Of a stretch of DNA of 64,000 bases, positions 1-64,000 are shown piece after piece; the stretch's first letter is position 1; each line of letters starts with the position of its first letter. Source of the stretch: Haloferula helveola. GTDB lineage: Bacteria > Verrucomicrobiota > Verrucomicrobiia > Verrucomicrobiales > Akkermansiaceae. The position numbers were made by a program, and so were the translations under genes. The stretch is from NCBI RefSeq assembly GCF_037076345.1, contig NZ_AP024702.1, positions 1,426,001-1,490,000 on the forward strand. Reading direction: 5' to 3'. A model generated the notes under the pieces. That model searched no databases, was not told the DNA's origin, and saw nothing but the letters and a program-made list of their open reading frames with translations.

Positions 1-1053
1 CTGCGGCAGGAGCGGCGAGTAATCGAGCCCCTTCTCCTTGCCTCCGGCGATCAGCACCACAGGACGGGTCTGCGACTTCAACGCGCTCTCGAGCGCGTGG
101 AGGTTGGTCGCCTTGGAGTCATTGAGCCACTCGACGCCGTCGAGGGTCCGGACCAGTTCGCAACGGTGGCGCGGTGGCGCGTAACCATCGAAGGCGGAGC
201 GGATGGCGTCTTCCCCGACTCCGAGCGCGACGCATGCGGCGATCGCCGCCATCGCATTCTCCGCATTGTGCAAACCGCGGAGATGGGATGCTTCGTGCAG
301 ATCGAGGAATTGTTTTCCGCCGTGAAGGATCAGCTGGCCGTCGGAGAACCAATCCGCTGACTGGTCCTCGGTCGAAAAGGTCACCAGCTTCGCCGTCGGC
401 ATCGGAATCTCCTCACCTAGCCGCACCACGGCGGTCTCCGCCTCGGTCTGGTTCTCGAAGATCCGGAGCTTCGCGCGGCGGTAACTGTCGACATCCGGAT
501 AGCGATCCATGTGGTCGGGCGCGAAGTTCAGCCAGATCGCGACGTCCGGGCGGAAATCGACAATCGTCTCGAGCTGGAACGAACTCGCCTCCAGCGCCAA
601 CACGTCGGGCGGCGGATCCGCCATCACGACTTCGCAGACTGGCCGGCCGTAGTTGCCGCAGGCTGCCGCCGTCCGGCCGTCGGCGCGGATGATCCGCTCG
701 ACCAGCTCGGTGGTCGTGGTCTTGCCATTGGTCCCGGTGATCGCGATGATACGACCTCCGTAGTAGCGGCTTGCCAACTCGATCTCGCCGATGGTTTCGC
801 TCGCCTTCCCAGAGAATGCCTCGACGAAAGGCCCGTAGGTGTCGATGCCCGGGCTGACCACCAGCAGGTCGCAAGGCTCGGCCGATTCCGGATCGGCGGC
901 CGGATGCGACTCTGCCCCTTTGATCGGCGGGTCGATGGCTTCCCGCGAATCGAACACGTGGACTTCCGCCCCTTCCCGCAGGGCAAGCGCGACTGCGGCC
1001 CGGCCACTGGTGCCGGCTCCGAGGATGTTCACGCGTTTTCCGGAAAGGGTCAT
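1..1053 (-). CDS. murD: UDP-N-acetylmuramoylalanine--D-glutamate ligase MurD (3' end cut by window)
   Basis: Cytoplasmic ligase that adds D-glutamate to UDP-MurNAc-L-Ala in peptidoglycan precursor synthesis. Reading the minus strand from the ATG at 1053 gives an open frame to the window edge. It starts MTLSGKRVNILGAGTSGRAA, a nucleotide-binding fold typical of Mur ligases, and later has the ATP-binding loop ITGTNGKTTT and the segment FAPDHMDRYPDVDSYRRAK, which is characteristic of MurD. The start codon shares one base with the mraY stop (TGATG), so the two are probably translationally coupled. About 351 residues are visible; the C-terminal domain lies outside. Gene order (murE, murF, mraY, murD) supports the call. 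Confidence 0.93.
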   Translation of the reverse strand, partial: MTLSGKRVNILGAGTSGRAAVALALREGAEVHVFDSREAIDPPIKGAESHPAADPESAEPCDLLVVSPGIDTYGPFVEAFSGKASETIGEIELASRYYGGRIIAITGTNGKTTTTELVERIIRADGRTAAACGNYGRPVCEVVMADPPPDVLALEASSFQLETIVDFRPDVAIWLNFAPDHMDRYPDVDSYRRAKLRIFENQTEAETAVVRLGEEIPMPTAKLVTFSTEDQSADWFSDGQLILHGGKQFLDLHEASHLRGLHNAENAMAAIAACVALGVGEDAIRSAFDGYAPPRHRCELVRTLDGVEWLNDSKATNLHALESALKSQTRPVVLIAGGKEKGLDYSPLLPQ

Positions 1054-2267
1054 CAGACGATTTTCAGAAGGGCGAGACCGAAGAGGGCGAGCATGATCGA
1101 GACGATCCAGAAACGAATGATCACCTGGCTCTCATGCCAGCCGCGCAGCTCGAAGTGGTGGTGGATGGGCGCCATCGCGAAGATACGCTTCTTGCGCAGC
1201 TTGAAGGATCCGACCTGCAACATCACCGAGAGGGCCTCCATCACGAACACGCCGCCGATGATCACCAGCAGAAGTTCCTGCTTCACGCAGATCGCCGCGG
1301 TGCCGAGCGCGCCACCGATCGCCAGCGAGCCTGTATCGCCCATGAAAACCTTGGCGGGATGGCAATTGAACCAGAGGAATCCGAAACCGGCACCGGCCAA
1401 CGACAGGAGGAACACTGTCAGTTCGCCAACGTAGCGGTTGTAGGGAATCGTCAGGTAGTCGGTCGCCATGAACAGGTGGCCGGCGAGGTAGGCGAGAATG
1501 CCGTAGGCGAGCGATACGGTGATCGTGCAGCCAGTCGCGAGACCGTCGAGGCCGTCGGTCAGGTTCACGGCGTTCGAGCAGCCGATGATGATCGCGATAA
1601 AGAACGGGATGATCAGCCAGCCAAGATCGATCAGGGACACCTTCAGCAGTGGGAAGCTGATCTCGCTGATGCTCATCGGCATACCACCGAAGCGGTAACT
1701 CGGTGCCCCCGCGGCGAGTTCCTCGGGTGTCGCTCCATAACCGGAAATCTCCGGCTTGAAGTAGATGAACAGGGCGGCGACCAGGGCGACGAGCAACTGC
1801 CAAAACAGTTTCCCGCGGGCACTGATGCCGTCGGAGTTCTTCTTCTTCACCTTCGCGTAGTCATCGCAGAAACCCAGCAACCCGAGCGCGCCCATCGTGC
1901 AGGCGCAGACCGCGACGAAGGGATTCAGCGGGCGGGCGCAAACGAGGGTCGAGATCAGAACCGAGCCTAGGATCAGCACCCCGCCCATAGTCGGCGTGCC
2001 GACCTTGCCGCCGTGCAGCTCGGCGAGCTTGTGGACCTCGGCCGCCGTGCGGATCGGTTGGCCGACCTTGAGCGAGATCAGCCGGCGGATCACCCTCGGA
2101 CCGAAAAGCACGCTCAGCACAAACGCCATCAGGCAGCCGAGCGCGGCACGGAAGGTGATGTATTTGAGCAGGTTCAGGAAACTCAGCGCATGCGCCCAAC
2201 CCTCGGTTCCAGAAGCCTTCTCGGCGTCGAACGCCGCCTGCCACCATTCGTAAATCCAGTAGAGCAT
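1053..2267 (-). CDS. mraY: Phospho-N-acetylmuramoyl-pentapeptide transferase MraY
   Basis: Integral membrane enzyme that moves phospho-MurNAc-pentapeptide to undecaprenyl phosphate, making lipid I. The 404-residue product is highly hydrophobic with about ten membrane segments. It has the family signatures FCDDYAKV, NAVNLTDGLDGLA (magnesium/substrate loop) and the C-terminal MAPIHHHFELRGW. The frame could open at a TTG at 2285, but the ATG at 2267 shares its first base with the murF stop (TGATG). That coupling, repeated at mraY-murD, makes 2267 the better start. It belongs to the dcw operon. Confidence 0.95.
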   Translation of the reverse strand: MLYWIYEWWQAAFDAEKASGTEGWAHALSFLNLLKYITFRAALGCLMAFVLSVLFGPRVIRRLISLKVGQPIRTAAEVHKLAELHGGKVGTPTMGGVLILGSVLISTLVCARPLNPFVAVCACTMGALGLLGFCDDYAKVKKKNSDGISARGKLFWQLLVALVAALFIYFKPEISGYGATPEELAAGAPSYRFGGMPMSISEISFPLLKVSLIDLGWLIIPFFIAIIIGCSNAVNLTDGLDGLATGCTITVSLAYGILAYLAGHLFMATDYLTIPYNRYVGELTVFLLSLAGAGFGFLWFNCHPAKVFMGDTGSLAIGGALGTAAICVKQELLLVIIGGVFVMEALSVMLQVGSFKLRKKRIFAMAPIHHHFELRGWHESQVIIRFWIVSIMLALFGLALLKIV

Positions 2268-3634
2268 CAGTTGTTGGGGGGACAAACACGGTTCATGACC
2301 TTTTCCATCGCGGCACTGCGGCTCGCCTTGAAGAGGACGACATCACCCGGCCGGAACCGGTTCGAAAGAATGGAGGAGGCGGCATCACCGTCCGGAATGT
2401 GGTCGGGCACACCGGCACCGCGGGCGATGCCTTCTGCCCCTTCCCCAACGGAAATCACCGCAACACCGCGGGATGCGGCGAGACGACCGACCTCGAGATG
2501 GGCTTCAGGGCCATGGCCACCGAGTTCACCCATCGGACCGAGCACGGCGAAGCGACGCCCGCCGTCGCCGACCGGTGTTTCGGCCAACGTCTCGATCGCC
2601 GCCGACATCGACTCGGGATTCGCGTTGTAGGTGTCGTCGTAAACGGTGATGCCCGACGACTCGTAGCGCCGCAGGCGCCCGCTGGTCAGTTCGGCGGTCG
2701 ACAGGCCGCAGGCGATTTCCTCCGGATCGATTCCGAGAAACCATCCGCACCCGGCAGCGAGCAGGGCGTTCTTGACCATGTGGCGGCCCAGCGACGGCAG
2801 ATCGACCTCGGCCACCTCCTTGTCCTCGATCACCAGCGTGAAACGGGTCCGCCCGCCTTTCGGAACCAGATGCTCCGCCCGGATCAGGCCCCGACCGTTT
2901 CCGACCGGCACCACCCGCGCTTTGGTACGAGACTTGAAGTAGTCATAGAAATCGCAGCCGGCGGGCACGAAGAGCAAGCCATCGGACGGCAAAGCGCGTG
3001 CCAGGGCGCCCTTTTCCTCGGCAATCCCCTGACGGCTTCCGAGATACTCGATGTGGGCCGTACCGATGTTGGTGATCACGCCCATGGTGGGCATCGCGAT
3101 CTCGCATAGCGGGGCGATCTCTCCGGCATGGTTCATTCCCATTTCCACCACCGCGGCACCATGATCCGGAGTGAGGGCAAGCAGCGTCAGGGGCACGCCG
3201 ATGTGATTGTTGAGATTCCCGCGGGTGGCAAAGACGTCGTATTTCCGAGCGAGCACCGCCCGGGTGAAATCTTTGGTGCTGGTCTTCCCGTTGGAGCCGG
3301 TAATCCCGACCACCGGAATCTCCATCTGAAGCCGCTGCCATCGTGCGAGACGTTGCAAGGCCAGCAGTCCGTCGCCCACCTTGATCACCGTCGCACCACA
3401 AGCGTCGGCTCCTCCATCCCAGCGCTCGACAACCACCACCGCCGCCCCGGCGGCCGCCGCCTGCGGCGCGAAATCATTGGCATCGAAGCGATCGCCCCGG
3501 AGAGCGAAGAACGCATCACCCTCGCCAACCGACCGGGTGTCGGTCGACACCGTCGAGACCATCTGGTCACCACTGCCGAGGACCAGCTCTCCCCCCGTCA
3601 CCTGCGCGATCGTTTTCGCGTCGATCGGGTTCAC
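2267..3634 (-). CDS. murF: UDP-MurNAc-tripeptide--D-alanyl-D-alanine ligase MurF
   Basis: Cytoplasmic ATP-dependent ligase that adds D-Ala-D-Ala to complete the pentapeptide precursor. The 455-residue product has the ATP-binding loop GITGSNGKTSTKDF, followed by NLNNHIGVPLTLL and the MGMNHAGEI segment typical of MurF. The C-terminal Mur ligase domain has DDTYNANPESM. The start is a GTG whose last two bases and following A form the murE stop (GTGA overlap). A purine-rich stretch just upstream, inside the murE end, can serve as ribosome binding site. The length fits the family. Confidence 0.95.
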   Translation of the reverse strand: MNPIDAKTIAQVTGGELVLGSGDQMVSTVSTDTRSVGEGDAFFALRGDRFDANDFAPQAAAAGAAVVVVERWDGGADACGATVIKVGDGLLALQRLARWQRLQMEIPVVGITGSNGKTSTKDFTRAVLARKYDVFATRGNLNNHIGVPLTLLALTPDHGAAVVEMGMNHAGEIAPLCEIAMPTMGVITNIGTAHIEYLGSRQGIAEEKGALARALPSDGLLFVPAGCDFYDYFKSRTKARVVPVGNGRGLIRAEHLVPKGGRTRFTLVIEDKEVAEVDLPSLGRHMVKNALLAAGCGWFLGIDPEEIACGLSTAELTSGRLRRYESSGITVYDDTYNANPESMSAAIETLAETPVGDGGRRFAVLGPMGELGGHGPEAHLEVGRLAASRGVAVISVGEGAEGIARGAGVPDHIPDGDAASSILSNRFRPGDVVLFKASRSAAMEKVMNRVCPPNN

Positions 3635-5133
3635 CGCCGCCCCCTTTCTTCCCTCGGCGGGCGCTCCGCCAACGCCTTGCGGGCCTCCCTCCGGTCATCG
3701 AACTGGATGGTCTCGTCGGAAAACTGCTGATACGTCTCGTGGCCTTTGCCTGCGATGAGCACGATATCCCCGTTGCCGGCGGCATGGATCGCGATGCGGA
3801 TCGCTTCGGCACGATCAGGAACACTCTTGTAGCGCGCACCGTCCATGCCCGCCTCGATTTCCCCGATGATCGCCTCCGGATCCTCGCCACGGGGGTTGTC
3901 GGAAGTGATGATGCAAGCATCGCTGTAACGAGCCGCCGCTTTCGCCATCAGCGGGCGCTTGCCGCGATCTCGATCACCGCCACAGCCGAATACGGTGATC
4001 AGTCGACGCGGCTCGAGTTCCTTGAGCGTTCGGCAGGCATTCTCCACCGCGTCCGGGGTGTGGGCGTAGTCGACAAAGACCGTGACTCCATCGCGGATGC
4101 CGCAATTCTCCATCCGTCCGGGCACCTGGGGTGCCTCGGCCATCGCAGCGATGGCGTTGCGAAGCGGAATCCCGACCGCCCTCGCCGCCCCGAGGGAAGC
4201 GAGAATGTTGTAAGCATTGAAGCGCCCGATCAACGGCGCGCGGACCAGATACTTGCGCCCTTTGGCCTCGAGCTTGAATTCCATGCCGCGTGCCGACTGG
4301 CGGAAATCGATCGCACGCAGATCGGCACGCAGGCCGAACCCATAGGTCACGACCGACATCTGGCCTTCCAAGGTCTCGGCCAATTCCGCCCCGCTCGGAT
4401 CATCCAGATTGAGCACCGCCACCGGCTTCTTTTCACGGGGATTCGACGCGGCATCCTCGAACCACGAAATCTTCGCGGCGGCATACGCCTCCATTGTGCC
4501 GTGGTAGTCGAGATGGTCCTGCGTCAGGTTGGTGAAAACGAGAGCATCGAACGCGACGTCGGCCACCCGCTTCTGATCGATGCCGTGTGATGACACCTCG
4601 AGAGCCGCACCGCGGCAGCCGTTGTCGGCCATGCGACGGAGGATCGACTGCAATGCGACCGCATCTGGCGTGGTGTGGCTGGCCTCGACGACCCCCTCGC
4701 CGTCGTCGACCTGCACCGTTCCGAGCAGGCCGGCCCGATGCCACTCCGTCTTCATCAGATGGTGGCTTAGGAATCCGGTCGTCGTCTTGCCGTTGGTTCC
4801 GGTGACACCGACCAGCTTGAGCTCTTGCGACGGGTTCTCTGCAAGGCCGGCAGCCAACGAAGAAAGCGCGAGCCGCGCGTCGGCGACCTGAATCCAAGTG
4901 ACCGTGGATGGATCTCCGGTCTCGGCAGCCGTTTCGGAAATGACCGCGACAGCTCCGGCTTCGACCGCGGGGCCGATGAAACGCCGACCATCCGACTGCG
5001 TGCCACGGATCGCGACGAACACGAAACCCGGCTCGATCGAGCGCGAATCAGACGTGACCCCGGTCACCTCGATATCGAGATCCCCGACCACCAAGGGCTT
5101 CCGCAGGCCCGCCACCAACTCTCGAAGCTTCAT
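3631..5133 (-). CDS. murE: UDP-MurNAc-L-Ala-D-Glu--2,6-diaminopimelate ligase MurE
   Basis: Cytoplasmic ligase adding the third amino acid to the peptidoglycan stem peptide. About 500 residues from the ATG at 5133, which overlaps the ftsI stop by four bases (ATGA). An upstream in-frame extension exists but lies inside ftsI and is not needed. Seen: the GVTGTNGKTTTGFL ATP loop, HTTPDAVALQ, and ITSDNPRGEDP. In the family, the DNPR motif reads out meso-diaminopimelate rather than lysine, so the wall peptide is predicted to be meso-DAP type. The gene is coupled to murF downstream. Confidence 0.95.
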   Translation of the reverse strand: MKLRELVAGLRKPLVVGDLDIEVTGVTSDSRSIEPGFVFVAIRGTQSDGRRFIGPAVEAGAVAVISETAAETGDPSTVTWIQVADARLALSSLAAGLAENPSQELKLVGVTGTNGKTTTGFLSHHLMKTEWHRAGLLGTVQVDDGEGVVEASHTTPDAVALQSILRRMADNGCRGAALEVSSHGIDQKRVADVAFDALVFTNLTQDHLDYHGTMEAYAAAKISWFEDAASNPREKKPVAVLNLDDPSGAELAETLEGQMSVVTYGFGLRADLRAIDFRQSARGMEFKLEAKGRKYLVRAPLIGRFNAYNILASLGAARAVGIPLRNAIAAMAEAPQVPGRMENCGIRDGVTVFVDYAHTPDAVENACRTLKELEPRRLITVFGCGGDRDRGKRPLMAKAAARYSDACIITSDNPRGEDPEAIIGEIEAGMDGARYKSVPDRAEAIRIAIHAAGNGDIVLIAGKGHETYQQFSDETIQFDDRREARKALAERPPREERGRR

Positions 5134-7052
5134 GGCGTCTCGGCCCCGGCGAGGGCGTCCTCGTCGAGCGGTTCGGTGGGGGTCAGGTTCATATGGGTCG
5201 CAATGCGGCCGGCGATCTTCGAGAAAATGGGAGCGGCGATCGTGCCGCCGTAGCGGTTCACCTCCTCGGTGCACGGGTCGTCAATCACCACAAGGCAGAC
5301 GAATTCGGGATCCTCCGCCGGCATCATGCCGGCGAACGAAACGGTGTAGTGTCCGTGCTGGTAGTAGCCGTTCTTGATCCGGACCGCCGTGCCGGTTTTG
5401 CCCGCGACCTTGAATCCCGGAACCGCGGCCCGCGTGGCGGTGCCGCCTTCCTCGACCACGGTTACAAGAGCCTCACGAAGATCCTCCGCGACTTCCTCAC
5501 GGATCACCCGCCGAACCACTTCGGGCGAGAATCGCTCGAGCACCGTGCCGTCGCTGGCAATGATCGACCGGACCACCCGGGGGCGGATCAGCTCACCGCC
5601 GTTCGCGATGGCGCCGTAAGCCGATGCGATCTGGAGAGGCGTGACGTTCAGCGCGTAGCCATACGACGCGCGGCTGAAATCGATCAGGTTCTCGGTGTTC
5701 CTCACCACCCCCGACGACTCACCGCTTAGAAGGATCCCTGTTTTCTCCCCGAAGCCGAACCGTCCGGCGTACTCATAGAAGCGGGTGTCGCCCAGCTGCC
5801 TCGCGATCTTGAACGCACCGATGTTGCTTGATTTCTGGAGCACCTTCCAAACCGGGATGATTCCGTATGGATGGTGGTCCGGAATCGACAGCGCACCCTC
5901 TTTGTAGAACCCCCACTCGCAATCAATCAGCGTGCTGGGCGAAACAAGACGTTCATTGAGCCCGCCCGCTGCGGCGATCACCTTGAAAGTACTACCCGGC
6001 TCGTAGATTCCCTGAAGCGCGTAGTTCATCGCACCCTCGGAGAGCCCTTCCTTGAGGTTGAGATTGAAGTGGGGACGGTTGACCATCGCCAGCAGGCCTC
6101 CGGTCTTCGGGTTCAGAACAACCACGCACCCACGGCCGCTGATGTATTCCTTCAGGCCCGCGTCGAGCTCTTCCTCGACAATCGCCTGAATCCCCATGTC
6201 GAGGGTGAGCCGGACGTTGAGTCCGTGCACCGGCGGGATCATCGCACCCTCCTCGCCCGGCATCGGAATGTTGAGGTGGTCCCAGACTCCGTCGGTTCCG
6301 TGCAGGAACTCCTCCATCGCGGCCTCGACCCCGAACTTGCCGACCTGGCGGAAGACCTTCTTGCCATTTGGTGCGACTGCTTCCTCCTCGCCGGTGTATC
6401 CGATCACGTGCGTCGCGAGATCCGGTGAAGTGTACCAGCGCTTGATCGAGTTCTCGAATTGGAAGCCCTTGAGGTGGTTCTCAAGGATCAGACCGCGCAG
6501 GCTGTCGGCCACATCCTCGGGAAGATCCTTGGCAATCGCGTAGTAGGCGCGCCCCTTGGACTTGGGCTTGTCAATGCGGGCACGCAGCTCCTCCTTCCGC
6601 ACGCCGAGTGGACGTGAAAGCGTCTCCAGCACCCGCGAGACATACCTTTCGACCACAATCTCGGGCGGCTCCTCTTCCAGAATGATGCTGCGGAACGCCT
6701 TCAGCTTCCGCGCCTGCTGCTCACCGGTGAGCTCGTCCCAACCAGGCTCTTCCGAAGCACGCTGGTAGGCGAGGGCTCGCACCACCACCACCGGATCGTC
6801 GAAGAGCTTCGCGTCGACCATCAGATCGCTGAGCATGATGCTCTTGGCCAGCACCTCGTCGTGCCGGTCGACGATCTTGCCGCGCAGCCCTGGCAGAATC
6901 TCGCTACGGTCATACGCCGCGCGCGCGCGCTCCGCATACTTCTTCTGATCCCACACCTGGATCTGGATCAGCCGCACCGAAAGCAAACTGAGCCCGGTCA
7001 CCAGGACCAGGCACAGCAGGAGGCAGCGGAACTGAAAAGCGCGGGACGACAT
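5130..7052 (-). CDS. ftsI: Division-specific transpeptidase FtsI (penicillin-binding protein 3 type)
   Basis: Septal peptidoglycan DD-transpeptidase, anchored in the inner membrane with its catalytic domain in the periplasm. The 640-residue product begins MSSRAFQFRCLLLCLVLVTG, a short cytoplasmic tail and one membrane anchor. A PBP dimerisation domain follows. The transpeptidase domain has the three active-site motifs: S354-T-F-K357 with the nucleophilic serine, S408-S-N, and K552-T-G. No PASTA repeats are visible after the KTG motif. The ATG at 7052 is chosen because the frame upstream runs through the ftsL-like gene in another frame. It lies between ftsL-like and murE in the dcw order. Confidence 0.94.
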   Translation of the reverse strand: MSSRAFQFRCLLLCLVLVTGLSLLSVRLIQIQVWDQKKYAERARAAYDRSEILPGLRGKIVDRHDEVLAKSIMLSDLMVDAKLFDDPVVVVRALAYQRASEEPGWDELTGEQQARKLKAFRSIILEEEPPEIVVERYVSRVLETLSRPLGVRKEELRARIDKPKSKGRAYYAIAKDLPEDVADSLRGLILENHLKGFQFENSIKRWYTSPDLATHVIGYTGEEEAVAPNGKKVFRQVGKFGVEAAMEEFLHGTDGVWDHLNIPMPGEEGAMIPPVHGLNVRLTLDMGIQAIVEEELDAGLKEYISGRGCVVVLNPKTGGLLAMVNRPHFNLNLKEGLSEGAMNYALQGIYEPGSTFKVIAAAGGLNERLVSPSTLIDCEWGFYKEGALSIPDHHPYGIIPVWKVLQKSSNIGAFKIARQLGDTRFYEYAGRFGFGEKTGILLSGESSGVVRNTENLIDFSRASYGYALNVTPLQIASAYGAIANGGELIRPRVVRSIIASDGTVLERFSPEVVRRVIREEVAEDLREALVTVVEEGGTATRAAVPGFKVAGKTGTAVRIKNGYYQHGHYTVSFAGMMPAEDPEFVCLVVIDDPCTEEVNRYGGTIAAPIFSKIAGRIATHMNLTPTEPLDEDALAGAETP

Positions 7053-7060
7053 GAATCGAA

Positions 7061-7405
7061 TCAGGGGCGCACGGCCACCGGCACCGGATCCGGCTGGGCC
7101 AGCAACTGCACTTTCTCGACGACGCCGTGATCGACGGCCGCCAGGGAGGAATTCATCAGTTCGAGCTGGGCCCGGATCTCGTAACGGTCGAGCAACCGCT
7201 CCTTGCGGACATCGATCACCTGGATGTCGAGGTGATGCTGCTCGATCCGCTCGCGTGCCTCGGCGATCTTGCGCTCGGTCTTGATCTGACCGTTGCGGTA
7301 GATCGCATGGAGCGCACCACCGGTAGTCGCGACAATCGCCATCAACGCCAGCGCGATGAAGGCGGCGACGGGCGTCTGGGTGTCTTGGGAACGTTTGCGG
7401 TTCAT
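7061..7405 (-). CDS. ftsL: FtsL-like small bitopic division protein
   Basis: A 114-residue protein with a short basic N-terminus (MNRKRSQDTQT), one membrane segment (about residues 12-32) and a periplasmic part rich in charged and heptad-like residues (KTERKIAEARERIEQHHLDI). This is the architecture of FtsL, the bitopic scaffold of the FtsQLB complex. The name rests mainly on that architecture and its position between rsmH and ftsI, since FtsL sequences are poorly conserved. Its ATG overlaps the rsmH stop by four bases; eight bases separate it from ftsI. Confidence 0.75.
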   Translation of the reverse strand: MNRKRSQDTQTPVAAFIALALMAIVATTGGALHAIYRNGQIKTERKIAEARERIEQHHLDIQVIDVRKERLLDRYEIRAQLELMNSSLAAVDHGVVEKVQLLAQPDPVPVAVRP

Positions 7406-8364
7406 GGTCGTGGAGTCGTTGGGTCCAGAAGCTCGGCGACCCGCAGTTTCGCACTGCGGGCCCTCGGATTGATTCGGATCTCTTCGTCGCTTGGAGCGAT
7501 CGCTTTGCGCTGTGGCAGCCGGAATGCCCAGCGCGGGTTTGGCCGTGGCTCGGGCCACTCGGGGCGGTCCAGCCATGGCCGGGACCGGTCCTGCATGAAT
7601 TGCTTCACCATCCGGTCCTCGAGACTGTGGAAGGTAATGACGAGCAACCGGCCCCCTGGCTTGAGCAGGTCGACCGAGTGCTCGAGCGCCCGCTGCAGGG
7701 ATCCGAGTTCGTCGTTCACCGCGATCCGGATCGCTTGGAACGAACGGGTCGCCGGGTGCGTCCGCCCCTTCCGCCCGACCGCCTTTTCGATGCAGTCGGC
7801 CAGATCCAGGGTGGACTGAAAGGGTTGCTCGTTGCGGCGGCGGACGATCGCAGCGGCGATTCGCCGGGCCTGCGGCTCCTCGCCGTACTCCCGGAGAATC
7901 TTGCGGATCTCCTCTTCCGACCACTCGTTGACCACCGTCGCGGCGGTCAACTCCGTCGCGGGTCCCATCCGCATGTCGAGCGGGCCGTCGCCCCGGAACG
8001 AGAATCCCCGTTCCGGGGCGTCCAGCTGACGAGACGAAACCCCGAGGTCCAGGAGCAGGCCATCAGCCCGCTCTCCCCCCTGGACCTCAGGGTTGTCTCG
8101 GAAATCCGAGAAATTGCCCTGCCAGGTGCTGAAGCGCTCGCCGTACTTCGAAAGCCGCGCCTGCGCGTGCGCGAGGGCTTCCGGGTCGCGGTCGATGCCC
8201 AACACGCGGGCGCCGGCTTCGAGAAACATCTCGCTGTGCCCGCCCCCGCCGAGGGTGCCGTCGATGATGAATTTGCCGGACCCGGCGGCCATCCATTCCC
8301 GCGTTTCCTCAGGGAGGACCGATACGTGGTAACCTGGACGGCCGCTGTCCGACACATCACACAT
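7402..8364 (-). CDS. rsmH: 16S rRNA (cytosine-1402-N4)-methyltransferase RsmH (MraW)
   Basis: SAM-dependent methyltransferase acting on C1402 of 16S rRNA in the ribosomal P site. From the ATG at 8364 it gives 320 residues, normal for the family. It starts MCDVSDSGRPGYHVSVLPEE, then IIDGTLGGGGHSEMFL and LGIDRDPEAL (SAM pocket), DLGVSSRQLD and the C-terminal ITFHSLEDRMVKQFM. The frame stays open about 270 codons further upstream through the repeat array. I do not extend the gene because copies of the array differ without favouring third codon positions. A GGTGA five bases before the ATG can act as ribosome binding site; it lies in sequence shared with the array units. Confidence 0.94.
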   Translation of the reverse strand: MCDVSDSGRPGYHVSVLPEETREWMAAGSGKFIIDGTLGGGGHSEMFLEAGARVLGIDRDPEALAHAQARLSKYGERFSTWQGNFSDFRDNPEVQGGERADGLLLDLGVSSRQLDAPERGFSFRGDGPLDMRMGPATELTAATVVNEWSEEEIRKILREYGEEPQARRIAAAIVRRRNEQPFQSTLDLADCIEKAVGRKGRTHPATRSFQAIRIAVNDELGSLQRALEHSVDLLKPGGRLLVITFHSLEDRMVKQFMQDRSRPWLDRPEWPEPRPNPRWAFRLPQRKAIAPSDEEIRINPRARSAKLRVAELLDPTTPRP

Positions 8365-8379
8365 GAAAGTCACCGGCCG

Positions 8380-8851
8380 CCGCCCCGCAAACCAGCCATG
8401 GAAACCGGGGCGGACAACCGTGTCATGACGCTTCGGAAGGACCGCTGTCCCTTTCGTTCCTTCCGATCGCTTGGAAAAAAGTTCCGCGGCCCGTGCCGTA
8501 AACCAGCCATGGAAACCGGCACGGACACGCGGGTTGATTGGCGAAAGGAGCACTGTCCCGAGAAACTCCCTCCGCTCAGCCTGGAAAGTCACCGGTCGCC
8601 GCTCCGCAAACCAGCCATGGAAACCGGAGCGGACAACCGTGTCATGATGCACCGGACGGGCCGCTGTCCCTTTCGTCCCGTCTTGGTGCTTGGAAAATGA
8701 TTCCGCGGCCCGTGCCGTAAACCAGCCATGGAAACCGGCACGGACACGCGGAGTAAGTGGCGAAAGGAGCACTGTCCCGAGAAACTCCTTCCGCTCAGCC
8801 TGGGAAATCACCGGTCGCCGCCCCGCAAACCAGCCATGGAAACCGGAGCGG
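8380..8851 (-). repeat. Five-copy alternating hairpin array between mraZ and rsmH
   Basis: Five near-identical 34-base hairpins lie at 8380-8413, 8491-8524, 8599-8632, 8710-8743 and 8818-8851. Start-to-start spacing is 111, 108, 111 and 108 bases. Each has 8-base arms around an 18-base loop that is the same in all copies except its first base (c in copies 1, 3, 5; t in 2, 4). Stems of copies 1, 3, 5 are one type and of 2, 4 another. Arms co-vary: ccgccccg/cggggcgg, ccgctccg/cggagcgg, ccgtgccg/cggcacgg. Copy 5 is mismatched as C-A on the plus strand but becomes a G-U pair in the minus-strand RNA, the direction of the operon. Spacers share a GGGACAG core (minus strand). The function is unknown. 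Confidence 0.9.
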
Positions 8852-9029
8852 ACAACCGTTTGGGTCACGGTGCGGAGAGCTGTCCCGAACACTCCGGACC
8901 GTGGGAAAAATACGCCCAACCCCAGCACCCGCGCCGTAGCGGAGGTGGGTGCCACCGGACGACTGGGTCCGGATGCCGGGGTTGGAAGGGCGAACAGCAT
9001 GTTGTCGTTCGTTGGGTGAAATTCTTCGT

Positions 9030-9482
9030 TTAGAGGACGCCGAGGCCGCCATCGTCCATGGCCAGGTCGGCTTCTTCGATGCGACGGAAGCTCTCTTCCG
9101 TGCAGATGATGTAGTAGCCGTCGCGGCCCGCGAGTTTCACGGCGCCGTCGGCCTTGAGTCCGATCCGCTCGGCCCACTCCTTGGGAACGGTCAGCTTGCC
9201 TTGGCTGCTGATCGTCGCCTCCTTCGAGCTCATGCGGAGCGCGCCGGCGAGCTTCTGCTTGTTGGCCGGAGGAAGCTCCGACTCGGAGATCTGGCGGAAC
9301 TTGTCCTGGAAGGCCGCGTCGGTGAACACCTTGATCACCTTCTCGTCCTGCTCCTGCGAAACCTGCAGGCGAATCGCCTCCCCCTCGCCGTCGGGACGGA
9401 AAGCCACGGGGATGGAAACCCGGAACTTCGGGTCCATCTTGTAGTCGTAATGACTCTCGTAGACTTTGGCTTCAACCGACAT
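9030..9482 (-). CDS. mraZ: Transcriptional regulator MraZ
   Basis: First gene of the division/wall operon, a DNA-binding protein with two swapped-hairpin AbrB-like domains that in studied bacteria binds its own promoter. The 150-residue product shows DPKFRVSIPVAFRPDGEG in the first half and SSQGKLTVPKEWAERIGL in the second, the two MraZ half-domains. The C-terminus (EEADLAMDDGGLGVL) is slightly longer and acidic. No strong Shine-Dalgarno is visible before the ATG. A 665-base gap filled by the hairpin array separates it from rsmH, where the two genes are usually close. Confidence 0.9.
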   Translation of the reverse strand: MSVEAKVYESHYDYKMDPKFRVSIPVAFRPDGEGEAIRLQVSQEQDEKVIKVFTDAAFQDKFRQISESELPPANKQKLAGALRMSSKEATISSQGKLTVPKEWAERIGLKADGAVKLAGRDGYYIICTEESFRRIEEADLAMDDGGLGVL

Positions 9483-9504
9483 GGAAGGGCGTCAATTCGC
9501 TGAC

Positions 9505-9544
9505 GTGCCCCGAACTACACCAAAGTACACCCAAGTGCGCAAGA
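9505..9544 (-). promoter_or_regulatory. Candidate MraZ operator: four tandem decamers upstream of mraZ
   Basis: Read on the minus strand, four consecutive 10-base units (complement of 9544-9505) carry TTGGGTGTAC, TTTGGTGTAG and TTCGGGGCAC after a weaker first unit. Known MraZ sites are three TGGG(A/T)-type boxes every 10 bases. Here the boxes read TGGGT, TTGGT and TCGGG at exactly that spacing. The block ends 22 bases before the mraZ start, in the place expected for autoregulation. The match to MraZ is inferred from the known site design; the periodic repeat itself is directly visible. Confidence 0.65.
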
Positions 9545-10139
9545 GAAATTGAAGAAGCCCAAAATATTTTTTAGATGCACTGGAAATCAATGAGTTACGA
9601 AGTGTATCTGAGTGCTTTTCGTAGCCCCTAAGACCAAATCCAACCCCGTCGAGGTGGGAATTTTTGCAATTTCAGCCACCCCGAGAGCCTCTCCTCCACT
9701 TTTCAAAGCTCTGTAGTGTACTTCGCGTCGATTCGGTGATCTCCGGTGTACTTTATGCCAAAAACTTCGAAGGCGCCGCCCGAGCGTCAAGCCCTTGAAC
9801 CGAGAGAATCGAGGCAACTGACGCGGCAAATGCCCGAAGCCACCTCCAAAGCCCGCCCACAGGGGTTCGTAGTTCCCCGTTTACGGGGTCTAGGGATTCA
9901 TGGCCTGTGAAATAGAGCCATCCGCCGCTTCACCGATCACCGCGACCACGCGCCCCAACGACGGACACCAACTGCACCGCTGTAGGAATCCCCGCAGGAA
10001 CACCGCGACCGAGGGATTTGGTCGTGGTGGCAGAATTGCCTCCACCCCGTTCCAGACTCGCCGGCACACGAAGCCGTCACGGACGGCTTGCCGAATTCAA
10101 ACCCACCGACGCTCCGCTGCCGTTGGGACTGCCTCCCTC
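9545..10139. other. Intergenic stretch with no convincing gene
   Basis: Upstream of the mraZ operon. It is A/T-richer near 9550-9600, where the mraZ promoter probably lies. Two copies of gtgtactt occur on the plus strand (9716-9723 and 9747-9754); the second sits in GGTGTACTTT, a 10-mer also present on the minus strand in the MraZ-type decamers. A minus-strand 80-codon frame (9587-9829) resembles nothing I recognise. A small hairpin (ccccg-tttacgggg) lies near 9877. No tRNA, RNase P, SRP or tmRNA signature was found. Confidence 0.4.
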
Positions 10140-10187
10140 CAGAAAGACCAAACCCGGGACCCCGAAGTCTCGGGATCCCGGGTTTGG
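10140..10187 (-). terminator. Intrinsic terminator of tRNA-Pro
   Basis: Immediately after the tRNA, the minus strand forms an 18-base-pair-class hairpin (CCAAACCCGGGATCCCGAG paired with CTTCGGGGTCCCGGGTTTGG) followed by TCTTTCT. The encoded CCA tail of the tRNA is the first part of the stem. Confidence 0.8.
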
Positions 10188-10261
10188 TCGGGGTGGCGGG
10201 ATTCGAACCCACGGCCTCTTCGTCCCGAACGAAGCGCGCTACCAGGCTGCGCCACACCCCG
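10185..10261 (-). tRNA. tRNA-Pro (anticodon CGG)
   Basis: Minus-strand cloverleaf of 77 bases including an encoded CCA. Acceptor CGGGGTG pairs with CACCCCG, the discriminator is A, the D-arm contains AGCCTGGTAGCGC, and the anticodon stem CTTCG/CGAAG encloses the loop TTCGGGA (anticodon CGG). The T-arm has GTGGGTTCGAATCCCGC. A terminator follows directly. Confidence 0.95.
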
Positions 10262-10389
10262 ATGAATCGGATGCCCCTTTCGGAGCGGGCGGCTTCTTTC
10301 TCCGATTTCCCTCCGGCCTGCAAGCCAATATTCGCCCGCGCGATCCTTCGGAATCTAGGGCCACACGAGGCCGAAGCCGACCCGGTACA

Positions 10390-10421
10390 AAAGACGAGGG
10401 CCGCGCACTCACGCGGCCCTC
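10390..10421 (-). terminator. Hairpin with T tract, possible end of a small RNA
   Basis: A perfect 10-base-pair stem (gagggccgcg/cgcggccctc, 10396-10421) with a six-base loop is followed on the minus strand by GTCTTTTG. No gene runs into it from the right. It would terminate a minus-strand transcript made between the tRNA-Arg terminator and this point, or read-through from tRNA-Arg. Confidence 0.5.
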
Positions 10422-10611
10422 AATAGTGTCATGAAACTTTTTTTCAGAGAGCGTCGCCCCCCTGGGAATGACGAAAGACTACCACGAAACGCCCCCTTGT
10501 CATGTCACCAAATAATGGGACACCGGCGGATTCCCCGTAGATTCAGGGATTGCCGCCATTCCTCCCCAATTTCCACCCCCCTGTGGCGGATTCCCGGGCC
10601 CTGAAACCCGA
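10422..10611 (-). ncRNA. Possible small RNA region between the two tRNAs
   Basis: About 190 bases without a credible coding frame, bounded by the tRNA-Arg terminator and by a second minus-strand terminator. The minus strand has ATGACA, then TAGTCT 16 bases on (near 10505-10480), a weak promoter-like pair, and an A7 tract before the terminal hairpin. A short motif (ggcggattccc) occurs twice at 10529-10575. This is a guess from transcript-boundary signals; no known RNA family (6S, SRP, tmRNA, RNase P) was recognised. Confidence 0.2.
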
Positions 10612-10615
10612 ATAG

Positions 10616-10649
10616 AAAAAGACCCTGCGGTTCACTGAACTGCAGGGTC
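10616..10649 (-). terminator. Intrinsic terminator of tRNA-Arg
   Basis: On the minus strand a 14-base-pair stem (GACCCTGCAGTTCA with TGAACCGCAGGGTC, one mismatch) is followed by TTTTTC. It lies eight bases after the tRNA-Arg CCA. Confidence 0.85.
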
Positions 10650-10657
10650 TTGAAAAG

Positions 10658-10734
<77 letters not shown>

Positions 10735-10840
10735 TTTTGGGGTCGCACCGTTTCCGGCGCGGGCGGGAAGAAAGCGCTGTCGCCCGCCCGGTGTCAAGTT
10801 TTTCGGCAAGGGAATCCGAGCAGAATCGGCCCTCACGGAT

Positions 10841-12205
10841 TCAATGTCGGACCGGCACTTCCTCGGTGCGGGTCGGGCCGTAGTAGCCCGCCGCCTCGAG
10901 AAGATCATGGCGCTCCCGGATTTCCTCCTCCATCCGCTCCTCCCATCCCTCCGGAAACGCCGCCGGAAGCAGGTCGAGGCCTTCCAGACGGGCAAGATGG
11001 GATGTCAGCACCTGCGTTAGGGAACCGCGGACCCGCCGCACCCGGTAATGTTCCGGCAGGGGTCGCTGCAGCAGGGTGTTCGATGTGACGATCTGCAGGC
11101 CGCTCGATGTCCAGGCCCGGAAGGTCGTCTCGAGGATCTCCTTCGAGGCCTGGAGGTTGGCGACGGTAACCACGCCGACGACCAGCGAGTGTCGCTCGTC
11201 CGGGCTGACCAGCGTGAACCATTGGGTCCGCAGGTCCCCGATCGGCGATCCCAGATTCCTGGCGAGCAACAGCCGCCAACCTTCGAAATCCGGGACCCCC
11301 TGAAGCTCGTCCCATTTCGCCCTCAGGCTCGGCATCCAGCCGGACGATCCGAGGTCTTCGGCTTCGCTGCTGGCAAAACAATCACGCACCAAGAGTCGGG
11401 AGCGGCGAAGCTTGAGGATGAGCATGGTCAGCAGAGCGAGCGGATTCCAGATCTGGTCGCCGAGCAGGGTGCGGAGGGAGAAACGGTAGAGGTAGGTTTT
11501 GAAAACCTTCCGCTCACGGGTTTCACCGCTCCGGTCCATCCACTCGCGCACCTCCTCCGACTGACGCGCCGCAAGCACCTGCAGAGCGGCCGCCGGCACT
11601 CCGCGCAATTCGAACCAGCCGTCGCGGACCCTTTCGCATCGTAGCTGCAGCACCCGACGCTGGGTCACGCTGAGAGCGACGAGCCCGGCCACGAACGCGA
11701 GCAGACCGAGCGTGCTCCATTCCCTCAGTTCGAGGACAAAGGTCGCGGCGAAAAGGCCGAAGCCGAGCCAGAATCCCCGTCGACCCCATGCGGTGATATT
11801 TCTCCGGCGCTTCTCATCTTCCGAGCCGACGTGCCAATTGAGGCGTGCTCGGAGTGCCTTGCGGGCTCGAACGACCCGGATTGCCATCAGGACGACGATC
11901 AGAACGAGCCACAACACCGGGAGGCTGACTTCAAGGCTGGGTCCGAAGTAGACGAATGCTCCCACCACAAGGAACATGACCAGCATCCGGATCAGCAGCT
12001 GGGCGCCGCGACTTCCCAACACCAGGAACTCGGCCGAGGCAGGCATCAGCGGGATGTCCGCGCGGCCCGTGTAGAGATCGATTTCCGGAAGCCGCGCGCC
12101 ATCGCGGAAAAGCAGACAACCCTGGCTCACCTGCCACAAGCCGCCCGTGACCTGCGACGGCGGACCGCCGGCCTCCGGAACCTGGTAGGGGTTGAACTCA
12201 CTCAT
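10841..12205 (-). CDS. Membrane protein of unknown function with N-terminal NPYQVP motif
   Basis: A 454-residue protein I do not recognise. It starts MSEFNPYQVPEAGG; NPYxxP at the N-terminus is common in membrane proteins of the Planctomycetes-Verrucomicrobia group. Hydrophobic stretches appear at about residues 65-85 and 88-105, then a basic segment, then another pair near 140-185. A long soluble part follows with tryptophan-rich segments and a charged C-terminus. The ATG at 12205 is used because the upstream extension would overlap the divergent lipoprotein start region. It stands alone, 124 bases from a divergent GH25-like gene. Confidence 0.75.
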   Translation of the reverse strand: MSEFNPYQVPEAGGPPSQVTGGLWQVSQGCLLFRDGARLPEIDLYTGRADIPLMPASAEFLVLGSRGAQLLIRMLVMFLVVGAFVYFGPSLEVSLPVLWLVLIVVLMAIRVVRARKALRARLNWHVGSEDEKRRRNITAWGRRGFWLGFGLFAATFVLELREWSTLGLLAFVAGLVALSVTQRRVLQLRCERVRDGWFELRGVPAAALQVLAARQSEEVREWMDRSGETRERKVFKTYLYRFSLRTLLGDQIWNPLALLTMLILKLRRSRLLVRDCFASSEAEDLGSSGWMPSLRAKWDELQGVPDFEGWRLLLARNLGSPIGDLRTQWFTLVSPDERHSLVVGVVTVANLQASKEILETTFRAWTSSGLQIVTSNTLLQRPLPEHYRVRRVRGSLTQVLTSHLARLEGLDLLPAAFPEGWEERMEEEIRERHDLLEAAGYYGPTRTEEVPVRH

Positions 12206-12329
12206 CCGCCCCCTCTTGAAACCCGCCGCCCTGCCCGCTGCAAGTCCATCAGGAAGAATCGATGCGCGATCGCCCCGTCCCGCGATTCCGAATTGGCGGA
12301 GATTCGGAATCCGTGTTGAACTACGGACC

Positions 12330-13187
12330 ATGAAATGGATTTCAGCGCTGCTCCTCTCCCTTGTCCTTTGCAGCTGTGGCGGCGGCTTCGGCGGCACCTC
12401 GGTCGGCAGCTCCCCCGCGATTCTGAATGTCTCCGGCTGGGATCCCAAAGAGGTCCAGCGGAACGGCGACCGATACTCCCCCCAGGATGTGTCGGCGATG
12501 CGTCGCAACGGGGCGCTGGGGCTGATCGCGCGCTCGGCGAAGGGTCCACTACTCGACGAGAAGTTCTCGGACTTCATCAAGTCGGCGGACCGCGAAGGCA
12601 TGCTGGTCGGCGCGTATCACTTCGTAACGATGGATCAAGATCCCGCGGCACAGGCGGTGTCGTTCGTCAGCCGGGTTCGTTCGACGGCGCGCAGCCGCGG
12701 CCTTTCCCATCGGAAGATCCTCCTCGTCGGGGACTTCGATACCAAGTCGAGCCCCGACCGACTCGTCCGTTTCATCACCAAGGTCGAGGAGCTCACCGGG
12801 GTGACACCGGTGGTCTATCTGGAGAATAGCGCCGCCCTCCGCACCAGCCTGAGCAATGCCTCACCCGCCCAGAAGCGGATCATCCGGCGGGCACCATACT
12901 GGATCGCGCTCTACGGACCGGCCGGCACCGAGCGCAGCATGGGTGAAACGCTCACACCGGACGGACTGACCGAGCAGTACGGCGTGTGGAATGACTGGGT
13001 GATGTGGCAGTACGGCGGGGTGCTGTGGCAGAACGGCCGCTCGACGCCGAAGCACTACAGTACCGCATCGTGGCGGAGTCCCCGCTACTTCGGCAATATG
13101 GCCCACCCGACGGAGCGCAATGTCTTCAAGGGCAGCGAGGGTGACCTTCGCGCCTTCTGGAACCGCCACGGACTGGCGTGGTGGTGA
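12330..13187 (+). CDS. GH25-like lysozyme-fold lipoprotein, catalytic acids uncertain
   Basis: A 285-residue secreted lipoprotein: MKWISALLLSLVLCSC ends in a lipobox-type cysteine. The body follows the glycoside hydrolase 25 barrel: a first strand LNVSGWDP where active enzymes have a D-x-S-x-W-Q type strand, GAYHFVTM, LLVGDFD where the family usually has a D-x-E pair, then VVYLEN and a final DWVMWQYGG. The overall order of strands fits a muramidase fold. However, the first acidic residue is Asn and the catalytic pair reads Asp-Phe-Asp. It may be a low-activity enzyme or a glycan-binding relative. Start: ATG at 12330, giving a normal signal sequence. Confidence 0.65.
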   Translation: MKWISALLLSLVLCSCGGGFGGTSVGSSPAILNVSGWDPKEVQRNGDRYSPQDVSAMRRNGALGLIARSAKGPLLDEKFSDFIKSADREGMLVGAYHFVTMDQDPAAQAVSFVSRVRSTARSRGLSHRKILLVGDFDTKSSPDRLVRFITKVEELTGVTPVVYLENSAALRTSLSNASPAQKRIIRRAPYWIALYGPAGTERSMGETLTPDGLTEQYGVWNDWVMWQYGGVLWQNGRSTPKHYSTASWRSPRYFGNMAHPTERNVFKGSEGDLRAFWNRHGLAWW

Positions 13188-13193
13188 TACCGA

Positions 13194-15011
13194 TCAGCGC
13201 CTGAGCACCGGGTCGAGCCACAGACCCCAGTCGCTGCTCTTGCCGTCGCCGCCGTCGGTGACCTTCAACTCGAGTTCCTTGATGCCTTCGAGGCCGACGG
13301 CAAATGGCTTGGTCGAACCCGCTTTCATCACGCCCGAACGCCAAATTTCCTTGCCGTCGCCGACGATCACGAAGTCACAGCTGCCTTGGGACGAACCGTC
13401 ACCGATGCCGACTTTGCCATCGAGGCTCTTCCACTTGCCTCCGAGACTCCAACGATGAGATGCCGGAGCGTGCGCGTAGATCCCGCGAGGGTGGAGTTCG
13501 CCCCCCGAGATGATCAACGCCGAAGCGTCAGGCACGCGGTTCATCCGCGGACTGCTCCAGCCGACCTCGGCATGAGTCGCCTTGGCCGACGTCAGGGGAA
13601 GCTCGCCGCCATCCGCGGTCGAAGGATCTTCGGCCGAGGCTCCTCCCAAGGTTCCGACCAGCGACTCGGCCGTCTCGATCAAGGTGGCTGAGACCTCCCG
13701 CGAGCGCAGCGACTCCAACTCCGCAGAGGCAGCAGCGCGATTTCCCGAGTTAACGACCCCGATCAGCTTCGCGAGTTCGGTTCCGGCCTGGAACGCGGAA
13801 AGATCGACGTTGCCGTCCTGACCCACGCGGTAGGGGATCTCCCACCGCCCGTTGCTGCCGACATAGGTACTGCAGGCGCCGTTGACCTGGCAGACGACGA
13901 TCCGGAACTCCTGTCCTTCGCCAGGGACGAGACCATTGGCATCAAGCGTGAAGTTACCTTCCGCATCCGGAACCGCGGTGCAGGTCGTCGCGTTGTAGTC
14001 GCCTCCGCCAGCCGGATCCATGTACCCGATCACCGCGTAGGGAGCGGGATCAGCGGTCACCTTGCCATGCACCCGGAACGACTTGCCGAGCGGCTCGACC
14101 CGGAGTCCCTCGACTTTCGCGTTCGAGCGATTGTCGAGCTGCTTCACCGACCCGCTGAACATCGGGTGGGACGCGAGCTTAAGTCCGTGGGCGAGGGTCA
14201 GGAAAGATCCCCTTCCCTCGTTCCTACGGTCTTCACCGTAGGTCCGGTTGCCGCTGCCCATCAGGGCCGTGCCGAACGCCTTGCCCTCATCGTCCCGCTG
14301 GCGGTTGTGTGGCAGGCCGAGGGCGTGGCCGAGCTCGTGGCAGATGCCGCCGATGAAGATCGTGTTGTAGCGGCCGATCGAGATGTGTCCGTACTGGCCG
14401 TCGTGCACCTTCGGCTCGGTCTTGGCCAGCCCGCCGAGCTCGAGGATGGCGGAGTCGACCTGCCAGGCGTTGCCTCCGGCCGGAGATCCGCCGGCGTAGT
14501 AGGGGCTGTTCTGGGTGATCTTGCGGTTCTCGGGATCCCAGTTCGACATGTTGCAGAAGATGACCAGCGTCTCCTTGTCGGGATCGAGTCCGGCGGTGCG
14601 GAGGGTCGGCAGGCACTCGGTCCGGATCTCGCCGCCCGACTGGACGTTGTAGGCCGAGTAATCCTTCCTGCCCTCGACGAGGTGGATGTTCAGCAGGCCA
14701 TCCGGCGCGTAATCGAGATTGATCGTCCGGGGTCCGAAACCGAGGCGCTTCATTTCGGAGGCATAGAAGTCCCGGATGTCCTCGAGGATCGAGGTGAGCC
14801 GCTTCCGGAACATGGGCTGCGGCTTGCGATCCTTCGGCGTCCAGTAGACCAGATGCAGCTTCCGCTCCCCCTTCTGCGGTGACTCGTTCTCCCACTTTTC
14901 CAGCAGGGCCATGGCCGCAGGCACTTTGACGTCGATTTCCTCCTGAGGCGTCATCGCGCCGAAAACGGGCGCGGCAAAAGCCAGAAAAGCGAGGGTTCCG
15001 GGGAGTTTCAT
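13194..15011 (-). CDS. Secreted zinc metalloprotease (metzincin-type) with C-terminal NPCBM domain
   Basis: A 605-residue exported protein with a cleavable signal peptide (MKLPGTLAFLAFAAPVFGA). The centre carries HELGHALGLPHNRQ, the HExxHxxGxxH zinc site of metzincins, with Glu as catalytic base. The last 130 or so residues (from WSSPRMNRVP to DWGLWLDPVL) match the NPCBM carbohydrate-binding module, including GIYAHAPASHRW and KVGIGDGSSQGSCDFVIVGDG. Between them lies a region with a possible carboxypeptidase-regulatory-like fold. Substrate unknown; the NPCBM module suggests a glycoprotein or surface polysaccharide. It is convergent with the GH25-like gene, six bases between stops. Confidence 0.88.
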   Translation of the reverse strand: MKLPGTLAFLAFAAPVFGAMTPQEEIDVKVPAAMALLEKWENESPQKGERKLHLVYWTPKDRKPQPMFRKRLTSILEDIRDFYASEMKRLGFGPRTINLDYAPDGLLNIHLVEGRKDYSAYNVQSGGEIRTECLPTLRTAGLDPDKETLVIFCNMSNWDPENRKITQNSPYYAGGSPAGGNAWQVDSAILELGGLAKTEPKVHDGQYGHISIGRYNTIFIGGICHELGHALGLPHNRQRDDEGKAFGTALMGSGNRTYGEDRRNEGRGSFLTLAHGLKLASHPMFSGSVKQLDNRSNAKVEGLRVEPLGKSFRVHGKVTADPAPYAVIGYMDPAGGGDYNATTCTAVPDAEGNFTLDANGLVPGEGQEFRIVVCQVNGACSTYVGSNGRWEIPYRVGQDGNVDLSAFQAGTELAKLIGVVNSGNRAAASAELESLRSREVSATLIETAESLVGTLGGASAEDPSTADGGELPLTSAKATHAEVGWSSPRMNRVPDASALIISGGELHPRGIYAHAPASHRWSLGGKWKSLDGKVGIGDGSSQGSCDFVIVGDGKEIWRSGVMKAGSTKPFAVGLEGIKELELKVTDGGDGKSSDWGLWLDPVLRR

Positions 15012-15294
15012 GCCCCGATAAACGCAAAACGGGCCCCGACTCGTTCATTTCGAGGGATTTGGGCGGGAAGAATCCCGCCGAGCCGGGAATCGGCACGATT
15101 TTCAGCCGGACGCCGCCAAATCCCTGATTCCGAGCGCCTCGAATCGGCCTTTTCCCTTGCCATTCCGGGGCCTCTCTCCTATCTCGCGCGTCCCTTCCCG
15201 CGCCGCCGCAACAACAACGGGAGACCGAAGGGATCAAAAACGCGGCGGGTTTCCCGAAATCGCCCGACCTGAATCAAGGCGGGACACCCAGACC
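15012..15294 (+). promoter_or_regulatory. Divergent upstream region; candidate rpsB promoter and leader
   Basis: A 283-base gap between the protease start (minus) and rpsB (plus). TTGCCA at 15157-15162 and CTATCT at 15179-15184, 16 bases apart, form a plausible sigma-70 type promoter. That would give an rpsB leader of roughly 100 bases. Leaders of rpsB often bind S2 for feedback, but no specific fold was recognised here. Confidence 0.3.
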
Positions 15295-15978
15295 ATGATC
15301 AACGAACTCATCAACGATATGGTGGACGCAGGCGTCCACTACGGACACCAGACGAAGAAGTGGAACCCGCAAATGAAGCCCTACCTGATGAAGGACAAGG
15401 GCGGGATCTACATCATCAACCTGGAGCAAACGGTGAAGTGCCTGGACAAGGCCGCCGATTTCCTTTCCGACCTCGCCACCAAGGGCAAGAACATCCTCTT
15501 CGTCGGCTGCAAGCGTCAGGCCCAGGAGGCTGTCCGCCAGTCGGCCGAAGCAACCAAGCAGTTCTACGTGAACCACCGTTGGCTCGGCGGCATGCTGACC
15601 AACATGGCGACCGTCAAGAAGTCGATCGAGCGCCTGAAGTGGCTCGAAGGCCTCGAGAAGTCGCCCGAGTTCAAGTCGATTTCGAAGAAGGAGTTCGCCG
15701 CGCTGACGCGTGAGAAGAACAAGCTTCGCCGCAACCTCGACGGCATCCGCAACATGGACGGCATGCCCGACGCGCTGGTGATCGTCGACTCCGCACGCGA
15801 GTCGATCGCTGTCGCCGAAGCCCGCCGCCTCAACATCCCGATCGTCGCGATCGTCGACTCCAACGCCGACCCGTCGGTCGTCGACTACCCGATCCCGGGC
15901 AACGACGATTCGGTCCGCTCGATCCGCATCATCCTTCAGAATCTCGTCGACGCCGTCGTCACGGGCAAGAAGGGCTGA
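15295..15978 (+). CDS. rpsB: 30S ribosomal protein S2
   Basis: Small-subunit ribosomal protein needed for mRNA docking and bS1 recruitment. The 227-residue product begins [33 protein letters not shown] is the S2 signature. It also has [19 protein letters not shown] and [15 protein letters not shown] plus [20 protein letters not shown] near the end. The ATG at 15295 gives a normal N-terminus, while the frame upstream has no S2 similarity. It is followed by tsf, the usual order, with a 92-base gap. Confidence 0.97.
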
Positions 15979-16070
15979 ACCACCTGACGAAACCTTCACC
16001 CGGACAGGGCGGCAGGCTGGCGATCGATCGACCAACCTCCGCCCGTCCTTTTTCCCACCATCCCACTACC

Positions 16071-16937
16071 ATGATCACCGCATCACTCGTCAAAGAACTC
16101 CGCGATAAGACCAACGCGGGCATGATGGACTGCAAGAAGGCCCTCACCGAGACCAACGGTGACCTCGAGGCCGCCGTCACCTGGCTCCGCGAGAAGGGCA
16201 TTTCGAAAGCCGCCGGCAAGGCCGACCGCGAAGCCTCCGAAGGCATCATCGCCGCCCGTCTTTCCGACGACGGCAAGACCGGCCTGCTCGTCGAGGTGAA
16301 CTGCGAGACCGACTTCGTTTCGCGCAACGAGAACTTCGTCGCGTTCGTCGACGAGATCGCCGACACGCTGGCCGCAAGCGATGCCAAGACCCTTGAAGAG
16401 GCACTTCAGGTCTCCAAGGACGGCGGCACGGTCGAAGAGTTCGTGAAGGCCAAGGTCATCGAACTCGGCGAGAACATCCAGCTGCGCAAGTTCGAGCGCT
16501 TCGAGCTCAGCGACAACGGCGCCATCGCCCAGTACATCCACATGGGTGGCAAGGTCGGCGTGCTCGTCGAAGTCGGTGCCAAGCAGGGTGAAACCGCCGC
16601 CAAGGACGAGTTCCGCGAACTGGTGAAGGACATCACGCTCCACATCGCCGCCGCCGCGCCGAAGGGCCTGGCCCGCGAGGACATCCCGGAAGATCTGGTC
16701 GAGAAGGAGAAGGACGTGTTCCGCGCCCAGCTCGCCAACGAAGGCAAGCCCGCCGAGATCATCGACAAGATCATCATGGGCAAGATCGGCAAGTTCTTCT
16801 CGGAGACCTGCCTGCTCGAGCAAGCGTTCGTGAAGGACCCCGACAACACGATCAAGAAGCTCGTCGAGAACGCCGGCAAGAGCCTCGGCGACGACCTCGA
16901 GATCCGCCGCTTCGTGCGCTTCGGACTCGGCGAGTAA
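16071..16937 (+). CDS. tsf: Translation elongation factor Ts
   Basis: Guanine nucleotide exchange factor for EF-Tu. The 288-residue product starts MITASLVKELRDKTNAGMMDCKKALTE; the TDFVSRNENF segment, which inserts into EF-Tu, is intact (VNCETDFVSRNENF). Two similar core halves and a C-terminal module (LLEQAFVKDPDNTIKKLV) follow, as in the long bacterial form. Downstream of rpsB and ended by a strong terminator, so rpsB-tsf is probably one transcript. Confidence 0.97.
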   Translation: MITASLVKELRDKTNAGMMDCKKALTETNGDLEAAVTWLREKGISKAAGKADREASEGIIAARLSDDGKTGLLVEVNCETDFVSRNENFVAFVDEIADTLAASDAKTLEEALQVSKDGGTVEEFVKAKVIELGENIQLRKFERFELSDNGAIAQYIHMGGKVGVLVEVGAKQGETAAKDEFRELVKDITLHIAAAAPKGLAREDIPEDLVEKEKDVFRAQLANEGKPAEIIDKIIMGKIGKFFSETCLLEQAFVKDPDNTIKKLVENAGKSLGDDLEIRRFVRFGLGE

Positions 16938-16955
16938 TCGCTTACGATTCCCCAA

Positions 16956-16987
16956 AGCCCGCTTCCCGATGGGAGGCGGGCTTTTTC
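16956..16987 (+). terminator. Intrinsic terminator after tsf
   Basis: AGCCCGC (16956-16962) pairs with GCGGGCT (16976-16982), with further pairing of ttccc to gggag inside, followed by a T run. It ends the rpsB-tsf transcript. Confidence 0.9.
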
Positions 16988-16993
16988 GTTTGG

Positions 16994-17062
16994 TGGAGCG
17001 CCGGTTATGAAACCGGCATCTTCGTCGGCTCGAAGAATACCGGTTTCATAACCGGCGCTCCA
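16994..17062. repeat. Perfect 23-base inverted repeat with hairpin-forming arms
   Basis: Arms 16994-17016 and 17040-17062 are exact reverse complements. Each arm is itself a hairpin (gccggtt-atga-aaccggc). The 23-base centre also pairs (cttcg/cgaag). It sits between the tsf terminator and the convergent end of the next minus-strand gene, so it can form a cruciform or a two-way RNA hairpin. It belongs with the other intergenic palindromes at 23.3, 38.1, 40.0 and 60.5 kb. Confidence 0.9.
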
Positions 17063-17065
17063 TTC

Positions 17066-18367
17066 TCAGGGATCCCCAGCGATCGCCTCTTCGAGCTTCT
17101 CGCGATCCCGCCCGCTCATCCGGGCCCGGGCCGTTTCGAGAATCATGTCCTTTTCGGACTGGTCTTCGGCCATCCGCGCCATGGCGGCCACGGCATCGAC
17201 CGAGACAGGCGTGGGCAACGCGATACCCACGACCTTGCCGAGCACCCGGGTCCGTTCATCCGGATCCTCGATCGACATCACCCACTCGCGACACGCGGGG
17301 CCGAGATTCCCATCATTCATCAGCGAGACAAGCCGCCGGTTGCCGTCATCGGTCGGCGACGGGGCCAGCCACTCGACCCAATCGATCGCGTCGCCCGCGC
17401 TCAGACTATCGAAGCGAAAAGCTGAATGCTGCCCATCCAGTTCATCGAGCGTCCAGCCGGTCGCCTCCATCACGCGGCGCGCGACTTCCGCCCGGCTTGA
17501 CCCGAATGCCGCTTTGCTCGGAATCCCGCCACTACCCGAAAGGATCGTCTCTCCATCCCGCTCCATCCGGGCGAGGGTGGTGGCAATCGCGAGCTGAGTC
17601 TCGTCATCTCCACCGGAAAAGTAGGCCCAGCAAGATCGGAGACCCCGCGTGCGGCTCCACTCCAGAGCCTGACGCACCGCCAGTTCCGGACGGGAAACCG
17701 CAAGCCCCTTGATCAGGATCGCCGCGGAGACCTGCCAGTTGTTCGAATTGGGTGGGAATCGGTCCTGATGATCCTTCCACCAGGAAAGCGCCATCTCCGG
17801 CTCTTCCCTCGCGAAGGAGGACAAGGCCGCCTGACGGATACGGTTTCTCTCGGACGCATGCATCCCATCATCCACCAGTCCGATGCCGGTTGGCGATCCT
17901 TCCACGATACCGAAGCCGTCGAGGACCGCCTTCGGATCCAGACTTGCCCAGCGTGCCGTCAGATCGCGAATGACGGCGAGGCGGCCCTCCCGATCCAGCG
18001 CATCATCGGTATCCAGACGACGGATCAGTTCCTCGAGTTCCCCGGAGTTCAGTTTGGGCAACTCGCGTCCGATCTGCACCATCAGGGTGAGCGCGCGACG
18101 CCCGGACGGCAGGGAAACTCCGGGACCGAAATCGTTTTCCCGAATGAACTGTCCGATGGTGCTCTCCAGCAAACTGACCCGGTCGACTTCCTCCCGCACC
18201 GAAAACTTCGGACCCACCAATCCGCCGTCCTCCGAGCCAATTCCGGTCCGATCCCGAAGGGCATCCCGCTCAGCGGCCAGTTGCCGGATCCGACGATGGT
18301 TCGAAGTGGCGGTCAGCGCCATCCACCCGACTACAAGAAGCAGGAATCCGACGATCGCGGCTCTCAT
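17066..18367 (-). CDS. Membrane-anchored protein of unknown function, paralogue of its upstream neighbour
   Basis: A 433-residue protein with one N-terminal membrane anchor (MRAAIVGFLLLVVGWMALTATS) followed by a predicted coiled segment (RRIRQLAAERDAL) and a helical-repeat-like body. Phrases such as RWASLDPKAVLDGF and EPEMALSWWKDHQ recur, in the style of the D-P-x-A-x-x-W repeats common in Verrucomicrobiota proteins. The start overlaps the upstream gene's stop by four bases (ATGA). The two proteins share layout and are likely duplicates that act together. No enzymatic motif seen. Confidence 0.75.
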   Translation of the reverse strand: MRAAIVGFLLLVVGWMALTATSNHRRIRQLAAERDALRDRTGIGSEDGGLVGPKFSVREEVDRVSLLESTIGQFIRENDFGPGVSLPSGRRALTLMVQIGRELPKLNSGELEELIRRLDTDDALDREGRLAVIRDLTARWASLDPKAVLDGFGIVEGSPTGIGLVDDGMHASERNRIRQAALSSFAREEPEMALSWWKDHQDRFPPNSNNWQVSAAILIKGLAVSRPELAVRQALEWSRTRGLRSCWAYFSGGDDETQLAIATTLARMERDGETILSGSGGIPSKAAFGSSRAEVARRVMEATGWTLDELDGQHSAFRFDSLSAGDAIDWVEWLAPSPTDDGNRRLVSLMNDGNLGPACREWVMSIEDPDERTRVLGKVVGIALPTPVSVDAVAAMARMAEDQSEKDMILETARARMSGRDREKLEEAIAGDP

Positions 18368-19617
18368 CGGAGTGCCTCCATCAGTTGCTCCCTCTGCCGT
18401 TCGTCGGTCACGAGGCTCCTCGCCACATCCCTCGCCGCTCCGCGGCTCTTGTCCGGCACATTGCCCAGCAGAAGAGGAAGGATCACCGAGGTATCACCGG
18501 ACTCCTCGTAAAACCGGGTGGCGAGGTCCAAGCGTTTGTCGAAGTCTTGCCCCTGGGCCTCCGCGAGCAGTTCACCGGTGGTCCGGTTCAGCCAGACCGG
18601 GTCTTCGTCGGCCAATCGATTGCGGAATTCGGTCACCGCGTCTCCAAATTCCGGAATCCCCCCGCCGCCCCATCGGATGTCCCGCGCCATGGACTCCCAG
18701 ACTTTCCGAGAGACCTCGGCATCGGCAGAGATCTCCTCGAGATAGGCGGCGGTTTCATCGAAGTCCATGCGGCTGCCGTCGCCATCGCTCCAGTTCCAGG
18801 TCGGCCAAGCCAGGACGGTGGCGACTTGGTCCGGTGGCATGGACTCGCGCACCATCTCGACCCAGTTGGCCCGCGTCTCGGGAGTCATCCGGGAAATACT
18901 CAGGGACCGAAGCGACTCCAAACGTCGCTCGGGATGAACCGCCTGCAGCAAGGCTCGCGAGTTCTCCGGTGATGTCTCCAGCTCACCATACACTCCGGCT
19001 TCAATGAACTGCCTCGCCCGCTGCGCCACAGGCGATTCCGGATCCACCGCCGTCCCGAGGTGGTTTCGAAACCAGTCGATCGCGGCATCGGCATCGCGGG
19101 AAATCCAACGGCCAAAGTATGCCGCCATCGTCGAGCCCATTTCCCCGATCCGCGGCATGTACTCGCTCAATGTGTCGGCCTCGCGGCCTTCCTTCCCGAA
19201 CATCGCACGCAGCCACTCCCGCTCGAGGAGCTCTCGGTCCCACTTGGACAGATCCGCAGCCAGATAGGCGCGCCGTGTGTCGCGCAGTTCGTCGAACGAC
19301 ATCTCCGTCAACTTCAGCTGCCAGGCGCGTGCCGGGTCGAACAATCCGATCCCGGCCGACCGAAACCCGTCGGCGACCGCGCTCCAGTCGTCGAGATCCA
19401 CATCGATCCTCGAATCGCGCTTCTCCGCGAACCGGGTGTCATCCCGAGCGGGACGCACGGGCATCGGATCCCTCTCCGCGATCTCCGCTTCCAAGGACGC
19501 GATCCGGCCGGTTTGCCAAATCAGCAAAAGGCCGCCCGCGGCCGTGAGAAGCCAAAGCACGAAGAGCCCGATCCGTTGCCGGCCGGACTTCCCGCCCACT
19601 CCCGGGAACCGCTTCAT
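18364..19617 (-). CDS. Membrane-anchored protein of unknown function, first of a coupled pair
   Basis: A 417-residue protein: basic N-terminus, one membrane segment (about residues 16-36, IGLFVLWLLTAAGGLLLIW), then IASLEAEIAERD (coiled-coil-like) and an acidic helical body with phrases such as SRDADAAIDWFRNHLG. Its plan matches the next gene downstream (anchor, short coil, helical repeats), so the pair looks like a tandem duplication. It is divergent from the toroid genes with a 197-base gap. I do not recognise a family. Confidence 0.75.
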   Translation of the reverse strand: MKRFPGVGGKSGRQRIGLFVLWLLTAAGGLLLIWQTGRIASLEAEIAERDPMPVRPARDDTRFAEKRDSRIDVDLDDWSAVADGFRSAGIGLFDPARAWQLKLTEMSFDELRDTRRAYLAADLSKWDRELLEREWLRAMFGKEGREADTLSEYMPRIGEMGSTMAAYFGRWISRDADAAIDWFRNHLGTAVDPESPVAQRARQFIEAGVYGELETSPENSRALLQAVHPERRLESLRSLSISRMTPETRANWVEMVRESMPPDQVATVLAWPTWNWSDGDGSRMDFDETAAYLEEISADAEVSRKVWESMARDIRWGGGGIPEFGDAVTEFRNRLADEDPVWLNRTTGELLAEAQGQDFDKRLDLATRFYEESGDTSVILPLLLGNVPDKSRGAARDVARSLVTDERQREQLMEALR

Positions 19618-19814
19618 TCGCCTGAACCTCTATCTCTCCGGCCCATATCTCTCAAGCGGCGGCCGTTTCCGGCCCGGTTCGAAAAAGTGGGAAGGAGCGC
19701 CCTGCGCGCGATTTACCTCCGATTTACCAAGAATCCGTCACACGGCGGTGTCTTTCTTCAATAGAGACTGGAGATCCGCTCAACGGACTCCGGTCACAAC
19801 CCGAAGAAAGCACG

Positions 19815-21158
19815 ATGAAACTCCAATTCCTGACCGCACTGCTCGCGAGCTCCCTGCTCTACGCCGAGACCTCGATCGAGGCCCCGCCGGCCGCCCCCGC
19901 GCCGGCGAAAACCACCGAAGTCGCCCCCACTCCGGAACCGTCCCCCGCTCCCCAACCCGAACCGAAGCCCGTTTCCGAACCGAAGCCGCTCGGCACCGCC
20001 GCCAACAACGGCCTCGCATGGCTCGCCAAGACCCAGAACGCCGACGGTGGCTGGGGGCAAGGCGGCGGCTGGCGCGTGAACCTTTCCAACGGACAAGGGG
20101 GCGGTCGCGTCGAAGGCGCGGACGTTGCCGATCCGTCCGACATCGGCAACACCGCGATCGTCTTGCAAGCCTTCATCCGCGCCGGCTTCCGGGCCGACAA
20201 AGGTGAGTATTCGGCCGTCACGTCGAGAGCGGCGGAGTTCATCCTCTCACAAGTCGAGAAATGCGACTCGGACACGTTGTTCGTCACCGACGTTCGTGAC
20301 ACCCAGCTGCAATCGAAGATCGGCCGCTACGTCGACACCTTCCTCGCGGCTCAGATCCTCTCGGAACTCAAAGGACAGCTCTCGGAGGCCAACGAAGCGC
20401 GGCGTGCCAAGCTCCTCGACAAGGTCATCGCCAAAATCGAAAAGCATCAGAACGACGAGGGCGCCTTCGCCGGCAACAGCGGATGGGCCGCAACCCTGTC
20501 CCAAGGCATTTGCAGCAACGCGCTGAACTCCGCCTTCGCCGCCGGCGCCAAGATCAAGGCGGAGACCTTGGAGAAGGATCACCTCCAGAATGCGGACGGA
20601 CTCGACCGCCAGACTGGAACCGTCGCCGCGGGACGTGCCGTCGGTGACGCGGGCGTCGACATCTACCGCTATGCCTCGAAGCTCCGCGGCATGACCGGCT
20701 ACGCGTGGACCAACGACAAGCGCCGGCAGGAGCTGAACACGGTGGTCAATTCGCCAACGGCATCCGACAACGAGAAGGAACAGGCGAGCGATGAGCTGAA
20801 GAAGATCGACCGCTCCGATGCCGACCAGCAGGTCCTGCTCAAGCAGGTGGCCGCGAAGGCAGGTGAACAGAAATTCGTCAACGGTTTCGGCAACAACGGC
20901 GGCGAGGAATTCATCAGCTACATGAACATCGGCGAGGCGCTCCGCTCCGAGGGCGGCGAGGCGTGGACCAACTGGGATGCCAAGATGACGAAGACGCTCA
21001 ACGACGCGCAGAACGCCGACGGATCGTGGTCGGGCCAGCACTGCATCACCGGGCGCACCTTCTGCACCGCCAGCGCGCTAATGGTGCTCATGACCGACCG
21101 CGCCCCAGTGCCGGTCGAATCTCCGATCGCCGCCAAAGACGGTCAGGACCAGCAATGA
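19815..21158 (+). CDS. Secreted alpha/alpha-toroid (prenyltransferase/squalene-cyclase-like repeat) protein
   Basis: A 447-residue protein with a signal peptide (MKLQFLTALLASSLLYA), a long proline/alanine/glutamate linker (residues about 20-58, many PxPEP units) and then toroid repeats. These include GLAWLAKTQNADGGWGQGG near the start and LNDAQNADGSWSGQHCITGRTFCTASAL at the end, which resemble the QW repeats of terpene cyclases. Related secreted proteins are abundant in Planctomycetes and Verrucomicrobiota and lack a demonstrated reaction. No DXDD cyclase motif seen, so enzymatic activity is not claimed. It overlaps the next gene (ATGA). Confidence 0.75.
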   Translation: MKLQFLTALLASSLLYAETSIEAPPAAPAPAKTTEVAPTPEPSPAPQPEPKPVSEPKPLGTAANNGLAWLAKTQNADGGWGQGGGWRVNLSNGQGGGRVEGADVADPSDIGNTAIVLQAFIRAGFRADKGEYSAVTSRAAEFILSQVEKCDSDTLFVTDVRDTQLQSKIGRYVDTFLAAQILSELKGQLSEANEARRAKLLDKVIAKIEKHQNDEGAFAGNSGWAATLSQGICSNALNSAFAAGAKIKAETLEKDHLQNADGLDRQTGTVAAGRAVGDAGVDIYRYASKLRGMTGYAWTNDKRRQELNTVVNSPTASDNEKEQASDELKKIDRSDADQQVLLKQVAAKAGEQKFVNGFGNNGGEEFISYMNIGEALRSEGGEAWTNWDAKMTKTLNDAQNADGSWSGQHCITGRTFCTASALMVLMTDRAPVPVESPIAAKDGQDQQ

Positions 21159-22165
21159 AACGCGCCGACTTCCTGCGTCTGCTGCTGCTCGCCCCGCTGG
21201 GCGGGCAGCGGCTTGCAGCGTCCGAGAGCAGCATGGCCGGAGCGGTCGAATGGCTGCTTTCCCGACAATCGCCCGACGGGGCGTGGCGGTCCGACGCCTA
21301 CGGTGCGTTTCGGGACGGGCGGGCACTGACCCCGGTGGTGTTGCGCTGCCTCTCGCTGATTCCGGATCCGTCCCTCGACGACTCACGGGACAAAGCCGTG
21401 AAGTGGCTGCTCGGAAAGGGAGCCAGCCTGTTCGAGCACTTTCCCATCCACGCGGCATCCTCCGTCCTTGAGTGCGCGGCTCAGCTTGAGAGTTTGGCTC
21501 CGCTGAGGGGCCCTGCCCTGTCGCGGCTTGTCGAGTTGCGCCTCCCCGGCGGCGGCTGGAGCTACTCGCCCGTGCCGCCAAAACCGGGGGTCGACCTTGC
21601 TCCGATGCAGCAACCCAACCTCTCCGCCACCGCGATCGCGCTCGACGGTCTCCACGCCGCCCGGGCACCGATCATGGAAGAGACTCTCGGTTTCATCCAG
21701 GGGTGCCAGAACTTCGGCACGCCGGACGCCGAATTCGATGACGGCGGCTTCTTCCAAATGCCGCTCGACCCGGCCCGCAACAAGGCCGGCAGCGCCGGCA
21801 TCGGAAAGGACGGCCGGAAGCGCTTCCTTTCCTACGCCGCGGCTACAGCTGATGGTCTCCGAGCGCTTCGCCTCTCCGGCGAGCCGCCCGATTCCGCCCG
21901 ATGCGCGGCAGGACGGGCATGGCTCAAGCGCTTCCGCTGGACACCCGATGCCGCTCCGTCCGATCTCGCCTACTACACCGCCCGCAGTCTCACCCTGACC
22001 GCTGCAATCGACTCGGAAACTCCCCGCTACGACCTCCCCGCTTCGCTCTCACAGTCCCGCCGACCCGATGGCTCGTGGCTGAATCCCGCCGGAGAAATGC
22101 GGGAGAACTGCCCTCTCGTGGCGAGCTCGCTGGCGCTCGAAGCCACCCTGCGCTCAACCATTTGA
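21155..22165 (+). CDS. Second alpha/alpha-toroid (prenyltransferase-like) exported protein
   Basis: A 336-residue protein with a short N-terminal export signal (MKRADFLRLLLLAPLGGQRL). Toroid repeats include AVEWLLSRQSPDGAWRSDAYG and SRRPDGSWLNPAGEM near the C-terminus, with EFDDGGFFQMPLDPARNKAG in the middle. The start is set by the ATGA overlap with the previous gene. Both products share the fold, so they may form a heteromer, as protein prenyltransferase subunits do; that is inference. No metal-site or cyclase motif could be assigned. Confidence 0.75.
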   Translation: MKRADFLRLLLLAPLGGQRLAASESSMAGAVEWLLSRQSPDGAWRSDAYGAFRDGRALTPVVLRCLSLIPDPSLDDSRDKAVKWLLGKGASLFEHFPIHAASSVLECAAQLESLAPLRGPALSRLVELRLPGGGWSYSPVPPKPGVDLAPMQQPNLSATAIALDGLHAARAPIMEETLGFIQGCQNFGTPDAEFDDGGFFQMPLDPARNKAGSAGIGKDGRKRFLSYAAATADGLRALRLSGEPPDSARCAAGRAWLKRFRWTPDAAPSDLAYYTARSLTLTAAIDSETPRYDLPASLSQSRRPDGSWLNPAGEMRENCPLVASSLALEATLRSTI

Positions 22166-22242
22166 CAGACGCCCGGACCCACCGACGGCTCCGTTTCCGA
22201 ATTCAACTCGACCTCACACGGTCGCTGGTCGAGAGTGCCAGC

Positions 22243-22761
22243 ATGATCCGTCCTCTCATCGCCACACTTCTCCTCGCCCTGCCGCTGCTCGCGGGCGACC
22301 GGGTGAAATTCTCCGACGACGCGTATTCGCTCGAGTTCCCGCAGGGCTGGAAGAAGGCCAAGTCCCCGACGCCCGACGCCGAGTTCGCGCGACAGAGCGC
22401 GGACGAAACGGTGATCGTCTCGGTGAACTGCAGCAAGATTCCGGCAGGGGCCGAAGCCGACCTCGATGCGATGGGCAAGGCGACGGCCAAGAACTACGCC
22501 GAAGTGATCCAATTCAAAGGCGAGGCGAAGATGTCCGACGGCACCCTCGATGGTTGCAAAGCCAAGTTCATCACGATGGCCCCTCAGAACGAGGAGGAAG
22601 GACAGCTTGGCATGTTCGTGATTCTCATCGACAGCCGCGAGCACCTGGTCCGCGTGATTGCAACGATGGCTCCCCAACTCACCAACGAGACCCGCGAAGC
22701 TTGCCTCGGCGTCGTGAAGTCCTTCCGTCGCGAGGATACCGACGAGAAGAAGGAAGAGTGA
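22243..22761 (+). CDS. Small secreted protein, PsbP/DcrB-like fold suspected
   Basis: A 172-residue protein with a signal peptide (MIRPLIATLLLALPLLAGD). The mature part reads VKFSDDAYSLEFPQGWKKAKSP followed by alternating strands and ends in a charged tail (REDTDEKKEE). The opening (a strand with Y-x-L-x-F-P-x-G-W) is typical of small lipid- or membrane-associated PsbP/DcrB-like domains; this is a resemblance only. It lies 77 bases after the toroid pair on the same strand and could share their transcript. Confidence 0.65.
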   Translation: MIRPLIATLLLALPLLAGDRVKFSDDAYSLEFPQGWKKAKSPTPDAEFARQSADETVIVSVNCSKIPAGAEADLDAMGKATAKNYAEVIQFKGEAKMSDGTLDGCKAKFITMAPQNEEEGQLGMFVILIDSREHLVRVIATMAPQLTNETREACLGVVKSFRREDTDEKKEE

Positions 22762-22770
22762 ACCAGACGG

Positions 22771-23232
22771 CTACTCCCCGCTGGCCTTCTTCTTGAGGAA
22801 TCCGAGGATCTTCGAGAAATCGACCTTCTTCTCCGACTCACCGACTTGGAAAACGATCCGGGCCGTTTTGCCGTTGGCGACCACGTTGGCGAGATAGTTT
22901 CCGGGCGGCAGCTTCTTCTTGTCCATCGTGTCGCTCAGCTTCACCTGCTTCGTTTCCTTGGCAAAGATGATCGCCGCCGCCTGGGTCTCGACCACGGTGC
23001 CGTCTTCTTTGCAGGGAAAGGCATTCACGATCAGCATCGGAACCTCCGCATCGAGTTCCAGCACCGCATCCGGTTTCACCGGCTTGTCGATCTGAGCGAA
23101 GAGGTCGTTGCCATCCGCCATCTCCGCCTTCTCGCCGCCGAGGCTCAGGTCGAAGGGAAGGAACAACGGACGTTCGTCTGCATGGGCGGAACCGATCGCG
23201 AGACAGGCGAGAAGAGTGGGAAGGCATTTCAT
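22771..23232 (-). CDS. Small secreted protein of unknown function
   Basis: A 153-residue exported protein (MKCLPTLLACLAIGSAHAD signal peptide) with a beta-rich mature part. It contains VLELDAEVPMLIVNAFPCKEDG, and PPGNYLANVVANGKTARIVFQV, which looks like the closing strands of an immunoglobulin-like or transthyretin-like domain. The start at 23232 is preferred over an ATG 30 bases upstream because it gives a clean signal peptide. It is convergent with the preceding gene, nine bases between stops. Function not recognised. Confidence 0.65.
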   Translation of the reverse strand: MKCLPTLLACLAIGSAHADERPLFLPFDLSLGGEKAEMADGNDLFAQIDKPVKPDAVLELDAEVPMLIVNAFPCKEDGTVVETQAAAIIFAKETKQVKLSDTMDKKKLPPGNYLANVVANGKTARIVFQVGESEKKVDFSKILGFLKKKASGE

Positions 23233-23271
23233 CGTTTCATGCAAAACCAACCATCGCCTCACGACAAGCCT

Positions 23272-23385
23272 TGGGAGGCGGGACGCCCCCGTCCCGCAAC
23301 CAACCCGGGACTTTCACGCAGCGAAAACCGCACGCCCCGCCAGTCGCGCTCGATCGGTTGCGGGACGGGGGCGTCCCGCCTCCCA
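23272..23385. repeat. Perfect 30-base inverted repeat with palindromic arms
   Basis: Arms 23272-23301 and 23356-23385 are exact reverse complements separated by 54 bases. Each arm has an inner palindrome, gcgggacg-cccc-cgtcccgc, with a four-C apex. It lies between two minus-strand genes. The same plan (variable stem, C4 apex) recurs at 38093-38112 and 39980-40001. Confidence 0.92.
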
Positions 23386-23386
23386 C

Positions 23387-24238
23387 TCACACCTGCGCGG
23401 CCAAAAGGAGCTCACGCAACCTCTCCGCATCGGTTGCGGAACTCTTAGCGACGAAGCCTCGGGCATGCGCGAAGTGGACGTCGTCCTCCTTCTCGATGCG
23501 TGTGAAGTCGAAGCGCAGGTCATCCCGGAAACGCGACAGCCCGTAGCCGGAACCGCGCCTGTCGGGATAGACAAGGCCCGAGACCGTTTCCTCCAGACCG
23601 ATCGCCTCAAGATGACGGCCAAGTCCGGCCGACGGTTCATCGGGCAGCGGCTCGGTGCGCGGCATGAACAGCACCTTCAGCTCACCGACCTCCCACACTT
23701 CCGCGTGCTGCGCGATGAACTCGAGGCGCTCGCGCAAAGAACGCAGATACTCCAGGAGGTCGCCGCCGATCCAACACATGACCTCGTAGAGTGGCTCGCC
23801 GGGCGAAACCTCCGAAACCGAGGCAAACCGGCGCAGCAGCGTAATGTCGATGGGGGAGTTCAGCTTCGCCATCACCTCGGGCTCGACCCCGAGCCAGGCC
23901 GCCGTTCCGCGGGGACCGGTGACGTCGAGACGCTCGGAAGTTTCGAGCCAGTCACAGAAGCGTCGGGCGTCCTCGTAAACCCCCAGATCCATCAACACGA
24001 GACTGAGCGCGCAGACCGGATCGTGGTCAGCGGGAAACTGGTGGTGGTCGAAGTTCGAGCGTTCGCGCTCGTGCTCGCCGCCGACGTCGATGACCGCGAC
24101 CTCCGGGTCGGCGAGGTCCGCATCGTTCGGCTCGCGCCGGACAATCTCGCAGCGGTGCACGGAGGCGAGCACGCAGCAGGCGAGGAACTCGTCCTTATGC
24201 GCGCCGCCGGGGTGGGTCAGGATCTGGCGAATCGACAT
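23387..24238 (-). CDS. MYG1/UPF0160 family metal-dependent hydrolase
   Basis: A 283-residue protein matching the MYG1 family, DHH-like phosphoesterases reported in eukaryotes to be 3'-5' RNA exonucleases. Seen: ILTHPGGAHKDEFLACCVLA (metal ligands, normally T-H-x-G-x-x-H-x-D-E), VIDVGGEHERERSNFDHHQF (DHH-type motif) and a second half with LEETVSGLVYPDRRGSGYGL. It is slightly shorter than eukaryotic forms. The start at 24238 (MSIRQILTHPGG) is used; 36 upstream bases are also open. The bacterial role is not established. Confidence 0.8.
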   Translation of the reverse strand: MSIRQILTHPGGAHKDEFLACCVLASVHRCEIVRREPNDADLADPEVAVIDVGGEHERERSNFDHHQFPADHDPVCALSLVLMDLGVYEDARRFCDWLETSERLDVTGPRGTAAWLGVEPEVMAKLNSPIDITLLRRFASVSEVSPGEPLYEVMCWIGGDLLEYLRSLRERLEFIAQHAEVWEVGELKVLFMPRTEPLPDEPSAGLGRHLEAIGLEETVSGLVYPDRRGSGYGLSRFRDDLRFDFTRIEKEDDVHFAHARGFVAKSSATDAERLRELLLAAQV

Positions 24239-24287
24239 GGCCGCGCAGCCTATCCGGGAAGCAGCGCATGACAACCCCGCTGCGGCA

Positions 24288-25097
24288 TCAGCCGAACTTC
24301 AGCGTGAACCGCGCCTTGCCCTCGGGGTCCTTGAGCGGATCGGGCTTCCAACCGAAGGTGAAGCCCTTGTAGAGCGGACGCTTTTCGCCGTTCCAGAACT
24401 CGAACAGTCCCTTGTCGCCGGACTCGAGATCGATCTTCGCGCCCTTGTAGCCGTCGAGGTCAATCCGGGCGGTCTTGATACCCGGTCCGCTGACGTCCTC
24501 CTTCTCCGCCCAGACCGGATCCCAGCCGTCGAACCGAAGCTTCTTCCCATCCGAGCGCTCCACCTGGATACGATCTCCGTCGGCCTTGTCCTCCACGTCC
24601 TCCTCATTCTTCGTGTGGTAGTAGACATTCGGCACCCGGACGCGGATCGAGAGGCGGATCGGATTCTCGGTCAGCTCCCCCTTGTCCAAGATCTTTCCTC
24701 CTCCGAGGATCTCATCGCCATCCAGTTCGAAGTGGACCTCGAACTTCGCGCCGCCGGTCACCGTTCCGCGGTAGCTGATCTTCTCCGCTTCGGCGGTCGA
24801 TTCGGTCAGCGCCTCCCAGCCACCGTCCTGAGCCTTCTTGGTCACCACCCTCCCACCGGGCAGCACCTCCTCGATCACCGGGATGATGTCGATCCAGTAG
24901 CGCGGGCTGATCGGCTCCTTCTTTTGCAGAGGGATCAACGACGCCTCGCCATCATTCTTCACGCCGAAACGGAAGTCGCGGCATTCATAACCCGCATACC
25001 ACCCGATCCAGGGTTGGTCATTGAGCTGCGGCAGATTGCCGGCAAGCGCGGATCCGAAGACGACGACAGAAGAAAGGAACCATCCGAGTTTCATCAT
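24288..25097 (-). CDS. Secreted protein of unknown function
   Basis: A 269-residue protein with a signal peptide (MMKLGWFLSSVVVFGSALAG) and a mature part rich in Trp, Asp and Lys. Sections such as WIGWYAGYECRDFRFGVKNDGE and RIDLDGYKGAKIDLESGDKG suggest a beta-sandwich. It belongs to no family I can name. The start is one of two adjacent ATG codons (25097 or 25094). It stands 49 bases upstream of the MYG1-like gene on the same strand. Confidence 0.65.
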   Translation of the reverse strand: MMKLGWFLSSVVVFGSALAGNLPQLNDQPWIGWYAGYECRDFRFGVKNDGEASLIPLQKKEPISPRYWIDIIPVIEEVLPGGRVVTKKAQDGGWEALTESTAEAEKISYRGTVTGGAKFEVHFELDGDEILGGGKILDKGELTENPIRLSIRVRVPNVYYHTKNEEDVEDKADGDRIQVERSDGKKLRFDGWDPVWAEKEDVSGPGIKTARIDLDGYKGAKIDLESGDKGLFEFWNGEKRPLYKGFTFGWKPDPLKDPEGKARFTLKFG

Positions 25098-25147
25098 GCT
25101 GGCACACTAAGCGCAGCAACTCGGAAGAGGCCAGAGAGAATCGGCCT

Positions 25148-25345
25148 TCAGAAGAGCCAAAAACCGACGACGGTCACCGCGCCAACCGCAAAGGAAAACA
25201 TGCAGGTCGCCACCGCGAAGAGCCGGTCGAGTTTCTTCTCAACTTCGGCGGATTGCTCGCGGCCGGGATTGCAACCCTCGTGGAGGGCAACTGCTTGGGC
25301 ATCCGAATAAGCCTTCTGGAGCTCGGGGAGACGGTGGGGAGTCAT
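25148..25345 (-). CDS. Small membrane protein of unknown function
   Basis: A 65-residue frame: a soluble helical N-terminus (LPELQKAYSDAQAVALHEG), a charged linker (EQSAEVEKKLDRL) and one C-terminal membrane helix (about residues 43-64). The hydrophobic end and clear charge partition make it look real, though no Shine-Dalgarno is seen. It is convergent with nothing and lies between the secreted protein and the nitrilase fusion. Confidence 0.45.
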   Translation of the reverse strand: MTPHRLPELQKAYSDAQAVALHEGCNPGREQSAEVEKKLDRLFAVATCMFSFAVGAVTVVGFWLF

Positions 25346-25461
25346 GGGAGGGAGAAGGTTTGAGCTTCTTAACTACCAATCGACACCAAGCTTCGCAATT
25401 TCCAAATTATTAGATTTTCCACGCAATCACGTAGTTCGGAGCGGTTCTCCGCCCGAATTAT

Positions 25462-25484
25462 CAACAAAACAGGCATCTCTGCCT
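25462..25484 (-). terminator. Terminator after the GNAT-nitrilase gene
   Basis: On the minus strand AGGCA-GAGA-TGCCT is followed by GTTTTGTTG, starting right at the stop codon of the fusion gene. Confidence 0.55.
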
Positions 25485-27037
25485 CACTCGGACTCGATCG
25501 TGCCCTCCTCCACTCCGCGGCCGATCATCTCGTTCGAGAGCTTCGACTGGAACTCGAAGAGGTCCGTCCGGCGGTCGCTGATCGGGGTCACCGCCCCGCT
25601 CTGGCGGGAGCGATACAGATCGGAAATGTCGAGGTCGGTCACCAGCATCGTTTCGACGTTGGCATCCGCCTGAGCGTGGATGCCGTCGCGGGCAAACTCG
25701 AAGTCGCTCGGCGTGAACACGCTGGCCCGGCCGTAGTGGATGTCCATCGCCGGCACATCGGGCAGATTGCCGACTACACCGGCGGTGGCGACGTAGATCT
25801 GGTTCTCAATCGCCCGCGCGGCGGCGCAGGTATTGACGCGCATGTAGCCCTGACGGTTGTCCGTGCAGTAGGGGACGAAGAGGATCTCGACTCCCCGGTC
25901 CGCAAGGTAGCGGGCGGCTTCCGGAAACTCGACATCGTAGCAAATCAGCACGCCGATTCTCGCCTTCGGCGTCTGGACGACCACCAGCGAGTCGCCGCCC
26001 GAGATTCCCCACCACGTCCGCTCCGACGGAGTGATGTGAAGCTTCGGCTGCGAAACGTACGTGCCGTCGGGGCGGAAGATCATCGCGGTATTCTCCAAAC
26101 GGCCGTCGGACTGCGCGACCGGATGCGAACCGGCGATCAGATAGAGTCCCTGTTCGCGTGCCAGCGTTCCCATCAACTCGATGAACTGCGGCGTGAATTC
26201 CGCCAGCTTGCGGATACCCTCCCGCGATCCCATCGCTTGCAAGCCACTGAGCAACTGGACACTGAGGAACTCGGGGAACAGGACGAACTCGGCATTGTAG
26301 TCCTCACCCGCGGTTTCGACGAAATACCGGACCTGGTTGGCGAAGTCATCGAAGTCCTTCAAACGGCGCATCTGGTACTGAACGCAGGCAACCCGGACCT
26401 TCGCGCTGTCATCGTCGTTCGCCTGGTAGTCGGAGTTCAGCCACTCGATCAGCGATGCGAAGTCCTTCGACCTCGGGTCGCGGATGTAGTTCGGCATCAC
26501 GCTCCGGACCGCGAATCCCTGGGAAACCTGGAAGCCGAGCACCGGATCCTGAATCTTCCCTTCCTGGACCTGCCAGACATACTCCTCGGGGGTCAACCGG
26601 TCGGCATGGTCGGCGTAGTTCGACAGCCTCCCGCCGGCGAGGATGCGACGCAGGTTTAGCCGGCGGCAGAGGTCGCGCCTCGCTTCATAGAGCGCCTTCC
26701 CAATGCCGCGGCCCCGCATCTCCGGATCGACATAAACCTCCGCGCCGTAAAGCGTGTCGCCCTGCGGATCGTGGTTGTAGAAGTAGCCGTCGTCGGTGAT
26801 GCCGTAGTAGGTGTGCTTGCGAAGCGGGTTACGGCCCATGCTGACGATCAGCGAAGATGCCACTCCGACGATCTTGCCGTCGATCTCGGCGACCAACTGG
26901 CCTTCCTCGAACACATCGAGGTGGGACTTCAGCTCACTCTCTTCCCACGCTCCGTCGGCCGCGACCATGTAGGGAAAGCAGCGCCGGTGCAGCGCGATCA
27001 TGTCGGGGATGTCCGCGGCTCGCGGATTCCTCACCAT
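25484..27037 (-). CDS. GNAT acetyltransferase fused to a nitrilase-family amidohydrolase
   Basis: A two-domain protein of 517 residues. Residues about 1-200 are a GNAT acetyltransferase (VYVDPEMRGRGIGKALYEA is the acetyl-CoA loop). Residues about 215-500 are a carbon-nitrogen hydrolase with the Glu-Lys-Cys triad seen as FVLFPEF, QPKLHITPSER and VLICYDVEFPE. The same fusion occurs in Bacillus YhcX-type proteins, whose substrate is uncertain. The frame opens at a GTG at 27076, but the ATG at 27037 is preceded by AAGGG at seven bases and is preferred. It lies downstream of the LysR gene on the same strand and could be co-transcribed with it. Confidence 0.88.
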   Translation of the reverse strand: MVRNPRAADIPDMIALHRRCFPYMVAADGAWEESELKSHLDVFEEGQLVAEIDGKIVGVASSLIVSMGRNPLRKHTYYGITDDGYFYNHDPQGDTLYGAEVYVDPEMRGRGIGKALYEARRDLCRRLNLRRILAGGRLSNYADHADRLTPEEYVWQVQEGKIQDPVLGFQVSQGFAVRSVMPNYIRDPRSKDFASLIEWLNSDYQANDDDSAKVRVACVQYQMRRLKDFDDFANQVRYFVETAGEDYNAEFVLFPEFLSVQLLSGLQAMGSREGIRKLAEFTPQFIELMGTLAREQGLYLIAGSHPVAQSDGRLENTAMIFRPDGTYVSQPKLHITPSERTWWGISGGDSLVVVQTPKARIGVLICYDVEFPEAARYLADRGVEILFVPYCTDNRQGYMRVNTCAAARAIENQIYVATAGVVGNLPDVPAMDIHYGRASVFTPSDFEFARDGIHAQADANVETMLVTDLDISDLYRSRQSGAVTPISDRRTDLFEFQSKLSNEMIGRGVEEGTIESE

Positions 27038-27106
27038 TACCGATCCCTTGTCCGTCTCGTATTCTTTCGGAAGCACGCTCCAGAAAAGGGCCTCTCCGCC
27101 GATTCG

Positions 27107-28027
27107 TCAACTGGACGCCTTCTTCCGCCGGGGCGCACGCATCCCTTTGGCAGCCATCGCCTCGATAAGCTCCCCGACGAGCGGATTCGGGAAGCGCCGG
27201 CTCGGAGTGACCGCATGGAAGGTCTCGCGGATCTCGGCGATCCGGTGGGTCACCACCAGAGCGCCGGAAGCGATTTCGTCCTGAACCACCACCGGCGGCA
27301 CCAACGCGAGCCCCTCACCCTCCCTCGCCAGCAGGCGGAGCATGGCCATGTCATCCACTTCCGCCATCACCCGGGGCCGCACGCCCGCCGAAGCCAGCAG
27401 ACGGTCGAACGCCGCGCGGGTATTGCTCTCGAAACTCGGCAGCACGAGCGGAACATCATCGAAGTCGCGCGGAAACTTCAACCGCTTCGCCTTCCACTCC
27501 GGAGCACCAACGAGCGACACCGCCTGATCCGCCAGCCGATGGCTGTGCCAAGGGCGCTCGGCGTCGCGCCGTACCGCCTCGTTCGACAGGACCACATCCA
27601 CCTGGTGCGCCTGCAGGGAAACGATCAGTTCGGAAAGCGATCCCGACCGGAGGACAAGCTCGACATCCGCCCGGTGCATCGCCGGCTTCAGGAACTCGAG
27701 CTGGAAGTTGCGGGAAAGGGTCGCGACCGCGCCGACCCGGAGCATCTGACGCCCCGGCCCGACCCGGTGCCTCATCACATCCATCAGCTCCTCCCCCGCC
27801 CGTCCGATCGAATCCGCATAATCCAGGGCGACCCGACCCGCCTCGGTCAGTTCGAGGCCTGTCGGAAGACGCTCGAAAAGCGTGTGTCCGAGACTCTCCT
27901 CAAGCTGCCTCAGCTGCACGCTGAGCGCCGGGGGCGAAAGGTTCAGACTGCGGGCCGCTCTCGTCAGGTTGCCCTCGCCGGCAATCACCCGGAAGTAGCG
28001 GAGGTGATGGTAGTTCAGGAACTCCAC
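27107..28027 (-). CDS. LysR-family regulator, probably of dabBA
   Basis: Transcriptional regulator with an N-terminal winged helix (NYHHLRYFRVIAGEGNLTRAARSLNLSPPALSVQLRQLEE) and a C-terminal effector domain; NhaR-like in feel. It is divergent from dabB across a very short gap, the common arrangement for LysR regulators and DAB carbon-uptake operons. The frame can start at TTG 28051, but that would place a 17-base palindrome (28041-28057) inside the gene. GTG 28027 (VEFLNYHHL) leaves it in the promoter and fits the usual family N-terminus. The effector is probably linked to inorganic carbon; that is inference. Confidence 0.85.
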   Translation of the reverse strand: MEFLNYHHLRYFRVIAGEGNLTRAARSLNLSPPALSVQLRQLEESLGHTLFERLPTGLELTEAGRVALDYADSIGRAGEELMDVMRHRVGPGRQMLRVGAVATLSRNFQLEFLKPAMHRADVELVLRSGSLSELIVSLQAHQVDVVLSNEAVRRDAERPWHSHRLADQAVSLVGAPEWKAKRLKFPRDFDDVPLVLPSFESNTRAAFDRLLASAGVRPRVMAEVDDMAMLRLLAREGEGLALVPPVVVQDEIASGALVVTHRIAEIRETFHAVTPSRRFPNPLVGELIEAMAAKGMRAPRRKKASS

Positions 28028-28040
28028 AGGCAATACATGC

Positions 28041-28057
28041 GTTAAATTCAATTTAAC
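28041..28057. promoter_or_regulatory. Palindromic operator candidate between lysR and dabB
   Basis: gttaaattcaatttaac is a perfect 8+1+8 palindrome, A/T-rich against a GC-rich background, with the T-N11-A core expected of LysR sites. It is centred in the gap between the two divergent starts and probably controls both genes. Confidence 0.65.
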
Positions 28058-28115
28058 GAAACAGTAAAAACCATGTCATTCCCTAAAATACGTGATCCGT
28101 GCATGGTTCGCCCCG

Positions 28116-29600
28116 ATGCACGCCTCCGACCTGCTCCACCCGCTCATCATCGCCTCCCTGCCCCTCGCTGCGGGACTCGTCATCCGGCTGTTCCCGTCCA
28201 AGGCAAGCCGGATCGCCGCCCCTGCGGCTGCCGCGGCCGCCGTGACCGCCCTCCTCCTTACCTTCCTGCCGAAGGCGACACCCGGACTGGCAAGGTTGGA
28301 CCTGCTCGCCACGACCATGGCACTTCTGGTCGCGTCCCTCGGAGCGGTGGTCCTGAGATTCGCCACCCGCTATCTCGACGGAGACCCCGGGCTCTCCCGC
28401 TTCCTCTCATGGATGAGCCTCACTCTCGGCTCGGTGCTCACCGTGGTCACTTCGAACCACCTGCTTCTGATGATCGGAGCATGGACGGCGACCAGCCTCT
28501 GTCTCCATCGACTGCTTCTCCATCACCCGGACCGGTCGGGAGCGGTTTTCGCGGCACGGAAGAAGTTCGTCTTCAGCCGCCTTGCCGAAGTCTCCCTGCT
28601 TACGGCCGCCATCCTGCTCCACAACGGGCACGGAACCTGGCGGATTGACGAACTCGTTTCTTCCATCGCCTCCGGCAATCATGCCGGACTTCCCGCCGCC
28701 GCCTTCCTGCTCGCCTTCGGCGCGATGCTGAAGTCGGCCCAGTTTCCCTTCCACAGCTGGTTGCCCGACACCATGGACACGCCCACACCGGTGTCCGCGT
28801 TCATGCATGCCGGGATCATCAACGCCGGCGGGTTCCTCGTCCTGCGCCTCGCACCGGTCTTCACGGCAGCCCCCTCGGCACTCTGGCTCCTTGCGGTCGT
28901 CGGCACCGTCACAGCGGTTTTCGGCGCAATCGTCATGCTCGTGCAACCGGGTGTGAAGAGATCCCTCGCCTTCTCCACCATCGCGCAGATGGGCTTCATG
29001 ATGATCCAATGCGGACTCGGCGCATGGGGCCTCGCGCTCCTCCACCTCGTCGCCCACTCGCTCTACAAGGCGCACGCCTTCCTGCGCGCCGGATCCACGA
29101 TCGGAGCCGTCCCGCGGGCCGCCATTCCGCTCACCACCCCGTCCCTCGCTCTGGGCATCGCCGCGGGAGTCGCGCTGGTCGCGGCAATTGCAACGGGACT
29201 ACACGCCGCGCTGCCCGCCAACTCCCCCAGCCCGCCCGTGTTCCTGTCCATCCTCGCTCTCGGGCTTTCCTACGGCATCGCCCGTAGTTGGTCCGGACAC
29301 CGGCGGAACCTCTTCCCCGGCCTCGCCGCCGCAACCGGCATCGCGAGCCTCGCGGTGGCCCTGCACACGGTCGCCGGCTCCGTGATGGCCGGACCGGCAG
29401 CCCCCGCCGTCCCGGCCTGGCTTTCGATCTTCGTCGCCCTCTCTTTCATCGGGCTCTTCCTCTTCCAGTCCCTCCTCTGGCGGGCTTCGGCGCACCCTCT
29501 CGGACGGTTCCTCTACGTCCAGGCGCTGAACGGCTTCTACATCGGAACCATCGCCAACCGCCTCCTCAACCGCCTCTGGCCCCGCCAACCCCTCGCCTGA
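28116..29600 (+). CDS. dabB: DabB-like proton-channel subunit of a DAB inorganic-carbon transporter
   Basis: Membrane protein of about 494 residues with some 12-13 helices, related to the NuoL/MrpA proton-pumping subunits. Seen: FGAMLKSAQFPFHSWLPDTMDTPTPVSAFMHAGIINAGG, the lysine-bearing channel signature, and LLHLVAHSLYKAHAFL with the HxxxKAxLF-type motif. In characterised DAB systems DabB couples cation flow to DabA-catalysed CO2 hydration, trapping bicarbonate in the cytoplasm. Start: ATG 28116 places the first helix directly after the N-terminus; GTG 28092 is possible. dabA follows after 33 bases. Confidence 0.9.
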   Translation: MHASDLLHPLIIASLPLAAGLVIRLFPSKASRIAAPAAAAAAVTALLLTFLPKATPGLARLDLLATTMALLVASLGAVVLRFATRYLDGDPGLSRFLSWMSLTLGSVLTVVTSNHLLLMIGAWTATSLCLHRLLLHHPDRSGAVFAARKKFVFSRLAEVSLLTAAILLHNGHGTWRIDELVSSIASGNHAGLPAAAFLLAFGAMLKSAQFPFHSWLPDTMDTPTPVSAFMHAGIINAGGFLVLRLAPVFTAAPSALWLLAVVGTVTAVFGAIVMLVQPGVKRSLAFSTIAQMGFMMIQCGLGAWGLALLHLVAHSLYKAHAFLRAGSTIGAVPRAAIPLTTPSLALGIAAGVALVAAIATGLHAALPANSPSPPVFLSILALGLSYGIARSWSGHRRNLFPGLAAATGIASLAVALHTVAGSVMAGPAAPAVPAWLSIFVALSFIGLFLFQSLLWRASAHPLGRFLYVQALNGFYIGTIANRLLNRLWPRQPLA

Positions 29601-29633
29601 AACCCTTTCGCCTCCACCACTCCCACGCCTGCC

Positions 29634-32348
29634 ATGACCACCACTTCCACCATCACTCCGCCGGTCGCCACCGACCTCCAACCCGCGATCAGCGAGGCCC
29701 TCAAGCGCATCGCGCCACTCTGGCCGCTTGAGCACTTCGTCGCCGTGAATCCGTTCCTCGGTCTCGTCGACCGCCCCTTCAGCGATGCCTGCGCGACGCT
29801 CCGGCGGACCGCCGGACAGGCACCGGTCCAATCCCCCGACGCTTACCTTCGGGCTTGGAATGAGGGTGAGATCACACCGAACGATCTCGCCACGGTAACC
29901 GGGGGCCGTTGGACCCGCGAGAGCCTGATCGACGCTTTGGAGAATGCCGACGAGGCCCAACTGCTCCACCCCGTCGCCACCTTCGCCGACATCATCGACC
30001 AGACGCTTCCCAACGCCCACTGGGCGCGGTTCATCACCGAGGAGGTGGCCAAGTGGTGTGCGGTTCACTTCGACCGGAACCAAACCACCTGGGTCTCACC
30101 TTGGCGCGACCTCGGCCTGTTCGCCGCATGGAAATCCTCAGCCTGCCACGACCGCAAACCGGAGGCGTTCGGGCTGCCTGGATTCCGGGAGTTCGTGAAG
30201 TCCCTTCCCGATGATCCGAACACGGCCATCCGGGCCTGCCTCGACCAACTCGAACCAGCCGGTGTCGACATCGCCGACTTCCTCCACCGGCAACTCGTCA
30301 GCGTCGCCGGCTGGGCGGGGCACATCCAGTACCTCGTGCGCGAAGACGCCATGCGGGGCGATGAGAACCAGACCCTGCTCGATCTTCTCGCGATCCGGCT
30401 GTCCTACGACGCCGCCCTGCATCGGGCATTCGGCAGCGATCCACAAATCACCACCGCGTGGCGCCATCACGGCGTATCCGCCGAGACGAGCGAACTCGAT
30501 GAGGCCCTCACTCGCTGGCAGCAGGCATACGAAGCCGGGTACCAACGGAAACTGGCCGCCGAACTCACATCCCAGCCGTCCGCCCCGTCGACCTCTAGGC
30601 CCCCGGTGCAGGCCGTCTTCTGCATCGATGTCCGCTCCGAGATCGTCCGGAGACATCTCGAAGCCGCCTTGCCCGGCACCCACACACTCGGCTTCGCAGG
30701 TTTCTTCGGCTTCCCGGTCGCCCACCAGACCGCCGATGCCTGCAAACCAACCCCACGTTGCCCGGCGCTGCTGGTTCCACCCATCGTCAGCCACGAAAAG
30801 CAGCCCGCGAACGCCGACCGGAAACGGGCCGGCAATGGAGCATGGAAGGCATTCCAGAACTCCGCCACGTCCTGCTTCACCTTTGTCGAGTCACTGGGAC
30901 TGGGCTTCGGCGCCAAACTGATCGCCGCCCGCGACCCAAAGCCGTCGCACGACTCACCCAAGCCGGAGATCGCCGACCTGCCGGCCACCGAGCGCGCCGA
31001 CCTCGCCGAAGGCGCGCTGCGGGGCATGAGCCTGACCAAGAACTTCGCCCGACTGGTCCTGCTCTGCGGTCATGGCAGCCACAGCGCCAACAATCCGTTT
31101 GCCTCCTCGCTCGAGTGCGGCGCCTGCGGCGGCCATGCCGGAGACGTCAACGCGCGCCTCGCCGCGGCGACCTTCAATGACCCGCAAGTGCGCGACCTGC
31201 TCGCGAAGAAGGGCATCGTCATCCCGGACGACACCCACTTCCTCGCCGGGCGACACGATACTCTCAGCGACGACTTCCACCTCTATGACTGCGAAAGCGC
31301 CCCCGCTACCCACCACAGGGAGATCGCCGAACTTCGGGCCGCCCTGACGACGGCGGGAGCCGCCGCGAGAAAAGAACGCGCTCCGAAACTCGGACTCGGC
31401 GATCTCGACGGCCACGCCCTCGACAAGGCGGTTCGCGACCGCGGACGCGACATCGCCCAACTCCGGCCCGAGTGGGCGCTTGCCAACAACGCCTCTCTCG
31501 TCGCCGCGCCCCGGTCTCGAACCTCCGGGCTCAACCTCGAAGGACGCGCGTTTCTCCATGAATACCATCCGGAAAACGATCCGGAATCAAAGGTCCTCAC
31601 CGCCATCCTCACGGCACCGGTCGTGGTGGCAAGCTGGATCAACCTCCAATACTACGGCTCCCGTATCAACCCGGAGGTCCTGGCAGCCGGCAACAAGACG
31701 ATCCATCAGGTCGTCGGCGGCATCGGAGTGATCGAAGGCAATGCCGGCGACCTCCGGACCGGCCTGCCTCTTCAGTCGATTCATGACGGCAAGCGGTTCG
31801 TCCACGAGCCGCGGAGACTCACGGTCTTCATCGAGAGCCGGACCGAGCTGATTGACGCGGTCCTCGATGCCCATCCCGAGGTCCGCCAGCTCTTCGATCA
31901 CCAGTGGATCCACCTCGTCTGCCTGACCGGTGACACCGCCATGCAGAGGCGGAACGGCCGGTGGCACCCGATCGGATCCGACCCTTCCGAAACCTCAACC
32001 ACCTCAGACTCCATGAACATGAACCCGAACCAACGCTACCAACTCATCGACGGCAAATTCACTCCCGAGCAGGCGAGGCATGTCCTGCTCTCGCTGGTGA
32101 AGAGCAAGATCGACTTCCACAGCATCGAGAAACTGAGCCACGAGGAACGCTTCGGAGAAGACGCGACCCAGCCCCAACGTCGCCTCGCCGAACTTCGCAA
32201 GCTTCGCGACACCTTGCTGGAGACTTGCGAGTCGATGGCCGAGACCGGAACCCAGGTCCGCATCAACGGCTGGATCGAAATCGAGCCGCTGCCGGAACCG
32301 CAACTCGCTGCCCAAGCAGCCAAGCGGGAACCCGAAGCCGCACACTGA
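29634..32348 (+). CDS. dabA: DabA-like carbonic-anhydrase-type subunit (DUF2309) with C-terminal extension
   Basis: 904 residues; the peripheral zinc subunit of the DAB inorganic-carbon pump. The beta-carbonic-anhydrase-like zinc site is visible: C330 and D332 in VFCIDVRSE, H480 in CGHGSHSANNP and C495 in LECGACGGHAGDVNAR. The His-to-Cys spacing of 15 is the same as in the characterised Halothiobacillus protein. The canonical end (HLVCLTGDTAMQRRNGRWHPIG) is reached near residue 780. After a Ser/Thr linker, residues about 794-904 form an extra domain (RYQLIDGKFTPEQARHVLLS and RINGWIEIEPLP) resembling stand-alone small proteins I recall from Bacteroidota. Co-transcribed with dabB. Confidence 0.92.
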   Translation: MTTTSTITPPVATDLQPAISEALKRIAPLWPLEHFVAVNPFLGLVDRPFSDACATLRRTAGQAPVQSPDAYLRAWNEGEITPNDLATVTGGRWTRESLIDALENADEAQLLHPVATFADIIDQTLPNAHWARFITEEVAKWCAVHFDRNQTTWVSPWRDLGLFAAWKSSACHDRKPEAFGLPGFREFVKSLPDDPNTAIRACLDQLEPAGVDIADFLHRQLVSVAGWAGHIQYLVREDAMRGDENQTLLDLLAIRLSYDAALHRAFGSDPQITTAWRHHGVSAETSELDEALTRWQQAYEAGYQRKLAAELTSQPSAPSTSRPPVQAVFCIDVRSEIVRRHLEAALPGTHTLGFAGFFGFPVAHQTADACKPTPRCPALLVPPIVSHEKQPANADRKRAGNGAWKAFQNSATSCFTFVESLGLGFGAKLIAARDPKPSHDSPKPEIADLPATERADLAEGALRGMSLTKNFARLVLLCGHGSHSANNPFASSLECGACGGHAGDVNARLAAATFNDPQVRDLLAKKGIVIPDDTHFLAGRHDTLSDDFHLYDCESAPATHHREIAELRAALTTAGAAARKERAPKLGLGDLDGHALDKAVRDRGRDIAQLRPEWALANNASLVAAPRSRTSGLNLEGRAFLHEYHPENDPESKVLTAILTAPVVVASWINLQYYGSRINPEVLAAGNKTIHQVVGGIGVIEGNAGDLRTGLPLQSIHDGKRFVHEPRRLTVFIESRTELIDAVLDAHPEVRQLFDHQWIHLVCLTGDTAMQRRNGRWHPIGSDPSETSTTSDSMNMNPNQRYQLIDGKFTPEQARHVLLSLVKSKIDFHSIEKLSHEERFGEDATQPQRRLAELRKLRDTLLETCESMAETGTQVRINGWIEIEPLPEPQLAAQAAKREPEAAH

Positions 32349-32411
32349 GCTTCATCCGCGGTCGGGGCCGTCGTCCGCCAGGACCGATGGCCCCGGCCCG
32401 CACACGTCCGG

Positions 32412-34163
32412 TTAGCTCACCACCGCTTGCTCGGCTTCCTCCTCGACGATCTCCTTCACCTCGCCGTCCTCAAGGTCGGCCCGCTGATAAACCCCCATCG
32501 CGGCACGGATCATCGCTACCGCGCTTTCCTGTTCGTCGTGGATCACATGGACATCGAGCTTCTCGAGCCGGGCCACCTCACTCGGGAACTTCGCGCGTCC
32601 GAAGACACAGACGCCGGAGTTCCGCTCCCGCACCAACGGTAGCGCGGCCACCGTCAACTCGACCGCCGGGAAAGTGAAGGCCACCATCCGGGCGCGCTCG
32701 ATATGCGCCAGATCGAGTGCCTCGGGATGGGTGGCATCGGCGAAGAGTGTGGGCTGCCCCTGACGTTTCAGCTCACAGACCGTGTCCGCATTGAGCTCGA
32801 GGACCAGCGTGCTGATGCCACAGCGCCGCAGCGCTTCGTTCAGGGAACGGCCGACCGGCCCGTAGCCACAGATGATGGCGTGATCGCCCATCTCCCCGAC
32901 CACATTGCCCGCAGCCAAACCGGCGGGCGGACGCTGGTGGGCCTTCACCCAGCCCTTTTCCTCCAGCCACTTGCCGAATGGTCCGGCGCCTTTCATCAGG
33001 CTCGGCACAAGCCCCATCGAAACCGCGGTGCAAGCGAGGAGCAGCTGCTCGATGGCAGGATCGATCGGCCGGAACTCGCCAGCCTTGGAAAGCAGGACGA
33101 GTGAGAACTCACCGGTGCTGGAAAGGCTCGCTCCCGCCAAAAGGGCCGGCCGGAGCGGCAGCTTGAGCAGACGCGTGACACCAATGACGATCCCTCCTTT
33201 CAGTCCAAGGATCAGGACCGTTCCGGCGATCACGAACAGCCATTCCTCGAGGAGCGCCCCGACATCGATCATCAGGCCCACCGAGACGAAGAAGATCGTC
33301 AGAAACAGGTCCTTGAACGGCAGCACATCCGCCATGATGCGATGGGCGTAGATCGATTCGCTCACGACCAGTCCCGCCGCGAAAGCACCGAGAGAGAGGG
33401 AAAGATCGAGCGCCTCGCCACCGAGAGCCACAGCCGCGCACAGAGCGATGACCGTCAGCGTGAACAGCTCGCGGCTCCGGGTCCGGGCCACCGCATGCAG
33501 CAGCGGGTTCACTCCGTATTTGCCGATCAACAATGCCGCACCGAGAAACAGGACGCCCTTGCCGAGCGCCTTGCCCACCTCCACCGCGGGGCTTCCTCCT
33601 CCTGAGCCGTAGATCGCCGGCAGGATCAGGATGAAAAGGATCACGAGGATGTCCTGGAACAAGGCGATGCCGAGCGAGGCCCGGGCACCCGGATTGTTCG
33701 GCTGCCCCATGTCCTGAAACGACTTCATCGCCACAGCGGTCGAACTCAGCGCGATCGCTACCGCCATCACTGCGCACTCCGGCCCTGGCATTCCCGCAAG
33801 CTTGGCACCCAACGCCCCGAGACCGCCGCAGAGCGCCACCTGCAAGCCACCACCGAACAGCGCGATCCGCCACAGATGCCGCAACTCTCCCAGCGAGAAC
33901 TCGATGCCCAAGGTGAACATCAGGAGAATCACTCCAAGTTCGCCGAGATTACCGATAATCGGATCGTCTTTGTCGGCTCCCACAATCCAGAGCAACCCGC
34001 TGTTGGCGATCACCACACCGACGATGAAGTAGCCGACCAGTAGGCTCTGCTTCACCCGGACGAGGACCAACGAAACCAGCACCGACAGCACCAGAACCAT
34101 CGCCAGCAGGCCAAAGAACGGCGTGATCGGTGACTCTCCCGCAGCCAGCAAATCGAACATCAT
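32412..34163 (-). CDS. CPA2-family cation:proton antiporter with TrkA-N domain (KefB/YbaL type)
   Basis: A 583-residue inner-membrane exchanger. Residues about 1-400 give roughly 12 helices with GYFIVGVVIANSG, LLMFTLGIEFSLGEL and ALSSTAVAMKSFQD, as in Kef-type antiporters. Residues about 425-560 form a Rossmann RCK/TrkA-N domain (HAIICGYGPVGRSLNEALR, ATHPEALDLAHIERARMVAFTF). Members export K+ or Na+ in exchange for protons and are gated by nucleotides or thiols. The start is one of two adjacent ATGs at 34163. Convergent with dabA and divergent from the His-rich outer-membrane gene; a role in ion balance beside the carbon pump is possible. Confidence 0.9.
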   Translation of the reverse strand: MMFDLLAAGESPITPFFGLLAMVLVLSVLVSLVLVRVKQSLLVGYFIVGVVIANSGLLWIVGADKDDPIIGNLGELGVILLMFTLGIEFSLGELRHLWRIALFGGGLQVALCGGLGALGAKLAGMPGPECAVMAVAIALSSTAVAMKSFQDMGQPNNPGARASLGIALFQDILVILFILILPAIYGSGGGSPAVEVGKALGKGVLFLGAALLIGKYGVNPLLHAVARTRSRELFTLTVIALCAAVALGGEALDLSLSLGAFAAGLVVSESIYAHRIMADVLPFKDLFLTIFFVSVGLMIDVGALLEEWLFVIAGTVLILGLKGGIVIGVTRLLKLPLRPALLAGASLSSTGEFSLVLLSKAGEFRPIDPAIEQLLLACTAVSMGLVPSLMKGAGPFGKWLEEKGWVKAHQRPPAGLAAGNVVGEMGDHAIICGYGPVGRSLNEALRRCGISTLVLELNADTVCELKRQGQPTLFADATHPEALDLAHIERARMVAFTFPAVELTVAALPLVRERNSGVCVFGRAKFPSEVARLEKLDVHVIHDEQESAVAMIRAAMGVYQRADLEDGEVKEIVEEEAEQAVVS

Positions 34164-34266
34164 CGTCGCCACGCTAAGCAGCCAAGGTGCAAAGGCGATG
34201 GCAAATGCTCCGCAGCCGGACCGATTCCCCAAGGGTCAATCCACCCGGCTGCAAGAATGCGCATTT

Positions 34267-34280
34267 TATGCTATTGCATA
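34267..34280. promoter_or_regulatory. A/T-rich palindrome upstream of the His-rich outer-membrane gene
   Basis: tatgc-tatt-gcata (5+4+5) lies in a strongly A/T-rich island between the divergent antiporter and the His-rich protein, 58 bases before the latter's start. Its size and base content recall Fur/Zur-type boxes. Assignment to a zinc or iron repressor is inference from the histidine-rich product. Confidence 0.45.
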
Positions 34281-34337
34281 TCTTTTGCGTTTTTGGATTG
34301 ATTCGGATTTCCAAACCACTTACTCGATGCACCTGTC

Positions 34338-35669
34338 ATGCGCTTCACATCCTTCTGTCTGTTGTTCGTGCCCGCCACGCTGTTGGCCGAGGAAGCCTGC
34401 GAATGCCCGCACGACCACGCCGACGAGCACCAGCACGATGGTCACCCTGCTGAGACATCGGGGAGCCCGCACCATCCGCATCTTGAATTGGACGAGCATG
34501 ACGACGGTTGGTTCCACTTTCACCCTCACCTCTCCGCCGCGATCGCGCTGGGAGGGTCGACGTCCGAGAAGAACCTCGGTCTGCTTCGTGGTGGCCACGC
34601 GCCGATCGACGACGGTTTCAACCTGCAGGGCATCGAGTTCGGAGCGGTGATGGAGTTTGGCTCGGCCCTCTCCCTCCACACCACCTACAACACCTTCTGG
34701 GACCGCTACGACCACTGGGACGGTGAGTGGGAAGACGCCTACCTCGCGCTCACGCTTCCTGCGGGCATTTCGCTCCGCGGCGGTCAGTTCTTCGCCCCCT
34801 TCGGCCACGAAAACCAACTCCATCTTCACGACCGAGCGTTCGTAGAGCCACCGATTTCGGTGATCCGTCTGCTTGGAGAAGAAGGACTGGTCGTGCAAGG
34901 CGGTGACATCGCGTTCCACCTTCCCGGTCCCGGCGAAAACACCATCTTCCGGTTCGGGTATGGCCAGTCGCGGAGCCACTCCCACGGCGGTGCGCGGGAT
35001 TTCCGCAGGGATCTTTACCAAGAGGCGCTCGAGCACGCCGGTGAGGAGCATCATGATGATGACGACGATGATGATCACGACCACGAGGAGGAGGAACACG
35101 CCCACGGTTTCGCCGGAAATGGTGGCGTCTATGACGTCGACGATGCCTATCTCGACGATGGCTTCTTCTTCGCCCGTTTGGAAACCGACGTTTGCAGTGG
35201 TTACGGCCTGAACCGTGCCGGCGTGTCGTTCGCCGCCGGGGAAAACGGCTTCGGCCGCACCACCTGGGTGGTCGGAGCTGACCTGTTCGGCACGTTCGAC
35301 CTGGCCGGCATGCCGTCGTGGTGGCGGGCGGAGGCGTTTTACCGGTCGGTCGACGCCTACGACCGCGCGGGGCTGCCGGGCCACTTTGACGAAACCGGCA
35401 TCTACGCCGCATGCGGTTGCGAATTCGTCCAGGACTGGATGGTCGCCGCCCGGGTCGAATGGGCCTCGGGAGACCGCATGGCCGGTGCGGAGCGCCGCCT
35501 CCGGGCCTCGACCAACGTTGAACATGTCTCCCATCTCGCCGAGTTCGCCGACCTTCACACCCGTCTGCAGTACACCTTCGACGACCTCGGCGGCTACGGC
35601 ACCGAGCACACGGTCTGGCTGCAGTTCGTGCTCAATCTGGGCGCCGCCGAGCACGGCCACGACCACTGA
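34338..35669 (+). CDS. Histidine/aspartate-rich outer-membrane beta-barrel, probably metal-linked
   Basis: A 443-residue exported protein (MRFTSFCLLFVPATLLAEE). The mature N-terminus is packed with His (CPHDHADEHQHDGH, HHPHLELDEHDDGWFHFHPH). A central loop has GEEHHDDDDDDDHDHEEEEHAH and the C-terminus ends LGAAEHGHDH. The rest is a series of amphipathic strands (HLSAAIALGG, DAYLALTLPAGISLRGGQFF, WMVAARVEWASG, HTVWLQFVLNLG) typical of outer-membrane barrels. Histidine-rich barrels of this kind often sit beside zinc or copper systems. The putative operator at 34267-34280 and the DUF6607-like neighbour fit such a role. Confidence 0.78.
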   Translation: MRFTSFCLLFVPATLLAEEACECPHDHADEHQHDGHPAETSGSPHHPHLELDEHDDGWFHFHPHLSAAIALGGSTSEKNLGLLRGGHAPIDDGFNLQGIEFGAVMEFGSALSLHTTYNTFWDRYDHWDGEWEDAYLALTLPAGISLRGGQFFAPFGHENQLHLHDRAFVEPPISVIRLLGEEGLVVQGGDIAFHLPGPGENTIFRFGYGQSRSHSHGGARDFRRDLYQEALEHAGEEHHDDDDDDDHDHEEEEHAHGFAGNGGVYDVDDAYLDDGFFFARLETDVCSGYGLNRAGVSFAAGENGFGRTTWVVGADLFGTFDLAGMPSWWRAEAFYRSVDAYDRAGLPGHFDETGIYAACGCEFVQDWMVAARVEWASGDRMAGAERRLRASTNVEHVSHLAEFADLHTRLQYTFDDLGGYGTEHTVWLQFVLNLGAAEHGHDH

Positions 35670-35733
35670 GGCGGCGGCCTTTTCCCCCACCCGCCGACTT
35701 GCTTCCCGGCCCATCCGGGCAATGCTGTCGGCG

Positions 35734-36855
35734 ATGAAGACGACGTCCCTCCTCGCCCTTCTGCTCGCGGCGCCGCTACTTGCCGACGAGGCCGAAAAGA
35801 AAGACGACTACGCCAAGGAGCCGGAAAAGAAGGCATCGCCCCACGTTTTCGGCTGGCCGTTTGTCGAGTGGGAGAAAATGCAGCCGCGCGGCGGCTCGAC
35901 CCAAGGCACCGAGGTCACGCTCGCCGAAGCTCCGCGTGCCGGATGGAAGGAACTCCGGGCGGACGGCTTGTCGGATGTCGAGCGCGACCGTCGCGCGATC
36001 CTCGCAATGGCCGGCGACTACCGGGTGAGCTTCGACTTCCTCGAAACCCTCGGGTTCTCCGACGACTACACACCCCCACGCCCCTACTTCTCGTGGGGAA
36101 CCGAGCACGTCGAAGTACTGGAATCGTCGGAGAAGTTCATCCAGCTCCAGCACACGCTGGTGATGTATTTCAAGAACGAGGAGGGGGAAGAAGTCGGACC
36201 GATGGTGATGAAGCACTGGCGGCAGGACTGGACCTATGAGCCCGCGGAGATCTGGACCTACCGCGGCGACCTGACTTGGAAAAAGATCCCCGCTCCCGAC
36301 CCGAAGGGCCGCTGGTCCCAGGCGGTATGGCAGGTCGATGACTCACCGCGCTACGAAGTGGTCGGCAAGTGGTCCCACGAAGGCGGGCTTTCCACGTGGC
36401 GCAGCGACAACTGCCCGCGCCCGCTGCCCCGTCGCGAGTTCTCGGTCCGCTCCGACTACAACATCCTCGAGGGAGTTCACGAAATCACGATCGCTCCGAA
36501 CGGGTGGCTGCACACGCAGAACAACCGCAAGCTGTCGCGCGAGAACGGCTCCGAACACTACGTCGGGTTGGAGGTCGGCATCGACCGCTACGAGGCGATC
36601 ACCGCCCCGGATCTCGCCACGCCCTTCGCCGATTCGTGGAAGAAGACGGCGCCTTATTGGGAACAAGTCAGGACCGCTTGGAGCGATGCGTTGGACGACC
36701 GGAAAACCCTCAAACTCAAGCCGAAGGTCGAAGACCAGAAGCTGTGGCAAGTGCACTTCGCCAAAGCTGGCGAACTCGAGGCCGAGGATTCACCGGATCA
36801 TTCCGGCGATGCCGAGCACGCGCGTGAAACGCTCGAGCGCTTCATCGTGAAGTGA
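35734..36855 (+). CDS. DUF6607-like secreted protein
   Basis: A 373-residue protein with a signal peptide (MKTTSLLALLLAAPLLADE). The body has MAGDYRVSFDFLETLGF, MKHWRQDWTYEP, WQVDDSPRYE, PLPRREFSVRSDYN and APNGWLHTQNNRKL. These agree with what I recall of DUF6607 proteins, which in Bacteroidota often stand near iron or metal uptake genes; function unknown. An in-frame ATG 12 bases upstream (35722) is an alternative start. It is 64 bases after the His-rich gene and overlaps the MFS gene by four bases (GTGA), so the three probably form one unit. Confidence 0.75.
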   Translation: MKTTSLLALLLAAPLLADEAEKKDDYAKEPEKKASPHVFGWPFVEWEKMQPRGGSTQGTEVTLAEAPRAGWKELRADGLSDVERDRRAILAMAGDYRVSFDFLETLGFSDDYTPPRPYFSWGTEHVEVLESSEKFIQLQHTLVMYFKNEEGEEVGPMVMKHWRQDWTYEPAEIWTYRGDLTWKKIPAPDPKGRWSQAVWQVDDSPRYEVVGKWSHEGGLSTWRSDNCPRPLPRREFSVRSDYNILEGVHEITIAPNGWLHTQNNRKLSRENGSEHYVGLEVGIDRYEAITAPDLATPFADSWKKTAPYWEQVRTAWSDALDDRKTLKLKPKVEDQKLWQVHFAKAGELEAEDSPDHSGDAEHARETLERFIVK

Positions 36856-38048
36856 CCGCGGATCCAGGCGTCCGGCCCGCGAGCCTGTGGAGCGAGCTCC
36901 GGCTGCTGCCGCGCAGCTACTGGATTCTCTTCAGCGGCACGCTGATCAACCGCTTCGGGCACTTCGTAATGCCCTTCCTCGCCCTCTACCTGAGGAGCGA
37001 GGGTTACGCGGGCTGGGTCACCGGTGCCAGTCTCACCTCGTACGGAGCCGGCACCCTGCTCGCCAATCTCGCCGGCGGCTACTTCGCCGACCGGGTCGGC
37101 CGGAAGCCGACCATCCTCGTTTCTTGTGCCGGCGCGGTGGTGACCATGCTGGCGCTCTCGCAAGCGCAGACCCCCTTGATGCTGATCCTTCTGAGCGGGA
37201 TCGTCGGACTCGTCAGCGCGGTGTATTTCCCGGCTGCCAGCGCGCTGCTCGCCGATCTGGTGCCCGCCCCGCTGCGCATCCGTGCGTTCGGTTGCCAGCG
37301 GCTTGCGACCAACCTCGGCTTCGCGCTCGGGATGGCCACGGCCGGCCTGCTCGCGGCGCACTCGTTTCTTCTGCTGTTCGTCATCGATGCCGCCACCACC
37401 GCCGTCCTCGGCCTGATGGTCCTCATCGGAGTCCGGCCCGGAAACCCTCCGAAGTCGGACAATCCCGGATGGGGCATTGCCTTGGCCGCGATGCGGCGAA
37501 ACGGCGCCTACCTCCGCACCGTGTTCGCGTCCTTCTGCATGGCCGTCGTTTTCTGGCAGCTCAGCAGCACGTGGGGACTCCACATTACGAACATCGGCGG
37601 CCATGCCGAGGATGCCTACGGCTGGCTGATGGCGATCAACGGGATCATGATTGTCGCCTTCGAGCTTCCCCTGACTTCGTTCACCCGACTCCATCCCGGA
37701 CCCAGAATGATGGCACTCGGCTTCCTGCTGAGCGGCATCGGGATCGGCCTCAGCGCATTCGGCGGAGCGATCCCGCTGATGATTGCGGTGATCGTCGTCT
37801 TCACCATCGGCGAAATGATTTCGTCACCGGTGGCCCACAGCTACGTCGCCGCCATCGCACCCGATGACATGCGCGGTCGATTCATGGGTGTGCTCGGAGT
37901 CTCGTGGGGCAGCGCCGCGATGGTCGGCCCGGTCGCGGGCATTGCCCTGTTCGAATACTCGCCTGTGCTGCTGTGGGTCGCCTCCTGCCTGCTCGGCGTG
38001 CTGGCGGCTGCCGTTGTTTTCGGAATCCGACCGGACCGGGCGACCTGA
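36852..38048 (+). CDS. MFS transporter
   Basis: A 398-residue major-facilitator protein with 12 predicted helices. The loop 2-3 signature GGYFADRVGRKPTILVS (G-x-x-x-D-R-x-G-R-K/R) is clear, with a related loop in the second half (FTRLHPGPRMM). Drug/metabolite exporter type (MdtG/YfcJ-like). The GTG start at 36852 shares bases with the preceding stop (GTGA), linking it to the DUF6607-like gene. Substrate is unknown; context points to a metal, chelator or siderophore. Confidence 0.85.
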   Translation: MTADPGVRPASLWSELRLLPRSYWILFSGTLINRFGHFVMPFLALYLRSEGYAGWVTGASLTSYGAGTLLANLAGGYFADRVGRKPTILVSCAGAVVTMLALSQAQTPLMLILLSGIVGLVSAVYFPAASALLADLVPAPLRIRAFGCQRLATNLGFALGMATAGLLAAHSFLLLFVIDAATTAVLGLMVLIGVRPGNPPKSDNPGWGIALAAMRRNGAYLRTVFASFCMAVVFWQLSSTWGLHITNIGGHAEDAYGWLMAINGIMIVAFELPLTSFTRLHPGPRMMALGFLLSGIGIGLSAFGGAIPLMIAVIVVFTIGEMISSPVAHSYVAAIAPDDMRGRFMGVLGVSWGSAAMVGPVAGIALFEYSPVLLWVASCLLGVLAAAVVFGIRPDRAT

Positions 38049-38056
38049 AAAGGAAA

Positions 38057-38231
38057 GGACCGCGCGAGCCCACTCGCGCATTCGGAGGTAGGGTCGACCG
38101 CCCCCGGTCGACCGCGATGAGTTCTCCAGGCCTGCATCTTCCTTCACGCTCCGGCGGACCGGGGCGGTCCGCCCTACCTTCACGAAAGGCGTCGCCGACC
38201 CGTTGAATGCGCGACTGGGCTCGCGCGGTCC
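38057..38231. repeat. Nested inverted repeat between convergent genes
   Basis: Outer arms 38057-38083 and 38205-38231 (27 bases, one mismatch) enclose a second pair of palindromes joined by GGTAGGG...CCCTACC. The left inner one is gtcgaccg-cccc-cggtcgac (38093-38112); the right inner one is ggcggaccg-gggc-type at 38153-38173. The element sits exactly between the MFS stop (plus) and the vsr stop (minus) and may act as a two-way terminator. Its plan is shared with 23278-23297 and 39980-40001. Confidence 0.9.
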
Positions 38232-38240
38232 GCTTCGCGA

Positions 38241-38717
38241 TCAGGTTCGATAGGGCGTGTCATCCTCCGCGACCCGTCGAGCCGACCGCCCGTCACCGAG
38301 CAGATCCGGGATTCTCGCAGCCAACCACTCCCTCGCCGCGGCCGTCTTCAACGCACACTCCCAAACGGTCACCACATGCCAGCCGAGCCTTCGCACGGCC
38401 TCCTCGTTGCGAGCGTCCCGGGCGCGGTTGCCCTCGATCTTGGCGGTCCACCATTCCGTCCGCGACTTCGGCATCCGAAAGGCCGGGCAATCCTCATGGC
38501 CGTGCCAGAAGCAGCCGTGGACGAAGATCACCGTCTGATACTTGGGCAGCACGACATCCGGCCGCCCCGGGAGCTCCCGGTTGGCTGGCCCACTGACGGT
38601 GAAGCGATAGCCCAGCCGATGCAGCATCGAGCGCAGAAACAACTCCGGCTTGGTGTCGCGCCCCCGGATCCGGGACATCACCTCGCTGCGCTTCTCCCGG
38701 CTGAAAATGTCGGCCAT
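38241..38717 (-). CDS. vsr: Very short patch repair endonuclease Vsr
   Basis: A 158-residue endonuclease that nicks beside T-G mismatches arising from deamination of 5-methylcytosine. Seen: the start MADIFSREKRSEVMSRIRGRDTKPEL (Vsr signature with R-G-K/R-D-T-x-P-E), PGRPDVVLPKYQTVIFVHGCFWHGHEDC (active-site Asp plus zinc His/Cys) and WWTAKIEGNRARD. Length is normal. No cytosine methyltransferase (Dcm type) is present in the window, so this copy is an orphan here. Confidence 0.93.
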   Translation of the reverse strand: MADIFSREKRSEVMSRIRGRDTKPELFLRSMLHRLGYRFTVSGPANRELPGRPDVVLPKYQTVIFVHGCFWHGHEDCPAFRMPKSRTEWWTAKIEGNRARDARNEEAVRRLGWHVVTVWECALKTAAAREWLAARIPDLLGDGRSARRVAEDDTPYRT

Positions 38718-39020
38718 CTGACGGTAACCCTACCCTGCCACTCTCCAGCCGTCGAACGGATCGCACTATCGCAGACCTACCCATGCGCGAATTCGACAAC
38801 AAAATGCTCAATAGTGAAATTGACCGTCTCGTGATGCATCCCGATCCTGCCAAGAAGCCAGTTTTCGATGCCGCCGGGTTGGTGGACGTCTGGATCAACC
38901 GCGTGTCAGGGCAGTATCGCAGCGATCTCGGCAACCAGCCACGGCGGCATCTTCATCTCCGGAGGACCCCTCGGCACGGGGGTGACAGGGTTCTACGGAG
39001 CTTCCCGTAATCCGCCTCGC
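38718..39020. other. Intergenic stretch with one doubtful short frame
   Basis: A 303-base gap. A plus-strand frame from 38783 to 39010 (75 codons) starts MREFDNKMLNSEIDRLVMHP and looks protein-like for about 45 codons, then turns Arg/His-rich. It may be a decayed or chance frame. A small hairpin (ccctc-ggcacg-gaggg-like) lies near 38970. Nothing firm. Confidence 0.25.
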
Positions 39021-39965
39021 ATGAAGACCTTCCCCGCATGGCTCGCCGCGCTGTCACTCACGCTTCTGCCGGCGTTCGCCGGGCAAGAGCAGAAGGGTGA
39101 CGAATCCCTGATCACGAAGTCGGAGCGCATCGTGTTCCTAGGCGACTCCATCACCGCGGCTTGCACCTACACGTCCAACTTCGCGACTTGGGCGGAGATC
39201 CGGTTTCCAAAGCATCACGTCGAATGGATCAACGCCGGCCTGTCTTCCGAGACGGTCTCGGGGTTGAGTGAGAAAGGACATGCCGGCGGGCGTTTTCCCC
39301 GCCCCGATCTGCACGAACGGCTCGGGCGGGTACTCGAGCAGACCAAGCCTGATCTTGTCTTCGCATGCTACGGGATGAACTGCGGCATCCAGATGCCGTT
39401 GGACGAAGAACGCTTCGCCAAATACCGCGAAGGGATCGAGTGGCTGAAAAAGGAAGTGGAAGCCGCCGGTGCGAAGATCGTGTTCCTGACTCCTCCCTAC
39501 TACGATGAAATCCGTAATCCGAAGAAGGCCTACTACACCGACGTTCTCGCCGAATACTCCAAGTGGCTTCTGGGACGTCGCGCCGACGGCTGGAACGTCA
39601 TCGATGTGAACGGCACGATGACTTCGTTCATCGAGGAGAAACGGAAGACCGACCCGAAGTTCAGCCTGCAGCCCGACGCGGTGCATCCCAACCCTGCCGG
39701 TCACTGGCTGATGGCCCAAGGCATGATCCGCTGGTTCGGCGACGAGGAGGCGGCGAAATCGGAGTCGGTCAAAGCCATGCTTGAGGCCCGCGGCCAACCC
39801 GCCGGGATCGCCCAGCTCTGCCATCAGCGGATGACCGTGCTCCACGACGCGTGGCTGACCGCCACCAAGCACAAGCGCCCGGGCGTCCGCCCCGGCAAGC
39901 CGCTCCCCGAGGCCAACAAGATCGCCGCTGAACTCACCCAGCGCATCGACAGCCTGAAAAGGTAG
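39021..39965 (+). CDS. Secreted SGNH/GDSL-type hydrolase
   Basis: A 314-residue exported esterase-fold protein (MKTFPAWLAALSLTLLPAFAG signal). Conserved blocks: block I IVFLGDSITA with the nucleophilic Ser, block II INAGLSSET with its Gly, block III FACYGMNCGI (G-x-N, here G-M-N), and block V LQPDAVHPNPAG with the Asp and His. Members deacylate polysaccharides, lipids or act on sugars; substrate not predictable. The ATG at 39021 gives a good signal peptide. A short palindromic element follows the stop. Confidence 0.87.
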   Translation: MKTFPAWLAALSLTLLPAFAGQEQKGDESLITKSERIVFLGDSITAACTYTSNFATWAEIRFPKHHVEWINAGLSSETVSGLSEKGHAGGRFPRPDLHERLGRVLEQTKPDLVFACYGMNCGIQMPLDEERFAKYREGIEWLKKEVEAAGAKIVFLTPPYYDEIRNPKKAYYTDVLAEYSKWLLGRRADGWNVIDVNGTMTSFIEEKRKTDPKFSLQPDAVHPNPAGHWLMAQGMIRWFGDEEAAKSESVKAMLEARGQPAGIAQLCHQRMTVLHDAWLTATKHKRPGVRPGKPLPEANKIAAELTQRIDSLKR

Positions 39966-39974
39966 CGATCGAAA

Positions 39975-40020
39975 GGTAGGGACACGCGCCCCCGCGTGTC
40001 CGCAGGGTGGCCAGGCCTAC
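39975..40020. repeat. Intergenic palindrome with GGTAGGG collar and C4 apex
   Basis: ggacacgcg-cccc-cgcgtgtcc (39980-40001) is a 9+4+9 palindrome preceded by GGTAGGG and followed by ...CCTACCC. The collar and apex match the 38.1 kb element, but the stem sequence is unrelated. Confidence 0.85.
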
Positions 40021-40074
40021 CCTTCAATTCCCCTCGCCCCCGGGCCGAACGGCTGCTATCTCCCCCGCCCACCG

Positions 40075-41364
40075 ATGTTCGAAGTCCGCGAGAAACCGCA
40101 GATGGTCGAGCGGGCGCTGCTGGTGCGCCTGTATTTCGACCCGCGCGAAGCCGACGAGTCCGAGGCTCTCCTCGAGGAACTCGAGGAACTCGTGCGCACC
40201 CTCGGCATCGGGGTGGTCGACAAGCTCCTCGCGAAGTCGCGCTCGATGCACAAGAAGTTCCTCTGCGGCACCGGCAAGGCCGCCGAGATCGTCGAGCTCG
40301 CCAGGGCCCACGAGTGCGACTGCATCGTCTTCGACAACCAGCTCGCCCCCTCGCAGCAACGCGAATGGGAACGGGCCGCCGACATGTGCGTGATCGACCG
40401 CGAGGAGGTGATCCTCGACATCTTCGCCCAGCGCGCGAAGACCCGCGAGGCCCGGCTCCAGGTCGACCTCGCCCGGATGCAGTACGCCCTGCCGCGCCTC
40501 GCCCGGATGTGGGGTCACCTCGACCGCGAAGGCGGCGGTGGTTCCGGCGGCTCGGCCGCCGCACGGGGCATGGGTGAGAAGCAGATCGAGGTCGACCGCC
40601 GGATGGCCCGGGTCCGCATCGACCGCGCCAAACGCGAACTGGAAGACGTCCGCAAACAACGCGCGACCCAGCGCCACGCCCGCGAGAAGCTCGAGACCCC
40701 GCACGCCGCGATCGTCGGCTACACCAATGCCGGCAAGTCCACACTGCTCAACCGTCTCGCCGGGGCGGACGTCCTTTCGAAGGACATGCTTTTCGCCACC
40801 CTCGACACCACCACGCGGAGCATCGAGCTGCCCGACGGTCAACCGCTGCTGCTGACCGACACCGTCGGCTTCGTCCGCAACCTTCCGCACCGGCTCGTGG
40901 AAGCCTTCAAGGCGACACTTGAGGAAGCGGTTCTGGCGGATTTCCTCATCCACGTCCTCGATGCGTCCTCTCCTGAAATCGAGCGATTCCACGACACCAC
41001 GCTGGAGGTTCTCGAAGAACTCGGCGCGGGCGAGAAGAAGTCATTGGTGGTGCTCAACAAGATCGATCTCGTCACCGACCCGGAGCAACTTGAGCTCATC
41101 CAGCGCCGTTTCCCCGACGCTCTCCACGCTTCGGCCCTGACCGGTCTCGGCATGGAACGGATCCTCTCCGAGTGCTCGCACCTGCTGGCGGATCGCGTCA
41201 GCCGGATCCGCTACCGCATCCCGCAGAGCCGCGCCGACCTCGTCGGCTTGCTCCACCGCGACGCCAAGATCCTCTCGACCGACTACGAGGGCAACGACGT
41301 CCTCGTCCATGCCGTGGTGCCGCCCGCCATCGCGGGGCGGCTGGAAGAGTTCGTCAGCCAGTAG
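40075..41364 (+). CDS. hflX: Ribosome-associated GTPase HflX
   Basis: A 429-residue GTPase that splits stalled ribosomes under stress. The N-terminal HflX domain has LLAKSRSMHKKFLCGTGKAAEI and FDNQLAPSQQREWE. A basic coiled linker includes a glycine stretch (EGGGGSGG) and MGEKQIEVDRRMARVRI. The G domain has GYTNAGKSTLLN (residues about 215-226), DTVGFVRNLPHRL and NKID. A short C-terminal domain completes it. The length is usual. Start ATG 40075. Confidence 0.95.
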   Translation: MFEVREKPQMVERALLVRLYFDPREADESEALLEELEELVRTLGIGVVDKLLAKSRSMHKKFLCGTGKAAEIVELARAHECDCIVFDNQLAPSQQREWERAADMCVIDREEVILDIFAQRAKTREARLQVDLARMQYALPRLARMWGHLDREGGGGSGGSAAARGMGEKQIEVDRRMARVRIDRAKRELEDVRKQRATQRHAREKLETPHAAIVGYTNAGKSTLLNRLAGADVLSKDMLFATLDTTTRSIELPDGQPLLLTDTVGFVRNLPHRLVEAFKATLEEAVLADFLIHVLDASSPEIERFHDTTLEVLEELGAGEKKSLVVLNKIDLVTDPEQLELIQRRFPDALHASALTGLGMERILSECSHLLADRVSRIRYRIPQSRADLVGLLHRDAKILSTDYEGNDVLVHAVVPPAIAGRLEEFVSQ

Positions 41365-41413
41365 TCATCGGCGCCGCATTGCCAAACCGCCCTCGGGCTG
41401 GCAAGAACACGAC

Positions 41414-44400
41414 ATGCTCCGGATGCGCGCCTCCGCCTTGTTTGTCGCGGGCTGCGTGTGCATCCCGAACCTGAACGGTGAGACATCCGGAGAAAACGAG
41501 TCATCGATCGGGCTGTTCCAGCTCGGACGAACCCTCCGGTCGTGGTCCATCGACGACGGCTTGCCGGGCAATTCCTGCACGACCATCGCGCAGACTCCCG
41601 ACGGCTACCTTTGGCTAGGGTCGAACGCCGGACTCACCCAGTTCAACGGCACGCGATTCAAGAGCTTCAACACCGACAACCATCCGGACATCGAGCACAA
41701 CGACTTCCCGTTCCTTGTTCTGGCGGAGAACGGAGAGCTATGGGCGATGAATCCACGCCTCCAGACCTTGATGCTCCGCGATGGCGAGTTTGTCAGTCTG
41801 CAATGGCCCGATCGCCCGCGAGGCAACCTACAGGGCGCCTGCGCGGCTCCGGGAAGCGGAGTGTTCGCAACCAACATGTTCGACAACGAGTCGGTTCTTC
41901 TCCACCTGACCGAGACCAGCTGCGAGGTTCTTACCGATCCGCAGAGACGTCTGGCCAACCCGCTATCGCTCGAGGCCGACGACGGCGGAGCCGTCTGGCT
42001 GGTCACCCGCACCCGCCAGTTGCTTCGGCTTGAAGGCAGGAGCTTCGTTCCTGCAGGGGTGCCGGGGCCGGTAGGAACCACCTTCCGCCTGCTCGACGGA
42101 ACCCTCGCCCTCGTCGACCGAAGCGGAGTCCTGCGCTACGAAGATGGGAAGTGGGTGCGGCATCTGTCCTTCCGATCGGAGCTGCCGAGCCCGTGGCGGA
42201 TCAACCAGTGCTGCCAGGACGGCGACGGAAACTATTGGATCGCGATTCCGTCGGAAGGCATCTGGCTGGCGCGACCGGACGGAACCTGCCACCGTCTGAT
42301 CACCCATCCGAAGCGCCTCGATGCCGCACGGGCTATCTTCCGCGACCGCGACGGATCGGTCTGGATCGGCAACCGTCCGGGTTTGTCTCAAGCGCTGCGC
42401 ACCCCTTTTACTTCGGTCCCGGTTGTCGATCCGTCCGCGCCGCCCCTGATCACAAGTATCTCGGAAGACGGCGAAGGCACCCTGTGGTTCGGCGCATCCG
42501 GCGGCCTCTACCGGCTCACAAGGGAATCCGGGCAGCTGGAAAAGGCCGGCGATTTCCCGCTTTCGCCATCGGTGATGGTGGAGGGCCGGAAGCCTGAAGG
42601 AGCATGGGTCGCCGATGTCAGCTCGCGAAGCTTCTACGAGGTCGACCGTAGCGGTGAGGTCCGGTATCTCCCGGAACTGGAGAAACTCACCGACAGGAAC
42701 CAGCCGACGGGTATGGCGGCCGACGACGGCGGCTTCTGGTTCTCAACGCTTTCGGGTCTGTTCCGCTACTCGGCAACCGATGGCGGACAGGCCGTCCCCC
42801 TTCCTCCGATCAAGAACAAGCCGGTAATGAAGGGAGTATTCCGGGGCCCGAACGATGACATCCACGTGATCGCCTCCGGCTTCGGGTTCCTTCGACGGGA
42901 CGACTCGGGCTGGAAACGGGTCCGGGGCCGCCCGGGAGAAGGCGCCACTTATGACGACGCCGGCCGGCTTTGGGTCATCCACGGATTTCAGAAACAGATC
43001 GGCTGCACCGACGCCGACGGCCACCGCCTGCGTGACCTCGGAGGAACTCTACTCGGCGAGGGGGCGTTGACTGGGATCGTCAGCGACCGACACGGCGGAC
43101 TGTGGTTCACGACCCCATACAGCGGCGTGTTCCGCGTCGAGGCCGATGCCCTTTACCGGTTCGTCTGCAGAGAAGCGGATTGCCCGGAGGTCGTCCGGTT
43201 CGACCGGAATGACGGACTGGCCTCAAGGGCATGTTCGTGGATGCAGACCGGGGTTTTCCTCTCCAGCGACGACCGGATCTGGGTCGGCACCGCCGAGGGG
43301 CCTTCCGTCATCCATCCCGAGGACTCGCTTCTCCGGGAAAAGGAAACTTCGACCTTCCCGGTGCACCTCGAACAAGTGCGGGTCGACGGGAGTGAACAGT
43401 TCGTCGGAGTTTCCGGAAACGATCGAGGACCGGGCCAACTGCCGGCTTCGGCAAACCGGATGACCTTCGAGTATTCCTCCCTCGATTTCGGTTCCCCCCG
43501 CTTCATCGGATTCCGGCACCGAATCCGCGGCCTCGATGACACTTGGTCCGCGGTTTCATCCGACCCCACAGCCGTCTATCAGAACCTTCCACCAGGCAAC
43601 TACCGCTTCGAAGTCGAAGGGGTCAGCCGCGGGCAGCTGGCGGCGGCATCGGCCGGTTGGAAATTCAACATCGCACCAGCGTGGTGGCAGCGGAGGGGCA
43701 TCCGGCTGGCAGCCGTGATGATCGTCGCGCTGATGCTCTATGGTTTCTACGCATGGCGCATCCGGGCATTCCGGCGACGTCAGGCCGAGCAAGCGGCCTT
43801 CTCCCGACAGCTCATCGATTCGCAGGAGGGAGAGCGGAAACGGATTGCCGGGGAGCTTCACGACAGCCTCGGTCAACACCTGCTGCTCATCAAAAACTCC
43901 GCCGAACTCGCCCGCCGCAAACTCGATAGCGAATCGCCGGTTCGCGAACGGCTGGCCGAAGTCACCGAGATCGCCGGCGACGCGATTCAGGAAGTCCGTG
44001 ACATCACCCGCGACCTCCGTCCGACCGCACTCGACCGGCTCGGCCTGCGGGTCGCCACCCGTTCGATGATTGAAAGGGTCACCGAGCACTCGTCCGTCGG
44101 GGTAAGCCACGAGCTCGAAGGACTGGATGCTGATTGGACGGAACACCAACGGATCGCGATTTTCCGCCTGATCCAAGAGGCCCTCAACAACGCCCTGCGC
44201 CATGCCGAAGCGAACCGGATTCACGTGGTGGCCCGTGCTCCCTCCGACACGCTCCACCTTGAAATCGCCGACGACGGCAAGGGATTCGTTCCCGGATCCA
44301 TCCAGAGCGGCGGCCTCGGATTGACCGGCATGCGCGAGCGCACCACGCTGCTGTCGGGCAGCTTCCGGGTAGTTTCTTCTCCCGGCCACGGAACCCGGAT

Positions 44401-44437
44401 CCTCATCGACATTCCCCTGCCCGCCGCCAAATCATGA
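41414..44437 (+). CDS. Reg_prop two-component sensor histidine kinase (HisKA_3 type)
   Basis: A 1007-residue membrane sensor. After a signal sequence (MLRMRASALFVAGCVCIPNL), residues about 30-700 form periplasmic beta-propellers from Reg_prop repeats (TPDGYLWLGSNAGLTQFNG, DRDGSVWIGNRPGLSQ). A Y_Y_Y domain follows (LDFGSPRFIGFRHRIRGLDDTW), then one membrane helix (about 765-785), the dimerisation domain with H816 in RIAGELHDSLGQHLLL, and an HATPase (EALNNALRHAEANRIHV, GLGLTGMRERTTLL). There is no receiver domain. In Bacteroidota such sensors detect polysaccharide fragments; here the ligand is unknown. Overlaps its regulator by four bases. Confidence 0.92.
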   Translation: MLRMRASALFVAGCVCIPNLNGETSGENESSIGLFQLGRTLRSWSIDDGLPGNSCTTIAQTPDGYLWLGSNAGLTQFNGTRFKSFNTDNHPDIEHNDFPFLVLAENGELWAMNPRLQTLMLRDGEFVSLQWPDRPRGNLQGACAAPGSGVFATNMFDNESVLLHLTETSCEVLTDPQRRLANPLSLEADDGGAVWLVTRTRQLLRLEGRSFVPAGVPGPVGTTFRLLDGTLALVDRSGVLRYEDGKWVRHLSFRSELPSPWRINQCCQDGDGNYWIAIPSEGIWLARPDGTCHRLITHPKRLDAARAIFRDRDGSVWIGNRPGLSQALRTPFTSVPVVDPSAPPLITSISEDGEGTLWFGASGGLYRLTRESGQLEKAGDFPLSPSVMVEGRKPEGAWVADVSSRSFYEVDRSGEVRYLPELEKLTDRNQPTGMAADDGGFWFSTLSGLFRYSATDGGQAVPLPPIKNKPVMKGVFRGPNDDIHVIASGFGFLRRDDSGWKRVRGRPGEGATYDDAGRLWVIHGFQKQIGCTDADGHRLRDLGGTLLGEGALTGIVSDRHGGLWFTTPYSGVFRVEADALYRFVCREADCPEVVRFDRNDGLASRACSWMQTGVFLSSDDRIWVGTAEGPSVIHPEDSLLREKETSTFPVHLEQVRVDGSEQFVGVSGNDRGPGQLPASANRMTFEYSSLDFGSPRFIGFRHRIRGLDDTWSAVSSDPTAVYQNLPPGNYRFEVEGVSRGQLAAASAGWKFNIAPAWWQRRGIRLAAVMIVALMLYGFYAWRIRAFRRRQAEQAAFSRQLIDSQEGERKRIAGELHDSLGQHLLLIKNSAELARRKLDSESPVRERLAEVTEIAGDAIQEVRDITRDLRPTALDRLGLRVATRSMIERVTEHSSVGVSHELEGLDADWTEHQRIAIFRLIQEALNNALRHAEANRIHVVARAPSDTLHLEIADDGKGFVPGSIQSGGLGLTGMRERTTLLSGSFRVVSSPGHGTRILIDIPLPAAKS

Positions 44438-45102
44438 GCCAGATCATCCGCGTGCTCGTCGTCGACGATCATCCGATCGTGCGCAAAGGCATGGCCCAGA
44501 TCATCGGGGAGGATCCCGCGATGGAGGTGGTCGGCAATTCGTCCAATGGCGAAGAGGCGCTCTCCTTCCTCCTGACGAACCCGGCCGACGTGGTGGTCAG
44601 CGATTACGAAATGCCCGGCATGGACGGCATCGAACTCGCCAGACGTCTCGCCGGACTCAAGCCACCTCTGCCCCTCGTGCTGCTCACCATGCACAAGGAT
44701 GAGGATCTTTTCAATGCGGCCACCGACGCCGGGATCTGCGCTTACCTGCTCAAGGACGAGGTCCTCGACAATATCGCGCAAGGCATCCGGGCCGCGTCGG
44801 GCGGCGAGTCCTATGTCAGCCCTTCGCTCGCCCAGTTCGTCATGCGCCGCTCCCGCAGCACGCAGGACCTGAAGGAACGCCACACCGGGCTCGACAGCCT
44901 GACGCCCGCCGAACGTGCCGTCCTCAAACGCATCGCATTGAACCTCGCCAGCAAAGAGATCGCTTCCGAACTCCACATCAGCCCACACACGGTGACGACC
45001 CACCGGCGGAACATCGCGCAGAAACTCGAGCTGACCGGCAAGCATCCCCTCCTCAATTTCGCGCTCGCCAACCGGTCCGCGATCCTGAGTTTGCCTGACT
45101 GA
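44434..45102 (+). CDS. NarL/FixJ-type response regulator
   Basis: A 222-residue regulator: receiver domain with the acidic pocket (VLVVDDHPIVRKGM), phospho-acceptor D57 in VVVSDYEMPGMDG, and K in AYLLKDEVL. The C-terminal LuxR-type helix-turn-helix reads LTPAERAVLKRIALNLASKEIASELHISPHTVTTHRRNIAQKL. It is the cognate partner of the upstream kinase, by the ATGA overlap and HisKA_3/LuxR pairing. Its target may include the downstream receiver and giant surface gene; that is inference. Confidence 0.94.
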   Translation: MSQIIRVLVVDDHPIVRKGMAQIIGEDPAMEVVGNSSNGEEALSFLLTNPADVVVSDYEMPGMDGIELARRLAGLKPPLPLVLLTMHKDEDLFNAATDAGICAYLLKDEVLDNIAQGIRAASGGESYVSPSLAQFVMRRSRSTQDLKERHTGLDSLTPAERAVLKRIALNLASKEIASELHISPHTVTTHRRNIAQKLELTGKHPLLNFALANRSAILSLPD

Positions 45103-45181
45103 GGCATACCAAGGAGCAGGTAGGAGAAATCATCCCAGGAGGCGAGAGCCAGGTTCACGCGATCCGGCTAGGCTGGGGATT

Positions 45182-45538
45182 GTGACCTACCTCCTTGTCG
45201 ACGACTACGCCGCCGCCCGACGGCTCGTCCGTGACCTCCTCGAGGGGCCGGACGTCGTCATCCACGAGGCGGAGAACGGCATCGAGGCAGTCGCTTCCTT
45301 TGCTAGCCATCGTCCCGACTGGGTCGTGATGGACATCGACATGCCTGAAATGGACGGCCTCGCCGCCACCCGGGAGATCCGCCGCCGGGAACCCTGCGCC
45401 TCCGTGGCCATCGTCACCCAGCACGACTCCGACGACATGCGAATGGCAGCCGCCGATGCCGGAGCGAAGCACTTCCTCACCAAAGACCGGCTCCTCGACT
45501 TGCCCGACCTCCTCCACTCCGACCTCACCCACCCATGA
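45182..45538 (+). CDS. Receiver-only response regulator
   Basis: A 118-residue stand-alone receiver (CheY-like): YLLVDDYAAARRLVRDLLE, D51 in WVVMDIDMPEMDG, T in VAIVTQHDSDD, and K in KHFLTKDRLLD. No output domain. The start is GTG at 45182 with GGGGA two bases upstream; the ATG choices inside would remove the acidic pocket. Its stop overlaps the start of the giant surface protein (ATGA), an odd coupling for a signalling protein. It may be a phosphate sink or adaptor for the adjacent kinase. Confidence 0.88.
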   Translation: MTYLLVDDYAAARRLVRDLLEGPDVVIHEAENGIEAVASFASHRPDWVVMDIDMPEMDGLAATREIRRREPCASVAIVTQHDSDDMRMAAADAGAKHFLTKDRLLDLPDLLHSDLTHP

Positions 45539-48500
45539 AGCGTACCCTCCCTCACATCCACTTCGTCCTCCTTTCACTGCTCGCCGCATTCTCCGCCTTC
45601 GCTCAGACCACCTACGAGTGGAGTGACGACGCCAACAACAACAGTTGGAACAACTCCGGCAACTGGCGCAACAGCAGCGGCAATATCCCGGACGGAACCA
45701 ACTACGGCGCCTGGTTCAACAGCGCCCGCAACGCCGGCACCAAGGCCTACGTGACCAATGAAGGGGGCGACCAGGGCACCGCCCGAACCCTCCACACGCT
45801 CAGGGTGACCGGAACCAGTTCATCCCACAACTGGCGCATCTACGCCAACCAGGGCGAGGTCTCGAACGGCGCCGTCAGCGTCACCCTTCGCAACGTCCTC
45901 AACACCAATCTCACCGGCAGCAGTTCTCTGGAACTTTATCACACGCTGAACATTGCCGCCGGCCGGACCGTGGCATGGACCAGCACCGGCGCGAACGTGA
46001 TCCTGAACGAACCGCTCGGCGGCAGCGGCATCCTGGATGGAGACAACACCGCCGGCGGCGGCATCACCCTGAAGACCGCCGGAAGTTTTTCGGGAACCAT
46101 CAATACCGGGAAAAACGAGGTCGATATCGACCACGTCAACGCTCTCCAGAACGCCACCATCAGACTGGAGGACGCAGCCACAGCCAGGCTTGACTACATC
46201 GACGGCGCCAACCTCAGGGCAGTCACCGGGTCGGGGCTCCTCGGATTGATCGCCGGAAGAACGCTGAATGTAGGAGCCGGTGCGAATTTCGTCTTCTCGG
46301 GCCCCATCACCGGCGGGGACGGCACCACCTTGGTGAAGAATGGAAGCGGTTCGTGGACGATCAACGGCGGCAGCAACACGCATAGCGGAAAAACCATCGT
46401 CAACGCCGGAAAGATCGTCGTCGGACACGTCAACGCGCTGCAGGGAAGCGAAGTGGTCCTGAACACGGACAACGGCCTCGACATGAGCGTACTCGGCGGC
46501 GCCGGGAACACGGTGACCATCGGCGGACTGAGGGGGTCAGGCGATCTGAACATCTACGACGGCACGCTGAAGATCAATGGAACTTCGAGTGCCAATTACA
46601 CCGGCTCGCTCACAGGCACCGACGGCAGTCTGTTGATGCAGGCCGGAAACGTCACTCTTGCCGGGTCGTCGAGCTTCAATGGAGACATCACTGCTAATGG
46701 AGGCACCCTGACCATTGCGGGAACGTTGAACGCAGGCGGCGATCTCACGGTCAACGGCGGCACCACGAATCTGACAGGCGATATCAACTATGCCGGATCG
46801 ACGACGGTGAATCGCGGCACGCTCAGGGTCAGTAGCGCCACCCAGATCCCTTCCTTTCTGGGACTGGTCATCATGGATGGCAGCGGAGGCATCACGATCG
46901 ACGGAGTCTCCCAGAGCATCCACGACATTCTCTGCCCGTCCGCGGACGCATCCCTCTTCCTTCTCGGTGGAGCGGAGCTGATTTTGGGAGAGGACAATGA
47001 CGATATTCTCTTCCCCGGCGAGGTCAGGGGGTTCTCGAATTCTCCGACCCTGCGCAAGCGGGGCTCCGGAACGCTGACATTGGCCGATCCCTCCGCCACG
47101 TTCACCAGTCTCACCGGAGAGCTCCATGTCGAAAACGGCGTGATGAGCTTCGGCGACGGTACCTTCCCGTCACGCTTCAATCCTTACGAGGGACTGGTCA
47201 ATTCATCGACGGTGGTGTTCAACCTGGGCGATGGGAACCTGACGGATTTCTTCTGCGACTCGATCTCCGGAACCGGAGAAGTGATCGTCCGCAGCGGAAC
47301 CATCGCCTACGAAATGTTGGGAAGCGGCTCACCGACGCATAGCTACTCCGGCGGAACGTTGCTGGAGGGCGGAACGGTCTTCGTCCGGTCCGTCAACGAG
47401 ATCGGCACCGGTCCGATACACTTCGACGGGGGCGCGCTCGGAATCGACATTGCGGGATTCTCCAGCACAAATGCGTTCTCCAACAGCTTCGTCTTCGGCG
47501 GTGACGATGTGATCATTGACACCAAGGCGGGCGCGAACCTGCTGTGGCGCGAGTTGATGACCCACACCGGCGGCTTCGAGAAACGCGGAGCCGGCACGGT
47601 CATCTTCAACCAGAGCCACATCTACCAGGGATCCACGCTCGTCAGCGGGGGTGTTCTGCAGTTCGGCAATGGAGGCACCAACGGACTGCCCGGACCCGCT
47701 GGCGTAGTGAACAACGCCACCGTGCAATTCAACTACGGGAGCTTCGACACCACCTTCAACCGGGACATCAGCGGCACCGGCGGGGTCGTGGTCGCAGGCA
47801 GCAACACCCTGACCCTTACCGGCACCAACACCTACTCCGGTGGAACCACCATCCAGTCGGGCAACCTGACCGTAAACAGCTCCACCGGATCTGGGACAGT
47901 CACGGTGGAATCCGGGACAACACTCAACGGGTCAGGCTCGGTCGCCGACCTGTCCGTCGACGCGGGTGGCACACTCGCCGGGAACCTGACCATCACCGGT
48001 GCGGCGGACGTCAACGGTCTCGTTTCACCCGGGAACTCCACAGGCACACTCAGCTTCCAAGGCGATGCCGACCTCAGGGGTTCCACCTACACCGTGGAGA
48101 TCGATGGATCCTCGGCGGACACTTTGGCGGTGACCGGGAACCTGAACATCAACAATGCCACCCTCGACATCCGGGAAATCGGCGGCGGGGCGACGGAACC
48201 CGCCTACACCATCGCCACCTACGGCTCGCTCAGTAACACTTTCAGTAGCGTCATCGGCATTCCGTCCGGATACACGCTGACCTACAACTTTGCCGGCAAC
48301 CAGATCGCCATTGTCAATTCCGCCCCGCCCAATTGCGTCGGCATCGCCCCCCGCGATCTCGGACCGACCAACGCCGACACTCTGGTCTTCGACGTCACCT
48401 TCGACAAACCGGTGCAGTTCTTCAACCGGCTCGGCGACCTCGTGGTGACCAAGGATCCGACGCTCAGCTACTCATTCGGCGGCATCACAGGAAGTGGTGA

Positions 48501-50808
48501 CACCTACGTGCTTTCCCTCGACAATGTCAGCGGCGACGGAACCATTTCTGTCTCGGTCGACCTCGACGACGGAGCCTCGACCGTGAACGACGGAGTCGGC
48601 AACAATCTCGCCTCAAGCGTCACCAGCAATCAGGTCTCGGTGGACCAGACACCGCCCGCCGCAGCCATCACCGCCACCAGCGGGCTGAACCCCGACAGTT
48701 CCGTCGAGTTTGCACTGACCTTCAGCGAGCCGGTGCAGAACCTCACTGTCGAGGACCTGTCCGTCTCCTTCCCCGGGACCCACTCGACCCCTGTCATTTC
48801 CGGCGTGGACGGCATCTACACGGTCGTGATCCCGGACGTCGTCGGCCAAGGCGACATCACCCTCGGAATCGACGCCGGAAACGACGTGGAAGATCCTGCC
48901 GGAAACAGCCTCGGCGCCAGTGCCGCGAGCGACACCGTCGCCATCGATCCGGTGTGGAAAAACGCTGCCGGGGGACTTTGGAGCGACGCCCTCAACTGGC
49001 AGAATGGCGTGACTCCCCTGCCGGCTGGCCCCGCCCGATTCGGGCAATCCACCCTGAGCGGATCCATCCAAGTGGACGTCAACGGCAGCCGAAGCGTCGG
49101 CGAGTTGATCTTCTCGGGGGATGCCAGCTATGAGCTGATCAACAACCAGCTCACTCTGACCGATGGGGCCATCCTTTCGTCGGGAAGTGGCAGCCACACG
49201 ATTGTCAGCGACCTTTCGCTGCCATCCGGAGGGGTGTTCGACCTTGCCGCACCGCTTACATTCAGCGGAACACTTTCCGGAAGCGGAGCCGTCACCAAAA
49301 CCGGACCCGCCCCACTCTCGCTGGGCGGAACGAACACGCTCAGTGGCGGCATCACGGTTCAGGCAGGCGACCTGCTCATCGATAACACCAGCACAGGTTC
49401 GGGCTCGCTTACGGTGAATCCGGGTGCCGCCCTGCGCGGATCCGGAACCATCCCTGGTCCTGCGATCATCGACGGCACACTCGCACCCGGGCCAGACATC
49501 GGTGAGATCGATTTCCAAAGCGGTGTCGATCTCACAGGCGCCACTTACGAAATGGACATCGACGGCCCCTCCAACGACACCCTCACCGTGGCCGGCACGA
49601 TGAGCGTCAACCAGATGACGCTCGATATCCGGGAAACCGGCGCGGGCGCTACCGAGCCGGTCTACATCGTCGCGGACGCAGACACCGTCGCCAACAGCCA
49701 GGGAAGCTTTCCCGTCACCGGATTGCCGGCAGGGTATGAGGTTCGGCGGGGCTACACCTTGTTGGACGGGGACCCGAAACTGGCTCTCGTCATTTCCAGT
49801 CCGCCGAATTGCATCAGCATCACGCCGCGTGACACCGGCCCAACCAATACCGGCACGCTGGTCTTCGACGTGATCTTCGACAAACCCGTCGTGGCCTTCA
49901 ACCGCCAAGGAGACATCATCGTCACCAAGGATCCCGGCGTCAGCCACACCTTTGGCAGCATCACGGGGCGCGGCATAGAGTTTGTCGTAACACTAACCAA
50001 CATCTCCGGCGACGGCTCCATTTCCATCGCAGCCAGTCCAAACGACGGCGGACAGCCTACCCGCGACGAGGTGAATCAGACGCTGGCGTCCAGCGTCACC
50101 AGCGCGCCCGTTGTGATCGACAACACACCTCCGGTGATCTCACCCAACGGCAGCGATCCCGCCACAGTCGGCTACAAGGCGGCCTGGTCCGACCCGGGAG
50201 CCACGGCTAGCGACAGCGTGGACGGCAGCGTCGCGGTCGTCACCGGCGGCGACACCGTGAACACGTCCTCACCCGGCAGCTACACCGTCACCTACGACGC
50301 CACCGACGATGCCGGCAATCCGGCGGCACAGGTCACACGGACGGTGATCGTCCTGACCGCGTTCGAGACGTGGGCCGACGCCAATGGGCTTCCTCCCGGC
50401 GAAGACGGTCCGGACGACAATCCCGACGGCGACGACAGGACCAATCTTGAGGAGTTCGCCCACGATGGCGACCCGCTTGACCCGACGGACGACGGCAAAC
50501 GCCGCGTCTCGATTTACGACCACCTCGGTACGCGCTTCCTTTCACTGACGCTACCCGTCCGGAGTGGCGCGATCTTCAATGGATCTCCAAGCGTCAGCGC
50601 GACCATTGACGGAATCGTCTACTCCGCACACGGCTCATCGGACCTCACGACCTTCGATGCGGATGTCATCGTCGGCTCGGCAACCGACGCTGCCGGACTA
50701 CCCCCGCTCTCCGCAGGATGGGAATACGTATCGTTCTGGTTGGGCGATGACGTCACGCTACAACCGAAAGGCTTCCTGCAGATGGAGGTCGTCGAGGAGC
50801 AGCCCTGA
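45535..50808 (+). CDS. Giant secreted autotransporter-associated-repeat surface protein
   Basis: A 1757-residue exported protein (MKRTLPHIHFVLLSLLAAFSAFAQ signal). It opens with YEWSDDANNNSWNNSGNWRNSSG, then long beta-helix stretches rich in G, N, T, S. It carries autotransporter-associated beta-strand repeats (LTLTGTNTYSGGTTIQSG near residue 757; LSLGGTNTLSGGITVQAG near 1260). Two Ig-like copies contain DVTFDKPVQFFNRLGDLVVTKDP and DVIFDKPVVAFNRQGDIIVTKDP; a second W-S-D-x-x-N-W module lies near 1140. A DUF5011-like domain is near 1535-1610. Near the end is NPDGDDRTNLEEFAHDGDPLD, a module frequent in Verrucomicrobiota. No C-terminal transporter barrel is seen, so export needs another system. 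Confidence 0.9.
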   Translation: MKRTLPHIHFVLLSLLAAFSAFAQTTYEWSDDANNNSWNNSGNWRNSSGNIPDGTNYGAWFNSARNAGTKAYVTNEGGDQGTARTLHTLRVTGTSSSHNWRIYANQGEVSNGAVSVTLRNVLNTNLTGSSSLELYHTLNIAAGRTVAWTSTGANVILNEPLGGSGILDGDNTAGGGITLKTAGSFSGTINTGKNEVDIDHVNALQNATIRLEDAATARLDYIDGANLRAVTGSGLLGLIAGRTLNVGAGANFVFSGPITGGDGTTLVKNGSGSWTINGGSNTHSGKTIVNAGKIVVGHVNALQGSEVVLNTDNGLDMSVLGGAGNTVTIGGLRGSGDLNIYDGTLKINGTSSANYTGSLTGTDGSLLMQAGNVTLAGSSSFNGDITANGGTLTIAGTLNAGGDLTVNGGTTNLTGDINYAGSTTVNRGTLRVSSATQIPSFLGLVIMDGSGGITIDGVSQSIHDILCPSADASLFLLGGAELILGEDNDDILFPGEVRGFSNSPTLRKRGSGTLTLADPSATFTSLTGELHVENGVMSFGDGTFPSRFNPYEGLVNSSTVVFNLGDGNLTDFFCDSISGTGEVIVRSGTIAYEMLGSGSPTHSYSGGTLLEGGTVFVRSVNEIGTGPIHFDGGALGIDIAGFSSTNAFSNSFVFGGDDVIIDTKAGANLLWRELMTHTGGFEKRGAGTVIFNQSHIYQGSTLVSGGVLQFGNGGTNGLPGPAGVVNNATVQFNYGSFDTTFNRDISGTGGVVVAGSNTLTLTGTNTYSGGTTIQSGNLTVNSSTGSGTVTVESGTTLNGSGSVADLSVDAGGTLAGNLTITGAADVNGLVSPGNSTGTLSFQGDADLRGSTYTVEIDGSSADTLAVTGNLNINNATLDIREIGGGATEPAYTIATYGSLSNTFSSVIGIPSGYTLTYNFAGNQIAIVNSAPPNCVGIAPRDLGPTNADTLVFDVTFDKPVQFFNRLGDLVVTKDPTLSYSFGGITGSGDTYVLSLDNVSGDGTISVSVDLDDGASTVNDGVGNNLASSVTSNQVSVDQTPPAAAITATSGLNPDSSVEFALTFSEPVQNLTVEDLSVSFPGTHSTPVISGVDGIYTVVIPDVVGQGDITLGIDAGNDVEDPAGNSLGASAASDTVAIDPVWKNAAGGLWSDALNWQNGVTPLPAGPARFGQSTLSGSIQVDVNGSRSVGELIFSGDASYELINNQLTLTDGAILSSGSGSHTIVSDLSLPSGGVFDLAAPLTFSGTLSGSGAVTKTGPAPLSLGGTNTLSGGITVQAGDLLIDNTSTGSGSLTVNPGAALRGSGTIPGPAIIDGTLAPGPDIGEIDFQSGVDLTGATYEMDIDGPSNDTLTVAGTMSVNQMTLDIRETGAGATEPVYIVADADTVANSQGSFPVTGLPAGYEVRRGYTLLDGDPKLALVISSPPNCISITPRDTGPTNTGTLVFDVIFDKPVVAFNRQGDIIVTKDPGVSHTFGSITGRGIEFVVTLTNISGDGSISIAASPNDGGQPTRDEVNQTLASSVTSAPVVIDNTPPVISPNGSDPATVGYKAAWSDPGATASDSVDGSVAVVTGGDTVNTSSPGSYTVTYDATDDAGNPAAQVTRTVIVLTAFETWADANGLPPGEDGPDDNPDGDDRTNLEEFAHDGDPLDPTDDGKRRVSIYDHLGTRFLSLTLPVRSGAIFNGSPSVSATIDGIVYSAHGSSDLTTFDADVIVGSATDAAGLPPLSAGWEYVSFWLGDDVTLQPKGFLQMEVVEEQP

Positions 50809-50821
50809 TTCGGGCAAAATC

Positions 50822-51424
50822 TCAGCACCCCATGAACTGCCAGAACCGGCCGGCTCCGGGTTGCAGCGGCGCGCGGGCACCCAAAGGACGCAGGTTGATC
50901 GTGCGGCGGTTGCCTTGAACGATCACGTCGAGGAGCAGCGGCTTGTTCTTGTCCACCGATTCGTCGAGAGCATCGAGCAACTCGCGAGCGTTGTGGAGGG
51001 CCTGCCCGTTGGCGGAAACGATGAGGTCGCTCTTCTCGACACCCCAGAAGGTCAGCAACCCGTCGGGAGATGTGCGCGTGACCGACAGCCCGCCTTCGAT
51101 CTGTGGCTGCAGATGACGGCGCTGGGAGTCGTCGAGCTCCTCGACGGCTACTCCAAGGTCGACCAGCATCGGCGCGACCGCAGGCGTTGCCTCGGCATCG
51201 AGTTTCGAGATCGCCGATCCCAAAGCGCTCTTTTCGATCTCCGACAGTTCCGCTCCATGCTTCCGAAGAAGATGCTGGAGCGCCGCCGCTTCAAGGCCCG
51301 GCGAGACTTCGGCGGCGGCTGGCTCGGCCGCACGTTTGCACTCAGTGGCCGGTTGACCGGCACCGTTGACGGCGAGCACCGCCACGGCGGCAACAACGGG
51401 TATCCATGGGGTCGTCTTGTTCAT
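50822..51424 (-). CDS. Exported PDZ-domain protein
   Basis: A 200-residue protein with an N-terminal membrane/signal segment (MNKTTPWIPVVAAVAVLAVNG), a helical middle (AALQHLLRKHGAELSEIEKSALGSAI) and a C-terminal PDZ domain (GLSVTRTSPDGLLTFWGVEKSDLIVSANG, then LLLDVIVQGNRRTINLRP). No protease domain is attached, so it is probably an adaptor binding C-terminal peptides in the periplasm. It is convergent with the giant surface gene; a link is possible but unproven. Confidence 0.75.
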   Translation of the reverse strand: MNKTTPWIPVVAAVAVLAVNGAGQPATECKRAAEPAAAEVSPGLEAAALQHLLRKHGAELSEIEKSALGSAISKLDAEATPAVAPMLVDLGVAVEELDDSQRRHLQPQIEGGLSVTRTSPDGLLTFWGVEKSDLIVSANGQALHNARELLDALDESVDKNKPLLLDVIVQGNRRTINLRPLGARAPLQPGAGRFWQFMGC

Positions 51425-51492
51425 AACGATCCCATGGAATCACACCCCGGGGCAGCCGTGGGTAAACCGTCCGTAAATCACGCGCTGCCCGC

Positions 51493-51522
51493 GTGCGGGC
51501 TCCTGCTGACAGGAGCCCGCAC
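51493..51522. repeat. Strong hairpin between globin and PDZ genes
   Basis: gtgcgggctcct (51493-51504) pairs with aggagcccgcac (51511-51522) around a six-base loop. It lies eight bases after the globin stop on the minus strand. No T tract follows on either strand, so it is either a weak terminator or an RNA-stabilising stem closing the heme operon. Confidence 0.75.
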
Positions 51523-51530
51523 CACGGACA

Positions 51531-51953
51531 TCAGGCGGGCTCCGGCCCGTAGGCGGCGTCCTTCATCACGTTCGCGAGCGTTGTGTAGGTCAGAGCCCAG
51601 GCCTCCTTGTGCTCGGGCGTCCAGACCTCCCCGAGACCCTTCTCCAGAGTGTCGAGCAAGGCGGCACCGACGGTGTCGTAGTGCTCCGCCTTCACGCCGT
51701 ATCCGACGTGGCGCTTGCCCATCGCCTGGATCGCTCCGATCAGTTCGTCGAGCTTGTCGAGCCCGCGCACGGCGGTGGTGATCATCAGCATGAGCTTCTT
51801 GCCCTGCTCCTTCATGTCGGCGCTCGCGAAGAGCGGTTTGACGTCGGGATCGAGCTCGAAAAGGCGGGCATAGAAAAGCTCCGCAGCGGTTTCCGAAATC
51901 GGAACCACCTGCTCCCAGCTCCCCTGCACGAGGTTCTTCTGTTCTTCGGTCAT
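51531..51953 (-). CDS. Single-domain globin
   Basis: A 140-residue heme protein of the flavohemoglobin/Vitreoscilla-like group without a reductase domain. It starts MTEEQKNLVQGSWEQVVP; the CD region has PDVKPLFAS. The proximal histidine is H82 in GKRHVGYGVKAEHYDTVG, followed by the G/H helices (EVWTPEHKEAWALTYTTLANVMKDAA). It is the last gene of the flavoprotein/multiheme operon, 19 bases after the Tll0287-like gene. In such a setting it may scavenge nitric oxide or bind oxygen; this is inference. Confidence 0.92.
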   Translation of the reverse strand: MTEEQKNLVQGSWEQVVPISETAAELFYARLFELDPDVKPLFASADMKEQGKKLMLMITTAVRGLDKLDELIGAIQAMGKRHVGYGVKAEHYDTVGAALLDTLEKGLGEVWTPEHKEAWALTYTTLANVMKDAAYGPEPA

Positions 51954-51972
51954 GACGATTGAAATCGGGGTG

Positions 51973-52584
51973 TTACTCGAAGGGGATGCGGATCACGACT
52001 CCGCCCATCACATCGCCCATCTTGAACTCGGGGAAGCTGTCCTCCTTATCCGGATGGTTGTTGTGGCAGAGGAAGCAGGCTTCTGCGACGGCCTTGTCGG
52101 GGTAGACGCCGATGAAATACTTTTGCCCGGCGATCTCCTCTTCGCCCGTCCACTTCTTCGACTCCGGATTGTCGACGAGATACTTCAGCCCCTCCTGGAC
52201 CTTGTCGGTCTGCTTCTTGGCGTTCTCCTTATTCAGAGGCCAGAGGGACTGCAGCGAGTACGAGAAGTCCACGGCTTTCCCCTCGACAAGGTCCACTTCC
52301 TCGGCGCCCATCCGGAAGACCTGTGCCGGAAGCGGAAGGGCCTTCTCGTCCATGAAGTTCTCATGGGCCTTGATGACCTCCTCTTTGTTGACGAGTCGGG
52401 TGACGACCTGCTTCGCGTAGACCTTCCGGTCGGCGGCGAGCACGGTGTAGACCGTATCGGCCATTTGCTCGGGAGTGAAACCTCCGGACGTTGCCGTGGC
52501 GGTTTCGGTCTTGCTGCAGGACGGGGCGACGACGCCCGCGACGACGATTGCGCCGGTGAGGGCGATGCGTTTTTTGGTATTCAT
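51973..52584 (-). CDS. Tll0287-like (DUF3365) heme c lipoprotein
   Basis: A 203-residue exported protein with a lipobox (VVAPSCSKTE; Cys about residue 23). The Tll0287-like domain has AADRKVYAKQVVTRLVNKEEVIKAHENF and near the end EACFLCHNNHP, a single CxxCH heme c site near residue 170, then FKMGDVMGGVVIRIPF. Tll0287-type domains bind one heme and are thought to sense redox or gases. It lies four bases after the multiheme gene and is probably an electron-transfer or sensing partner of it. Confidence 0.85.
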   Translation of the reverse strand: MNTKKRIALTGAIVVAGVVAPSCSKTETATATSGGFTPEQMADTVYTVLAADRKVYAKQVVTRLVNKEEVIKAHENFMDEKALPLPAQVFRMGAEEVDLVEGKAVDFSYSLQSLWPLNKENAKKQTDKVQEGLKYLVDNPESKKWTGEEEIAGQKYFIGVYPDKAVAEACFLCHNNHPDKEDSFPEFKMGDVMGGVVIRIPFE

Positions 52585-52588
52585 TGGT

Positions 52589-54001
52589 TCAGTCGGTGTT
52601 GTTCGGTTCGGGAGAAGGGTCGGCAGTCATCTGCCGGATGAGTTCGAGAATCTCGGGGTCCTCGCGGTCGATCGCGCGCTGGCGCGACCAGTCGCAGCTC
52701 TCGACGTGCACCTCGGGCTTGCCGGTGAAGTTGCGATCGATCAGCTCGCGGTCGGCGAGCGCATCCATGGCGAAGGGCAGGCCGTGGCACTGCTGGCAGA
52801 CGGCACGGAGCATCTTCTCGTTCGGCGTAAGGTTGGCGTTCTGGTTGTGCTCGACGCGAAGGCCGTTCCTGCCGTCATCCACCCGCGGCATGTGGCAGGT
52901 GGCGCAAGACACCCCGCTGCCGGCCGGCGCGGCCCCGCTCAACTCGCGCTCCCACGCGGCAAAGTGCGGGCTGTCCACATAGGCCTTCGTGTGATCGTCG
53001 TCGTGGCACTCGACACATGAGGCGTAGGACGCACGCCGCGTATCGAAGTCATGGGCAGCGTGACAGGACGTGCAATCGAGAGCCCGGTGAGCAGCCTCCG
53101 CCTTCATCGGCTGGCGGGCCGCCCCCGGAGTCATCGGGGACAATCCGGCGGCGATGCGCATTCCATGTTTGCCACGGAAGAAGCCGTCCTTCTCGTCATC
53201 GTGACACGTTCCGCAGGTCGCCACACTGACGCTGTCGCTCCACTCGACACCTTCCGGTTGGTGGCAGTCCGAGCAATTCACCCCGGCGAGCGCGTGGGCA
53301 TCCTGACTCCATGCTTCGGCGTGCGAAGCCATGTCGACGCCCGTGGGCGCATCCGCATCCCCGATCGCCAGCGCCTTGGTCTCCCGGTTGGCTTTGAGAT
53401 ATGCGGCGAGACTTCCGAGCTCCCCGACCTGACCCGCTTCCAACATCGGCGGCTCGACCGAGTGCAGGGCGAGGTGCCGTTCGTAGAGCGCGCGGTTGTC
53501 GTGAAAGTTGTGACAGCCCGCCGTCGCACAGGTGTCGAAGCCAAGACCCTTGTGGGTCTCCCGCTCCTCGACCGTGGTCTGGTGACAGTAGGTGCAGTAG
53601 TCAGCCGGAAGCGTCACTCCCATGGCGCCCGTCGCTTCGGGCTCATGCTCGGTGTGGCACGCCACGCAGCTCATCGCGTCGATCTTCTCGAGGAACGGCC
53701 GGTTCTCCGGCTTCTTGAACTTCACCACGGGGTGGGAATCATCGGCATCCTCGAGATCCTGGTCATGGCACGCGAGGCACGCCTTGTTGGAAACCGCCGA
53801 AACCAGCAGTCCGTCCGGCTTCGTATCGTGGCAAACCGAGCACTCGAGCTCGATCTGGTAGTGCCCGTGGGACGTCTCGCCAGGCATGACCCATGTCTTG
53901 TCCTCGGCCCGGAAGAACACGTTCGCGCACACTGCGGTGATGACCCCCGCTAGGAGGAGCCACGCGATGGCTTGGGAACGACGGCCGAAACGGATACGCA
54001 T
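52589..54001 (-). CDS. Eleven-heme cytochrome c, membrane anchored
   Basis: A 470-residue protein with one N-terminal membrane anchor (SQAIAWLLLAGVITAVCANVFF) and a periplasmic multiheme domain. I count ten CxxCH sites (ECSVCH, ACLACH, SCVACH, YCTYCH, NCSDCH, TCGTCH, DCTSCH, SCVECH, SCATCH, VCQQCH) and one CX4CH (CATAGCH). The layout resembles doubled-CXXCH/cytochrome c3-like proteins rather than NrfA, since no CxxCK is seen. It probably carries electrons across the periplasm from the upstream membrane flavoprotein. Ten bases separate it from that gene. Confidence 0.9.
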   Translation of the reverse strand: MRIRFGRRSQAIAWLLLAGVITAVCANVFFRAEDKTWVMPGETSHGHYQIELECSVCHDTKPDGLLVSAVSNKACLACHDQDLEDADDSHPVVKFKKPENRPFLEKIDAMSCVACHTEHEPEATGAMGVTLPADYCTYCHQTTVEERETHKGLGFDTCATAGCHNFHDNRALYERHLALHSVEPPMLEAGQVGELGSLAAYLKANRETKALAIGDADAPTGVDMASHAEAWSQDAHALAGVNCSDCHQPEGVEWSDSVSVATCGTCHDDEKDGFFRGKHGMRIAAGLSPMTPGAARQPMKAEAAHRALDCTSCHAAHDFDTRRASYASCVECHDDDHTKAYVDSPHFAAWERELSGAAPAGSGVSCATCHMPRVDDGRNGLRVEHNQNANLTPNEKMLRAVCQQCHGLPFAMDALADRELIDRNFTGKPEVHVESCDWSRQRAIDREDPEILELIRQMTADPSPEPNNTD

Positions 54002-54011
54002 TATGATGAAT

Positions 54012-55994
54012 CTAGTAGATGTAGGCGGCGGCGATGTGGAACGCGACGAGCACCGGCAGCGGCCAGAAGAACACGTAGTGGGCGACGGTCAGCCCCGGGC
54101 GCAGGCGCCTCGCCAGCGAGGCAGCCCTCGGACCGCCCCGGGTCTCGAGGCCCGCAGCGACCCCGGCGACCGCGCCGAGCAGGTTCAGCCCGACAAACAC
54201 CGCCATCAGGCAGGCGTTGAGGTTGTCGCCGAAACGGAAACCGGTGTGCGCGAACAGCGCACCGAGGGCAACGAGCCCGAAGGCGGCGTGGAAGACGCGC
54301 CACTTCGCGAACGCTCCAAAGCGGAATCTCGGAAGGCGTTTCCTCAACGAGATCAGAAGCCCCAGCAGCGACACGCCCAAGAGCGAGTAGCCCGTGATCT
54401 GCTTCGGCAGAGCGTCGCTCCAAAACCGGTCGAGCGCGTAGTTGAACGATTCGACACTGGTCGCCACCGGAACCTCGGCCACCGGCACCAGCACCGCTGC
54501 CACCAGGGCCAGCAGGGCAATCGCGATCAGCAGCAGCGGCGACATCGCCCTGCCGGGCGCGGCGGGCGATCCGCAGAGTTCGGCAAGCAGGGGCGCGCAG
54601 GAACCGCAAACGGTCGACGCCCCGGTCGCCTCGGCGAGTTTCTCAGGACTGGCCGCGCCGCATGCGATCGCCCGGCAGAGGCCATCCTTGGTCACCGACA
54701 TGCAGTTGCACACCATGCGCTCACCCGGCCATGCCAACACGCTCGCCGACGCCGCTCCCGCATCGATCACGCCTTCGGCGGCGAAGCGGGCCACTTCCTT
54801 GTCTCTCAGCGCCCTCCCCTCGCGGTACCAACCGTGGATCTGGCTCGACTCCGGCCATTCTCCGATGCCGAGCGCTCCGACCGGGACCCGACGCGGATCG
54901 AGCGTGATTGCCCGGTAGATTCCATCCCCCTCGAACTCCACCGTTTCTCCCCGGTCGAGAGGATCACCGATGGTCACCACATCGATCCCGAGCATCTTCA
55001 GCCGTGTCGACAGATCGGGTCGCTCGAAATCGGGAGGCCGTTTCCCCGCCAGCTTGCGCGCGACATGATGAGCCATCGACACCGCCGGAGCCGCGAGGCC
55101 GTAGATCTGTCCTTCGTGGAGCGCGCACTCGCCGATCGCGTGCACCTTCGGGTCGGAAGTCGCCAGCTGATGATCGACAACGACCCCGCCCCTCACGCCA
55201 CACTCAAGTTCGGCGGCGGCCGCCAGTTCCGAGTTCGGCGCGATCCCAGCCGAGATGACGATCAGGTCGCATGTTAGCGCTGCTCCATCCTCCGGCACCA
55301 ACTCAAGACCTTCCGCTGTCCGGCGAATGGCCTGACCGGCAAAGGATCCGTGAAATCCCAGCCCGAGCGACTCGAGCTTTCCGGTGACCAAGGCGCCAGC
55401 CTTCGCGTTCAGCTGGCGTGGCATCGGGAATGCCGCCCGCTCGACGATCGCGACCTTGAGACCCAGCGTTTCAAGGGCCTGCGCCGCTTCGAGGCCGAGC
55501 AAGCCACCTCCGATCACCACCGCCTTCGAAGCTTCCCCGGCAGCCGACATGATCGCCTCAAGGTCATCAATGGTCCGGTAGACAAAAACCTTCTGCAAGC
55601 CGACGCCTTCGAGCGGGGGCACGAATGCCGCCGACCCGGTTGCGAGCACGAGTTCGTCGTAGGCTACCTCCACCCCGCTCTCGGTGACGACGCATCCTCT
55701 CGACCGATCCAGCTTGGAAACCGGATCGCCAAGTTTCAGTTCGATGTCTTGAGCCGAGTACCACTCGGAGTCCCGGATGGTCAGCGACGCCTCATCGCGT
55801 CCCTTCACATAGCGGGAGAGCCGGACCCGATCATAGGCGGGTCGCGGCTCGCCTCCGATCACCGTGATCCGGAACTTGCGGTTCAACCGGAGCGCGACCG
55901 CTTCCTCGCAAAACCGCACCGAAGCGATGCCATTCCCCACCACAACAAGGGAGGGCAGCGTGCTTGCGGATGAACCGGCGGATCGACGAGGCAT
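54012..55994 (-). CDS. NirB-like NAD(P)H flavoprotein fused to BFD [2Fe-2S] and a heme-b-type membrane domain
   Basis: A 660-residue fusion. Residues about 15-300: FAD/NAD(P)H oxidoreductase (LVVVGNGIASVRF for FAD, AVVIGGGLLGLEAAQAL for NAD(P)H). About 320-400: the NirB-like middle domain. About 425-475: a BFD-like [2Fe-2S] domain (MVCNCMSVTKDGLCRA with CGSC later). The last 180 residues have five predicted helices with four membrane histidines (WRVFHAAFG, LFAHTGF, AHYVFF, AFHIAAA), which could bind two b-hemes. No siroheme domain, so it is not a nitrite reductase itself. Predicted path: NAD(P)H, FAD, FeS, heme b, then the 11-heme cytochrome. ATG 55994 preferred over TTG 55997. Confidence 0.87.
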   Translation of the reverse strand: MPRRSAGSSASTLPSLVVVGNGIASVRFCEEAVALRLNRKFRITVIGGEPRPAYDRVRLSRYVKGRDEASLTIRDSEWYSAQDIELKLGDPVSKLDRSRGCVVTESGVEVAYDELVLATGSAAFVPPLEGVGLQKVFVYRTIDDLEAIMSAAGEASKAVVIGGGLLGLEAAQALETLGLKVAIVERAAFPMPRQLNAKAGALVTGKLESLGLGFHGSFAGQAIRRTAEGLELVPEDGAALTCDLIVISAGIAPNSELAAAAELECGVRGGVVVDHQLATSDPKVHAIGECALHEGQIYGLAAPAVSMAHHVARKLAGKRPPDFERPDLSTRLKMLGIDVVTIGDPLDRGETVEFEGDGIYRAITLDPRRVPVGALGIGEWPESSQIHGWYREGRALRDKEVARFAAEGVIDAGAASASVLAWPGERMVCNCMSVTKDGLCRAIACGAASPEKLAEATGASTVCGSCAPLLAELCGSPAAPGRAMSPLLLIAIALLALVAAVLVPVAEVPVATSVESFNYALDRFWSDALPKQITGYSLLGVSLLGLLISLRKRLPRFRFGAFAKWRVFHAAFGLVALGALFAHTGFRFGDNLNACLMAVFVGLNLLGAVAGVAAGLETRGGPRAASLARRLRPGLTVAHYVFFWPLPVLVAFHIAAAYIY

Positions 55995-56305
55995 CAAGCT
56001 TCGTTCTCAAGCATGCCTCACGCCCCGACCGCCCGCTTGCCATGCCTAGGGAATGAAGAAAAAGGACGTTTGGTATGAGCGGGCTTGCTACTGACCAGCT
56101 CGACATGAGCATGATTTCTCGATGTTTTTTCCACCCATGCGGACCGCGCATACTTTACCGCATCCCTATACGGCCGAGCGCGATTCTCGACTCATCCCGA
56201 GGCCTCGCCTCACGCTTCCGCCTCGCGCCTTGCCGACCGCAACGATTCCGCCCAGCCTGAGCCCGTGAGCCTCCCCTGCTCCAACTTGCTGCCGGCCCCA
56301 GAAGC
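55995..56305. other. Divergent promoter region of the heme operon and lpxK
   Basis: A 311-base gap between the minus-strand flavoprotein and lpxK on the plus strand; both promoters must lie here. There are A/T-richer patches near 56045-56062 and 56110-56165 (a T-run in gttttttcc, and tactttacc). No clear FNR, NsrR or other known operator was found by eye. No coding frame looks real. Confidence 0.35.
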
Positions 56306-57517
56306 ATGAAGGAATCCCTCGCCGAGTTGGAACGCTGGGGCGCCGATGTGATTTTCGGACGCGCCCGGGGCTTTCGCGCCGGGATGACGCGGCTGGCGAT
56401 GAGCGCCTTGTCGGGCGTGTTCCGCATGCTGGTCCGCACCCGGCTGCTGGTTTTCCGCCGCCGCTGGAAGCAGCAGGCCCATCTGGGGACCCACGTCATT
56501 TCGATCGGCAACATCACCGTCGGCGGAACCGGCAAGACCCCGGTCACGGAAATGCTCGCCCGCACGCTGCGCGACCGCGGCCGGAAGGTTGCAATCCTTT
56601 CCCGCGGCTACAAGAGCCGGAAGCTCAAGGAGCCCCAGAAGTGGAAGGACGAGAACCAGATCCCGGTAGACCCCGACGAAATGCCCAAGGTCGTGTCGGA
56701 CGGACGCGCGCTTTTGCTGGACTCGAAGTACGCCGGTGACGAGCCATTCATGCTGGCTCAGAATCTCAATGGCGTCTCGGTGGTCGTCGACAAGGACCGG
56801 ATCAAGGGCGGACGCTTCGCCGTGAGGCAGCTCGGAGCCGACACCCTCGTGCTCGACGACGGCCTGCAGTACCTCCGCCTCGCCCACGGCACCGACATCG
56901 TTCTCGTCGACCGGACCTCGCCCTATGGCACCGGTCACCTGCTGCCACGCGGCACGCTCCGCGAGCCTCCGGCCAACCTGTGCCGGGCCAGCTACATCCT
57001 GATCACCAAGTGCGACGGCTCACCGAACGACGCGCTGGTCGAGGAACTGCGCCGCCACAACCCGTTCGCTCCGATCATCGAGTGCGCGCACGGCCCGCGC
57101 TACCTGGAGGAGCTTTTCACCGGAAAACGCCAGCCGCTGGAATTCCTCCGGGACAAGTGGGTCGCGGCGATCTCGGGCATCGCGGTGCCGGAAAGCTTCG
57201 AACGCAGCCTCGAGAGCCTCGGGGCACGGGTCGAGATCCGACGCCACTTCCCCGACCACTACCGATTCACCCGCAAGGAGATCGACGCCTTCATGAACCG
57301 CTGCATCGAGCGCGACATGGAGTTGGTCGTCACCACCGAGAAGGACGCCGTACGATTCCCGAAACCCACCGATGTCACCGTGCCGATCTGGTTCCTGCGG
57401 ATCGAGGTCGAGATCCTGAAAGGGCACGACGAGTGGGAGGAAATGATCGACCGCCTCTGTCACCCCCACGCCCCGGGTGACCCGATCCTGCGCTTTCGTG
57501 AAGCCTACGGGATCTGA
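56306..57517 (+). CDS. lpxK: Tetraacyldisaccharide 4'-kinase LpxK
   Basis: Inner-membrane kinase that phosphorylates the lipid A disaccharide to give lipid IVA, so the cell makes lipid A. The 403-residue product has a basic amphipathic N-terminus, a hydrophobic anchor, and the P-loop [19 protein letters not shown]. Then come [22 protein letters not shown], the GDEPFMLA motif and [11 protein letters not shown] (DDGxQ), and [10 protein letters not shown] near the end. It is slightly longer than the E. coli form. Start ATG 56306. Confidence 0.94.
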
Positions 57518-57577
57518 CCGGGTTCGCTTGCCAACACCCGGAAGCTCTGCCATCTGTCACTCAACCTCAAAACACGC

Positions 57578-58288
57578 ATGGACTCATTCAATCCCTACGC
57601 CAGCAATCCGGTCATCACCGCTCCCGAGGAGACTCGGAGCGATTTTGTCCGCAAGACCTACGGCCACCTCGCAGCCGCGATCGGCGCCTTTGCCGTCATC
57701 GAGTGGCTCCTGATCTCGCTGATCCCCGCCGACACCATCTTCGGCCTCCTCAATGCCAGCCCCTACAGCTGGCTCATCGTGCTGGGAGCGTTCATGGGAG
57801 TTTCGTGGATTGCCAACAAGTGGGCTTACGGCGGCGCCTCACCCGGCATGCAGTATGCCGGACTCGGCCTCTACGTGGTGGCGGAAGCCGTGATCTTCCT
57901 GCCGCTGATCATGATGGCCACCATCTACGACCCGATGGCCATCGGAAAGGCCGGGGTGGTCACCGGCCTACTGGTGCTCGGCCTCACGACAGTCGCCTTC
58001 ACCACACGCAAGGACTTCAGCTTCCTTGGTGGGTTCCTGAAGATCGGCTTTTTCATCGCGATCGGACTGATCGTCGCATCGATCTTCATGCCCGGACTCG
58101 CGAGCGGCATGGGACTTTGGTTCTCGCTGGCGATGATCGTGCTCGCCTCGGGCGCCATCCTCTACAACACGAGCAAGATCATGTATCACTACGCGCCGGG
58201 TCAGCACGTCGCTGCGGCCCTCTCGCTGTTCGCGAGCGTAGCACTGCTCTTCTACTACGTCCTGATGCTCTTCATGCGCCGGGACTGA
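57578..58288 (+). CDS. Bax inhibitor-1 family membrane protein (YccA/YbhL type)
   Basis: A 236-residue protein with seven predicted helices. The N-terminal soluble part (MDSFNPYASNPVITAPEETRS) is followed by FVRKTYGHLAAAIGAFA and AEAVIFLPLIMM. The family signature is AFTTRKDFSFLGGFLKIGFFIAIGL, and the last helices have ILYNTSKIMYHY (with the Asn/Asp-type pore residues) and ALSLFASVALLFYYVLMLF. BI-1 proteins are thought to be pH-dependent Ca2+ leak channels or modulators of membrane proteases (YccA-FtsH). Lies 60 bases after lpxK. Confidence 0.92.
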   Translation: MDSFNPYASNPVITAPEETRSDFVRKTYGHLAAAIGAFAVIEWLLISLIPADTIFGLLNASPYSWLIVLGAFMGVSWIANKWAYGGASPGMQYAGLGLYVVAEAVIFLPLIMMATIYDPMAIGKAGVVTGLLVLGLTTVAFTTRKDFSFLGGFLKIGFFIAIGLIVASIFMPGLASGMGLWFSLAMIVLASGAILYNTSKIMYHYAPGQHVAAALSLFASVALLFYYVLMLFMRRD

Positions 58289-58313
58289 GAACCCCGGAGT
58301 TCAGCAACGCTTC

Positions 58314-58802
58314 TCAAAGGCCGGTCGCCTCAAAGCGGCCGGCCTCTTTGTTTTTCCGGACCTTGCCCGCTTCGAAGACGGTTCCGTTCATCGCCAGGTA
58401 AACACCGGGCGGCTTCGACTGCACCGCGCCCAGCGCGAGGCCCAGATTGAAAATCGCGTCGGTCACCCGGAAACGGGCCGGTGCCAGCGCACCGGTGAGC
58501 ACGATCGTCTTGCCCTCGATCCCGATCAGTGACTCGGCGGTATCGCTCATCGTATCGGTGCCATGGGTGATGAGAATCGCGGTCTCCCCGGCCGCCTCGC
58601 ACGCCTCGCGGATCGTCACCCGGTCGGCTTCCGTCATCTCGAGGCTGTCCTTTCGCAACAAGGGCTGGAGCTCCCACTCGACCCCCACCGCCGCCTCCCG
58701 AAACACATGGGGAACGGTCGGCTCACCGATCTCGTACTCCGAGGTGGCATCGAAGTAGACCTTGTCGATCGTGCCACCGGTGGTGATCACGCGGATCTTC
58801 AT
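58314..58802 (-). CDS. Short asparaginase-domain protein
   Basis: A 162-residue protein equal to the N-terminal half of type I/II asparaginases. Both threonine motifs are present: VITTGGTIDKVYF and LITHGTDTMSDTAESL, as well as TIVLTGALAPARF. The C-terminal domain of full-length enzymes (about 160 residues) is absent. Such short forms occur widely and their activity is uncertain. The start overlaps the UDG-like gene's stop (ATGA), so the two are co-translated. Its 3' end lies inside the terminator hairpin of the convergent BI-1 gene. Confidence 0.85.
   Translation of the reverse strand: MKIRVITTGGTIDKVYFDATSEYEIGEPTVPHVFREAAVGVEWELQPLLRKDSLEMTEADRVTIREACEAAGETAILITHGTDTMSDTAESLIGIEGKTIVLTGALAPARFRVTDAIFNLGLALGAVQSKPPGVYLAMNGTVFEAGKVRKNKEAGRFEATGL
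58319..58355 (+). terminator. Terminator of the BI-1 gene, inside the 3' end of the asparaginase-like gene
   Basis: ggccggtcgc (58319-58328) pairs with gcggccggcc (58335-58344, one G-U) and is followed by tctttgttttt. It ends lpxK/BI-1 transcription on the plus strand while encoding the last residues of the convergent minus-strand gene. Confidence 0.75.
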
Positions 58803-59659
58803 GACTTCGGCAAAAAGAATCCGCGCTGCTTGTCCGAGATCGGCAGACCCAGCTTTTCCATCACCTCAAGCATGTCCTCCCAGATCTTGCGCTTGTCCGA
58901 AAGGGCGGCATTGCCGTGAAGCAGGTAGGCCGGATGGTAGGTGACCCGCACAGGAATGCCTTCGAACTCGTGCCAGCGGCCGCGCATCGCGCCGACCGAT
59001 CCGCTTAGCCCGAGCAATCCTTCGGCGGCGGTTCCACCGAGTGCCACGATGCACTTCGGCCGCACGACTTTCACCTCCTCGCGGATGAAAGGCAGGCACG
59101 ACGCCATCTCGTCGAGCGTCGGCTTGCGGTTGTTGGTCGTCTGATTCGGCATCGCGGGCCGGAACTTGACGATGTTCGAAATGTAAACGGCGGGGCGCTC
59201 GAGGCCCATCGCCTTGAGGATGTCATTTAGCTTCTGTCCGGCTGGACCGACAAACGGCTCGCGCTGCCGCTCCTCTTGGTAGCCCGGTGCTTCGCCGACG
59301 AGCATCAGTTCGGCTTCGGCCGCACCGGTCGAGAACACCATAGTCTCCCGCAAGCTGCCCAAGGCCTTCGCGGCCGGCCACTCGGCGGCCTGCAGTTTCA
59401 ACGACTCGATTCGGGCCGCCGCACTCTCGCCCTCGGCGCGGACTTCGGTGACGACCACGGGTTTCGCGGCTTTCGGGGTTTCGGCGACCGCCTCTCCGGC
59501 ACCTGCAGCTGCAGACGCCTTCGGTTTTCCACCACTCCGCGCCTGCCGGTGCAGTTCGCGCAGCACCTCCTTCGCCTCTTCATCAAGGTACACATGCTCC
59601 ACACCCCGGGCCTCCTCGGCTCGCAGGTGCTCCAGCAAAAGGTCGACCGGCCGGCTCAC
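58799..59659 (-). CDS. Uracil-DNA glycosylase, family 4-like without most Fe-S cysteines
   Basis: A 286-residue protein. The N-terminal 100 residues are a helix plus an Ala/Lys-rich linker. The UDG fold then shows LMLVGEAPGYQEERQREPFVGPAGQKLNDILKAMGL, VYISNIVKFRP, and the late motif VRVTYHPAYLLHG with its His. Family 4 enzymes hold a 4Fe-4S cluster with four Cys; here the positions before GEAPG and after N-I-V-K are not Cys (VFSTGAAEAE, KFRP), leaving only C in ASCLPFI. It probably excises uracil without a cluster. Coupled to the asparaginase-like gene. Confidence 0.85.
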   Translation of the reverse strand: MSRPVDLLLEHLRAEEARGVEHVYLDEEAKEVLRELHRQARSGGKPKASAAAGAGEAVAETPKAAKPVVVTEVRAEGESAAARIESLKLQAAEWPAAKALGSLRETMVFSTGAAEAELMLVGEAPGYQEERQREPFVGPAGQKLNDILKAMGLERPAVYISNIVKFRPAMPNQTTNNRKPTLDEMASCLPFIREEVKVVRPKCIVALGGTAAEGLLGLSGSVGAMRGRWHEFEGIPVRVTYHPAYLLHGNAALSDKRKIWEDMLEVMEKLGLPISDKQRGFFLPKS

Positions 59660-59819
59660 GGACCGAGCCTACGCGCCCACCCCGACCCCTTGCAACGTAC
59701 GCGTCGAAATCGGAACCGACAAATCCACCACGCGGAGCCGCTTCCCCGTCGAAACAGGTGCGGAGAGGAAGAAATCCCTCCGCAAATCCGTATCATTCCC
59801 GGACAATCCAAGCACTCCG

Positions 59820-60458
59820 ATGATCCGAATCGTCCTTCTTTGCGCTTCGCTGCTGGCTCCCCGCCTGATGGCCGGAATCGACGTCGACATTGATGCCTAC
59901 GGCGAAAGCCTGGGTGGCTGGAAGGACAACACCGTCGACTACGCCCTGTCCGGCGCCAACTACCGCACCTACAAGCCCGAAATCACCCCGTCACCCGACG
60001 GCGGTATCTTTGTTTCCGTGCGGATCGACCACCGTCGCGGCTGGCTGGCCAGCGACGACCACGCGGTGCTCGAGGTCAGCTTCGCGCCCGACGGCTCGGT
60101 CAGCTCCGCCAAGTCCACCTTGGCCATCCAAGGCCGGACGATCTCGAGCGACCTGATTCGCAGCTCCGCCAATGCGGGTGCCAAACTCACGGGTGCCGAG
60201 GGCGCGGTGAAAGTCGGCGCCAACCTGGTGGCCGACCTTTCCAGCAAGCTGCTGCTGGAGAAAATCGTCGAAGCCGGCCGCGTCTCCTACCCCGCCGCGG
60301 TCCGCCACAACTACAACCTGCTCTACCAAGCCCTCCGTCAGCACACCGAGCCATCGCTGACCATCGATCCGCCGGCTGCCGAATCCGAGGAGCCCGCCAA
60401 GCCGGCGAAGGCCCCGGCCCTCGAGATCAAGCCCTACGGCGAGAAGGAGAAGAAGTAG
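59820..60458 (+). CDS. Secreted protein of unknown function, paralogue of 63153-63767
   Basis: A 212-residue protein with a signal peptide (MIRIVLLCASLLAPRLMAG). The first part reads IDVDIDAYGESLGGWKDNTVDYALSGANYR and has VSFAPDGSVSSAKSTLAIQG later; the C-terminus is Ala/Pro/Glu/Lys-rich. The same plan (V-D-V-D-A-x-G-x-x-L-x-G-W near the mature start, a PDG turn, and a second half with an acidic/Pro linker or helix) is found in the gene at 63153-63767, so they are paralogues. Function not recognised. ATG at 59820 follows a purine-poor leader; no strong RBS. Confidence 0.7.
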   Translation: MIRIVLLCASLLAPRLMAGIDVDIDAYGESLGGWKDNTVDYALSGANYRTYKPEITPSPDGGIFVSVRIDHRRGWLASDDHAVLEVSFAPDGSVSSAKSTLAIQGRTISSDLIRSSANAGAKLTGAEGAVKVGANLVADLSSKLLLEKIVEAGRVSYPAAVRHNYNLLYQALRQHTEPSLTIDPPAAESEEPAKPAKAPALEIKPYGEKEKK

Positions 60459-60754
60459 GAGTGGCGCTTTCCAAGCGCCACCAGTCCGCCGAAGCCTCGG
60501 CGAAGGCGAATGAGCGGGCGCGGCGACCTCCGGGTCGCGCTGCCTACACCTCTGGAAGAGAAGCTCGCCCCACCGATAAGGCGAGCCCAGAGATCGAGAC
60601 ATCCGTATCGGAGCCTTGAGAGACTTGGACGTTCCTTGCTGACTGCTGAGTGTTGCCCGAGACCTGCCCATCCCCGTGATCCGGCAATCGTTGCGCGCCC
60701 CAACCGCCTCCGCCGAGGCTTCGGCAGACAGACGGCACCTCAAAGGAGCCGCTC
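60459..60754. repeat. Repeat-rich intergenic block with several palindromes
   Basis: A 296-base gap without a credible gene. It contains gtggcgctt-tcc-aagcgccac (60461-60481) and gccga-agcc-tcggc with an inverted copy gccga-ggct-tcggc (about 60488-60502 and 60712-60725). The ends echo each other too (tagtaggagtggcgct and ggagccgctcctagcc). It resembles the other intergenic palindromic elements in architecture and may also end the convergent transcripts. Confidence 0.7.
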
Positions 60755-61639
60755 CTAGCCTCGCGGATGGAACCGCTTGTGGATCGACTTGAGCCGGGCG
60801 CCGTCGACATGGGTGTAGATCTGGGTCGTCGAGATGTCGGCGTGACCGAGCAGCTCCTGAATCACCCGCAGGTCGGCGCCACCTTCGAGCAGATGGGTCG
60901 CAAACGAATGCCGTAAAAGGTGCGGATAGACCTTCCGGTCGATCCCCGCCGCCGCAGCGCGCTCCTTCACGATCTGGCGCACCCGATCCGGCGAAAGCCG
61001 TCCGCCCCGGATGCTGAGAAAGACCTCCGAGCCGGTACGCTTTCCCACCAAGGACCGCCGCTCCTTCGCAAGATACGCCTCAAGCGCGGCCAGCGCCTTG
61101 CCTCCCACCGGCACGACGCGCGTCTTGTTGCCCTTGCCGGTGACCCGGAGAAATCGGTCCTCGGCATCGAACTCCTCAAGCCGGAGCCCGCAAAGCTCGC
61201 TGAGCCGTAGACCCGAGGAATAAAACAGCTCAAGAATCGCGCGATCGCGCAGGCCCAGAGGCTGGCCGACATCCACCGCCTCCAGCATTTTCTCGACCCA
61301 CTCGCGGTTGAGCGTCTCCGGCAGTGACTGCTCGGTGCGGGGCGACAGCAACGGCTCAGCAGGATCCATCGGCAGACGGTCCGTACCCGCCAGCCAACGG
61401 AAAAAGACCTTCAGATGGACGGTGGTGATCCGCAGCGACGAGACCGAGAGCCCTTCGGATTTCCTCGTCCCCAAAAAGGAGGCCAACTCCTCGGTGCCGA
61501 CGTCCACCAGATCAAGCGTCTTGCGCTCCATCCATCCCCGCAGGGCATCCAGCGATTGCCTGAGCGAGATCTGGTAGGCATCCGATAGCCCGCGCTCGAC
61601 CGCGACATAGCGAATGAACCCGTCGATCTCCCGTTCCAC
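60755..61639 (-). CDS. xerD: Tyrosine recombinase XerD/XerC
   Basis: A 294-residue site-specific recombinase that resolves chromosome dimers. The N-terminal SAM-like core-binding domain (MEREIDGFIRYVAVERGLSD) is followed by the catalytic domain. Its active residues are R in FYSSGLRLSELCGL, K in VTGKGNKTRVVPV, H-x-x-R in YPHLLRHSFATHLLEGGADL, H in ELLGHADISTT and Tyr in TQIYTHVD. Length and motifs fit XerD/XerC housekeeping enzymes rather than phage integrases; which of the two is uncertain, though XerD-like is favoured. No dif site was identified nearby. Confidence 0.92.
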   Translation of the reverse strand: MEREIDGFIRYVAVERGLSDAYQISLRQSLDALRGWMERKTLDLVDVGTEELASFLGTRKSEGLSVSSLRITTVHLKVFFRWLAGTDRLPMDPAEPLLSPRTEQSLPETLNREWVEKMLEAVDVGQPLGLRDRAILELFYSSGLRLSELCGLRLEEFDAEDRFLRVTGKGNKTRVVPVGGKALAALEAYLAKERRSLVGKRTGSEVFLSIRGGRLSPDRVRQIVKERAAAAGIDRKVYPHLLRHSFATHLLEGGADLRVIQELLGHADISTTQIYTHVDGARLKSIHKRFHPRG

Positions 61640-61731
61640 CCCGGAAGGAAAACAAAATTCCCGCGATACGGCGAGTTCACCGTTCGGCCTTCGATGTTGG
61701 ACGTTCGAAGTTCGATGTTCAATCTCCCTCC

Positions 61732-62505
61732 ATGCGCATCAAGCTGACCCTCGCCTACGACGGCCGCCCTCACGATGGCTGGCAGTCCCAACCCGGCGGG
61801 AATACGGTTCAGGATCTCCTCGAATCGGCCGCATCGGAGACGGCCAAGCAGCCGGTCCGCGTCCATGGCTCCGGCCGCACCGACGCCGGAGTTCACGCAC
61901 TCGCCCAGGTCGCTCACCTCGATGCGCCCGATGGGCTGACGATGAACCCCTTCAATTGGGTACCCGCTCTGAACACCAAGTTGCCCGCCAGCATCCGCGT
62001 TCTCAGCGCGGAGGAGGTCGGCCCGGAGTTCCACGCGCGCTTCTCAGCCACCTCGAAAACCTACCGCTACGAGATCAGCACCGAACCGGTCCTTTCACCC
62101 TTTCGGGCGGGCCTCGCATGGCACCTTCCACGGCAATACGACCCCTACCTCTTGGAAGACGCGCTGAAGCTCACGCTCGGACGACACGACTTCGAAGCCT
62201 TTGCGGCCAAACGCGGCAACGAAACCGAGGATACCGACCACCATCGCACCCTCACACGGGCGGAACTCGATGCCTTCGACCACGGTTGGCGCCTGACATG
62301 GTCGGGCGACGGCTTCCTCTACAAAATGGTCCGGCTTCTCACCGGGAGCGTCGTGCGCGTCGCCCAAGGCCGGCTCCGCCTCGACGAGTTCGCCGCATTC
62401 CTCGACCAACCCGAAGGTCTTCCTCACGGCCGATCGTCGCATTGCGCGCCAGCCGACGGGTTGTATCTCGAGTCGGTGTCCTACGACCCTTCGAAGGGTA
62501 AGTGA
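61732..62505 (+). CDS. truA: tRNA pseudouridine(38-40) synthase TruA
   Basis: A 257-residue enzyme that isomerises U38-U40 in the tRNA anticodon arm. Start MRIKLTLAYDGRPHDGWQSQP; the catalytic aspartate is in VHGSGRTDAGVHALAQVAHL (R-T-D-A-G-V-H). FHARFSATSKTYRYEI and GDGFLYKMVRLLTGSVV are the other family blocks. Length is normal. It is divergent from xerD across a 92-base gap that holds short direct-repeat-like text (ttcgatgtt, ttcgaagtt, ttcgatgtt). Confidence 0.95.
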   Translation: MRIKLTLAYDGRPHDGWQSQPGGNTVQDLLESAASETAKQPVRVHGSGRTDAGVHALAQVAHLDAPDGLTMNPFNWVPALNTKLPASIRVLSAEEVGPEFHARFSATSKTYRYEISTEPVLSPFRAGLAWHLPRQYDPYLLEDALKLTLGRHDFEAFAAKRGNETEDTDHHRTLTRAELDAFDHGWRLTWSGDGFLYKMVRLLTGSVVRVAQGRLRLDEFAAFLDQPEGLPHGRSSHCAPADGLYLESVSYDPSKGK

Positions 62506-62514
62506 ACCCGGAGT

Positions 62515-63090
62515 TCAGGCCGACAGTTTTTCGGCCGTTGTGATGACCTCTTTCATCACCGCTTCGATCTTCGAGGCGGCAGCCGAGTCGGTCAGCTCAC
62601 CGTTCTCATCGAACTTTCCGTAGGCTCCACCCAAGGCGAACTGCGTCGGAGTCACGAACACCCCAATGTTCCCGAGGATCGACCGCAGATGGACCAGACC
62701 GCGCATTCCTCCGAGGGCTCCGGGAGAGGCGGAAAGCAGGCCGGCCACCTTTCCCCGATACGCCGCAAGCGGCGGCTCGTCGTCGCTCTCGGCGCGGCTG
62801 ACCCAGTCGATGAGGTTCTTCAGCAACGGTGTGATCGATGAATTGTATTCCGGAGAGCAGAAGACAAATCCGTCAGCCTCGGCGAACGCCTTCTTCAGGA
62901 TCTTCACCTCCTCGGGTAAACCCTCCGCTTCTTCGAGATCCCCGTCGTAGAGCGGCAGGACATGCTCCCGCGGGTCGATCAGCTCACATTCCGCGCCCAG
63001 CTCCGATCCGATCCGGCACGCCGCCTCGCCCAGCTTTCGGTTGACCGAATCCTTCCTCGCGCTTCCGGAAATCACCAAGATTTTTGCCAT
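62515..63090 (-). CDS. NADPH-dependent FMN reductase
   Basis: A 191-residue flavodoxin-fold enzyme. Seen: ILVISGSARKDSVNRKLGEA (phosphate loop) and DGFVFCSPEYNSSITPLLKNLIDWVSR (FMN-binding P-E-Y-N motif), then GKVAGLLSASPGALGGMRGLVHLRSIL. Members reduce FMN, azo dyes, quinones or chromate; substrate not predictable. It is convergent with truA, nine bases between stops. Confidence 0.92.
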   Translation of the reverse strand: MAKILVISGSARKDSVNRKLGEAACRIGSELGAECELIDPREHVLPLYDGDLEEAEGLPEEVKILKKAFAEADGFVFCSPEYNSSITPLLKNLIDWVSRAESDDEPPLAAYRGKVAGLLSASPGALGGMRGLVHLRSILGNIGVFVTPTQFALGGAYGKFDENGELTDSAAASKIEAVMKEVITTAEKLSA

Positions 63091-63152
63091 GCGATGAACC
63101 CTACCGAGATCCCGGCGGATGCCAACGGGAACACGGCGCCTGACCGGGAAAA

Positions 63153-63767
63153 TCAGCGGTCGATGCGACGGAACAGCGAGCTCACGACCACTGCCGTTCC
63201 CTCAACGAGGGTTTCCCCTTCGGAAGCCGCACCGCTGAGAAGCCAAGAGCTCAGGTCACGCTTCACGACCTTTTCGGAACGACGCGCACGCTCGATCGCC
63301 GCGACAAGCTGCTGGTCGAGCGCTTGGCGCATTTCTTCGTCGGGATCGGTCGGTGCGACGTCGACGACCGGACCCACGCCCTCGGCACCTTCCTCTGCGG
63401 AGGGAGCTTCCGGAATCACGGCAGGCTCGGGCCGGGTCACTTCACCGGAGTCGAACACCTTCCCGTCCACTGTTCCCTTCACCGATGCCCGGCGCACGAG
63501 CCCGTCTGGTGAAACCAGCAGTCGGACCTTGGCGTCGTAGACAGGCGACGATCGCCGGATCTCCCGGATCTCAGCTTCGACAATCAGATTGTTACTCTCG
63601 TCCCAGGACATGATCGGCTGCCCGACCTCGAAGGCGGCCCCGGCCGTGGAATAGCGGGCGACCGATCCTTGCCAGCCATTCAGATCCCGTCCTACGGCGT
63701 CGACATCGACCTCCACGGCATCAGCCAGCGGCAGGGCGAGCAGAAGAATCGACAAGGTCCGTTTCAT
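63153..63767 (-). CDS. Secreted protein of unknown function, paralogue of 59820-60458
   Basis: A 204-residue protein with a signal peptide (MKRTLSILLLALPLADA). The mature start VEVDVDAVGRDLNGWQGSVARYSTAG aligns by eye with the 59820-60458 product (IDVDIDAYGESLGGWKDNTVDYALSG). Both have a PDG turn in the middle (LVSPDGLVRRASVKGTVDG here) and a Pro/Glu-rich linker. It ends in a helix (MRQALDQQLVAAIERARRSEKV) and a basic tail. Role unknown. It stands 11 bases after the outer-membrane protein and may share its transcript. Confidence 0.7.
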   Translation of the reverse strand: MKRTLSILLLALPLADAVEVDVDAVGRDLNGWQGSVARYSTAGAAFEVGQPIMSWDESNNLIVEAEIREIRRSSPVYDAKVRLLVSPDGLVRRASVKGTVDGKVFDSGEVTRPEPAVIPEAPSAEEGAEGVGPVVDVAPTDPDEEMRQALDQQLVAAIERARRSEKVVKRDLSSWLLSGAASEGETLVEGTAVVVSSLFRRIDR

Positions 63768-63778
63768 GATTCGATCGA

Positions 63779-64000
63779 TCAGAATGAAACGCGGGCACCC
63801 GAGTGCCAGATCCAGCCATCGGTGGTGAAGCCGGCTCCCGCCTCGTCCTTCATGATCGCGTACTCGATGCCATTCAGCACCACCACCTTGTCTTGGTAGA
63901 GGTGGAGATTGGCTCCGAGATAGAACGAGTGATACTCGTCCCCCACGAACAGCGGCGAGGAATCGAAATAGGGATCGCTGCCGATGCCCATGCCTCCGAC
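63779..64000 (-). CDS. Outer-membrane beta-barrel protein, C-terminal end only
   Basis: The last 73 or so residues of a gene running off the window. Alternating strands (SFYLGANLHLYQDKVVVLNGIEYAIM, WIWHSGARVSF) and a terminal Phe are the hallmark recognised by the Bam machinery. The text (GANLHLYQDKVVVLNGIEY) fits the end of phosphate-selective-porin-like proteins, but too little is seen to name it. The 5' part and start lie outside. Confidence 0.7.
   Translation of the reverse strand, partial: VGGMGIGSDPYFDSSPLFVGDEYHSFYLGANLHLYQDKVVVLNGIEYAIMKDEAGAGFTTDGWIWHSGARVSF

Follow-up and report, generated by a model that had tools for sequence, protein, structure and literature searches.

A covarying hairpin array within the 5' coding part of rsmH in Haloferula helveola and its relatives suggests a hitherto undescribed form of RNA control

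Introduction

The Rickettsia palindromic elements are palindromic segments that lie in frame within protein genes and are scattered over many of them. Transcription attenuators of the trp type depend on a translated leader-peptide RNA whose folding is ribosome-dependent, and arrays of the CsrB/RsmZ type consist of many hairpins with GGA-containing loops. A candidate structured RNA, the mraW RNA motif (RF01746), has been described at the rsmH/mraW gene of Actinomycetales (PMC2864571), and noncoding RNAs carved from coding regions (decRNAs) are known in E. coli (PMC6156199). Among the mobile palindromes, REPs insert into coding sequences and occur in Verrucomicrobia, and the terminal repeats of the related tyrosine transposases (TIRYT) share the word GGGGWSAS (PMC3733652). 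We found nothing in the open-access literature on a repeat extension of RsmH or a coding-embedded array at rsmH.

Here, we describe a hairpin array at the mraZ-rsmH junction in a 64-kb stretch of the Haloferula helveola genome (the window; its genome is labeled G000). Like the Rickettsia palindromic elements, it is a palindromic repeat in frame inside an ORF, but it sits at one locus, in covarying tandem copies, rather than in many genes. An open, conserved frame runs over the hairpins, whose folding may depend on ribosomes as in trp-type attenuators; however, this frame continues into the enzyme, a terminator is absent in the window, and the peptide sequence is not conserved. With the CsrB/RsmZ-type arrays it shares a multitude of hairpins with GGA-containing loops, whereas its host genus lacks CsrA and the array is embedded in coding sequence. 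It is a candidate structured RNA at rsmH/mraW like the mraW RNA motif, but in contrast to that actinobacterial leader it lies within the reading frame, is arranged in tandem, and comprises two hairpin classes. The decRNAs likewise have a stable structure within a coding region, though they are excised from mRNA, a step that would be hypothetical for the array. Finally, its short palindromes in coding sequence and GGGGWSAS-like word recall the REP/RAYT and TIRYT palindromes; unlike these, the array is not dispersed, occupies one locus, and shows inter-genus loop conservation and a sense-strand wobble bias.

Results

Organization of the array

On the + strand of the window, AAACCAGCCATGGAAACCGG recurs five times without a mismatch (at 8389, 8500, 8608, 8719, and 8827), as against zero expected in dinucleotide shuffles of the window. 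The copies are spaced by 111/108/111/108 bases, each distance being divisible by three; both the five hairpin copies and their spacing had been recorded in an initial annotation of this DNA. The corresponding minus-strand hairpins (H1; 8373-8858) have an 8-bp stem extended past a bulged base by a 6-bp outer helix. A second class (H2), with a loop containing GGGACA and with A and B forms offset in register by one base, is placed between the H1 copies, and the 5' start of the element is a further hairpin, P0 (Table 1). In the mRNA the order is P0, H2, and then H1 and H2 in alternation, with the last H1 preceding the RsmH core; the alternating H2 and H1 display two fixed loop sequences, viz., UGGCUGGUU and (U)CGGGACAG. 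The initial annotation placed the element at 8380-8851, where there are indeed hairpins, but it missed the H2 class and P0, and the true extent is about 8373-8986. Elsewhere in the window, short tandem repeats of 15-21 bases occur at 12997-13037, 15729-15764, and 35053-35106.

Table 1. Features of the mraZ-rsmH junction in the window, in mRNA order
Feature	Coordinates	Strand	Evidence or remark
mraZ, divergent	9030..9482 (stop at 9030)	-	Pfam MraZ E 0.0056, under its cut-off
Full rsmH frame including N-terminal extension	7402..9000	-	Methyltransf_5 E 4.7e-104; ATG at 9000-8998
Extension, 223 codons, bearing the RNA array	8332..9000	-	no stops in 30/30 genomes; near-neutral peptide
P0, first hairpin, CCAACCCC...GGGGTTGG	8915..8986	-	MFE fold; helix 14-18 bp in 14/14 home-genus (g1) genomes, with compensated changes
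H2, loop GGGACA	8866..8903	-	
H1 copy, A type	8811..8858	-	covariance model R1, 59 bits
H2, A type	8760..8794	-	
H1 copy, alternate stem	8703..8750	-	covariance model R1, 53.1 bits
H2, alternate	8655..8682	-	
H1 copy, A type	8592..8639	-	covariance model R1, 60 bits
H2, A type	8541..8575	-	
H1 copy, alternate stem	8484..8531	-	covariance model R1, 53.1 bits
H2, alternate, 12 bp	8433..8466	-	
H1 copy closest to RsmH core	8373..8420	-	covariance model R1, 56.5 bits
Downstream ATG, 11 codons ahead of RsmH core, possible annotated start	8362..8364	-	

Covariation and strand of the structure

In an alignment of 45 distinct H1 copies, 88% of the cells are paired and 11 of the 14 pairs show double-sided changes. 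The covariation score is 0.479, as against 0.145 in shuffled alignments (0/500) and at most 0.126 in slid ones, so that H1 behaves as a covarying structured RNA family beyond both kinds of control; this score and the counts below ignore phylogeny, and the repeats may convert within an array. Across 94 copies, the fourfold-synonymous pair X3-Z3 is Watson-Crick in 97% (CG 52, TA 20, GC 14, AT 5), and a peptide change from R..R to C..Q is brought about by a swap of a CG for a TA pair. The H2 stems have widely divergent sequences, and their pairing is still far above the arm-swapped controls (Watson-Crick fractions of 0.80 and 0.72 vs 0.57 and 0.47) and exceeds every shuffle. Wobble cells in H1 comprise 31 G-U against 4 A-C, placing the structure on the rsmH-sense strand, in the form of either RNA or single-stranded DNA. 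The bias is missing from H2 in its second register, largely because one A-C column recurs.

These results bear out the earlier observations that stem changes are compensated between copies and that copy 5 has a G-U pair in the minus-strand transcript. The proposal built on them, a conserved RNA structure in the direction of the operon, is supported by the homologous hairpins, the covariation, and the sense-strand wobble alike: related mraZ-rsmH gaps do contain homologues, the covariation in the alignment is strong, and no known dispersed repeat matches.

An N-terminal extension of the rsmH reading frame

The same annotation had taken the locus for a 665-base noncoding insertion between mraZ and rsmH, a view that we revise: it is an in-frame extension of rsmH. 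A minus-strand ORF (7402-9177) is open from upstream of the array through into rsmH, and the rsmH frame across the extension contains no stops in 30 of 30 related genomes, against about 72 expected from dinucleotide shuffles, although these genomes, being related, do not amount to 30 independent tests. The frame is also open in three genomes outside the model building; a fourth such genome (G090) has a masked run of N across the region and gives no call. Indels in the extension come in multiples of three. An MLFA/MLFT start is conserved in the home genus (g1, the Haloferula/Luteolibacter group) and its sister genus (g13), both of the Akkermansiaceae, and in the window MLFA stands at 9000, the probable start of translation. 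In 7 of 22 genomes from these two genera, the stretch from the last H1 loop to the RsmH core is devoid of ATG, GTG, TTG, and CTG, and the ATG at 8364, which a gene caller may favor in G000, is missing in most relatives. The array segment is, in all likelihood, translated as the 5' part of the rsmH frame.

The neighboring MraZ of the window is itself divergent, its C-terminal match being MazE-like. Several genomes of the genus (G019, G006, G039, and others) encode a second RsmH paralog that is about 40% identical and lacks an obvious extension; G000 has no second match.

Weak constraint on the encoded peptide

Across eight genomes of the genus, the extension has a pS of 0.238 and a pN of 0.182, compared with 0.430 and 0.090 in the RsmH core; pN/pS reaches 0.91 in the spacers vs 0.21 in the core, and dN/dS is about 0.7 over the extension as a whole. 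Synonymous divergence varies by structural class (pS 0.070 in loop cores, 0.259 in stems, and 0.297 in spacers, with 0.429 in rsmH). Of 101 Gly-Thr dipeptides, 89 are encoded by GGG ACA, while ACA makes up 3% of the Thr codons of four window genes. In two genomes (G006 and G071), the frame shifts within a single unit and is restored ahead of the next hairpin, a compensated double frameshift by which the peptide is rewritten and the GGGACA hairpin retained. No Pfam family scores above its cut-off in the extension, and an AlphaFold model based on a shallow alignment of seven sequences has a pLDDT of 32. By these measures, the peptide is near neutral, with the loops fixed at the nucleotide level.

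Distribution among relatives and comparison with known elements

The array peptide is present in 17 of the 18 members of the genus, including Haloferula luteola, Luteolibacter marinus, Haloferula sp. BvORR071, and some labeled Akkermansiaceae; the exception is a 72% complete genome from which the mraZ match is missing too. The mraZ ortholog, likewise found in 17 of 18, adjoins rsmH wherever the region is assembled, and every array match lies at this junction, except that three fragmented assemblies have it on contig ends bearing mraZ or rsmH. The sister genus also has the array: the H1 covariance model matches 24 genomes, all of these two genera, among 107 of the family, with this junction as the one locus per genome and a copy number of 2 to 8. 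Among 388 genomes of the phylum it again finds only these genera, under strict filters that may miss weak relatives. A third genus (g10) keeps two H2-type hairpins with the fixed geometry TGGCTGGGCGG-N12-GGGAC, and short, unrelated RsmH extensions are seen in other Akkermansiaceae genera. Since the array is confined to two genera, or three, of a single family, rsmH function does not generally depend on it; in Verrucomicrobium spinosum, mraW is non-essential (PMC12283558). The mraZ-rsmH junction of g10 (G066, G023, G042, G059, G010, and G074) has two similar long hairpins with the loop AAGGGACG, the first often followed by a U-rich tract that is terminator-like, though inside the open frame; no such tract follows the first hairpin outside g10.

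A cmscan of 7900-9500 against Rfam (E up to 1) matched no family, RF01746 included. Dispersed copies were found in none of the genomes searched, G000 holding just the five local ones, and we reject a dispersed repeat given the single locus per genome; look-alikes of AAACCAGCCATGAAAACC in other genomes were discounted, as they probably represent start-codon contexts (ATG AAA ACC). Titration of CsrA is likewise rejected, as CsrA/RsmA is found in 0 of the 18 genomes of the genus and three control genomes are positive. We found no intrinsic terminator or promoter in 8300-9650; a terminator array is rejected for the window, where a strict attenuator is likewise unsupported.

Discussion

A frame that must be open, a peptide that is free to change, and conserved fixed-loop hairpins, which the sequence evidence establishes on a defined strand at a single conserved locus, are best explained by an RNA element that is traversed by ribosomes. 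We tentatively propose that the segment is a cis-regulatory RNA array, coupled to translation, within the 5' coding part of rsmH. Folding of the mRNA would give P0 and then H2 and H1 in alternation. Ribosomes that initiate at the ATG at 9000 would first read through all of the hairpins, yielding a disposable N-terminal peptide, and then make the methyltransferase, so that the array could report or control the translation level of the rsmH message. Passing ribosomes would melt the hairpins and allow expression of rsmH together with the division and cell-wall genes that follow it, whereas under low translation the hairpins would fold and their repeated loops might recruit a putative RNA-binding protein or nuclease that lowers output. 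Translation from 9000, a loop-binding partner, the sense of the effect, and any influence on the downstream genes are our inferences, and regulation of the operon by the array is itself conjectural. Weighing against such a regulatory array are its occurrence in only two or three genera of one family, its variable copy number, and a wobble bias that would equally fit a hairpin in single-stranded sense DNA. A bolder form of the proposal, which we consider speculative and rather unlikely as a whole, is that about 220 near-meaningless codons are translated because the RNA is the functional product, with a hairpin array that senses translation of the cell-wall operon and possibly derives from transposon palindromes whose transposase survives fused to an Akkermansia-like RsmH.

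That origin bears on the alternative that survives best, though we regard it as unlikely: the hairpins might be domesticated remnants of RAYT/TIRYT-type palindromes with no regulatory role, lodged in a dispensable N-terminal stretch of RsmH, with unequal exchange multiplying the copies, template switching between arms keeping the stems, and the frame being kept solely for RsmH. At the mraZ-rsmH junction of an Akkermansia-like group (g3; L145-L151), the N terminus of RsmH bears an in-frame domain of some 200 aa at the same position as the array extension. This domain gives a weak Y1_Tnp match (E 0.001, under the cut-off) and can be aligned to L172 and L173, both RAYTs, with NHVH and SWK kept in some members and the motif eroded in deeper ones; the region of the C-terminal YIRKN/YVRMN motif of these two RAYTs is not recognizable in it. 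It looks like a degenerate RAYT/Y1 tyrosine transposase. The entry of REPs into coding sequences, their presence in Verrucomicrobia, and the resemblance of GGGGWSAS to CGGGACAG (PMC3733652) would fit such remnants, as would the unrelated short extensions at this place in other members of the family, and the RAYT-like fusion together with the GGGGWSAS word makes a transposon origin of the hairpins possible. However, dispersed copies are absent from all the genomes searched, none of the palindromes near the RAYTs of this genome resembles the array (two loci read closely), and template switching leaves the invariance of the loops at synonymous sites between genera unexplained. The RAYT gene at L173 is closely followed by a palindrome (GGACCGCGCGGCTCCGACCGCGC...) that is near-perfect over some 26 bp, and one of its arms recurs farther downstream.

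Whereas the cis-acting array that we favor would work in the message itself, it might instead be excised as a small, stable RNA (a decRNA or sponge) and act in trans through its loops, which, being many and identical, would suit a sponge. Coding-region-derived noncoding RNAs have precedent in E. coli (PMC6156199), but a CsrA sponge is excluded in the genus and an excised RNA would not require so strict a conservation of the frame, which makes this improbable. Still less probable is that the repeats act as protein, in the form of a basic 36-residue repeat domain at the RsmH N terminus: the frame that is open in all 30 genomes, the indels in multiples of three, and a recognizable repeat peptide (GWL...LGT) would be expected of one, but the near-neutral spacers and overall dN/dS, the fixation of rare codons, the unfolded model (from its shallow alignment), and the compensated frameshift of G006 and G071 speak against it. 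Autoregulation by rRNA mimicry, in which the loops would imitate the 16S target of RsmH, has next to no likelihood and is largely refuted, since H1 and H2 resemble the 16S rRNA of the same genome no more than shuffled sequences do, both directly and as complements, despite a superficially h44-like CCGCCC..CCATGG..TGGTT in the A type of H1.

Our preferred reading, the translation-coupled array, suggests that RNA control of a previously undescribed sort is embedded in a protein-coding gene. The search for structured regulatory RNAs is usually directed at noncoding gaps, and an array of this kind would be overlooked because it lies inside a long open frame, which would itself pass for a repeat protein. 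The locus separates two constraints rarely seen apart, in that an open frame is strictly needed and a particular peptide hardly at all. It would offer a clean test case for RNA elements within coding sequences and, in a phylum that has been little studied, a new point of access to the regulation of the division and cell-wall cluster.
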